In this document: positions 1 through 36,414 of the stretch, in pieces
Layout of the letters: every line of letters starts with the position of its first letter
Numbering within the stretch: position 1 is the stretch's first letter
From: Anaerolineae bacterium
Lineage (GTDB): Bacteria; Chloroflexota; Anaerolineae; Aggregatilineales; Phototrophicaceae
Direction of reading: 5' to 3'
DNA length: 36,414 nt
Assembly (NCBI GenBank): GCA_030950085.1
Contig: JAUZRW010000053.1
Span: forward strand, 1 to 36,414
Made by a program: the position numbers and the translations under genes
Notes under the pieces: model-generated
What the model was told of the DNA's origin: nothing
Database searches by the model: none
The model's input: only the letters and a program-made list of their open reading frames with translations

Positions 1-51
1 AATCAGTTGTTCTTTATTCAGTTGTCTCAATTGCTCGCGTATCTCATTCAT
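1..51 (-). CDS. IS66-like transposase, N-terminal 17 codons (partial)
   Basis: An ATG at 51 opens a frame that runs off the left edge without a stop. It encodes MNEIREQLRQLNKEQLI, a charged, leucine-spaced start that could form a coiled coil, as IS66 transposases have at their N-terminus. A TACAAT box lies about 15 bases upstream on the same strand. The fragment is too short to identify alone. The call depends on the terminal repeat 56 bases upstream and on the matching C-terminal transposase fragment on the same strand at the right edge. Confidence 0.55.
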   Translation of the reverse strand, partial: MNEIREQLRQLNKEQLI

Positions 52-107
52 GTTTCAGATTGTACCATCTTTTCTCAATTTCCGTTACAATACCCCTGAG
101 CAGTTAC
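1..107 (-). mobile_element. 5' end of an IS66-like insertion element (runs off left edge)
   Basis: Read on the minus strand, the element begins at 107 with GTAACTGCTCAGGGGTATTG. The same 13 bases (GTAACTGCTCAGG) begin the element end at 36278 in the opposite sense, as expected for terminal inverted repeats. IS66-family ends typically start with GTAA. Inside the end lies the start of a transposase-like frame. The neighbouring ATPase frame runs into the element and stops inside it, so the insertion truncated a gene. The 8 bases next to the end (108-115) would be one copy of the target duplication; the other copy is outside the window. The family call rests on the end sequence and on the C-terminal fragment at the right edge. 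Confidence 0.7.
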
Positions 108-972
108 GATCAAACAAATATCTTCGTCCGTCAGGTGTCAATACCACCATTTGTTCTTCAGCATCAATACTGTGCATATTTTGGTGAATGTCTTCTAAAA
201 TGATTTCTGGAATAGATAGTTTTTCAAAATCGACTTCTTGCAATTTAACCCCAGAAATACCAGTATCAAATTGCTTAAGCAATTGTTCAAATCGCTGTTT
301 GAAGCTATCCTCAACCATGAACAAGGCTGGTAGCCCTGTTATTTTTGAGTCTGGAAAGATAATCACAAGAGAATTGCGAAACCAATTATAGACATCCGCG
401 AAATGCTCTACATTGCGCTCAATTGATTCTGTCAGGAATAGTTGGTTGGGGCGTGTCCCGCGTGCTGTAAAACGCAGAAAGTCTTCGTCATCTTTGCTAT
501 CAAACTTGAGATTAAATTCGACTGTTGTTTCGTTATTTGCGGATGTTTTGCGCTCAAAAATCTGGCGTTCCGACCTTGCCCTAATTTCATACAACCATTC
601 TTCATGAATACGTTGGGCATCTAAACTGAACCCATAAACATAAGACTCATCATTTGTGCTAAATTCGAAGGTGAACTTAGAGGGTTTTGATTGGCAATCT
701 TTGGCAAAACGAAAGGGGTTAAACGGAATCATTTGTTTCAGGCGTGTACCCATGATAATGCGGTCACGGGCATAATCTATTGCTTTGACCAAGTTACTTT
801 TACCAGAAGTATTTGCCCCGTAGATGACTCCTGTTTTTAACACATTCAGATTATTAGGTTTCTTTAGTTTTAACTTCTGCTCTGAATGTTGTCGGGTTTT
901 ACCTGCTATCATTGAGAATTCTGTTTCATCGCAGAAAGACAGAAAATTCTCGACAGAGAAGCGAATGAGCAT
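85..972 (-). pseudogene. AAA ATPase (AAA_15/RloA-like), 3' end cut off by an IS
   Basis: The protein begins MLIRFSVENFLSF and has a Walker A motif GANTSGKS at about residues 52-59, typical of the SMC/RecF-like AAA_15 family, whose members are often linked to restriction or abortive-infection loci. Family members are normally longer and carry the ABC signature, Walker B and a C-terminal switch after the point where this frame ends. Here the last residues (NCSGVL) are encoded by the terminal repeat of the IS ending at 107, so the native gene stops at about base 108. The ATP-hydrolysis half is missing and the product is very probably inactive. I chose the ATG at 972 because GGGAG lies 6 bases upstream; the ATG at 975 and an upstream ATG at 993 are also possible. 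The 5' side faces a gene-free stretch with CRISPR-like repeats. Confidence 0.8.
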
Positions 973-1331
973 CATAATCTCCCATTTTTGCACTGTTAAC
1001 GTGAAAAAATCTCTTTAATATGATACTACTATACATCAGCAAGTATAGTTCTGTCACGTAAAAAGATTGATATCACACAAAATAGGGGGTCAAGCGGAAG
1101 GGGTAATCGCCTCTTTCTTGTTTAACAAAGTGACTTCAATGAACCTAAAGACGCTACTTCACTTTACAATTTTGTGTGAGGCTCGATGAAACCAATTGAT
1201 TATGGAGAATTCATAGGCGGCTTGTTCACTTCACTTTACAATTTTGTGTGAGGCTCGATGAAACCTCGAAAGGGGCTTATCTCGTATAACGAAAAATCAT
1301 CCTCGGCATTTCCAAACAGGCTCTGATGCTA
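973..1331. other. Gene-free stretch with CRISPR-like repeats
   Basis: This 359-base stretch lies between the divergently read ATPase remnant and the 3' end of the lipoprotein gene. It holds two identical 38-bp repeats (described separately) and A/T-rich sequence at 1000-1080 that probably contains the ATPase promoter. I see no coding frame in it. Confidence 0.6.
1156..1281 (+). repeat. Two identical 38-bp direct repeats with a 34-bp spacer, CRISPR-like
   Basis: The identical repeat units are 1156-1193 and 1228-1265. Each begins ACTTCACTTTACAATTTT and ends GAGGCTCGATGAAACC. The 34-bp spacer (1194-1227) is unique in the window. The sizes and the GATGAAAC ending suit a CRISPR array of two repeats. 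The second unit is followed by TCGAAAGGGGCTTAT (1266-1280). The 90-bp palindrome at 12601-12690, read on its minus strand, contains a related repeat (31 of 38 positions match) followed by the same tail with one change. That favours either an array with a conserved trailer, or a dispersed structured repeat that is not CRISPR. No cas gene is in the window. Confidence 0.55.
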
Positions 1332-2129
1332 TTAACAGCCAAAAGGGATGTTAATATTGGGAACAAGCCCAATATCGTATAAATCATAACGAATAATCAA
1401 CGAGCCACTCACGGGTAACGGACTCTCATTGACAATAACATTTTCGACTTCCATTGTCACATAATAACGCACGACAGCATCATATTCTGGCGCGACCCAC
1501 AATTCATGTACCAGCGATAAAATCACGCTATCATCACCAAACATAACATTATTCGGTAAGCGTAATGCCTCTAAATCGAAATCATAACGCCAGACTTGGA
1601 CACCGTTAATGACCTGTTTTTGAGCCGCTGTAGTCGCTATTTCGACTCCGCCCACGATATCGCCAGCACTCAAATCGGCTACAACTGCCGCATCCGTGCC
1701 TGCATTAGTGAGACAAACCCCATCGCGCACGAGAAAAGTATCGGGTCCTAAACGAACTCCCTCATATTGAAAAGGTTCGCTTTCACCTTGTAAATCTTGC
1801 TGAATCTGGGCAATGACGCGCCGCGATGATGATAATTGCTGATACGATACAGTTGCTTGAGTACGGGCGTTCGCTTCGCGGGGCGTGCGAGCAAAGCGCC
1901 CTATGAACTCAAATTCCATTTCATAGCGCCAACCGGCAAGTTCTTCTAAATTTGCGTCAATGCGCGAGAATGATACTGTATCATAACCCGTCGGCGGCGC
2001 GTTTTCTGTCAAAATAAAGCCTGTGGCAATGGCTTCAGGGTTAGCGAGTGTCGGGATAATGTTGTTATCGCTTTGGCAAGCAGCAACAATGAGTAGTAAC
2101 CATACGAAAATTGAAAAACGTTGAATCAT
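1332..2129 (-). CDS. Putative lipoprotein of unknown function
   Basis: This 265-residue protein starts with a lipoprotein signal: MIQRF, a hydrophobic stretch (residues 5-16) and a lipobox ending IVAAC with the lipidated Cys at about 18. It is therefore expected to be exported and anchored to the outer face of the cytoplasmic membrane. The mature part is acidic and rich in beta-type segments, for example the C-terminal stretch SGSLIIRYDLYDIG. It has two further cysteines (about residue 139 and the last residue) that might pair. The middle part (about residues 50-110) alternates in a way that recalls LolA/LppX-like lipoprotein folds, but I cannot assign a family. It stands alone, divergent from the kinase gene at 2306. 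Confidence 0.75.
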   Translation of the reverse strand: MIQRFSIFVWLLLIVAACQSDNNIIPTLANPEAIATGFILTENAPPTGYDTVSFSRIDANLEELAGWRYEMEFEFIGRFARTPREANARTQATVSYQQLSSSRRVIAQIQQDLQGESEPFQYEGVRLGPDTFLVRDGVCLTNAGTDAAVVADLSAGDIVGGVEIATTAAQKQVINGVQVWRYDFDLEALRLPNNVMFGDDSVILSLVHELWVAPEYDAVVRYYVTMEVENVIVNESPLPVSGSLIIRYDLYDIGLVPNINIPFGC

Positions 2130-2305
2130 AGCAGTGAAATTATCAGCTAATATACGGATTGACTTTTCTCTACAGGCTGCATTCTAGTTGATTATAGCAT
2201 GATTCGATAGGCGATTTTCATAGGACAAAACCTCAACAGCACATTTTGTCCAAACGTTGTACAATAGTCAGCATAATGTCATAGAAATTACACAGGAGAC
2301 CTTGT

Positions 2306-3199
2306 ATGTCTGATGATGGTGGTGCATTGAAACAAGCCCAGCAAAAAGCACAAACCTTACTTGATGCCGCCAAAGAGGGGTCAATTATTCCATTTCGTTT
2401 ACCGGGGCAAATTGAAGAAATTGTGAACTTGCTCAACCTTGCTGATGAAGAGGCTAAATTTGCAGCCGCCGAAGCTGCTAAATCTGCGGTGCCTGTCGAT
2501 ATGGAAGAGTACATACAAGAGGAATCGCATTTCGTTGGACATATGATTCACGAATTGAATACACCCCTAACGAGTATTCGCGGTTACTCCGATATGTTAG
2601 GCTCGATGGGTGAGTTGAATGATATGCAAACGCAGTTTTTGGGTATCGTGAAACAAAATTCACTGCGGATGCAAAATCTATTACATGACTTTCGCAATCT
2701 GAACAAAATCCGCAAAGGCACGATGCCCTATAATGCTAAAATGGATGTCTTCAAAAACATCGCCCTAAAAATCGAAAAAGACCTTAAATCCCGTGTCGAA
2801 GAATTGAATCGTCAGCTTGAAATGGACATTCCGCAAGGCTTACCGATGCTTAATCTCGATAGCGAGTTGCTGGGTGAGGCGCTTGTCAAGCTGGTTGAAA
2901 ATGGTTTGCAATATTCTGCCGAAGGGACAGGCAGGGTGACAGTATCCGCGAGTGGCGATGGCAGTATGCTGGTTATCACGATTTCTGACAATGGCATTGG
3001 CATGACTGAAGATGACCTTAAGATGCTCGGTACAGTGTATTTTCGCAGTGACCGCGATGAAGTTATCGCTTTTAAGGGCAATGGGCTGGGTATCCCCTTA
3101 GCCTATGGCATGATTGAATTGTGCGGCGGGACAGTGGATGTTGAGAGTGCAGAAGACGAAGGCACAACGTTTATCGTTCGTGTTCCGGGTATGGTCTAA
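2306..3199 (+). CDS. Soluble sensor histidine kinase
   Basis: This 297-residue protein has a HisKA domain with the H-box IHELNTPLTSIRGYSDML (phospho-acceptor His82) and a HATPase_c domain: N-box KLVENGLQYS (about 200), G1 box DNGIGM, F-box-like VYFRSDRD and G2 box GNGLGIPLAYGM. It has no membrane segment and no recognisable sensory domain; the first 75 residues are mostly helical and could form a coiled coil or bind a partner. The likely role is cytoplasmic phosphotransfer to a response regulator. No regulator is adjacent; the nearest are the two single-domain receivers at 10.9-11.8 kb. AGGAG lies 7 bases before the ATG, which fixes the start. Confidence 0.88.
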   Translation: MSDDGGALKQAQQKAQTLLDAAKEGSIIPFRLPGQIEEIVNLLNLADEEAKFAAAEAAKSAVPVDMEEYIQEESHFVGHMIHELNTPLTSIRGYSDMLGSMGELNDMQTQFLGIVKQNSLRMQNLLHDFRNLNKIRKGTMPYNAKMDVFKNIALKIEKDLKSRVEELNRQLEMDIPQGLPMLNLDSELLGEALVKLVENGLQYSAEGTGRVTVSASGDGSMLVITISDNGIGMTEDDLKMLGTVYFRSDRDEVIAFKGNGLGIPLAYGMIELCGGTVDVESAEDEGTTFIVRVPGMV

Positions 3200-3280
3200 A
3201 ATAGCGCATCAGGATAACTAACATCATGAATTCCAATATCTCTGTCGCAAATTAGTATTTATTCAACTATCTGTGAGAAA

Positions 3281-3349
3281 TACCTAACGCAAGGGCGCAA
3301 AGAGCCTAGAACTTGAATTTCTGCATTCTCACTGTTCTCTGTGGCTTAA
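3281..3349 (+). repeat. Dispersed AACGC…CTNTGTGG repeat, copy 1 (diverged)
   Basis: CTAACGCAAGGGCGCAAAGA is followed about 35 bases later by ACTGTTCTCTGTGGCTTAA. It has the same layout as the copies at 20141 and 24706: an AACGCA..GCAAAGAG arm facing a CTCTGTGGnTT arm. The two arms are partly complementary. It lies in the 390-base gap before greA. Confidence 0.5.
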
Positions 3350-3454
3350 GTTACCCTGAGTTCATAGACAAGTGAATCCACTATCTGCTTCTTAAAGGTC
3401 ACAAGACTTCTCTACAGTCTAAATCTGTTAAGATATTTTTTACTTTACGTGGCT

Positions 3455-3460
3455 TATAAT
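3455..3460 (+). promoter_or_regulatory. Probable -10 box for greA
   Basis: TATAAT lies 130 bases before the greA ATG; no good -35 hexamer is visible. The same box, often TATAATG(G/A), recurs upstream of other genes in this window (20261, 33592, 35212), so it is probably this organism's housekeeping -10 element. Confidence 0.35.
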
Positions 3461-3589
3461 TCATGATAAAGTATGTGCGACAAAAAACCGTTGCGGAATT
3501 CTGGCACAGGCAATATCCCTGTGTCTTTGCTATTTACGTGTCATGTTGCTGCGGTGTGTAGTTTCTATAACACTGAAAGGATACAAGCA

Positions 3590-4066
3590 ATGATTGATGA
3601 AACTCAATATCTCACCCAAGAAGGCATGGATTCACTTGAGAAGCGGCTCAACTATCTCACCAAAGTACGCCGTGCAGAAATTGCTGAACGCTTGCGTCAG
3701 GCTTTGGAAGATGGGGGCGAGTTAACCGAAAATACAGAATACGAAGATGCCAAAAATGAACAGGCATTTATTGAAGGTGAAATTGTTCGCATTGATTATG
3801 TTTTACGCCATGCGAAACTGATTGAGAATACAGGCGATACGGATGAAGTGTATATCGGGTCGCTGGTCAAAGTGGTGGAAAAAGGCGCGGATGATATTGA
3901 AGAATATCGTCTTGTTGGTCCTGCCGAAGCCAATCCGCGTGAGGGTAAAATCAGTACCGAAAGCCCACTAGGGAAGGCTTTAATTGGTGCTAAAGTGGGC
4001 GATAAGGTCAAAATCCAAGCACCAGATGGCGATATCACCTTCATTATTCAAGACATCAGTTTCTAA
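3590..4066 (+). CDS. greA: Transcription elongation factor GreA
   Basis: GreA enters the secondary channel of RNA polymerase and stimulates cleavage of backtracked transcripts. The 158-residue length is typical of the family. The N-terminal half is the antiparallel coiled coil (about residues 1-75) whose tip, GGELTENTEYEDAKNEQ, matches the family GDLSENAEYxxAK tip with the two acidic residues that act in the polymerase active site. The C-terminal half is the FKBP-like domain, with GPAEANPREGKISTESPLGKALIG followed by a beta-rich end. I chose the ATG at 3590 because GAAAGG precedes it and the family begins here; an upstream in-frame start at 3473 would add 39 residues unlike GreA. A clear terminator follows at 4091. 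Confidence 0.96.
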   Translation: MIDETQYLTQEGMDSLEKRLNYLTKVRRAEIAERLRQALEDGGELTENTEYEDAKNEQAFIEGEIVRIDYVLRHAKLIENTGDTDEVYIGSLVKVVEKGADDIEEYRLVGPAEANPREGKISTESPLGKALIGAKVGDKVKIQAPDGDITFIIQDISF

Positions 4067-4090
4067 ACGATTACATGCTTTCAAGTCATG

Positions 4091-4120
4091 AAAAGGCATA
4101 CTACAAGGTGTGTCTTTTTT
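4091..4120 (+). terminator. Rho-independent terminator of greA
   Basis: AAAAGGCATAC (4091-4101) pairs with GTGTGTCTTTT (4108-4118), an 11-bp stem with two G-T pairs and a 6-base loop. The run of T continues to 4120. It starts 25 bases after the greA stop codon. Confidence 0.75.
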
Positions 4121-4331
4121 GTTGTCAACCGCGTTCAAAGTGTCAATAAGTTGCTCTTGTATTGTGCAATTGCATGAAACCTGAACCTTTTTCCATTGAT
4201 TAAAAATGATTATCTCGGTTGATTTCAACTAAAAATCAATCTTAACTTTATTTTTTGCTAAATAGGGATACAATGAGAAAAGATGGACGAGATACAGCAT
4301 TCATTATCGTCCGACGCATTACATTTTAGGA

Positions 4332-4403
4332 CTTACGCAGTTGACTGTTATTTTCGGGCGCAGCACGCTGTCGCCCCTACGATTTCTAGCTTGAAGTGCG
4401 TAA
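4332..4403. repeat. Dispersed hairpin repeat (TTGACTGTTA…GCCCCTAC family), copy 1
   Basis: The outer arms TTACGCA (4332-4338) and TGCGTAA (4397-4403) are perfectly complementary. Inside them is TTGACTGTTATTTTCGGGCG, followed by an imperfect hairpin GGGCG-cAGC-…-GCTgt-CGCCC (4356-4376) and CCCCTAC. The copy at 32247 shares TTGACTGTTA, TTCGGGCGCA, CGCCCCTAC and TGCGTAACG at matching positions. Confidence 0.6.
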
Positions 4404-4452
4404 CGCCTAACATTTGTCAGAATTTCATTGTTTATTTGTGGAAAATGTTCTT

Positions 4453-4950
4453 ATGTCCATTAATCATGCTATTGATAGTTACTGGAATCGCCTTAGCTTA
4501 CTGAGCAGTCGTGGTAATCTTTCACCACATGATAGGCTCAATATGATGCTCAATATTGGTTTAGATGCGTTGGGTATGGATATGGGCATTGTGAGTCGTG
4601 TTGTTGGGCAAGAATATAGCATTGAATTTTGCAGCAATCGACGTTACGAAGGGACACAATTTGCCCTTAATCAAACTTATTGTGACCTAACCCTGCATCA
4701 TAACGATGTGGTTGATATCACGCATATCAGCCAAAGCCCCAAGCAACACTCAGTCTATAATGCGCTACAAATCGAAAGTTATATCGGTTTACCACTCGAA
4801 CTGCACGGACAGACCTATGGCACACTCTGTTTTGTACGTGCTGAACCCCGTTCACACACATTCTCACAAGATGACATCAACTTTATGTGCATGTTGGCAC
4901 AAGCTGTTCGCAATACACTTGAAGAGATGCTCGTTTGCGCCACCTATTAG
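4453..4950 (+). CDS. Stand-alone GAF domain protein
   Basis: A protein of about 165 residues made of one GAF domain. The pattern (helical start; LDALGMDMGIVSRV; FALNQTYCDLTL; IESYIGLPLELHGQTYGTLCF; TFSQDDINFMCMLAQ) matches the GAF domains that precede kinase modules in hybrid histidine kinases. Here no output domain follows, so it may bind a ligand or dimerise as a partner of another signalling protein. It contains several cysteines (for example in YCDLT and GTLCF), so redox or cofactor sensing is possible but unproven. The ATG at 4453 begins where the fold begins; an in-frame ATG at 4414 adds 13 residues. No strong ribosome binding site supports either start. Confidence 0.75.
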   Translation: MSINHAIDSYWNRLSLLSSRGNLSPHDRLNMMLNIGLDALGMDMGIVSRVVGQEYSIEFCSNRRYEGTQFALNQTYCDLTLHHNDVVDITHISQSPKQHSVYNALQIESYIGLPLELHGQTYGTLCFVRAEPRSHTFSQDDINFMCMLAQAVRNTLEEMLVCATY

Positions 4951-5073
4951 TTCTACAATATCCTCCGCAAAAGTTCTGCTCAAAAACTGTGCTGTAGGGC
5001 AACCTATACAGTGCTGACCTCTCTTTGATATACTTGCATATATCTCTGTTTTGAAATTTCCAGCGAAAACGCT

Positions 5074-6921
5074 ATGCAATCCAAATTCGATTTTGATTAC
5101 GACTATCACCAAGAAACACTTGTCGCCATACTCAAAGAAATTATTGCGATGCCCCAACGCCCCAATGGAGACGTACTCAGCCGCGTCCTGCGCAAGTATC
5201 CGCGCCAAGATGATAAGTCAATGCACAGTCGCACACAGTTGGTGCAAGCCTATCGCAAGTTTGCAGGGCAATATGATATTCCACCCTATGACGAAGAGCA
5301 AATGGTCAAATTGCGCCGTAAACCGATGCGAACCATTAGCGGTGTCACGCCTGTAACCGTGTTAACCAAGCCTTTTCCCTGCCCGGGTGAATGTATTTTT
5401 TGCCCCAATGATGTGCGGATGCCCAAAAGTTATCTATCCGATGAGCCGGGGGCGCAACGTGCCGAGCAAAATAGCTTTGACCCCTATCTGCAAACTTATG
5501 TGCGCTTGCTGACCTATTACAATATGGGACACCCGACGGACAAAATTGAAGTGATTGTTCTTGGGGGGACATGGTCATTTTATCCTGAAACATTCCAAAT
5601 CTGGTTTGTGAAGCGCATATTTGATGCCTTACACGACTTCGGCAATGGTATTGACCGCCGCCAAGACGTGTGGGACGCGCTTGAACAAGGGTCACAATTG
5701 CATCCGACACATAATACAAACAGCGTGCAAATCATGGGTGCCGACTTCAACAAAACTTATAATCAAGTGGTGCAAGATATTTACAAAGCAGAAATCAACC
5801 GTTCGCGGGAACTCGCGCAGGGCATCGTATCCGGCACAGTTGAACGCTCACCAATTGATGAATATGCCACATGGGAAGAACTCGAAGCAGCGCATCGTTA
5901 TAATGAAACTGCGCCTTGTCGTGTCGTTGGCTTAGTCGTCGAAACTCGCCCTGACCATATCAGTGAAGAAGAAGTGCTGCGGATGCGGCGTTTAGGCTGT
6001 ACCAAAGTACAAATTGGTTTTCAGAGTCTAAATGATGATGTCTTGCGAGCAAATCGGCGCGGACACAACGTTGCGGCTACTCGACGCGCTGTGCAATTGC
6101 TTCGCAAAGCCGGTTTTAAGATTCATGCCCATTGGATGCCTAATCTTTACGGCTCAAATCCAGTATTAGACGTAGAAGATTATCGCAAAATGTTCGCTGA
6201 CCCCGATTTTCGCCCAGATGAGTTGAAAGTTTATCCCTGTTCACTCATCGAAAGCGCGGAACTGATGCAATACTTCCAACGGGGCGATTGGCAACCTTAT
6301 ACTTATGATGAACTCTTGTCTGTGCTGATAGATGTCTTCAAAGAGACACCGGAATATTGCCGCCTTACCCGTGTCATTCGGGATATTCCCAGCACTGATA
6401 TTGTTGATGGCAATCAACTAACTAATTTCCGCCAGATTGCCAGTAAGGAACTGGAAAAACGTGGCGAACGGTCTATGGATATTCGCGCACGAGAAATTCG
6501 GCATCAAAAAGTCGAAACAGGCACTTTGGATTTGGATGAACTGTACTATGATTCAAGCATTGGTGAGGAAGTATTCTTACAATTTATCACACCAGAGCGT
6601 TACATAGTGGGATTTTTGCGCCTCTGCTTGCCAGCAAAGGATACATCCGCCTTACATCCTGACCTTGACGATGCAGCGATTATCCGTGAAGTGCATGTTT
6701 ATGGACAATCACTTGGACTAGGTGAAAATGAAAGTGGGATAGCCCAGCATAGTGGTCTCGGCAAAACCTTGATTGAACGGGCTGTTCAAATCGCCACAGA
6801 GCGCGGTTATGCCCATCTTGCCGTCATTAGCGCCATCGGTACACGCGAGTATTATCGTAAACGCGGCTTCTCTGATAAAGCACTGTATCAGGTTCAAAAT
6901 TTGGGCGAATACCAAACATAG
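5074..6921 (+). CDS. elp3: Elp3-type tRNA uridine-34 acetyltransferase/radical SAM enzyme
   Basis: Elp3 starts carboxymethyl modification of tRNA wobble uridine 34 using acetyl-CoA and S-adenosylmethionine. The 615 residues show the family order: an N-terminal tRNA-binding segment (about 1-95), a radical SAM domain with the 4Fe-4S ligands Cys103, Cys107 and Cys110 (CPGECIFC) and the family stretches VLGGTWSFYP and VVGLVVETRPD, and a C-terminal GNAT domain (about 505-610) ending HSGLGKTLIERA…VISAIGTREYYRKRGF. Bacterial Elp3 is uncommon but known in Chloroflexota; Dehalococcoides Elp3 has a solved structure. No other Elongator subunit is present, as expected for stand-alone bacterial and archaeal Elp3. 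No clear Shine-Dalgarno precedes the ATG. Confidence 0.93.
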   Translation: MQSKFDFDYDYHQETLVAILKEIIAMPQRPNGDVLSRVLRKYPRQDDKSMHSRTQLVQAYRKFAGQYDIPPYDEEQMVKLRRKPMRTISGVTPVTVLTKPFPCPGECIFCPNDVRMPKSYLSDEPGAQRAEQNSFDPYLQTYVRLLTYYNMGHPTDKIEVIVLGGTWSFYPETFQIWFVKRIFDALHDFGNGIDRRQDVWDALEQGSQLHPTHNTNSVQIMGADFNKTYNQVVQDIYKAEINRSRELAQGIVSGTVERSPIDEYATWEELEAAHRYNETAPCRVVGLVVETRPDHISEEEVLRMRRLGCTKVQIGFQSLNDDVLRANRRGHNVAATRRAVQLLRKAGFKIHAHWMPNLYGSNPVLDVEDYRKMFADPDFRPDELKVYPCSLIESAELMQYFQRGDWQPYTYDELLSVLIDVFKETPEYCRLTRVIRDIPSTDIVDGNQLTNFRQIASKELEKRGERSMDIRAREIRHQKVETGTLDLDELYYDSSIGEEVFLQFITPERYIVGFLRLCLPAKDTSALHPDLDDAAIIREVHVYGQSLGLGENESGIAQHSGLGKTLIERAVQIATERGYAHLAVISAIGTREYYRKRGFSDKALYQVQNLGEYQT

Positions 6922-7022
6922 ATGAATCGTAGGTTGCGTATCTCCTCGCCTTGACGCAGAATCATGATATAACAAACTCAGTAAATCACAGATTCGCAGT
7001 TTATCATCATTTTTGTTCATAA

Positions 7023-7092
7023 CGGACGGGATATATCCCGTCCCTACAGGTCAATATGGTTCATTTGTAGGGACAGCATACATGCTGTCCGC
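7023..7092. repeat. Double-hairpin palindromic repeat, copy A
   Basis: GGACGGGATATATCCCGTCC (7024-7043) is a perfect 20-bp palindrome followed by CTAC. About 25 bases later comes GTAG followed by GGACAGCATACATGCTGTCC (7071-7090), also palindromic. The CCCTAC…GTAGGG bases between the hairpins are complementary, so the whole can fold as a cruciform. The same design with other hairpin sequences recurs at 17993 and 26284. Confidence 0.7.
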
Positions 7093-7145
7093 CGCAAAAC
7101 ACAAAATCGTGATTCACTGATACCATCCTAGTTGAAGGGAATTTT

Positions 7146-8387
7146 ATGTTGTCGCAGTTGGGAACAGGGCGCACGCTTCTCCGCTCAGTTTTATTTTTTG
7201 TCATTATTGCAACCTTGCCTTTCTATGTGGTGGGTTTTGTGCTGATTGGGGGGTCAAGCAACGACGCTGAAATCGAAACTGGCTTAGAAACCCCAGCAAC
7301 AGAAGCACCACTTGGAGACGATATCACATCAACGGCGACCAATACGCCGCGTCCAACCGCTTCGCCAACCTCACTAGGCGGTGGATTGGGTCCGACTCCG
7401 TTCCAGTTTATTCCACCGGCAACTCGTGTTCCCATTAGCACAATCACACCGATTCCTGCCATTATTCCAAGCGATACACCTGCGCCGTCACTCACACCTA
7501 ATATTGATACCGATGGTGATGGCGTGCTAGACCATAACGATACCTGCCGCACAGACCCCGGTCCTGCCGAATCCAACGGCTGCCCTGATTTTGACCTTGA
7601 TGATGATGGTATCCTAAACGTCAATGATAATTGTCCCAATGCCTTTGGTCCAGAAAGCACCAATGGCTGCCCCGATAGCGATAATGATGGCGTGACAGAT
7701 GATGTTGATGCTTGCCCGAATGTATTTGGAGATGGCGCAGATGGTTGTCCGCTGCCGGTTGATAGTGACGGAGACGGCGTGGCAGATGATGTCGATGCTT
7801 GCCCGAACGAATTTGGCGACGGGGCAGATGGCTGTCCGCTGCCGGTTGATAGTGACGGAGATGGCGTAGCAGATGATGTCGATGCGTGTCCGAATGTATT
7901 TGGAGATGGGGCAGATGGTTGTCCGCTGCCGGTTGATAGTGACGGAGACGGCGTGACAGATGATGTCGATGCTTGCCCGAATGTATTTGGCGATGGTGCA
8001 GATGGCTGTCCGCTGCCGGTTGATAGTGACGGAGACGGCGTAGCAGATGATGTCGATGCTTGCCCGAATGTATTTGGAGACGGAGCAGATGGCTGCCCAC
8101 TCCCTGTTGATAGCGATGGCGATACCGTACCGGATGCACAAGATGATTGCCCCAATGAAGCCGGTTTGCCAATATTAAACGGTTGCCCCGACAGCGACGG
8201 CGATAGCGTGATTGATAGTGCTGATGCCTGCCCGAATGTATTTGGAGATGGCACTGATGGCTGTCCGCTTCCGGTTGATAGTGATGGTGATGGCGTGACT
8301 GATGATGTTGATGCGTGTCCGAATGTGTTTGGTAATGGAGCAGATGGTTGCCCACTTCCAGAAAGCACCCAAGAACCGCCTCCCTAA
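7146..8387 (+). CDS. Membrane-anchored thrombospondin type-3 repeat protein
   Basis: A 413-residue surface protein. Residues 14-36 form one membrane segment (signal anchor). Then comes a Thr/Pro-rich linker to about residue 118, then ten calcium-binding TSP type-3 repeats of the form DSDGDGVxDxxDxCPNxxG…GCP, ending in a short Pro-rich tail. The Asp-rich loops bind Ca2+ and the paired cysteines would form disulfides outside the cell. There is no OmpA domain or wall-anchor motif at the C-terminus, so it is likely a rigid stalk projecting from the membrane. Five repeats (7674-8108) are near-identical 87-bp units. AAGGGA lies 7 bases before the ATG. Long antisense open frames over the repeats reflect codon bias only. 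Confidence 0.88.
   Translation: MLSQLGTGRTLLRSVLFFVIIATLPFYVVGFVLIGGSSNDAEIETGLETPATEAPLGDDITSTATNTPRPTASPTSLGGGLGPTPFQFIPPATRVPISTITPIPAIIPSDTPAPSLTPNIDTDGDGVLDHNDTCRTDPGPAESNGCPDFDLDDDGILNVNDNCPNAFGPESTNGCPDSDNDGVTDDVDACPNVFGDGADGCPLPVDSDGDGVADDVDACPNEFGDGADGCPLPVDSDGDGVADDVDACPNVFGDGADGCPLPVDSDGDGVTDDVDACPNVFGDGADGCPLPVDSDGDGVADDVDACPNVFGDGADGCPLPVDSDGDTVPDAQDDCPNEAGLPILNGCPDSDGDSVIDSADACPNVFGDGTDGCPLPVDSDGDGVTDDVDACPNVFGNGADGCPLPESTQEPPP
7674..8108 (+). repeat. Five tandem 87-bp coding repeats
   Basis: Units start at 7674, 7761, 7848, 7935 and 8022. Each encodes 29 residues (DSDGDGVADDVDACPNVFGD…) and they differ by only a few bases, which suggests recent expansion by slippage or unequal recombination. 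Two further similar units (8190 and 8277) follow after an 81-bp diverged unit. Confidence 0.9.
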
Positions 8388-8430
8388 TTCTTGGAAGGTA
8401 TCTTATTATTCACTGAAATTGTCTCTGCAT

Positions 8431-9819
8431 TTAACGATTATCTATTGCTGCCGCGACGATTTCAGCGATGACACGATAGCCGAGTGGTGCAGGGTGTCCA
8501 TCTGTAGAGGGCAGGTAAAGTGCTTCGCCGATACGGTCTTGTAATGCCGATAAACTATCGACCCATGCGATAGACTCTGTATCCAAAAAGTTAATGATTG
8601 CTTGCCTCATGACAGTTTCATCAGCGACAAGGCGCTCATAATCTGTCGATAATGACCCATCTTGCCTCATCATCACATCTGCATAGACCAATTCTTTTGT
8701 TGGAATCAGAACAAGCAAGAACTGAATGTCATTTGCTGCTGTCAGTCGTTGTATTTGTGATAGTGAGATTTGAGTGATGCGTAGACCTTCAAGAATGCGA
8801 GGGTCATCTTGTCGTAAGGCAACCCAACGATAATTCGGTGTAAAAAAGGTGATATTATCCGCGCCATAATAAATCGGCATGTCCCAAGCGAAGTTATCTT
8901 GCTCGGCTGCTATGGTGTCGGCGACGCTATTCAAATCATACTGTGTATTAATCCAATTGGGCCACGCATTGCGCCCATCTAATAATTGCCCTAATGCCGT
9001 ATCGTTGCGAATACGAGACGCTAAAGAGGGTGTCGTATATTGTTGAATAAGGCGGTTTTCAAAATCCCAATATTGCCGTAGTTGCCGTGTTGCTTCTCTA
9101 CTGATGTCATATTCAAATGCCATGTCTTCTGGTGATAATTCTCGCATATCGGCATAGGCATCTATTGAATAGACAATACGATAAGCATCTGCAATGTCGT
9201 TACCAAAATACAGAGCAACAACAATCGTTTGTGGGTCTAGTTCTAGCGCCTCCTCAGCGAGTTGAACATACTGTACAGCGCCGTATCCACCACGCGCCAT
9301 ATTGTAAACAGACAGTCCTGTTAAATCAGAAAGCCCTGCTGACCATGTTTCATCAACAGCCGCATTGACACCCCATGTTTGCGAATCACCAATAGCGACA
9401 ATATTTGCTGTTTCTAGCGCAGAGGGATTGCGCCAACCGCGTGCATCATGACCAGAAAAATTAGGGCGATATCGGCTACCCAACAAAGGGTCAGGGAGTG
9501 TCATTGATTGCGGTACAGGTAAGGTGCGTTGCAGCCAAGGTGCGGCTAATTCGAGAAGGATAATCAAAACAGCTAGACTCAGAATCATGAGTGACAGGTT
9601 GAACAAGATAGAATCTAAGCGTGCGAAACCAACAATTGCTAAGGCTATCCCAAACCATAGCAACATGATTTGATAAGGTCCGATACCTGGCGCAGCACTC
9701 GGACGCAGCTCCAGTAATAAGGCGAACAAAACGACCAATAGACCGACAACGCCGATACTTCTTTGCTTCCATGTTAATGACACTAAAAAGCTCCCGTCTC
9801 GTTCTCTATCATCTCTCAT
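8431..9819 (-). CDS. Membrane-anchored SGNH/GDSL hydrolase
   Basis: The protein has three membrane segments near the N-terminus (about residues 21-38, 48-66 and 69-93), then an extracytoplasmic SGNH domain. The catalytic blocks are visible: GDSQTWG (Ser146), ARGGYG (Gly178), YFGNDIAD (Asn207) and, near the C-terminus, TDGHPAPLGY with the Asp and His. Such enzymes hydrolyse or transfer acyl groups on surface polysaccharides or lipids; AlgX/AlgJ-like acetyl transfer is one possibility. The substrate cannot be read from the sequence. I took the ATG at 9819; a TTG at 9831 would add four residues. The start faces the divergent SDR gene, so their promoters overlap each other's 5' ends. Confidence 0.85.
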   Translation of the reverse strand: MRDDRERDGSFLVSLTWKQRSIGVVGLLVVLFALLLELRPSAAPGIGPYQIMLLWFGIALAIVGFARLDSILFNLSLMILSLAVLIILLELAAPWLQRTLPVPQSMTLPDPLLGSRYRPNFSGHDARGWRNPSALETANIVAIGDSQTWGVNAAVDETWSAGLSDLTGLSVYNMARGGYGAVQYVQLAEEALELDPQTIVVALYFGNDIADAYRIVYSIDAYADMRELSPEDMAFEYDISREATRQLRQYWDFENRLIQQYTTPSLASRIRNDTALGQLLDGRNAWPNWINTQYDLNSVADTIAAEQDNFAWDMPIYYGADNITFFTPNYRWVALRQDDPRILEGLRITQISLSQIQRLTAANDIQFLLVLIPTKELVYADVMMRQDGSLSTDYERLVADETVMRQAIINFLDTESIAWVDSLSALQDRIGEALYLPSTDGHPAPLGYRVIAEIVAAAIDNR

Positions 9820-9870
9820 GATATGATGCAAGAAATCATCTTAGCAACTTTCCGAATAGGAGTCGAGGTC

Positions 9871-10902
9871 GTGCTGGCTTGTGTGACAGGTGGCACAGGG
9901 TTTATTGGGTCACATATTGTCCGAGTATTATTGGCGGATGGGCATGATGTTCGTGTGTTGCACCGAGCAAGTTCAAAAATGACCGTATTGGAGGGGCTTT
10001 CTTTTACATCGTATCTTGGAGATGTTACGGATATCGAGTCTTTGCAGAAAGCCTTTAGCGGTTGTGATTGGGTGTTTCATGTGGCTGCTGTAGCCGATTA
10101 CTGGCAAGCCGATAACGAGTGGATGTTTGCTGTCAATGTCGAGGGGACACGCAATGTCTTAGAAGCAGCCCGATATGCCAATGTCAAGCGTGTTATTTTT
10201 ACAAGTAGTGCTGCAACGATTGGCTTGCCTACAGACGACACGCCTAGCGATGAAAGTGTCGCCTTCAACTTAGAACCCGATAACTTCCCATATGGCTATA
10301 GTAAATTATTAGCGGAAAAAGTCGTCTATGAAGCCGTTGAACAGGGGCAAGATGTTGTCACTCTCAATCCATCCATTGTCATTGGCGCTGGCGATTTGAA
10401 CCTGATTTCTGGTACATTCATTATTCAAATTGCACAATCACAGTGGTTAACGCCCTTGTCGCAAGGTGGTTTTGGGGTGATAGATGTTCGTGATGTTGCG
10501 GCTTCACACTTGGCGGCTGCAAAAAATGGACGCACAGGAGAACGCTATATCTTGAACACTCAAAATTTTACGACTGCGGAATGGTTTAATTTAATTGCTG
10601 ATGTGGTGGGTGTTGCGCCGCCGATAGTCACAGTGCCAAAGTTCTTATTGTCAATTGTCGCCAATATAGTCACAGGATTGCGACGGCTCGGTATTCAAAC
10701 ACCACTAGATGCCAATCAGGTACGTTTGGGTAGTCGTTATATCTATTTTGATGCTTGTAAAGCGCAGCGTGAATTGCATCAACCTCAAAATGATATGCGC
10801 CAAAGTGTGCAAGATACCTATAATTGGTATTTGGCACACGGCTATATTGAGAAAACGTGGTATACAAGATTATTGCAACGTATAGGGAAACTCATTAATT
10901 GA
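9871..10902 (+). CDS. Extended SDR, NAD(P)-dependent epimerase/dehydratase family (HpnA/dihydroflavonol reductase-like)
   Basis: The Rossmann motif VTGGTGFIGSHIV is at the N-terminus, followed by YLGDVTD, VFHVAAVADYW, NVEGTRNVLEAA, the active-site Ser region FTSSAATIG and the catalytic YGYSKLLAEK (YxxxK). This arrangement fits the dihydroflavonol-4-reductase-like branch that includes HpnA, involved in hopanoid biosynthesis in some bacteria; no hopanoid genes are nearby, so the substrate is open. The start is probably the GTG at 9871, because AGGAG lies 8 bases upstream and the beta strand begins directly after; an in-frame ATG at 9823 lacks a ribosome binding site and overlaps the divergent hydrolase gene. 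It ends 4 bases before the convergent response-regulator gene. Confidence 0.85.
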   Translation: MLACVTGGTGFIGSHIVRVLLADGHDVRVLHRASSKMTVLEGLSFTSYLGDVTDIESLQKAFSGCDWVFHVAAVADYWQADNEWMFAVNVEGTRNVLEAARYANVKRVIFTSSAATIGLPTDDTPSDESVAFNLEPDNFPYGYSKLLAEKVVYEAVEQGQDVVTLNPSIVIGAGDLNLISGTFIIQIAQSQWLTPLSQGGFGVIDVRDVAASHLAAAKNGRTGERYILNTQNFTTAEWFNLIADVVGVAPPIVTVPKFLLSIVANIVTGLRRLGIQTPLDANQVRLGSRYIYFDACKAQRELHQPQNDMRQSVQDTYNWYLAHGYIEKTWYTRLLQRIGKLIN

Positions 10903-10906
10903 TGGG

Positions 10907-11272
10907 CTAATTGATATATTGCAGCACCATCGACAGCAATTTTTGGGCGCTGGCAGGTTTTGGTAAATAGCCATCGCAACCTGCCGCAAGATATATCCGA
11001 CGGTCTGCATCATTTGTATCCGCCGTGAATGCAACAATGGGGATTGTCGATAATTCTGGCTTGGCTTTAATGCGATTGGTAGCTTCTAAGCCGCTAATAT
11101 CGGGCAAATTAATATCCATCAAAATCAAATCAGGGCGTTTAATCGCAGCTTCTTCAACCCCTGTAATGCCATTTTCCGCACCAAAGACTTCATAACCCCC
11201 GATATGACGTAGAATCCGACACACTAAATCCATATTCTGAGGATTATCTTCAATATAAAGAATACGAGTCAT
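10907..11272 (-). CDS. Single-domain response regulator (CheY-like)
   Basis: This 121-residue receiver-only protein has the acidic pocket IEDN (Glu8/Asp9), phospho-acceptor Asp53 in LILMDINLPD, Thr84 in AFTAD and Lys105 in YLPKPAS. It has no output domain, so it must act by protein contact or in a phosphorelay. The PQNM after the acidic pocket and the ALTA/FTAD-type switch region are usual in DivK-like receivers paired with hybrid kinases. The ATG at 11272 has AGGAG 8 bases upstream; a start at 11290 would add six residues without support. It follows another receiver gene (11404-11793) on the same strand and is about 48% identical to it by eye. Confidence 0.92.
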   Translation of the reverse strand: MTRILYIEDNPQNMDLVCRILRHIGGYEVFGAENGITGVEEAAIKRPDLILMDINLPDISGLEATNRIKAKPELSTIPIVAFTADTNDADRRIYLAAGCDGYLPKPASAQKLLSMVLQYIN

Positions 11273-11403
11273 GCACCATGCTCCTGACAAAGCCTATCAT
11301 GAAAATTAAAAACTGAAGCACCTAAGAAAATAAACATTTTACTCTAGCATAGCGCATCATAAGAGTTTACCAAATATAACACAGTATTAAGGGGGAATCA
11401 ATT

Positions 11404-11793
11404 CTATCCTGAATTGGATTCGCGTTTAGATGTCAAAAATCGTGTCACCATATCTAGTAATTGGTCTTTGTCAAAGGGTTTTGAAATATAGTAATCACAA
11501 CCAGCCGCTAGACAGCGTTCTTCATCACCATACATCGCATTAGCCGTTAACGCGATAATCGGAATATGGTGCAATGCGCTTTGTGCTTTAATGCGCTTCG
11601 TTGCTTCCAGACCATCAATATCGGGTAAGTTAACATCCATTAAAATCAAATCAGGTCGCTCATCTTCTGCAATTTGCACACCAGATAAGCCATTCTCCGC
11701 TTCTAACACGGTATACCCCCCACGCTTGAGTATTTTCCGCACGAGGCGCATATTTTGCGGATTATCTTCCACACAGAGGATTCTCGCTGTCAT
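11404..11793 (-). CDS. Single-domain response regulator (DivK/CheY-like)
   Basis: This 129-residue receiver has an Asp pocket (VEDN), phospho-acceptor Asp53 (LILMDVNLPD), Thr83 (ALTANAM) and Lys105 (YISKPFD). A short Ser-rich tail follows and there is no DNA-binding domain. AAGGAG lies 9 bases before the ATG. It probably forms a unit with the second receiver 113 bases downstream and the small protein upstream (80 bases away), all on the minus strand. The kinase partner is not adjacent; the histidine kinases at 2306 and 21612 are candidates only. Confidence 0.93.
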   Translation of the reverse strand: MTARILCVEDNPQNMRLVRKILKRGGYTVLEAENGLSGVQIAEDERPDLILMDVNLPDIDGLEATKRIKAQSALHHIPIIALTANAMYGDEERCLAAGCDYYISKPFDKDQLLDMVTRFLTSKRESNSG

Positions 11794-11873
11794 GTTAACC
11801 TGTCTCCTTATCGACTTCTGCCATAGTATAGCATTGATTTATCGGATACAAGTGAGTGGATTTTAACTTTCTG

Positions 11874-12257
11874 TTATGCAAAGTCTTCATCGCCAGCCCC
11901 GACAGGCTCATTGGTGGTGGTTACGCTTGTCCAATTCGGGTTATCAGCGCGTAAATGACCGAAAATCGGTTTTTCATTGCGTAAGACATCCACAAACATC
12001 ATCATATTATCGACAGGCATAAAAATCGAACCCTGTTTGTCTTCCAAGTTCACCTGTGGGGCGGGGTAGTCACTATCCGACGACAAAAAGTAGACATCAA
12101 GGCGATAGTCACTATTATCTTGTGTCCCTATCCCTGTACAACGCACTAGCCCTCGAATCTGCGCTATCACGCCATCAAAATCACGTTCTTCTAATTGACG
12201 AAAAATGACCATGTAATTTTTAATTTCAAATACTGCGACAGGTAAATCTGTTGCCAT
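11874..12257 (-). CDS. Conserved-looking hypothetical protein, 127 residues
   Basis: A small soluble acidic protein with no signal peptide or membrane segment. It begins MATDLPVAVFEIKNYMVIF and has a hydrophobic beta-type core (LDVYFLSS; GSIFMPVDNMMMFVDVLRNEKPIFGHL) and a flexible, acidic C-terminus. I do not recognise a family. AGGAG lies 9 bases before the ATG. Its position just upstream of two receiver genes on the same strand suggests cotranscription and perhaps a signalling role. Confidence 0.7.
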   Translation of the reverse strand: MATDLPVAVFEIKNYMVIFRQLEERDFDGVIAQIRGLVRCTGIGTQDNSDYRLDVYFLSSDSDYPAPQVNLEDKQGSIFMPVDNMMMFVDVLRNEKPIFGHLRADNPNWTSVTTTNEPVGAGDEDFA

Positions 12258-12382
12258 CGGTTCTTACTCCTGTGTAGATAACTGAGTCATGTGTTGATTA
12301 TAACTTGTGGACAAAATTCTACAAAACCCTGATTTTCCATCACTTGCCTGTTTGCCATTGTAGCACAGGTTGAGGCTCTCAT

Positions 12383-12664
12383 ATGATACGTTTCGTGCTG
12401 ACTCTGCGAAATCCTAACAAGGCGAATTTTTACGGATCGTTTCTAATCGTTTTCATCAGATTATGCAACTCTACTCTAGCTATCCCGTATATTCGTTCAC
12501 TCATTTTTATGGGCTTAAAGTTCCCGTTAGGGATTGCCACATTCATTATGACTGTGATTGCTGTTGTCCTACCTCTAGGCTTCATCAGTGCGCCGTTTAC
12601 CTATGATATTGCTAATAAGCCCCTTTCGGGGTTTCACCGCGTCTCACACAAAATTGTAAGGTGA
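12383..12664 (+). CDS. Doubtful small membrane protein frame
   Basis: A 93-codon frame with one strong hydrophobic stretch (about residues 41-70) and GAGG 8 bases before the ATG. Its last 20 codons lie inside the 90-bp palindromic repeat, so its stop is supplied by the repeat. Codon use is not distinctive and I recognise no family. It may be a chance frame or a gene remnant cut by the repeat. Confidence 0.2.
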   Translation: MIRFVLTLRNPNKANFYGSFLIVFIRLCNSTLAIPYIRSLIFMGLKFPLGIATFIMTVIAVVLPLGFISAPFTYDIANKPLSGFHRVSHKIVR

Positions 12665-12690
12665 GACGCGGTGTTAGTGTATTATCATAG
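12601..12690. repeat. 90-bp three-arm palindromic element related to the CRISPR-like repeats
   Basis: The outer arms CTATGATA (12601-12608) and TATCATAG (12683-12690) are perfectly complementary, with CTAA/TTAG pairing inside them. Between them are two hairpins: CCCC-tttc-GGGG (12620-12631) and a 13-bp perfect stem CACCGCGTCTCAC/GTGAGACGCGGTG with a 13-base loop (12635-12673). Together they can fold as a three-way junction. Read on the minus strand, the big hairpin and the GAAA-looped hairpin line up with the second repeat at 1228-1280 and its tail. The G-stem keeps pairing there through a G-T pair. Confidence 0.75.
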
Positions 12691-12848
12691 ATAGATGGGT
12701 AACAGTTCACCTATCCTAAAATCTAATTCATTGCTTTATTCGATTGAATTCTTAACCTGTATTAATCTTTTTTCAAACGTTGAACGTGTTATAGTGAATG
12801 TATGATAAACGTTGCTTCATGGACAATCAGTAGATTTCAGGAGTTCAT

Positions 12849-14315
12849 ATGCGAAAGCTCAAATGGATTATTCCTTTTTTCCTCATTATCATTTCCGCCT
12901 CTTCAACGGTTGCCCAACAGTGCTTGTCAATTGTCACTGCGGCGCTTGAACAGGCAGGTAACGAATGCAGTTTAACCGAACGCAATCAAGTGTGTTATGG
13001 CTATATAAATGTCAATGCGCTGCCAAGTGTTAATCCCAATAACTTCAGTTTTGATGTGCAGGGTGATATCGTCCCTGTTGAGCAAGTCGCCGCACTAGAA
13101 CTCAGCCCATTCGATGAAGACACAGGAGAATGGGGTGTTGTCATTGCTCGGTTACAAGCCCAACTGCCCGATACATTACCCGGTCAGAATGTAACCATCG
13201 TGTTTTTTGGTGGGGTCAGTATGCTGAATGATGGTATAGATGCGAGTGGCATTCAGGCATTTCGTTTTGAGACGGGTATTGGGGCAGGACGCTGTTTCGG
13301 ATTAGCGCCGGATGGCATTATCATCGACACACCGGATGAGGCTTCCTTTTTGACATTCGACATTAACGGGGTCGAGGTGACACTGGGTTCGAAGGCGTTC
13401 TTGCAGACCGTTCCCAATGCTGCGGGTAGCGACGAAAGTATGTTGCGAATTGGCATGATTGAAGGCTTAGGGTTTATCACAGCCGAAGGGCAAACAACAA
13501 GAATCTCTAATGGTCAGCAAACCACTATTCCGCTTGATACCAACCTTGAGGCTAAGGGCGCACCGAGTCCGCCAAGCGACTTTGAAATTGGCTCACTTGC
13601 TTCAATGTCAGCCTTTGTTGGCAGCTTAGAATTTAACAATAGCGGCACAGGCAATGAGCCACCTTCAATTGAGACTGCGCCGCCTCCAATTGAAACTGAA
13701 GCCGTTTCCATTCCCTGTACGATATCCACAGATAGGGGCTTTAGCGCAGCTTTACGGGTTGGACCCGGACTTAATCGTACACACCGAGCATGGTTAGCCG
13801 CGAATCGAGAGGTGACAGTCACTGGAATCTCGGACGATGGCGAGTGGTGGCAACTGGATAAATTTGAGGCTTTTCCATCTGGGGCAGACTTAGTTCTCGA
13901 ATTGTGGGTACGGGTTGATGAAGTTACTGCGCGAGGCGATTGTGACAGCATTGGTGCGACGGATGCGCCGCCGATTATTGCCCCACCGCAACCACAACGA
14001 CCATCACCGACCCCCTCAGAGGGCGGCGGTATTCCTCCTATTGTGGTCACAGAAGAGACGCAAGAACCGATAGTCACTTACTGGACTGAGGATGTGTCAA
14101 CTTCGCACTTTGAGACATGCACAAACATCAATTGGTATATTGAATTTGTGAGTGCCGTGCATCTGGTGGGTGATGGCGCGGGACTTGTTCCACTTTCCGG
14201 TATCACAGGCTCATACCAAGTTTGTCCAAGTATAACGACGACTTACTATATTCGTGTCACTTACCCTGATGGTTTTCAAGAAGATTTTCCGGTAACAGTG
14301 CTAAGAAACTATTGA
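12849..14315 (+). CDS. Secreted SH3-like multi-domain protein
   Basis: 488 residues. A Sec signal peptide (MRKLKWIIPFFLIIISASS…TVAQQ, cleavage about residue 22) is followed by an N-terminal domain with cysteines (residues 25-160). A segment at about 170-235 (VTLGSKAFLQ…MIEGLGFITAEGQTTRISNGQQTTIP) resembles FecR-like domains. An SH3b-like domain follows at about 288-365 (AALRVGPGLNRTHRAWLAANREVTVTG…WWQLD…LWVRVDE), then a Pro/Thr linker and a C-terminal Ig-like segment (about 410-488) with two cysteines. SH3b domains in exported proteins often bind cell-wall peptides. AGGAG lies 5 bases before the ATG. It is not clearly in an operon and the exact function is unknown. Confidence 0.8.
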   Translation: MRKLKWIIPFFLIIISASSTVAQQCLSIVTAALEQAGNECSLTERNQVCYGYINVNALPSVNPNNFSFDVQGDIVPVEQVAALELSPFDEDTGEWGVVIARLQAQLPDTLPGQNVTIVFFGGVSMLNDGIDASGIQAFRFETGIGAGRCFGLAPDGIIIDTPDEASFLTFDINGVEVTLGSKAFLQTVPNAAGSDESMLRIGMIEGLGFITAEGQTTRISNGQQTTIPLDTNLEAKGAPSPPSDFEIGSLASMSAFVGSLEFNNSGTGNEPPSIETAPPPIETEAVSIPCTISTDRGFSAALRVGPGLNRTHRAWLAANREVTVTGISDDGEWWQLDKFEAFPSGADLVLELWVRVDEVTARGDCDSIGATDAPPIIAPPQPQRPSPTPSEGGGIPPIVVTEETQEPIVTYWTEDVSTSHFETCTNINWYIEFVSAVHLVGDGAGLVPLSGITGSYQVCPSITTTYYIRVTYPDGFQEDFPVTVLRNY

Positions 14316-14363
14316 TGTCACAAGAAGTAGGCAGCAATAGAAAATTTCGGTAAAACAGCAGAT

Positions 14364-14392
14364 GAAGCAGGCTTTCTTGCATGGCTTGCTTC
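14364..14392. terminator. Hairpin between convergent genes, possible bidirectional terminator
   Basis: GAAGCAGGCT (14364-14373) pairs with GGCTTGCTTC (14383-14392), a 10-bp stem with two G-T pairs and a 9-base loop. It sits between the stops of the convergent genes at 14315 (+) and 14392 (-). No strong T-run follows on the plus strand, so termination is only likely, not certain. Confidence 0.4.
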
Positions 14393-14943
14393 TACTTAAA
14401 AATATCACTCAGCTTTATTGACAAGTTGGGTAGAACATCGCCGCCATTAAGCGTGTCATTTTCATGCACAGTGCGAACAGGCTTAGTGGGTCGGTGGATT
14501 TCGATATACTTATCTTCGGGGCGCACTATCCAGACAACTGTTCCAGCAGCGAGATAATTGCTCAGTTTAATCGTCAATTTTTTGTTCTCGGCAACACTGT
14601 CAGATGAAACAACTTCCACCGCTAAATCAGGCGGATTAGGATTGTAGCCACTTTTGGCTAAGTCAGCTTGTTTTTCGTAGCTAATAAAGGCAACATCGGG
14701 TGCATATCGTTCGCCTGAAACGATGTAGCCACCTGCCTCGCCTGTTAGATGCCCGATATCATGTTGTTTCAAGTAAATATAGATTTCACCTGCAATTCGC
14801 TGTCCAATTTTGGAAATAAATGGATTACTTGGCACTTCAAATATCTCCCCCCCGATGTATTCAAACAACCTATCGACATTTTCTGGTAGCAAAACAAAGT
14901 CATCAAAGTCGTCAACAGTATATTTGTGTTCCTGGATGGTCAT
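14392..14943 (-). CDS. Uma2-family (DUF820) PD-(D/E)XK nuclease-fold protein
   Basis: This 183-residue protein follows the Uma2 pattern: an N-terminal YTVDDFDDFVLLPE…RLFEYIGGEIFEV, then YAPDVAFISY (the PD element), PPDLAVEVVSSDS (the ExV element), KLSNYLAAGTVVWIVRPEDKYIEIH and a C-terminal LPNLSIKLSDIF. The fold is that of restriction-type nucleases and the PD…ExV residues are intact. The family is abundant in Cyanobacteria and Chloroflexota, often in many copies, and its function is not settled. GAGGA precedes the ATG. It lies 63 bases downstream of tal-pgi on the same strand but is probably unrelated in function. Confidence 0.93.
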   Translation of the reverse strand: MTIQEHKYTVDDFDDFVLLPENVDRLFEYIGGEIFEVPSNPFISKIGQRIAGEIYIYLKQHDIGHLTGEAGGYIVSGERYAPDVAFISYEKQADLAKSGYNPNPPDLAVEVVSSDSVAENKKLTIKLSNYLAAGTVVWIVRPEDKYIEIHRPTKPVRTVHENDTLNGGDVLPNLSIKLSDIFK

Positions 14944-15006
14944 GATGGAATCCTCAAAGCTAACTTTGCTATCCCTTATTGTAATCGCAAATATCCGCCA
15001 AATGCA

Positions 15007-17886
15007 CTAAAAGCGTCTGTCCTCTACGAATTTGATAGCATCCATGATTTTTTGCAATCCGGCGACAAGGTTATCCTCAATGTGAAGACGAATCACGCGC
15101 CGCTGATGTTTCTGCAAAGCCTCCATGTCGGCGGCGGCTTGTGCATTGAAGAGTGTACCGAAACTGTATGCCGCGCTAGGAATGTCAATATCGGGGGCAT
15201 TTTTTGTCGTAATCAGGAAAAAGATGCCATTATCTGCGCCCCCCTTATGCAATTGCCCTGTGCTATGAAGATATCTTGGACCATAAGCAATCGTCACCGC
15301 CCGTTTTGTGACCTTGCGTAATCGTTGTTGAATCGCTTGCATGGCACTGTCTGTTTCGTCATCAGGTGTGAAGTAACACAGGAAGGCAAAATAATCACGG
15401 GCATGTGTCCCAGCAAATTGTGCAGCCAGAACTTCCTTGCGACTATGGGGGTTGTAACCATGAGCGCGGCATAACTCAAGCAGGGGAGTCATGGTCGTCT
15501 CATCACTGAAAAGTTGCGTATTTTCACCACTGATAACCGGATTTTGAGGGGGTAAATGCCCGTAGTCTGCGAAGAATTGCAATTTTTCTTTTGTGATGTC
15601 TTTCGCTTCGGAAACATTCGGTTCATCAAACGGATTCAGTCCCATGATGTAGCCAGCAATCGCAGTCGCAAATTCCCACCGAAAAAATTCTCCAGCAATG
15701 GCATATTTATCGGGTACACGCAATGTCGCACGCGGATGCCCTGCCTCGCGCAAGGCTCTCACAGCCGTATCTACTTCGTCAATATCAGGGTCATCATCGA
15801 CTCGTAGATAAACGAATAATCTATCGGTGACATACTCGCCGGGACTGCCAATTTTGTCATTAACCACCGGAATAACACCTTTGCGCTCTTTGCCAAGACT
15901 TTCTGCAATAAGTTGTTCGACCCAATCGCCAAAGGCAACCAGTGATTGGCTGGTATAAATGGTCAACTTATCGCGCCCTTCGTGGCTGAGTGCGCCAATT
16001 AATGCCCCTAAGCTGATACCGGGATGATATAAACCGAGAATATTCTCGTGCGAGGCATCAATCATCAAACGGGCATTATCCCATAATTTATCGAGGTCTA
16101 AGCCCATCAACGCCGCCGGCAGCATCCCAAAATAACTGAGTGCGCTGTAACGTCCACCGATATCTGCTGGATTGAGGAAGAGGTCTCGAAATTTTTTCTC
16201 GCTTGCCAATAGTGCTAGTGGTGTGTTGGGGTCTGTTATGGCGATGAATTGTGCGCCTTTTGCCCCTGTTTGTTGCCAAAAATACTTAAAGAATGACAGG
16301 GTTTCAATGGTTGTGCCGGACTTGCTAGAAACAAGAAACAGTGTTTTGCTGATATCAATTGCATTTTCGACTGTCCGAATGCGAGTCGGGTCGGTGCTGT
16401 CCAAGACCATTAAGGAGGGGAAGCCGTCTTGCTTGCCAAAGGCTCTAAACAAGACAGACGGCGCGAGACTACTACCACCCATGCCGAGCAATACAACATG
16501 TTCTAGCCCCGAATCCTTAATCGTGGCTTGCAGTTTCTTGAGACGGTCTATATCTATGGTATCTAGTACATCTAACCAACCGAGTCGTTTTTCGATAGCC
16601 TGAATCGTTGGATTATGCGTTTTCCACAGACTGCCATCTTTATTCCATAAGCGCCCATTAACGAAGCGTTTTTCGATATTGGCAATCGCTTTATTCACGG
16701 ATTTGGCATAAATACCGAGCGCGAACTTTTGCCTGTCGAAAACCCCTGTTTTAATGACCGTCAACTTTGCCTCGACTTGTTCCAGCAAGGTTTCAAAAGA
16801 GTCGATGAAAGCATCCACACCATCCACTTGTAGGCGATTGGTAATGGTATCAATATCAATGCCAATTTCAGCTAATTTGTCGATAACCTCATCGGGCGGC
16901 ATAGCATCTTCAAGGTCATGCTCAAGTGTTTCACGGGCTGTCCCATGGTCTACGAAAGCCGCGAGTGTGTGGGGAGGCACGGTATTGACGGTATCTTTGC
17001 CAATCAGCGCGTCCATATATTTTGTGTCACGATAAGCAGCATTTTTTGTCCCCGTGGATGCCCACAATGGACGCTGTACTTGTGCACCTTTTTCAATCAG
17101 TCTTTTGAAGCGACTACTACCAAAAATTCGTTTGAATGCCTTATAAGCGAGTTTCGCATTGGCAACAGCAGCTTGCCCCAACAAACGGCGATTAGCAGCC
17201 ATACGTGCCGTATCGCCATGAACTTGTGCTACTCGCATGTTGTTTTCTAAGATATGGTCTACAGCAGAATCAATACGGCTGAGGAAGAAACTGGCAACAG
17301 AGGCAATATGGTCAATCGCTTGATTAGCCTCAAGGCGTTGTTCTAAGCCTTTGATATAAGCCTCCGCCACTTGTTCGTAATTTTTAACAGCGAATAACAG
17401 TGTCACATTGACATTGATGCCAGCCGCAATCACCGCTTCAATGGCAGGAATACCCGCTTGTGTAGCCGGAATCTTTATCATCAAATTGGGGCGGTTGACA
17501 GCCGCGAACAGGCGTTTTGCTTCAGCAATCGTATTCTCAGTATTATCGGCTAACAGGGGCGATACTTCTAAACTGACATAACCGTCGCGCTTGTTGCTAT
17601 TCTCATATACGGTGCGAAACAAATCTGTTGCTGCTTGAATATCTTCGATAGCGAGTTTTTCATAGACTGCTTCTGCCTCCAAATCCAACATGTGACTCAT
17701 CGCCTCATGATAGGCATCTGATTCGCCGATAGCTTTCTGGAAAATAGCTGGGTTGGATGTCACACCTAAGATACCTGTTGTGTCAATGTGCTGTTGCAAA
17801 TCACCCGTGTTCATTGCGTCACGATGGATGAAATCCAGCCAGAGACTCTGACCGAACTTTTGCACCTCAATTGCTGGATTAGACAT
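15007..17886 (-). CDS. tal-pgi: Bifunctional transaldolase/glucose-6-phosphate isomerase
   Basis: A 959-residue fusion of two sugar-phosphate enzymes. The N-terminal transaldolase (about 1-370) has GVTSNPAIF (41-49), SLEVSP and the Schiff-base Lys138 in LMIKIPATQAG. The C-terminal glucose-6-phosphate isomerase (about 410-950) has LLGMGGSSLAPSV, VSSKSGTTIETLSFF and DIGGRYSALSYFG for sugar phosphate binding. The transaldolase half belongs to the pentose phosphate pathway and the isomerase half to glycolysis; the fusion is known in Chloroflexota and some other bacteria. I chose the ATG at 17886, with GGAG 9 bases upstream; starting at 17982 would add 32 residues unlike the family. A double-hairpin repeat lies just upstream. 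Confidence 0.95.
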   Translation of the reverse strand: MSNPAIEVQKFGQSLWLDFIHRDAMNTGDLQQHIDTTGILGVTSNPAIFQKAIGESDAYHEAMSHMLDLEAEAVYEKLAIEDIQAATDLFRTVYENSNKRDGYVSLEVSPLLADNTENTIAEAKRLFAAVNRPNLMIKIPATQAGIPAIEAVIAAGINVNVTLLFAVKNYEQVAEAYIKGLEQRLEANQAIDHIASVASFFLSRIDSAVDHILENNMRVAQVHGDTARMAANRRLLGQAAVANAKLAYKAFKRIFGSSRFKRLIEKGAQVQRPLWASTGTKNAAYRDTKYMDALIGKDTVNTVPPHTLAAFVDHGTARETLEHDLEDAMPPDEVIDKLAEIGIDIDTITNRLQVDGVDAFIDSFETLLEQVEAKLTVIKTGVFDRQKFALGIYAKSVNKAIANIEKRFVNGRLWNKDGSLWKTHNPTIQAIEKRLGWLDVLDTIDIDRLKKLQATIKDSGLEHVVLLGMGGSSLAPSVLFRAFGKQDGFPSLMVLDSTDPTRIRTVENAIDISKTLFLVSSKSGTTIETLSFFKYFWQQTGAKGAQFIAITDPNTPLALLASEKKFRDLFLNPADIGGRYSALSYFGMLPAALMGLDLDKLWDNARLMIDASHENILGLYHPGISLGALIGALSHEGRDKLTIYTSQSLVAFGDWVEQLIAESLGKERKGVIPVVNDKIGSPGEYVTDRLFVYLRVDDDPDIDEVDTAVRALREAGHPRATLRVPDKYAIAGEFFRWEFATAIAGYIMGLNPFDEPNVSEAKDITKEKLQFFADYGHLPPQNPVISGENTQLFSDETTMTPLLELCRAHGYNPHSRKEVLAAQFAGTHARDYFAFLCYFTPDDETDSAMQAIQQRLRKVTKRAVTIAYGPRYLHSTGQLHKGGADNGIFFLITTKNAPDIDIPSAAYSFGTLFNAQAAADMEALQKHQRRVIRLHIEDNLVAGLQKIMDAIKFVEDRRF

Positions 17887-17992
17887 GAAATTTCGCTCCA
17901 AAATGCCTGTGTTGGGTACAGCATAAGACAAAATTGTATGAAAGCAGATAGTATATTGAGGTGCATTGCAGAAAAGTGGCACACGTTGAATT

Positions 17993-18061
17993 GGGCAAGA
18001 TACATCTTGCCCCTACGCTCAAAATACCTTGATTATTGTAGGGGTTTAGCGTGCTAAACCC
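17993..18061. repeat. Double-hairpin palindromic repeat, copy B
   Basis: GGGCAAGATACATCTTGCCC (17993-18012) and GGGTTTAGCGTGCTAAACCC (18042-18061) are both perfect inverted repeats with a 2-base centre. The bases between them are CCTAC…GTAGG, as in copy A. The hairpin sequences differ completely from copy A while the pairing is kept. Confidence 0.7.
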
Positions 18062-18140
18062 ATTTCGCCAAAACATTGAAATGCACCTGTTTGTGGGTCA
18101 TCATAACATGGCACAAGAAGGGGCGCTATGTACAGACGAT

Positions 18141-18226
18141 GGCTTGTTCATGAGAGCAAGCAACTGTTGACATGCAAGCCTGATAAGACGACACTTGTTC
18201 ATAACAAAACATTGAAACTTATCAGG
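18141..18226 (+). promoter_or_regulatory. Candidate structured leader of the methionine/folate gene
   Basis: CCTGATAAG (18179-18187) and CTTATCAGG (18218-18226) form a 9-bp perfect stem whose right arm overlaps the only Shine-Dalgarno-like bases (AGGGCG) before the ATG at 18238. Inside the loop, TTGTT/AACAA form a small second stem. GGCTTG (18141-18146) can pair either with CAAGC (18157-18161) or with CAAGCC (18175-18180), and the latter shares bases with the main stem. This allows two exclusive folds, but I recognise no known riboswitch class. Confidence 0.35.
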
Positions 18227-18237
18227 GCGCATGACAC

Positions 18238-20112
18238 ATGAGCAAAATCCCTTTCTCTGAACGTTTGGCACAACAGACACCCCTCTTGGCAGATGGCGCT
18301 ATGGGAACTCTGTTAGTGAAATATAGCGGTTTTTCGTTGGATGCTTGTTTTGACCAATTGAACCTCACGCATCCTGAACTCGTGCAAAAAGCCCATGCAG
18401 AATACATTAATGCGGGTTCGGAAGTGATTGAAACCAATACCTTTGGCGCGAATCGTTTCAAACTTGGCGAATTTGGTCTCGCATCACAAGTCCGCGACAT
18501 TAATCAGGCGGCAGCCGAAATTGCACAAAGAGCGATTGCCGATAGTGGGCGTGATATTTATATCGCAGGCGCAATTGGTCCCTTAGGCGTTGCCCTCAAA
18601 CCTTACGGACGAGTCAGCCGTGAAGAAGGGCGTGCGGCTTTCCTTGAGCAGATTCAAGTCTTGCTGGATGCTGATGTTGATTTGCTCATCTTCGAGACAT
18701 TCCCTAATCATGATGAACTGATGCTAGGAATCGAAGCTGCCCGTTCGCTGGATTCCGACATACCTATCGTCGGGCAAGCTACTTTTTCTGTGGATGGTGT
18801 CACCAATACCGGACACGCTCCGGCACGAGTGGCGGCTGATTTGCACAAAACAGGTGCGACTGTTATCGGCGTGAATTGTGGGACGGGGCCCCAGCAATTG
18901 TCGCAAATTTTACACACAATGCACCACGCTGTACCGGACGCGACATTCAGTGCCTTACCGAATGCGGGTTTTCCTGAAACTGTCGGCGGACGAGCGATGT
19001 ATTCAGCCTCTGCGGAATATTTCGGCGATTACGCGGTCACATTACAGCATATTGGCGCAACGATTATTGGTGGCTGCTGCGGCACGACTCCAGACCATAT
19101 CGCTGCGATGCGAAAAGCACTCGATGACCCACAACGTCGCCCAATGGAAATCCAAGTCGTAGACTACGAACGCGAAGAAACCCCAATTACGGCTTTGCAT
19201 CCGACGGGACTAGCACAACGCCTGAGCAATGGTGAATTTACAATCACAGTGGAGATGACTCCGCCGCGTGGTTATGATACCGAAAAATTACTGACAAAAG
19301 CGCGTTTGCTGCGTGATGCAGGCGCGAATGTCATCAATGTTGCTGATACGCCTGCTGCTAAATTGAAAATGAGTGCATGGGCAGTCAGTCATCTGGTGCA
19401 ATCACAAGTCGGCATTGAGACTGTCTTACACTTTCCGACACGCGGACGGAATATTCTGCGCGTTCAGGGCGATTTATTAGCTTCGCACGCACTTGGTTTA
19501 CGCAATCTTTTTGTCACAATGGGCGACCCCACAAAAATCGGCGATTATCCCGAAGCGATGGATAGTTATGATATTGTGCCGAGTAAGTTGATTGGTGTCA
19601 TTAAGCATGACCTCAATCAAGGGCGTGATATGGCAGGTAGCAGTATCGGTATGCCGACGAATTTCACAGTGGGTTGTGCCTTAAATATGGGCGCGGATAA
19701 TCTTGACCGTGAAATTAAGGTACTAGGGAACAAGTTGAAGGGTGGGTCCGATTTTGCACTCGGTCAGGCAATGTTTGACCCGCCGCGCTTAGATGCCTTT
19801 TTGCAACGTTATCGGGAAATCAAAGGCGAAGATTTCAAACTGCCCGTGATTATCTCGATTATTCCTCTGTTTAGCTTGAAACATGCACTTTTCTTGCATA
19901 ACGAAGTACCCGGCATCAGTGTTCCGAATCATATCTTTGCGCGTATGGAAGCCGCCGGAGATGATGCCCCACAAGAAGGGATTCGCATTGCGATTGAACT
20001 CATGGAGCAAATACGCGATAAAGTACAAGGCGCATATGTCATTCCGTTCTTTGGACGCTACAGTCTCGCTGCCGAAGTCGTGGATGCCATCGCAAATCCT
20101 GTTCGAGCGTAA
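18238..20112 (+). CDS. Bifunctional homocysteine S-methyltransferase/5,10-methylenetetrahydrofolate reductase
   Basis: This 624-residue fusion has an N-terminal homocysteine methyltransferase domain (about 1-300) with the zinc ligands Cys214 (GVNCGTGPQ) and Cys280/Cys281 (GGCCGTTPDHI), and a C-terminal MetF-like flavoprotein domain (about 325-615) with VEMTPPRGYD, HFPTRGRN, LFVTMGDPTK and ISIIPLFSL. It resembles YitJ-type fusions. MetF reduces methylene-THF to methyl-THF and the first domain makes methionine from homocysteine; together they link C1 metabolism with methionine synthesis in the cytoplasm. The ATG at 18238 begins the family sequence (SERLAQQTPLLADGAMGT). The leader upstream can hide the ribosome binding site. 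Confidence 0.95.
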   Translation: MSKIPFSERLAQQTPLLADGAMGTLLVKYSGFSLDACFDQLNLTHPELVQKAHAEYINAGSEVIETNTFGANRFKLGEFGLASQVRDINQAAAEIAQRAIADSGRDIYIAGAIGPLGVALKPYGRVSREEGRAAFLEQIQVLLDADVDLLIFETFPNHDELMLGIEAARSLDSDIPIVGQATFSVDGVTNTGHAPARVAADLHKTGATVIGVNCGTGPQQLSQILHTMHHAVPDATFSALPNAGFPETVGGRAMYSASAEYFGDYAVTLQHIGATIIGGCCGTTPDHIAAMRKALDDPQRRPMEIQVVDYEREETPITALHPTGLAQRLSNGEFTITVEMTPPRGYDTEKLLTKARLLRDAGANVINVADTPAAKLKMSAWAVSHLVQSQVGIETVLHFPTRGRNILRVQGDLLASHALGLRNLFVTMGDPTKIGDYPEAMDSYDIVPSKLIGVIKHDLNQGRDMAGSSIGMPTNFTVGCALNMGADNLDREIKVLGNKLKGGSDFALGQAMFDPPRLDAFLQRYREIKGEDFKLPVIISIIPLFSLKHALFLHNEVPGISVPNHIFARMEAAGDDAPQEGIRIAIELMEQIRDKVQGAYVIPFFGRYSLAAEVVDAIANPVRA

Positions 20113-20140
20113 AAACCAACATATTGCTAATTTTCACGAA

Positions 20141-20211
20141 AAAGCGTAACGCAGAGGCACAGAGCATAATTTTGAATAGGATTCTTCGTGTCCTTTGTGC
20201 CTTTGTGGTTC
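20141..20211 (+). repeat. Dispersed AACGCAGAGGCAC…CTTTGTGG repeat, copy 2
   Basis: GTAACGCAGAGGCACAGAG is followed about 27 bases later by GTCCTTTGTGCCTTTGTGGTT. The right arm is the imperfect complement of the left, so the element can fold into a hairpin. Sequences of this kind are scattered in many bacterial genomes and often give spurious predicted peptides containing HKGHKE. Confidence 0.65.
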
Positions 20212-20260
20212 AATCTATTTGTTTAGGTCAATAAATCTGATGCAGGTTTGAGGTCTATGC

Positions 20261-20266
20261 TATAAT
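20261..20266 (+). promoter_or_regulatory. Probable -10 box for the double-FHA gene
   Basis: TATAAT lies 44 bases before the ATG at 20310. An in-frame upstream ATG at 20265 overlaps this box, so it cannot be the translation start of a transcript made from here. No clear -35 hexamer is visible. Confidence 0.4.
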
Positions 20267-20309
20267 GAAAAGTAGTTTTTCTCAAAAAAGAGTTTTGGAG
20301 CAGTGTGCG

Positions 20310-21032
20310 ATGAGTGACGCAGTAGCAAAACTCCAGTGGCAAGACCCCAATACCAAAAAAATTTGTGAATATGTTCTCACTGAAGGAGCGACTGTGATTA
20401 TCGGGCGCTCATCGAATAACGATATTCAAATCGCAGAACAGCATGTCTCACGCCAACATACCGTGATTCAATACCGTGAGGGTGTGTTCATGATTAGCGA
20501 TTTGGGCAGTAGTAACGGGACATTTGTGAATAATAACCCCATCAGTGATGATGAATCGTTCCCATTATTTGCGGGTGATGAAATTCGGTTGTATGTGCCA
20601 ACCTTGCGTTTCCTTGCTGTCACAGAAGGCGACGAAGAAAAGGCTAAAGAAAGCGGCTTCTTCATCACAGCGACTAATCCATCCGGGCAAGGCAGTCTCA
20701 TCGTGACCAATGGACCCCAAGAAGGACAGACCATCCCCCTCTTATTGAATCAAGTCACTGTCGGGCGGGCAACGAATAATGCAACATGGGAAGTATTAAT
20801 CCAAGACCCGTCCGTATCACGCCCTCATGCTCGCTTTGAAAAACGCGGAGACCGTTGGTATATCGTGGATTTAGGCAGTGCCAATGGCACACGGGTTAAC
20901 CACAATGAGATTGACCACACAGGCTATGGTCTTGCCGATGGCGATACACTGGAATTAGGGCGTTCGCTTTTGCTGTTCCGCACGGGATGGCAAGCCCCTG
21001 AAGAACGGGGGAGAAATGGTCAAGGTCAGTAA
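20310..21032 (+). CDS. Double FHA domain protein
   Basis: This 240-residue cytoplasmic protein has two forkhead-associated domains, which bind phosphothreonine peptides. FHA1 (about 15-100) has IIGRSSNNDI, HVSRQHTVI and DLGSSNGTFVN. FHA2 (about 135-225) has TVGRATNNA, SVSRPHARF and DLGSANGTRVN. The conserved Gly-Arg, Ser, His and Asn residues are intact in both. No enzymatic domain is attached, so it is an adaptor that presumably reads Ser/Thr kinase marks; no such kinase is in the window. The ATG at 20310 has GGAG 9 bases upstream. It is followed after 99 bases by another FHA gene with its own promoter-like sequence. Confidence 0.92.
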   Translation: MSDAVAKLQWQDPNTKKICEYVLTEGATVIIGRSSNNDIQIAEQHVSRQHTVIQYREGVFMISDLGSSNGTFVNNNPISDDESFPLFAGDEIRLYVPTLRFLAVTEGDEEKAKESGFFITATNPSGQGSLIVTNGPQEGQTIPLLLNQVTVGRATNNATWEVLIQDPSVSRPHARFEKRGDRWYIVDLGSANGTRVNHNEIDHTGYGLADGDTLELGRSLLLFRTGWQAPEERGRNGQGQ

Positions 21033-21061
21033 GAGTTAGGTTCAATAACCGTTTGGTACTA

Positions 21062-21090
21062 CTGCCAAATGCTTAAAGGTTGTGTACAAT
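21062..21090 (+). promoter_or_regulatory. Possible promoter of the single-FHA gene
   Basis: CTGCCA (21062-21067) and TACAAT (21085-21090) are spaced by 17 bases, with TG before the -10 box. The gene start at 21132 is 41 bases downstream. The position argues against an upstream in-frame start at 21069. Confidence 0.4.
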
Positions 21091-21131
21091 TTGAACGAAA
21101 TGACAAATTTTGTCTAAGAAGGGGACAACCT

Positions 21132-21557
21132 ATGTCCAATTACGAAAAAAAAGAAGATGTTGTCACCATTTTCGGGCGCAGAAAGATTTTGCCAGCCTTA
21201 GATAATAACCGTAATATGTCAGATGATGTACCGGATACCGTCATTTTTGAATTACCTGATGGCAAGGTAGTATCGGTTAGCACCAAGCAAGAAATCATCA
21301 TTGGGCGTAAACCGCGTGATGAAGACCCCGATGTAACGATTGACCTTGAAGGTTATGAGGGGCATAAAATGGGTGTTTCGCGCCATCACGCCTTAATTAA
21401 GCTCTTCAAAGATATGCTCATTTTGGTTGATTTAGATAGCATTAACGGCACATTTGTTAATAATCGCCGTGCATTACCTACCAAACGCTATGCCATTTTA
21501 GATGGCGATGAGATTACCGTTGGGCGTTTAACTCTCAAAGTTCATTATAATAGGTAA
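21132..21557 (+). CDS. FHA domain protein
   Basis: This 141-residue protein has a charged N-terminal tail (about 45 residues) and one FHA domain with IIGRKPRDEDPDVTIDL, MGVSRHHALI, DLDSINGTFVN and DGDEITVGRLTLKV. The phosphopeptide-binding Arg, Ser, His and Asn are present. The insert between the GR and SRHH motifs (DLEGYEGHKMG) is like that in the FHA protein at 27835 (DLTPFGAYHFG), suggesting paralogues. The tail contains threonines and could be phosphorylated. GGGGAC precedes the ATG. A terminator follows at 21575. Confidence 0.9.
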   Translation: MSNYEKKEDVVTIFGRRKILPALDNNRNMSDDVPDTVIFELPDGKVVSVSTKQEIIIGRKPRDEDPDVTIDLEGYEGHKMGVSRHHALIKLFKDMLILVDLDSINGTFVNNRRALPTKRYAILDGDEITVGRLTLKVHYNR

Positions 21558-21574
21558 ATATCGCTTATGATTGG

Positions 21575-21600
21575 AGCGGGGCATTGCTAACCCGTTTTTT
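21575..21600 (+). terminator. Rho-independent terminator after the FHA gene
   Basis: AGCGGG (21575-21580) pairs with CCCGTT (21591-21596) around a 10-base loop, and the T-run continues to 21600. It lies between the FHA gene and the convergent histidine kinase gene. Confidence 0.5.
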
Positions 21601-21611
21601 GATTCCAGCGT

Positions 21612-23264
21612 TTACTTCGCGGCGAGATTAATACCGTTTTGCTGATTGCTCTCTGTAGGGATGGCATCTGTTTCAATCGTTTCAACGTCATCAGTTTTTG
21701 CCTTGAGTGGCAACCAGAAACCAAAGCGGCTGCCTTTGCCTTCTTCACTTTTGACCCATACTTCGCCATCATGACGGACAATCACATTTTTCACGAGGCT
21801 CAAGCCTAAGCCTGACCCTTTTTCTTTGTAACGCGCTTGCTCGACACGATAAAATGACTCAAACACATAGGCTTGATGTTCTTTAGGGATACCGATGCCA
21901 TTATCTTCGACGGCAAAATAGAATTTTTTAGCGTCAAAATGGGCGCGGACAGTGACAAGCCCATTTTCGGGCGTATATTTGAAGGCATTACTGACTAAAT
22001 TTTCCATAGATTGGCGGATAAGCACGGGGTCAGCAACAATTCGTGGCACACCATCTAATTGAATATCGGTTTCAAATGTGATGTTTTTGACCTTCGCAAA
22101 CGGACGCGAATTGACAATGACTACTTTTACCAATGAAGTCATATCGGTTTGTTCACGCAATTCTAGCGGACTAGCCCGAACCCGTTCCACACGTAACAAA
22201 TCGTCAACTAAGCTACTCATGGTTTCTGTGGTGGTTTTGATAATATTGACATATTCGTTAACGATATGTTCGGGGTCGCCAATATCCAGACGAACCATAT
22301 CTGCATAACCGGATATTAGGGCTAAAGGGCTACGTAAATCGTGAGTGGCAACACGCAACATTTCGTCTTTGAAGCGCGATAAATCGTGCAGAGTCGTGAC
22401 ATTGTGCATGACAACCACATAGCCGCGCTGCTCGTGTTGAGGGTCTTCCCAGACTGCCATGGTCACTTGATAATCTGTTTGATGATGGTCTGAGCGTGTT
22501 TCAAATGCCCAACGGTTCTGCTCAACCAAAGCCGCTTTGATGATTTCGACAATTGGCGCGATAACATCGTCCCCAATCGCAAAAGATGCGAGAGCTTGCC
22601 CAATCACGGCATCATGCGATGTCGCACCTAACAAGGGCAAGGCGGCATTGTTCACCATGCGAATCTTGCCGTGTTCATCTAATACCAGCAGTACATCGGT
22701 AATGGCTTGCAATACGACTTCTAATTGCTGCCGTTGCACATTGACGCGGTTGAAGAGTTGGGCATTACGAATAGCAATAGTGGCTTGGTTGGCGATAATT
22801 TCCATCAAGCGCAAGTGATAAGGGCGGAACTGATTCGGCTTTTCATGGACGAGGGTTATCATAGCGATAATCGTTCCTTCGTACATGAATGGCACACACA
22901 TTGCAGAGCGTGTGACAAGCAAATCATCGGGGAAAACAATCCAACGGTCATCCGCTTCAGTATCGCTAATAATGTCGCCGCGCTTATTGCGATAAACCCA
23001 ACCTGCAAAGCCATCCCCCATGACTTGATTAACCACCTTCACCGATTTATCAGGGGGCAAGTCGCGCATCGTAATGATATGCTTCCAATCAATATGTTCA
23101 TCATTATGCAAAAAGAGACTCGTTTTGGAAGCGCCAACAGCTTGCCCTGCCAGTTGAACGACCTTTTGCAAAACACTATCGAGGTCTACCACTGTTAATA
23201 GTTGCGAGACTTCCGCCAATAATTCTAAATCTTCGAACGTAGGTTGATTTATATCGCGCTGCAT
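21612..23264 (-). CDS. GAF-PAS sensor histidine kinase
   Basis: A protein of about 550 residues without membrane segments. It has a GAF domain (about 20-170), a PAS domain (about 185-290, VLLVLDEHGKIRMVNNAALPLLG), HisKA with the H-box VATHDLRSPLALISGY (His308), and HATPase_c with NLVSNAFKYTPENG (N-box), VEDNGIGIP, VFESFYRVEQ (F-box) and GSGLGLSLVKNV (G2). It probably senses a soluble signal in the cytoplasm and phosphorylates a response regulator; none is adjacent. I chose the ATG at 23264, where the recognisable sequence begins; in-frame upstream starts to 23330 exist, and GAGGA lies 13 bases upstream. It follows the TPR gene on the same strand after 114 bases. Confidence 0.9.
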   Translation of the reverse strand: MQRDINQPTFEDLELLAEVSQLLTVVDLDSVLQKVVQLAGQAVGASKTSLFLHNDEHIDWKHIITMRDLPPDKSVKVVNQVMGDGFAGWVYRNKRGDIISDTEADDRWIVFPDDLLVTRSAMCVPFMYEGTIIAMITLVHEKPNQFRPYHLRLMEIIANQATIAIRNAQLFNRVNVQRQQLEVVLQAITDVLLVLDEHGKIRMVNNAALPLLGATSHDAVIGQALASFAIGDDVIAPIVEIIKAALVEQNRWAFETRSDHHQTDYQVTMAVWEDPQHEQRGYVVVMHNVTTLHDLSRFKDEMLRVATHDLRSPLALISGYADMVRLDIGDPEHIVNEYVNIIKTTTETMSSLVDDLLRVERVRASPLELREQTDMTSLVKVVIVNSRPFAKVKNITFETDIQLDGVPRIVADPVLIRQSMENLVSNAFKYTPENGLVTVRAHFDAKKFYFAVEDNGIGIPKEHQAYVFESFYRVEQARYKEKGSGLGLSLVKNVIVRHDGEVWVKSEEGKGSRFGFWLPLKAKTDDVETIETDAIPTESNQQNGINLAAK

Positions 23265-23378
23265 AATAACACACATATCCTCAAAGGCTGTCTTAATCAT
23301 AAATAAAGCACAATGTTTAATTTTGCACAAACGAAGATAGGTGTTTTTTGGGTTTGGATAGATAGAAAGTTACGAATG

Positions 23379-24473
23379 TCACACTTTCTGCCAAGCGAAC
23401 AAATAATAATTGCCGTTTTCTATCTGTTGGATACGCTCTAAGTACAAGTTTGGTTTTTTCATCTGCTTCGTGATGCCGCGTGCATTACCCAAGGCTTTAT
23501 CGAGCGATTTGCCCATGCGTCCTAATAAACGACAATGATGCAAATGGGCATAACTCTGAGCCGTGATGGTTTGTTCGGCGACTTCTTTTAATTGCTGCTG
23601 CCGTAACACCAATGCTTTATCTGTGTCACCTAGCAGTTCGTAAAATTCACAGAGATGGTTGTAATAACTTTCGCGGCGCGGCAGATTATGATGCTCATAT
23701 TCTGCGAGACCTTGCTGCAATAAATTTTGCGCCTCGCCATTATTCCCTATTCGACGCTGTAACATCGCTTGCCACAGAAAATTACTAGCGACTGCTCGTA
23801 ACATATTGCCATGATAAGCATGTTTGCCACTTTCAGCCGCATAACTCAATGCCAAGTGTAAGTCGCCCTGTGCATACGCAATTTCTGATAAGAGGGCATT
23901 CGATTGTGTCATCCGATAGGTATTGCCAAAGGATTCGACCAATCCTACTTGAACTGTCTTTTTAGCGTCATCAAATTGTTGCAATTCCATCGCAATCTCG
24001 ACGCGCAAGAAGCGCAAACGCAAATGCGAGTCATGATCCATCGGCACATCATTTTCGATACTGTTAAGCAAATCTAGTATGGCATCCATATAGCCAAAAA
24101 CATCATAATCTTTATAGGCATAACCCAGATTGCACAATATCCGTGAGCGTACCGGACACGCCTCGTTTTCAGGGCGATAAACGCGCGTTGCAATGCGAAT
24201 CGCACGGTCTAGCCCAATTTTCGATTCGGCTTTTTTGAAGATGAAGATTTCCGCACAATTGCTATCAAGGAACAATTCCCAACACGGCTCATTGATACGC
24301 TGTGCAATCGCTAAGGCTCGCTCGAAGTGCTTGAGTGCCTCATCATAGTGTCCACTATTGATACAACGCCAGCCATCATGGTAGCCATTGACCAGCTTCA
24401 AGCGTTGGCTATCGTTTTGCTGTTGTGCTGTGCGCTCAAAATCACGCATCCAAGACCAAATATTGACATACAT
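23379..24473 (-). CDS. Tetratricopeptide-repeat protein
   Basis: A 364-residue soluble helical protein. TPR-type units are visible, for example GWRCINSGHYDEALKHFERA at about residues 34-53, then LLSEIAYAQGDLHLALSYA, AMLQRRIGNNGEAQNLLQQG and CEFYELLGDTDKALVLRQQQ. The family mediates protein contacts; no enzymatic domain is attached. It precedes the GAF-PAS kinase on the same strand and may belong to the same transcription unit. It has no strong ribosome binding site. Confidence 0.85.
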   Translation of the reverse strand: MYVNIWSWMRDFERTAQQQNDSQRLKLVNGYHDGWRCINSGHYDEALKHFERALAIAQRINEPCWELFLDSNCAEIFIFKKAESKIGLDRAIRIATRVYRPENEACPVRSRILCNLGYAYKDYDVFGYMDAILDLLNSIENDVPMDHDSHLRLRFLRVEIAMELQQFDDAKKTVQVGLVESFGNTYRMTQSNALLSEIAYAQGDLHLALSYAAESGKHAYHGNMLRAVASNFLWQAMLQRRIGNNGEAQNLLQQGLAEYEHHNLPRRESYYNHLCEFYELLGDTDKALVLRQQQLKEVAEQTITAQSYAHLHHCRLLGRMGKSLDKALGNARGITKQMKKPNLYLERIQQIENGNYYLFAWQKV

Positions 24474-24865
24474 TGTCGCACTTCATTTCTGGTTATCTGT
24501 GCGCTTAATCGTATCACGAACTTTAGTTTTGCCAACTGAAAAAAGCCTGTTTTGGAAGTGCCAAAATGCCAAGTCACCCAAAATAAAGTATCAACGAATA
24601 CATTATGAATGATGTTTCCACAAAGATTTGCCAAATAGCGTTTAACTTTCGGCAAGACATGATAGCACGTATAATATCTGTAATGTGTAGCGTTCGAGGA
24701 TTTTTGAAAAAGCATAACGCAGAGAAACGGAGAATCAGAGACGCAGAGTATGGTTTTGGAATAGGATTCTTTGTGTCCTTTGTGGTTCATCTGTTTTTCA
24801 TTTTTTCGATATTCTACAGCAAAGCCAAAAACTGTAAACTAAAAACTGTAAACTGAGACTTTCTT
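24474..24865. other. Gene-free stretch before radA
   Basis: A 392-base stretch between divergent genes. It holds a dispersed repeat (24706-24789) and a tandem duplication of AAAACTGTAAACT (about 24829-24854) directly before the radA ribosome binding region. TATAAT at 24670 may be a -10 box. The short frames here fall in the repeat and are not convincing genes. Confidence 0.55.
24706..24789 (+). repeat. Dispersed AACGCAGAG…CTTTGTGG repeat, copy 3
   Basis: AAAGCATAACGCAGAGAAAC is followed by GACGCAGAG, then GGAATAGGATTCTTTGTGTC and CTTTGTGGTTCATCTG. The central GAATAGGATTCTTnGTGTCC also occurs in the copy at 20141. On the minus strand it reads as an HKGHKE-type peptide, a common artefact of this repeat. 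Confidence 0.65.
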
Positions 24866-26251
24866 ATGCCCAAAGTACGCACAAAATACGTTTGCTCTAA
24901 TTGTAATTGGCAAGGACCCGCACCAATGGGACGTTGCCCGAATTGCAAAGAATTTGGCACTGTCGAAGCGGTAGTCGAAGAAGTCCGTAAATCGAGCGCA
25001 AAAGCAAAACAGAATCGCCAACCTATCGGGACAAATCGCGCTCAACCGCAAAAACTCAAAGATGTCGATATGCGCGAACATGACCGCCTCTATGTGCCGA
25101 TGCAAGAGTTCAGCCGTGTTCTCGGTGGCGGACTCGTACCGGGTAGTATCTTGCTTTTAGGTGGCGAACCGGGTTCTGGAAAGTCAACAATTATGATTCA
25201 AGTAGCATCATTATTAGCAAACGAACATGGCACAGTCCTCTATGTCAGTGGTGAGGAAAGTTCGCGCCAAATCAAAATGCGTGCGGAGCGTTTAGGCATT
25301 CACGCCGATGACCTCTATCTACTGACCGAAACCAATCTTGGCAATATCTTTGAGCATGTTAATCAACTCGACCCTGTGGTGCTGATTGTCGATAGCATCC
25401 AGACCACGTATTCTGAAGAGTTAGACTCGTCACCGGGACTCGTCTCGCAAGTCCGTGAGTGTGCTAGTCGTTTGCAAGGCTTGGCGAAATCAGCAGGGGT
25501 GACAGTTTTCATGATTGGGCATGTCACCAAAGAAGGCAATATCGCGGGACCCCGTGTGCTAGAACATATCGTTGATACAGTGATGTATTTAGAGGGCGAC
25601 CTCTTGCAGCAATTCCGATTATTACGCACAGTGAAAAATCGTTTTGGGGCAACTAGCGAAGTCGGTGTTTTTGAGATGGTCGGTAGTGGCATGATTGAAG
25701 TGCCAAATCCGTCGGAGGCTTTTTTAGCGGAACGGGTTGTCAATGCACCGGGTAGCGCGATTGCTGTCACCATGGAAGGAACACGTCCGCTATTGGTAGA
25801 AGTACAAGCCCTCACGAACCCGACAGCTTTTGGGAATGCGCGGCGCACAAGCAACGGCATTGATTATAACCGTTTACTCTTGTTGACGGCGGTACTAGGC
25901 AAACGAATGGGAATGCGTCTTTTTGAGCAAGATATTTTCGTGAATGTCGTCGGCGGTCTCAAAATTGATGAACCTGCCAGTGATTTAGGCACAGCGATTG
26001 CGATTGCATCCAGCTATTACGAAAAATCGCTGCCGGCAGATATGGCGTTTATCGGCGAAATCGGACTCAGTGGCGAGATTCGCACAGTGAATCAATTAGG
26101 AATGCGCCTCAATGAAGCCTCGAAAATTGGCTTTAAGCGCGTCATGATTCCCAAAATGCGCCGTAAAATAGATGATATTCCGCCCAAATTAAAATTGATT
26201 GAGGTGCGTAATATTGCCGATGCCTTCCGTGCTGCCATGCCAGATGACTGA
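24866..26251 (+). CDS. radA: DNA repair protein RadA
   Basis: RadA (Sms) is a RecA-like helicase that promotes branch migration in recombinational repair. The 461 residues have the family order: a C4 zinc finger (Cys10, Cys13, Cys24, Cys27), Walker A GEPGSGKST (100-108), VLYVSGEES, Walker B VVLIVDSIQT, the RadA-specific KNRFG motif (257-261) and a C-terminal Lon-like domain (about 290-455) ending near FRAAMPDD. The usual length is about 450. The start is certain because the zinc finger begins immediately. It is convergent with the decarboxylase gene, with a palindromic repeat between them. Confidence 0.97.
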   Translation: MPKVRTKYVCSNCNWQGPAPMGRCPNCKEFGTVEAVVEEVRKSSAKAKQNRQPIGTNRAQPQKLKDVDMREHDRLYVPMQEFSRVLGGGLVPGSILLLGGEPGSGKSTIMIQVASLLANEHGTVLYVSGEESSRQIKMRAERLGIHADDLYLLTETNLGNIFEHVNQLDPVVLIVDSIQTTYSEELDSSPGLVSQVRECASRLQGLAKSAGVTVFMIGHVTKEGNIAGPRVLEHIVDTVMYLEGDLLQQFRLLRTVKNRFGATSEVGVFEMVGSGMIEVPNPSEAFLAERVVNAPGSAIAVTMEGTRPLLVEVQALTNPTAFGNARRTSNGIDYNRLLLLTAVLGKRMGMRLFEQDIFVNVVGGLKIDEPASDLGTAIAIASSYYEKSLPADMAFIGEIGLSGEIRTVNQLGMRLNEASKIGFKRVMIPKMRRKIDDIPPKLKLIEVRNIADAFRAAMPDD

Positions 26252-26283
26252 AACGTAATAGTTATCTATACGCTGTTTAGTCG

Positions 26284-26352
26284 CGGACGAGATGTATCTC
26301 ATCCCTACGGTTCAAAAATTATATTTCGTAGGGGCTGGCTTCTGCCTGTCCG
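26284..26352. repeat. Double-hairpin palindromic repeat, copy C
   Basis: GGACGAGATGTATCTCATCC (26285-26304; one mismatched pair) is followed by CTACGG. After about 22 bases comes CGTAGGGGCTGGCTTCTGCC and TGTCC, a decayed second hairpin. The layout and the CCCTAC…GTAGGG core match copies A and B. It lies between the convergent radA and decarboxylase genes. Confidence 0.65.
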
Positions 26353-26371
26353 ACGTAATTCTCACGGATAA

Positions 26372-27787
26372 TTAATGAGAAGTGACGACATTCTGCATGG
26401 TATCCCACAATGCCTGAACATGCTCTAAGGTTGTCGTCTCAGCACCAATTGAAATCCGCACCATCCATTGCCCATTTAATTTAGCTGGTGTGAGATACGC
26501 TGCCCCACTGCTGTTTATTTCATGCACCCAATTGAGCGTGTGAACATCAAGTTCAGCCGCTTCAAGCCCTGCTGGAATATGGCGTACACAGATTGTTTGC
26601 AAAGAGACAGGCGCTAATATGTCCCATTCTGGCGTGGCTTCGATTTGTTGATAGAGCCACTGTGCATTGTCCATATCGCGGCGAATACGTGCCTGTAAGC
26701 CACTGACACCCTGTTCTCGGATAAGACACCATAATTTAAGCGCCCGAAAACGCCGCCCTAGCGGAATACCCCAATCTCGATAATTTTTTGCCTCGCCATC
26801 TGCCGAAGTTTGCAAATAACTCGGATTGGTGGACATAACACGGACGAGATGCTCGGACTTGCGCGTGTAAAATAATGAACAATCAAAAATGACCCCTAAC
26901 CATTTATGGGGATTGAGAACCAACGAGTCCGCGCCTTCAATACCGTCCCACATCCATCGACATTCTGGCAAAATCATTGCTGAACCTGCCATAGCAGCAT
27001 CGACATGCAGCCACATATCATGAGTTTTTGCTAAATGAGCGATATCGGCAATCGGGTCAATTGCGGTTGTCGTGGTTGTCCCTGTAGTGGCAATGATGGC
27101 ACAGGGCGTAAAACCCGCGCTGATATCTTTCTGTATCGCGTCCTCTAAGCACTTGATGTTCAAAGCAAAATGTTCGTCTGTTTCGATGAATCGCAGGTGG
27201 TCTAAGCCAAAGCCAGCTAATAATGCCGCTTTCTTGACCGAGCTATGACTCTGAATGGATGAATAAACAATGAATGGCGATTGTTGCCCCTGAAAGCCTG
27301 TATTCATCTGACTATAGTTTGATGACTGTTCTCGCGCACAGAGCAAGGCAACGAGTGTTGATGTCGAAGCAGTATCTTGGATGACACCTTCCCACGCCGT
27401 TGATAAGCCCACCATTTGGCGAAGCCAATCTGTCGTTAACTCTTCAAGTTCCGTCAATGCGGGCATAGATTGCCAGTTGAGTCCGATTCCGCCTAAGCCC
27501 GAACTCATGAGGTCTCCCAATACGGATGCTAGAGTGGCATTAGAAGGAAAATAGGCAAAGTAATTAGGATGATTCCAGTGCGTGATGCCGGGCAAAATCT
27601 TTTCATTGAGGTCAGCTAAAATAGCATCAAATGACTCAGCCGATTCAGGTGGTTTGCTCGGTAAACTTTTTCGCACATCGCCCGGCTGAATTGTGGACAT
27701 GACAGGCAAATCATCGACAGTTGCTCTGTAATCTGCAATCCAATCAATCATTTGATGCCCAAATTTACGAAATTCCTCTGGGGTCAT
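26372..27787 (-). CDS. PLP-dependent decarboxylase (aromatic amino acid decarboxylase family)
   Basis: 471 residues, the usual length for group II decarboxylases. It starts with the family segment MTPEEFRKFGHQMIDWIADY and contains THWNHPNYFAYFPS, the cofactor-stacking His181 (SSIQSHSSVKKAA), Asp263 (HVDAAMAGSA) and the PLP-binding Lys295 (NPHKWLGVIFDCS). It most resembles aromatic L-amino acid decarboxylase (tryptophan, Tyr/DOPA) rather than glutamate decarboxylase, but the substrate cannot be fixed from the sequence, and some family members act as aldehyde synthases. GAGAGG lies close before the ATG. Confidence 0.92.
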   Translation of the reverse strand: MTPEEFRKFGHQMIDWIADYRATVDDLPVMSTIQPGDVRKSLPSKPPESAESFDAILADLNEKILPGITHWNHPNYFAYFPSNATLASVLGDLMSSGLGGIGLNWQSMPALTELEELTTDWLRQMVGLSTAWEGVIQDTASTSTLVALLCAREQSSNYSQMNTGFQGQQSPFIVYSSIQSHSSVKKAALLAGFGLDHLRFIETDEHFALNIKCLEDAIQKDISAGFTPCAIIATTGTTTTTAIDPIADIAHLAKTHDMWLHVDAAMAGSAMILPECRWMWDGIEGADSLVLNPHKWLGVIFDCSLFYTRKSEHLVRVMSTNPSYLQTSADGEAKNYRDWGIPLGRRFRALKLWCLIREQGVSGLQARIRRDMDNAQWLYQQIEATPEWDILAPVSLQTICVRHIPAGLEAAELDVHTLNWVHEINSSGAAYLTPAKLNGQWMVRISIGAETTTLEHVQALWDTMQNVVTSH

Positions 27788-27834
27788 AAACCTCTCTATT
27801 CACTATTGGATACCGTCGAATCGAAAATCGACAC

Positions 27835-28407
27835 TTAGGACTGGTCTGGGTTACGGAAGCGTACACTCGTCCGCAGGCGGGCAAACTCTATCTCATCGCC
27901 ATCGCGCAAACGATACTTCTGCTTGGCTGTTAACTGGAAGCCGTTAATACGAGTGCCATTCGTACTGCCCAAATCTTCAAGATAGAGATAACCATCTTTC
28001 AGTGTCATGATGGCATGTTTGCGCGATACACCAAAATGATAAGCACCAAACGGGGTCAAATCGAAATCGACAGCATTCGTATCCTCGCTTTCGACACCGC
28101 GCCCGATGGTAATCAGTTCTTCAATATTCAATGCCTTTTTCTGGTCACCAATACGGAAGATGATGCGCCAACCCGCCGATAAACGAGTCGTATTCGGCAA
28201 TGGTTCTCGATGCGGCATCGGTTTCGGTTGGAAGTCATCCGGCAAATTTAGCATTTCAGTTTGCTTTGGTTTTGGCGTAGCACCGCCTGTCACCTGCGTT
28301 TGCTGGTCAGAAATATTCTTCTCTTCCTCAGGTTTTTTGCTATCCGGCTGATTCATTACGTTGTTGTTTTCCTTGGGCATTAGATTTGTACCTATAGTCG
28401 ATGTCAT
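27835..28407 (-). CDS. FHA domain protein with a disordered N-terminus
   Basis: About 190 residues. A polar N-terminal half (Lys/Glu/Gln/Pro-rich, to about residue 95) is followed by one FHA domain: TIGRGVESED, FGVSRKHAIMTL, LEDLGSTNGTRINGFQL and RLRDGDEIEFARL. The phosphothreonine-binding residues are present. It is the third FHA gene in 8 kb. It is divergent from the polymer-forming protein gene, so the two may share regulation. The start is uncertain: ATG at 28407 or 28380. Confidence 0.85.
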   Translation of the reverse strand: MTSTIGTNLMPKENNNVMNQPDSKKPEEEKNISDQQTQVTGGATPKPKQTEMLNLPDDFQPKPMPHREPLPNTTRLSAGWRIIFRIGDQKKALNIEELITIGRGVESEDTNAVDFDLTPFGAYHFGVSRKHAIMTLKDGYLYLEDLGSTNGTRINGFQLTAKQKYRLRDGDEIEFARLRTSVRFRNPDQS

Positions 28408-28587
28408 GCTATATTCTACAATTGTGATGCAGAATGCCACTTTTTGCAACAACATAGCATGATAGAATAGGGACAAATAGCAAACTTATCTGAATTTGAT
28501 ACGATTTGCGACGACTTGGGCAACAGATACGTAGACTCTATAGAAAAAGTAATCTTTTGAACGTTCGACTGCGCGAGGGAATTTTCG

Positions 28588-30225
28588 ATGTCACGACATG
28601 CACTGATACGCCTCATACTGCTCATCAGTTTATTGCTGAGTGGGGGTCTAGTATTAGCCCGTGACATTCTAAATGCCAGTGAATGCACGGTGCCAGAAGA
28701 TACCATTATTGAAGGCACATTGTTTGTTTTGTGCCAAGATCTACACATTAATGGGCGCGTCAATGGGGATGTGATTGGGGTAGCAGTGCGTACTGAGATT
28801 GATGGCGATGTTTATGGCAATGTCTATTTGGTATCGAGCCAATTAGATGTCCGCGGACGCATCAGCAAAGATTTGCATTTTGGCGGAGTCGTTTTAAGAG
28901 TCAACCCTCCGCCTATGATTGATGAAACACTTGTCGAAGTTGAGAATAGTGATGGTGATGCCGCACCGGAATGGATTGGTGGCGGTCTCAAAGCTGTCTC
29001 TTTGAGTACAACGGTATTTGAGAACACCGTCATCGTTGATGGCATCCTGAATGCTGGCTATCAACTCGTCATTCATGGCGATGTGCGCGATGAAATTACA
29101 TTCTGGGGGTCAACACTATTGATTGATGGCACGATAACTGCCGATGTTTTTGCCACAGTCGGCAACCCCGAAGCCGAAAGCCGCACACTGGAAACACTCT
29201 TAATTCCATTCAAATTTGATGTTGAATTGTTGAATCCCGGTCTCTTGATTAGTGATAGCGCCCGTTTGGATGGCAATCTGCAATATAAAGGACCTGTTGC
29301 AGCAGATATTCAGGGCGAAGTAACAGGCAGCATTGACTTTCAGGCAAACCCACTGATGGTTATGCCCACCTTAGAAGAGCCGGGCAGTTTAAGTGTTTAT
29401 TTTTCAGAATTGGGGCGCGAGTTTACAACCTTGTTAGCGATTGGTGCGGTGGCGGTTTTTGCTGTACCGCGCTTCCTTGATGCGCCTTTGCATAATCTCC
29501 GCACACGCCCATTCTCTAGTTTTAGTGTTGGCATGTTAGCCTTTTTACTCTCATTTCCGGTGGTTTTGAGTGTCATGGTTCTGAGTGTTGTTATCATTTT
29601 CATTTTGCGTCTCGTTAATTTGGATGGATTGGTTGTTGTGGTTGGGCTAGTGCTAGGATTGGTGAATCTCGGTGGCGTGAGTCTCTTTTATTTTGTAGCG
29701 ATATTTGTCGCCCGCGCCTTGGTTGGGCTGGCGTTAGGACGCTTTCTGATGCGCTTGCTCTATCAAGATAGGGAAGGGATAATGTGGTCACTCGCCCAAC
29801 TCGCGCTGGGTTTGTTCATTCTTGCGGCAGTGGTTTCCTTACCGGTGATAGGCTTATTGTTTAATGCGGCGGCTTTGTTCATCGGGCTTGGAACGATTCT
29901 CAATGTGCTAGTGTTACAATTCCGTCGTTGGCGAGATGCTGCCCCTGTTCCTGCTCCAGCATGGTACGCCCCTGCGCCTGCTGTGACACCTCCGCACATT
30001 ACAGCGCCGGATAGACCGCGTGCTAAACTCATGCCTGCCCATGAAACGCCATCATTGGTGACTGACGAAGATGATGTTGAACCGCAAGCAGAAGCATCTG
30101 AAACACCTGCGCCTTTACCAACACCCACAGTCGATGAGCGTTATCCGCTTGTTGGTCCCGGTATGATTAATCTGCCGGATGGCTTTGATTTCGACTTTTT
30201 TGGAGATAGTCCATCAGATGACTAA
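28588..30225 (+). CDS. Exported polymer-forming (bactofilin-like) membrane protein
   Basis: 545 residues. An N-terminal signal peptide (about 1-24) is followed by a beta-helix-like domain (about 35-260) with repeated turns such as GRVNGDVIGVAVRTEIDGDVYGNVYLV, typical of polymer-forming (DUF583/bactofilin) domains. Then come several membrane helices (about 275-440) and a Pro/Ala-rich cytoplasmic or external tail. Bactofilin-like domains assemble filaments; here the domain lies outside the membrane, so it may scaffold the cell surface. GAGGG lies 8 bases before the ATG. Similar proteins are known in Chloroflexota and Firmicutes, without settled function. Confidence 0.85.
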   Translation: MSRHALIRLILLISLLLSGGLVLARDILNASECTVPEDTIIEGTLFVLCQDLHINGRVNGDVIGVAVRTEIDGDVYGNVYLVSSQLDVRGRISKDLHFGGVVLRVNPPPMIDETLVEVENSDGDAAPEWIGGGLKAVSLSTTVFENTVIVDGILNAGYQLVIHGDVRDEITFWGSTLLIDGTITADVFATVGNPEAESRTLETLLIPFKFDVELLNPGLLISDSARLDGNLQYKGPVAADIQGEVTGSIDFQANPLMVMPTLEEPGSLSVYFSELGREFTTLLAIGAVAVFAVPRFLDAPLHNLRTRPFSSFSVGMLAFLLSFPVVLSVMVLSVVIIFILRLVNLDGLVVVVGLVLGLVNLGGVSLFYFVAIFVARALVGLALGRFLMRLLYQDREGIMWSLAQLALGLFILAAVVSLPVIGLLFNAAALFIGLGTILNVLVLQFRRWRDAAPVPAPAWYAPAPAVTPPHITAPDRPRAKLMPAHETPSLVTDEDDVEPQAEASETPAPLPTPTVDERYPLVGPGMINLPDGFDFDFFGDSPSDD

Positions 30226-30237
30226 TAGTCACAGGTG

Positions 30238-31344
30238 TTAGGTCAAGCTATCATAGTCGTATTCTTTGAGGCGGTAGTTATGGCGCAGAGTATCAATTAA
30301 CATCTTTTCGCCGGATTCAACATCTTTGTAACGCCAATGCGTCCAGCCATTACAAGATTGCGTGCCTTTGAGTTGTTTACCCAGTTGATGTATCGACCCC
30401 TGATGACCATTATATTTTAGGCTGCCATTTTCCAGTATTTGAGCTTCATAGTCAGTTTTATCTAAATACAGTGTTTGCCCAATTTCTAAATAACCGTGCT
30501 TGATTAATTTGCGAAACTCAACTTTCGGCGGCTTGGTCTGTGCAAATGCTTGAAAGAGTCTATCGTTTGAGCTAATCGGCACAACAGATTCAATCCGTTG
30601 TCGAGATGGCTCAATATATTGTTCATCGCGTTCAATGCCAATCCAATTCATGTGTAAATATTTTGCCATAGCAGCCGTTGTGCCAGTGCCGGAAAAAGGG
30701 TCAAGCACGGTGTCGTTTGGTTTGCCAGCCGCCAGCAAAATACGTCGTAATAAGGCTTCGGGCTTCTGTGTAGAATGGAGTTTATTGCCACCGGCATCGC
30801 TGAGACGTTCACTTCGACTGGTGACGGGGATTTCCCACACACTACCAAGTTGTTTCTCATCATTAAATCGCTTCATCAATTGATAATTGAAGTGGTAGCT
30901 ACTTTTTTCTGATTTTTTCGCCCAGATGACAAATTCAACATCATTTTTCAAGCGTGTGCCATTGAAATTAGGCATGGCATTACGTTTATACCAAACCACC
31001 GTATTGAGCAACCAAAAACCGATATCTTGCATGATTTTGCCTACACGGAAAATATTATGATACGTCCCCGATACCCAAATGCTCGATTTTGGTTTCATCA
31101 CTGCACGCACAGCTTCTAACCATGCCACAGTGAATGAATCATAGGCTTGAAAGTCATCAAACTTATCCCACGCATCATTAACCGCATCCACTTTTGTTTG
31201 ATTGGGTCGCCACAGTTCCTTCTGCAATTGCAAGTTATACGGAGGGTCAGCAAAGACCACATCAACACTTTCACGCGGAAACGTTTTGAGTATGTCGATT
31301 GAATCCCCGTTTATAATTTGATTCAGTGGTAAGTTGTTTTTCAT
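30238..31344 (-). CDS. CcrM/HinfI-like adenine-N6 DNA methyltransferase (predicted GANTC)
   Basis: 368 residues in beta-class order: DPPY at 33-36 (motif IV), SSIWVSGTYHNIFRVG, and DPFSGTGTT at 215-223 (motif I). The C-terminal 80 residues (VEFRKLIKHGYLEIGQTLYL…GSIHQLGKQLKG…NGWTHW) are the RAMA-type domain characteristic of CcrM and M.HinfI, which methylate GANTC. No restriction enzyme is adjacent, so it is an orphan, possibly regulatory, enzyme. AAGGG lies 5 bases before the ATG at 31344 (ATG at 31347 and GTG at 31350 are alternatives). Two GANTC sites (31301, 31320) lie within the first 45 bases of the gene. It starts a few bases after the amidase stop, implying coupling. Confidence 0.93.
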   Translation of the reverse strand: MKNNLPLNQIINGDSIDILKTFPRESVDVVFADPPYNLQLQKELWRPNQTKVDAVNDAWDKFDDFQAYDSFTVAWLEAVRAVMKPKSSIWVSGTYHNIFRVGKIMQDIGFWLLNTVVWYKRNAMPNFNGTRLKNDVEFVIWAKKSEKSSYHFNYQLMKRFNDEKQLGSVWEIPVTSRSERLSDAGGNKLHSTQKPEALLRRILLAAGKPNDTVLDPFSGTGTTAAMAKYLHMNWIGIERDEQYIEPSRQRIESVVPISSNDRLFQAFAQTKPPKVEFRKLIKHGYLEIGQTLYLDKTDYEAQILENGSLKYNGHQGSIHQLGKQLKGTQSCNGWTHWRYKDVESGEKMLIDTLRHNYRLKEYDYDSLT

Positions 31345-31352
31345 CATCACCC

Positions 31353-32201
31353 TTAATCTGAGTTACACGTACAGCAAGTACAGTCAAGCGCCTCATCCGG
31401 TGGAATATAACCTGCTGTGCCTATTTGCAAATTAGCAGCCGCCGCAAATTCTGGCAAACGGCTAAAGAGGTTATCACCCGGACATTGAGTCAGCGCGTTA
31501 AAGGTGCGGTGGGCAGCAATATGTGATAATTGCAGACGATAGGCGACCCAAATCAACAAACGACGGGTGCTGGCTATTTGGGCATCGGTGGGGTGCTGAT
31601 TCATGAAATTGCCCAATAAACAGACCCCTAAACTGCCTGTGTTATAACTGGCAACATGCGTCCCACGAACTGTCCAATCACGCCCTTCATAAATCACACC
31701 TGTTCGTCCGACCATAAAATGATAGGCAACATCTGCCCAACCCCTGTCGATGCGGTGCAAGTCCTGAATGGCTTTAACGGTACGTAAATCGGTTTCTTCG
31801 TAAAAAGCAGCATGATGAATAATCGCTGTTTGATAGGCATCTTGTAATTCATTTTCGTAGATGAACCAGCCTTCGGGATTATCTTCGCTGTAGAAGCCAA
31901 ATTCGTTGATTGCTTCATGGTCAGGCACTAAAGCCCCCCACTCGGCACGACTAACAATTTGAGGGTGAGGCGGTGCTGGCTCAGGACTAGCAGTCGGTGT
32001 CGCAGTTTTGGCTATCGGTGTCTGCGATTCGCGGCTAAATTTTACCTCACGCCCCAATAAATAAGCGGCAGCACTGGCAGACCCACAAAGTCCGAGTGTT
32101 GCGACAGACCCTACCGCGCCGAGACCGAACAATATCTGACGGCGGCTGAACTGATGTTTTTTACTCGGATGATGTTTTACGGTTCTATCAAACATGGTCA
32201 T
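31353..32201 (-). CDS. Tat-exported N-acetylmuramoyl-L-alanine amidase (PGRP/Amidase_2)
   Basis: 282 residues. A twin-arginine signal (SRRQILFGLG followed by a hydrophobic stretch; about residues 19-47) is followed by a Thr/Pro linker and an Amidase_2/PGRP domain (about 82-265): IVSRAEWGA, zinc ligand AIIHHAA, VAYHFMVGRTGVIYEGRDWT, GSLGVCLLGNF and AHRTFNALTQCPGDNL with the second His and the Cys ligand. It would cut the amide between MurNAc and the peptide outside the membrane. The Cys-rich end (CTCCTC) is unusual. The methyltransferase gene follows within a few bases. Confidence 0.92.
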   Translation of the reverse strand: MTMFDRTVKHHPSKKHQFSRRQILFGLGAVGSVATLGLCGSASAAAYLLGREVKFSRESQTPIAKTATPTASPEPAPPHPQIVSRAEWGALVPDHEAINEFGFYSEDNPEGWFIYENELQDAYQTAIIHHAAFYEETDLRTVKAIQDLHRIDRGWADVAYHFMVGRTGVIYEGRDWTVRGTHVASYNTGSLGVCLLGNFMNQHPTDAQIASTRRLLIWVAYRLQLSHIAAHRTFNALTQCPGDNLFSRLPEFAAAANLQIGTAGYIPPDEALDCTCCTCNSD

Positions 32202-32246
32202 TCATCAATCAATTTCATACCACAGTGTAATATACTTTAAGGTGTA

Positions 32247-32316
32247 CTCGCTTGACTGTTACTTCGGGCGCACACGCGAGTACGCCCCTACCCAAATCAG
32301 GTCATCTGCGTAACGT
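32247..32316. repeat. Dispersed hairpin repeat (TTGACTGTTA…GCCCCTAC family), copy 2
   Basis: TTGACTGTTACTTCGGGCGC is followed by CGCCCCTAC and TGCGTAACG, in the same order and nearly the same spacing as the copy at 4332. GTACTCGC (32244-32251) and GCGAGTAC (32276-32283) form an extra perfect 8-bp inverted repeat here. Confidence 0.6.
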
Positions 32317-32322
32317 CAGTTA

Positions 32323-33228
32323 TTAATCGGCTTTAATCATTTTCTTTAGGAGCAGCAATTCTTCTAAGGCGATAATGGCAGAACGCTGAGTATACACAAC
32401 TCGCACATAAACACTGATTCCGACGAGTTGGGCAATGCGTTTGCGAAGTTCGCTGCCTTCATCGACATATTGGTCAAGCAAGGCGGTCATTTCCATCTCG
32501 CGTGGATGCAGTGGGGCATTAAACAAGGGATTACCTTTATCGTCGCGTTGGGTATCATCATCATCGAAGTGGACAAAAACTCGTCCACCCGAAGAGGCAC
32601 GGACTACGGCTTCAAATATATCCGCAGCGTGCATTCGGTCTGGTGTAATCACAATATCATTGGGACCGGGTCTACCGCTAAATGTCACCGTTAACGACCC
32701 CATTTCGCGTGCAAAGTGCATCAGGTACTTTCGCATATTGTTGGCATTTTTCATCATTTCTTTATAATGCGCTTTACCAGCCGCCTCACTGTTATAAATG
32801 CCATACGGCACAAATAAAGGATGTCCCTTCTCGGTATGGTCGGGAAGACGGTCTTCCAGCGTATTGCCATCAGAATAATACAGCACCATCGGTTCTTCCC
32901 AACGAAAATGGTCAGCCGCAATTTCTAAACTTGATATGCCGCCGAAAGTACGCGGTGAAATCTCATATAAATTGAGGGTTGCGGCTTCGCGTGCTGCAAT
33001 TTCTAACTTGGAGTGTTTGGCGTAATTATATTCTTCGCCATGTGTATCGGGGTGAATTTGGGGGTCAAAGAAAATCACCCGTTTTTTCGAGAGCCAATCG
33101 TTAATGGCATCGCGCTCTGTATTGCGAAGTAAATTGCCGGCTTCGTCGCGGATATTACACGCGCCACCGGAGAATACCTGTGTCAAATGCGCTGTTTTTA
33201 GCTCCTCTGTTACGTTCCAACGCGCCAT
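32323..33228 (-). CDS. Uncharacterised protein, possibly nucleoside 2-deoxyribosyltransferase-like
   Basis: A 301-residue soluble protein. The N-terminal half reads VFSGGACNI, then a helix, VIFFDPQIHPDTHG, EIAAREAATLNLYEISPRTFGGISSLEIAAD, and PMVLYYSDG. This alternation, with SGG at the first strand and a Ser/Glu pair after the third, recalls the flavodoxin-like nucleoside 2-deoxyribosyltransferase fold (and related TIR-like folds). The C-terminal half (about 150-301) is not recognised and looks partly helical. The match is by eye and weak; substrate, catalysis and even the family are open. AAGG lies 7 bases before the ATG. It stands alone between two dispersed hairpin repeats. Confidence 0.7.
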   Translation of the reverse strand: MARWNVTEELKTAHLTQVFSGGACNIRDEAGNLLRNTERDAINDWLSKKRVIFFDPQIHPDTHGEEYNYAKHSKLEIAAREAATLNLYEISPRTFGGISSLEIAADHFRWEEPMVLYYSDGNTLEDRLPDHTEKGHPLFVPYGIYNSEAAGKAHYKEMMKNANNMRKYLMHFAREMGSLTVTFSGRPGPNDIVITPDRMHAADIFEAVVRASSGGRVFVHFDDDDTQRDDKGNPLFNAPLHPREMEMTALLDQYVDEGSELRKRIAQLVGISVYVRVVYTQRSAIIALEELLLLKKMIKAD

Positions 33229-33272
33229 GATTTACCTTTCTGTGTTTGAAATACTTAGCTTAATTCACTCAC

Positions 33273-33373
33273 CTTACGCACCAAACCTAATCTTGGTAGG
33301 GGAGTGCCTATGTGCGCTCCCGAACGGGCGACCACACAGGGTCCGCCCCTACGAATAAAATGCCTTTTGCGTC
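33273..33373. repeat. Double-hairpin palindromic repeat, copy D
   Basis: The outer arms TTACGCA and TTGCGTCACG flank GTAGGGG…CCCCTAC (about 33297-33350). Inside are two imperfect hairpins, GGGAGTGC…GCGCTCCC and GGGCGACC…GGTCCGCCC. It combines features of the two other hairpin families (GTAGGG core and TGCGTNACG end). Confidence 0.55.
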
Positions 33374-33591
33374 ACGTCAGTGACTCACTTTGGAGTGTCA
33401 GGATATGATATATCGCGTCTGTCTGTAGATGACCAGAAACAAGAAGCGTTATCGAATCTGTGATGCACCGAAATTAGCCTAACTATAGCACAATGCACAA
33501 TTTGGGACTATTATGCAGTAGCAATTTGTTAAAACTAAGCAACGCTCCATCATATAAGCATATCAAGTATCAAAAAATCACAATCTTCAAC

Positions 33592-33597
33592 TATAAT
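33592..33597 (+). promoter_or_regulatory. Probable -10 box for the reductase gene
   Basis: TATAATGG lies 34 bases before the ATG at 33632. No clear -35 hexamer is seen. The same TATAATGG occurs at 35212. Confidence 0.4.
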
Positions 33598-33631
33598 GGA
33601 CTTAATTCGCAAGCTATTTTGATGCACGATT

Positions 33632-34219
33632 ATGTCTCAACACATTATCCCATATCCCAAGGGTTTCTGGCGCATAATTGCCCGTCTCCCCTTATATCTT
33701 CAGCAAGCAGGTTTAGGATGGGTACTACGGCTATTTCCAGTCATCATCCTGACAACACAAGGGCGCAAAAGTGGTCTTGCCCGTCATGCTGTTCTCGAAT
33801 ATCGGCGACACGGTAGCAAGTTATATCTCATTTCGGCATGGGGTGAGCAACCGCAGTGGTACAAAAATCTTGTCCAGCAAGACAGTGTAACAGTTCAATT
33901 TAAGGGGCAAGAATGGCAAGCGAAAGCCTCTACTGTGACTGACCCCGGCGAGGCAATGCGGGCGCTGTATATGTTTAAGCGCACCTCGCCACTCTACGAG
34001 ATGATTCTAGCCAGCATGAGCAGTGCTTCCACCATTGACCTCCGCACACTCAAGGCAGTATCAAGCGAATTTACTGTCGTGCGGCTAGATTTACTTGATG
34101 AAAAGCCAACTTTAGAGGGTGTTGCTGTCAAAAATCGCTGGATAGCTCCTATTATTTTGGGGATGACTGTGTTGGCGATGGTTTGGATGGTGTTGGCACG
34201 TCTATCTGATTCTGATTAA
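33632..34219 (+). CDS. Deazaflavin (F420)-dependent nitroreductase/quinone reductase family protein
   Basis: A 195-residue split-barrel protein of the DUF385/Ddn type: ILTTQGRKSGLARHAVLEYR (phosphate contacts), LYLISAWGEQPQWYKNLVQQ and the following beta strands are family hallmarks. Members reduce quinones, nitro compounds or related substrates with F420H2, or bind other flavins. Unusually, a hydrophobic C-terminal stretch (about 170-190, IAPIILGMTVLAMVWMVLA) suggests a membrane tail anchor. The N-terminal amphipathic segment may also touch the membrane. The next gene (TPR) begins 18 bases later, so the two are probably one operon. Confidence 0.9.
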   Translation: MSQHIIPYPKGFWRIIARLPLYLQQAGLGWVLRLFPVIILTTQGRKSGLARHAVLEYRRHGSKLYLISAWGEQPQWYKNLVQQDSVTVQFKGQEWQAKASTVTDPGEAMRALYMFKRTSPLYEMILASMSSASTIDLRTLKAVSSEFTVVRLDLLDEKPTLEGVAVKNRWIAPIILGMTVLAMVWMVLARLSDSD

Positions 34220-34237
34220 AGAAGCGTAAATAAAAAT

Positions 34238-35176
34238 ATGGACAAACAAATCGAACTCCTAAGAGCAATACGCGAATCATTACAGGCGAATGATTATCCC
34301 CGTGCGATTGCTAATCTTGAAAAAGTGGTCGAATTGGCGCGTAAGAACGGCGATACCAGCGCGATGAGTCGGCATCTCGGCAATCTTGCCCTGACCTATT
34401 ATCGACTGGGCAATCCTGAACAAGCACTGATACATTTTAATGCCGCCCTAGACCAAGCCCGAAAAGACAATGACCGCATGACCCAAAATGGCTTACTCGG
34501 CAATATGGGGAATATCTTGCGCGAAGTGAAACGCTATGACGATGCCATCAAACATCTCAATGAGGCGCTACTGATTGCACAAGAATTGGGCGATTCGCGT
34601 GGGCGCGGTATCTGGCTTAGTAATCTCGGTTTGGTATACGACGACCTGCGAAAGCCACAAGAATCTATTCCACTGCATGAAAAAGCGGTCAAACTAGCGC
34701 GACAAATGCAAGATAAGCCCTCATTAGCATCACGCTTGGGCAATCTCGGCAATAGTTATGTCGTCAAAGGTGACTATGTTCAAGCGACTGAAAATTTCAA
34801 AGAATCTATCGTTCTCTATGATGAATTAGGGCGTAAGCCAGAAGTCGCCTTGCGCGTGGGAATTATTGGCAACCTCTATGCGGAAATGGGACGTAATGAA
34901 TCTGATGGTGAAATCGCATTTAAGCGTTTCCATGAATCGCTCGATTATTATGGGCGTGCAATGACCCTAACACAAGAATTGGGCGATAAGGCGAGTGAAG
35001 CAGAAGTTGTTCGCAGTATCGGGCATGTCTTAGTCGATGCCGGACAACTGGACGATGCCGCACAATATCTGGATGTCGCACAGCAAATGTTTGATGCACT
35101 GGGTCTCAAAAAGCAAGCTGCCAGTTCACGCAAAACACTCAAGCGCCTGATTAAATTCCTAGAACAAGAGGCGTAA
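34238..35176 (+). CDS. Tetratricopeptide-repeat protein
   Basis: 312 residues made almost wholly of TPR units of the Rapsyn/LGN-like 40-residue type: YPRAIANLEKVVELARKNGD, LTYYRLGNPEQALIHFNAAL, ILREVKRYDDAIKHLNEALL, LVYDDLRKPQESIPLHEKAV, SYVVKGDYVQATENFKESIV and a final unit near residue 265. There is no signal peptide or membrane segment. It is likely a scaffold for protein contacts. It lies 18 bases after the reductase gene, so is probably cotranscribed with it. Confidence 0.9.
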   Translation: MDKQIELLRAIRESLQANDYPRAIANLEKVVELARKNGDTSAMSRHLGNLALTYYRLGNPEQALIHFNAALDQARKDNDRMTQNGLLGNMGNILREVKRYDDAIKHLNEALLIAQELGDSRGRGIWLSNLGLVYDDLRKPQESIPLHEKAVKLARQMQDKPSLASRLGNLGNSYVVKGDYVQATENFKESIVLYDELGRKPEVALRVGIIGNLYAEMGRNESDGEIAFKRFHESLDYYGRAMTLTQELGDKASEAEVVRSIGHVLVDAGQLDDAAQYLDVAQQMFDALGLKKQAASSRKTLKRLIKFLEQEA

Positions 35177-35211
35177 TTTAGGCAGCACATTCAACCTGTT
35201 TGAGACTAGCA

Positions 35212-35217
35212 TATAAT
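35212..35217 (+). promoter_or_regulatory. Probable -10 box for the two-gene HNH unit
   Basis: TATAATGG lies 27 bases before the ATG at 35245, making an earlier in-frame start at 35200 unlikely. Confidence 0.4.
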
Positions 35218-35244
35218 GGATGTAGCAAATCATGGAGAATTCTC

Positions 35245-35655
35245 ATGGCAGTTGATGTAACGCTCAGTGTCCCACAAGATATGATGCAACTTGCCCACAA
35301 AGTCGCCACCGATGCAAACGTATCAGTGGAAACTGTGTTGTTGGATTGGCTTTACCATCCTATACAAAAACCAGATGATACAGATTTAGAGTCACTCAAA
35401 AAGACTATTTCAAAGTACAATCCTATTCAATTGTGGACGGTTGTATATCGTGATTTATCGGCTGAGAAATTACAAAATATGAATTCACTCATTGCAGATA
35501 GCAAAAGAGGCAACCTATCAAAGCATAAACAAGTAGAGCTAGATGATTTACTGCACCTTTCCAATGAATATATGGTATTACGTGCTAAGGCTTTGCTAAC
35601 GTTGCAAAACAGAGGTTTCGATGTGAGTCACCACCTCAACATGGATATGGATTAG
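35245..35655 (+). CDS. Small hypothetical protein coupled to an HNH endonuclease
   Basis: A 136-residue soluble, mostly helical protein starting MAVDVTLSVPQDMMQLAHKV, whose beginning (a beta strand, then a helix) recalls ribbon-helix-helix or VapB-like antitoxins. The rest (LWTVVYRDLSAEKLQNMNSL; DDLLHLSNEYMVLRAKALLTL) is helical. GGAGAA lies 6 bases before the ATG. The stop TAG overlaps the GTG start of the endonuclease gene by one base (TAGTG), so translation is coupled. This hypothetical-plus-HNH pairing is one I associate with cyanobacterial and Chloroflexota genomes; its role is unknown. Confidence 0.8.
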   Translation: MAVDVTLSVPQDMMQLAHKVATDANVSVETVLLDWLYHPIQKPDDTDLESLKKTISKYNPIQLWTVVYRDLSAEKLQNMNSLIADSKRGNLSKHKQVELDDLLHLSNEYMVLRAKALLTLQNRGFDVSHHLNMDMD

Positions 35656-36077
35656 TGGTTTATATCTCGAAGAATCTGCGGCAGTTTGTTCTACAGCGTG
35701 CAGAAAATCATTGTGAATATTGCAAACTTCCCCAACGTCCGAGTGGTATTGCTCTGGAAGTTGACCATATAAAACCGCTTGCCAATGAGGGCAAAACTGA
35801 TAAACAAAATTTGTGTGCGTCTTGCCGAAATTGTAACAGTCGTAAATCGGATTTCGACACAGGAATTGACCCCGAAACACAGCAAGGGCAACCGCTTTTT
35901 AATCCGCGAACACACATATGGTCAGAGCATTTTGCGTGGTCAGGCGATGGGACAAGAATTATAGGTTTAACACCTATAGGTCGTGCGACAGTTGCACGAT
36001 TGAAAATGAACTTAGACCTTGTTGTTGAATCGCGTGGCGATTGGCTCACACTTGGCTGGAAACCGCCAGCGAATTGA
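35655..36077 (+). CDS. HNH endonuclease
   Basis: This 140-residue protein has an HNH fold. Cys20 and Cys23 (CEYC) with Cys54/Cys57 (CASC) form a structural zinc site, VDHIKPLANEG carries the catalytic Asp37-His38, and CRNCNSRKSD gives the final Asn and Lys. This is the McrA/CRISPR-associated-like HNH type common in mobile DNA and defence. The GTG start overlaps the upstream stop, so it is translated together with the small protein. The C-terminal part (about 85-140) contains WSEHFAWSGDGTRIIGLTPIG, conserved in this subgroup as I recall it. Confidence 0.92.
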   Translation: MVYISKNLRQFVLQRAENHCEYCKLPQRPSGIALEVDHIKPLANEGKTDKQNLCASCRNCNSRKSDFDTGIDPETQQGQPLFNPRTHIWSEHFAWSGDGTRIIGLTPIGRATVARLKMNLDLVVESRGDWLTLGWKPPAN

Positions 36078-36192
36078 TAGACAGTTTTATCAGAGGTAAC
36101 ATTCTGCATAGCATCTCAACAATGCTAAAATAGCCTGAGTTTTGGATAAGCACAGAAAATGTGTTTTTTCGACAAATTATGGATTTTCGGGC

Positions 36193-36220
36193 GTAAGGGC
36201 GCAATGCATTGCGACCTTAC
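36193..36220. repeat. 28-bp palindrome, dispersed hairpin remnant
   Basis: GTAAGG-g-CGCAATGCATTGCG-a-CCTTAC is an inverted repeat with a single mismatched pair. It follows TTCGGGC, as do the hairpins at 4356 and 32264, so it is probably another member of the dispersed family. It lies 57 bases from the IS end. Confidence 0.6.
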
Positions 36221-36277
36221 AACAGACTATGACCTTTTATGACCTCGCATTTTCGATGAAATCCTTAAACAAAATTC

Positions 36278-36414
36278 GTAACTGCTCAGGTAGGTATAAA
36301 GGGTCGTCCAAGCAGAGCCTCATAAATAACTTGGATGACATTTTGCCCCTGTTTACGGGCAGTTGAGATATAACTGCGAATATCACAGAAAGTTTCAGCA
36401 CCGAGACGAGTACG
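36278..36414 (-). mobile_element. 3' end of an IS66-like insertion element (runs off right edge)
   Basis: The element's end starts at 36278 with GTAACTGCTCAGGTAGGTAT. Its first 13 bases are the inverted copy of the element end at 107. The transposase stop codon lies within the terminal sequence. Both elements point the same way (transposase on the minus strand). The 8 bases before the end (36270-36277) would be one target-duplication copy. Confidence 0.75.
36286..36414 (-). CDS. IS66-like transposase, C-terminal 42 residues (partial)
   Basis: The frame enters from the right edge and stops at TGA (36286-36288). It encodes RTRLGAETFCDIRSYISTAR followed by KQGQNVIQVIYEALLGRPFI and PT. The GAExFxxIRSYISTxRKQG…ALxGxPF ending is characteristic of IS66 transposases, as I recall it. 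This fragment is the strongest basis for the family name of both elements. Confidence 0.8.
   Translation of the reverse strand, partial: RTRLGAETFCDIRSYISTARKQGQNVIQVIYEALLGRPFIPT

Follow-up and report, generated by a model that had tools for sequence, protein, structure and literature searches.

The window analysed here, a stretch of 36,414 nucleotides from an Anaerolineae bacterium, carries three sites (7024-7090, 17993-18061 and 26285-26351) built as hairpin-CTAC-spacer-GTAG-hairpin, the parts of which are listed in Table 1. The pattern CCTACN{0,30}GTAGG occurs three times in the window where 0.23 matches are expected, and a count of three was reached in none of 100 shuffles. These repeats are GTAG-tagged REPs, each unit consisting of GTAG, a stem of about 9 bp and a short loop, arranged as polar tail-to-tail heterodimers. 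The first-pass annotation had described hairpin-CCTAC…GTAGG-hairpin at four sites, and the description stands for those at 7023, 17993 and 26284, with the quoted stem sequences correct and the third copy pairing imperfectly (8 of 9 pairs in the left stem, 6 Watson-Crick pairs in the right). It does not stand for the site at 33273, which reads GTAG-hairpin-hairpin-CTAC, head-to-head. Because its feet lie outside and its loops are longer, this pair is a different REP type, one that recurs at L053, L068 and L089. As had been claimed, all four sites fall between ORFs, in contexts that are, in order, tandem, divergent, convergent and divergent. Overlooked in the earlier reading were longer elements centred on copies 1 and 2, with TIRs in common with other copies. 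An Rfam search of the window gave no match. Two more single GTAGGGGC hairpins lie on the minus strand of the window, at 32291 and 4380.

Table 1. Repeat units, spacers and shells in the window, with positions counted from its first nucleotide
Feature	Positions	Strand	Remarks
Copy 1, REP unit A stem-loop GGACGGGAT.AT.ATCCCGTCC	7024-7043	-	GTAG at 7044-7047, - strand
Copy 1, CTAC...GTAG	7044-7070	.	spacer 19 nt
Copy 1, REP unit B stem-loop GGACAGCAT.AC.ATGCTGTCC	7071-7090	+	
Copy 1, type ii MITE-like shell, 143 bp	6978-7120	.	ends TCAGTAAATCACAGATTC (6978-6995) and, inverted, TCAGTGAATCACGATTTT (7103-7120)
Copy 2, REP unit A stem-loop GGGCAAGAT.GT.ATCTTGCCC	17993-18012	-	
Copy 2, CTAC...GTAG with spacer	18013-18041	.	
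Copy 2, REP unit B stem-loop GGGTTTAGC.GT.GCTAAACCC	18042-18061	+	
Copy 2, type iii MITE-like shell, 124 bp	17962-18085	.	TIR TGCATTKCA...; 3 further copies in sample
Copy 3, REP unit A stem-loop GGATGAGAT.AC.ATCTCGTCC	26285-26304	-	one G·T pair
Copy 3, CTAC...GTAG with spacer	26305-26331	.	
Copy 3, REP unit B stem-loop GGGCTGGC.TTCT.GCCTGTCC	26332-26351	+	two imperfect pairs
Head-to-head REP pair	33296-33352	.	GTAG 33296-33299; hairpins 33300-33321 and 33326-33348; CTAC 33349-33352

Genomic copies and paired change in the stems

The assembly holding the window comprises 5.09 Mb in 266 contigs and is rated 97% complete. Collecting the genomic copies, as the first-pass annotation had proposed, returned 90 dimer sites of the form CCCTACN{5,35}GTAGGG, against 44 for a reversed-pattern control. 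GTAG is the tetramer found most often directly before a perfect stem of at least 8 bp (25 of 1576 occurrences in 0.42 Mb). The dimers were studied in 1.29 Mb of stretches, about a quarter of the genome, which form a non-random sample partly picked for containing dimers. Units were gathered by CCTAC…GTAGG alone, without a pairing criterion, and 7 chance sites were removed by eye, which left 54 dimers with 80 distinct 20-nt units. Nearly all dimers can be oriented as unit A-spacer-unit B, with a spacer motif in common, and their stem families are partnered: GGACGNGAT with GGACAGCAT, GGACGTGA.TTTT with GGACAGGC.TTCT, GGACACAAT with GGACAGTAT, and GGGCAAGAT with GGGTTTAGC. Sister genera keep the A/B design with different stems, as in G015, whose arrays of about 100 bp combine GGACGCGGC.CT and GGACAACGC.CC.

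The arms of these stems covary, which supports selection for structure, one of two explanations that the first-pass annotation had offered. Across the 80 units, 533 of 720 cells are paired, against 397±10 when the 3′ arms are dealt anew (maximum 430 in 2000). Among 85 pairs of units with exactly two stem differences, 27 have these at partner positions where 5.0 are expected, so that the test of covariation proposed at the outset does find an excess of paired changes in the 1.29-Mb sample. On a minimum spanning tree of the units, 19 double Watson-Crick changes are counted, against 0-3 when partners are slid, alongside 141 single-side changes. When 68 units are aligned in register, pairing extends to 90.5% of the cells, compared with 73.6±1.0% after shuffling and no more than 44.6% after sliding, and the score for covariation reaches 0.534, where shuffling gives 0.215±0.014 and sliding no more than 0.184; this alignment dropped indel-shifted units and therefore leans towards structure, which the 80-unit test does not. 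Because covariation is present among near-identical units, pairing has been maintained recently. The result comes from one genome and does not assume pairing, and it means that REP stems evolve by way of paired change.

The other explanation, in which copying would rewrite both arms, was not borne out. One-sided intermediates are common, and imperfect pairs on the GTAG strand are biased, with 37 G·T against 12 A·C (p = 0.0005), in A and B units; selection for pairing predicts such a bias, and blind copying from a template predicts none. For dimers in tandem gene contexts, G·T and A·C stand at 10:4 both where the GTAG strand has the sense of the transcript and where it is antisense. The counts are small, and the bias points to a GTAG strand that folds as DNA. 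A strand signature of this kind, an excess of G·T relative to A·C in the GTAG strand that does not depend on transcription, can tell DNA-level recognition from RNA function.

Mapping the dimers relative to gene ends, also proposed earlier, showed that convergent junctions are favoured and divergent ones avoided. With crude gene calls, 12 of 41 dimers lie between convergent genes, which hold 11.5% of intergenic bases (p = 0.002), and 4 of 41 between divergent genes, which hold 29% (p = 0.005). The repeats thus have the features of the GTAG REP superfamily: an unpaired GTAG at the end of a stem-loop, high copy number with mainly extragenic location, and complementary stem variants. In a REPIN the inverted doublet is the replicating unit; here doublets are abundant and polar, yet the boundaries of the repeat often lie further out, in shells.

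MITE-like shells around the dimers

The least expected part of the analysis is this nesting, in which many dimers lie within MITE-like transposon shells of other types. Three shells recur, each with other TIRs: type i of about 133 bp, type ii, the 143-bp shell around copy 1 of the window, and type iii, the 124-bp shell around copy 2. The right flank of copy 3 is similar to the type i shell, and some dimers lie in no shell that could be recognised. Scored generically for inverted repeats, the cores taken together exceed random intergenic positions only slightly, with 10 of 53 dimers beyond the 95th percentile, so the shells rest on their recurrence and on target duplications.

Such duplications are clearest for type i. 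Among ten short elements, the 8-bp flanks match at 8/8 positions at L010, L071, L107 and L128 and at 7/8 at L060 and L005, so that six combine TIRs with a target-site duplication in the manner of a MITE. The interior is a REP dimer in L010 and L060, and a half core or another interior in L071, L128, L107 and L005. As duplications of 8 bp occur with and without a REP dimer, the dimer is one possible core of the type i shell, and the interiors that hold no full dimer imply that cores have been exchanged or recombined. The ends of type i match a multicopy element that breaks contigs, the end peptides of which resemble an IS66 transposase by eye and gave no match in a profile search. Two Pfam IS66 matches (C228 and C131) were considered as the source of these ends and rejected, being a different IS66 copy. 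For type ii, the TIRs recur and 3-bp repeats (AAC/AAC, AAC/AAC and ATT/ATT) flank 3 of 6 copies, with the window copy agreeing at 2/3 bases only. Folded as a single strand, the element of copy 1 scores z = -4.9 and -5.8, the minus strand (z = -5.8) being cloverleaf-like. Joining flanks to look for empty sites produced no clean case; the single candidate, at L028, is weak and lies in a TTTGTTAAACAA repeat.

Several smaller observations concern these elements. The type i shells at L107:8713-8847, L071:8949-9094 and L128:158-301 have perfect 8-bp duplications around a non-dimer or half-dimer interior. Single GTAGGGGC hairpins occur in a type iv context (L021:12724, L028:4176, L063:7736 and L075:6530) and in a type v context (L020:2912 and L035:53). 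The type iv arms (TAGTACATGACCAA...) enclose two different hairpins, GGGCGCAA.GGCA and GGGCTAGGC.GT, whole stems thus differing in the same surroundings. At many contig ends, for example in C13, C36, C57, C86, C90, C150 and C175, the assembly breaks about 138 bp into the multicopy IS66-like element, and the missing pieces may conceal more RAYTs.

RAYT genes and the proposed mechanism

A search of the genome for REP-associated tyrosine transposases (RAYTs), suggested by the first-pass annotation, did recover a REP/RAYT link. A Pfam PF01797 (Y1_Tnp) search matched solely a protein of 604 aa whose Y1 domain is degenerate, which first suggested that the genome has no RAYT. This was overturned by a query with the RAYT protein of a sister genus, the gene of which is followed by GTAGGGGC REPs; the query identified two genes, C29:10789-11343(-) and C13:9153-9791. 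The C29 gene has identical GTAGGGGCGCATGGCAATGCGCCC REPs on both flanks, and further REPs of this type occur with compensated stems. The C13 gene (L019:9153-9791) contains a full double-foot REP, GTAGGGGCGCAGCGCGCTACGCCCCTAC, in frame in the linker, where it is read as VGAQRATPL. As in a REPtron, RAYTs with HUH and Tyr motifs are thus present in the same genome (NHFH and YIKTNP in C29, NHVH and YIDNNP in C13), their NCBIfam REP_Tyr_transpos matches (E = 6.5e-18 and 2.5e-15, respectively) both lying below the curated cut-off. The best RAYT similarity is to a Caldilineae record.

Among 67 parsed RAYT loci, drawn from relatives and from a genome collection, a REP lies inside the gene at 45 and in the flanks at 44. 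Where a locus has both, the two share the same stem in 23 of 32 cases, against 107 of 1948 comparisons (5.5%) between loci. In G046, GGAC units with GGACGAGGC.CT/GGACAACGC.CT lie upstream of the RAYT and inside its frame, and these stems are also present in the G015 dimers. RAYTs that bear or are flanked by REPs are found for GTAGGGGC REPs in this genome and for GGAC units in sister genera, one of which has a RAYT decorated with heterodimers like those of the window; two RAYT queries of the 97%-complete assembly found none adjoining its own GGAC-type heterodimers.

We think it likely that the repeats belong to a REP/RAYT system in which recognition of the folded GTAG strand by the RAYT makes stems change in pairs. 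The RAYT would recognise this strand as single-stranded DNA, by means of the GTAG, the loop and an intact stem, with the exact stem sequence mattering less, so that stems might change only in pairs. Loss of a base pair would lead to a unit being mobilised less, which would favour a second change that restores the pair, and different RAYT lineages would fix different stems. The biochemistry of a group 3 TnpAREP agrees with recognition of GTAG and an intact stem: block changes in the stem are tolerated, a mismatch in the stem nearly abolishes cleavage, and the inverse strand is inactive (PMC8266576). Because the cognate RAYT was not found in the assembly, we infer only that the window's GGAC heterodimers are, or at one time were, substrates of a RAYT. 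In a second step of dispersal, a DDE transposase would spread dimers inside type i shells. Judged from the 8-bp target duplications and from ends like those of the genome's own IS66-like element, type i copies are probably spread in this way. The present number of dimers may be owed to other transposases, since many lie inside MITE-like shells, some with target duplications. We tentatively propose, as a possibility somewhat short of even, that REP dimers are exchangeable cores of several unrelated MITE-like shells, which RAYT and DDE transposases jointly disperse while diversifying the hairpins. If this nested-shell reading is true, it would explain how REPs can outlast the loss of their own RAYT, by travelling inside other elements.

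Three other readings were weighed. The dimers could be passive cargo of TIR-bearing MITEs moved by DDE transposases, their cores being relics of old RAYT lineages under no current RAYT selection. Three recurrent shells with differing TIRs, type i duplications that occur with and without a full REP core, ends that match a multicopy IS66-like element, and the failure to find a RAYT specific to these stems in the assembly all agree with this reading. We nevertheless regard it as doubtful, as some dimers are shell-free, a relative has tandem arrays of the A/B design, and covariation of near-identical units indicates that pairing was kept until recently. Quasipalindrome correction is an established process in bacteria, and template switching within a palindrome could rewrite one arm from the other, keeping the pairing without selection. 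The whole-stem differences within type iv arms would fit such a process, which is made very unlikely by the 141 single against 19 double Watson-Crick changes, by the G·T bias of single-side changes on the GTAG strand, and by the stems following RAYT loci.

The hairpins could also be maintained as RNA elements at gene ends, acting in termination, protection of mRNA 3′ ends or attenuation, with pairing selected in the transcript. Enrichment at convergent junctions and scarcity at divergent ones, as for REPs generally (PMC3733652), would be expected of such elements. However, an intrinsic terminator, with a GC stem followed by a T run, was looked for at copy 1 and not found. Transcription across a tail-to-tail dimer reads just one of its units in the GTAG sense, yet both units have the bias, at 10:4 and 10:4, whatever the direction of transcription, and the GTAG foot and the link to RAYT genes are left unexplained, so we consider a role in RNA improbable.

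Comparison with known systems

Earlier papers have described stem variation that preserves complementarity, REPs specific to a RAYT, and REPs lying within RAYT genes (PMC3733652, PMC2817692, PMC3686654, PMC6006769). GTAG REPs are known from Chloroflexi and cyanobacteria, in some genomes within longer palindromes (Di Nocera et al., 2013, PMC3733652). The repeats described here share with that superfamily the unpaired GTAG foot, a short stem and loop, a position downstream of genes, TT/HH heterodimers and families whose stem variants remain complementary, and differ from it in having several shell types in one genome. The C13 RAYT resembles TnpAREP subclass 2.4 of the REPtron/RAYT classification in its NHVH, WQ and YIxNNP motifs (Quentin et al., 2018, PMC6006769). 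It also has the remarkable feature of that subclass, a double-foot REP inserted in the RAYT gene, and the presence of REPs inside RAYT genes, already described there, was dropped as a novelty. The C29 RAYT is unlike subclass 2.4, with REPs outside the gene and YIKTNP.

REPINs likewise are dispersed inverted REP doublets with compensatory hairpin changes, proposed RAYT mobilisation and tandem clusters (Bertels and Rainey, 2011, PMC3116915), but here the GTAG feet point inward (TT) and each doublet joins two unlike, polar REPs, units A and B. The REPs and RAYTs of Stenotrophomonas also have a perfect palindrome right after the foot and several REP classes per genome, and their preserved palindromes were described as "suggesting selection for complementary mutations" (Nunvar et al., 2010, PMC2817692); here, more stem types occur within one dimer family, and no RAYT adjoining the window's type was found in the assembly. 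With IS66-type MITEs, type i has in common ends that start with GTA(A/T)C, an 8-bp target duplication and the ends of a multicopy IS66-like element, while its core is a REP dimer; the family assignment is our inference from an IS that is not assembled in full.

The 604-aa protein (G000:C18:8399-8722; L016:25-1839) has a C-terminal Y1 domain with a degenerate HUH motif (HQD) and an apparent Tyr-to-Phe change. Large open frames like it, with this domain, occur in many of 41 related genomes, and such proteins possibly carry a domesticated, inactive hairpin-binding domain.
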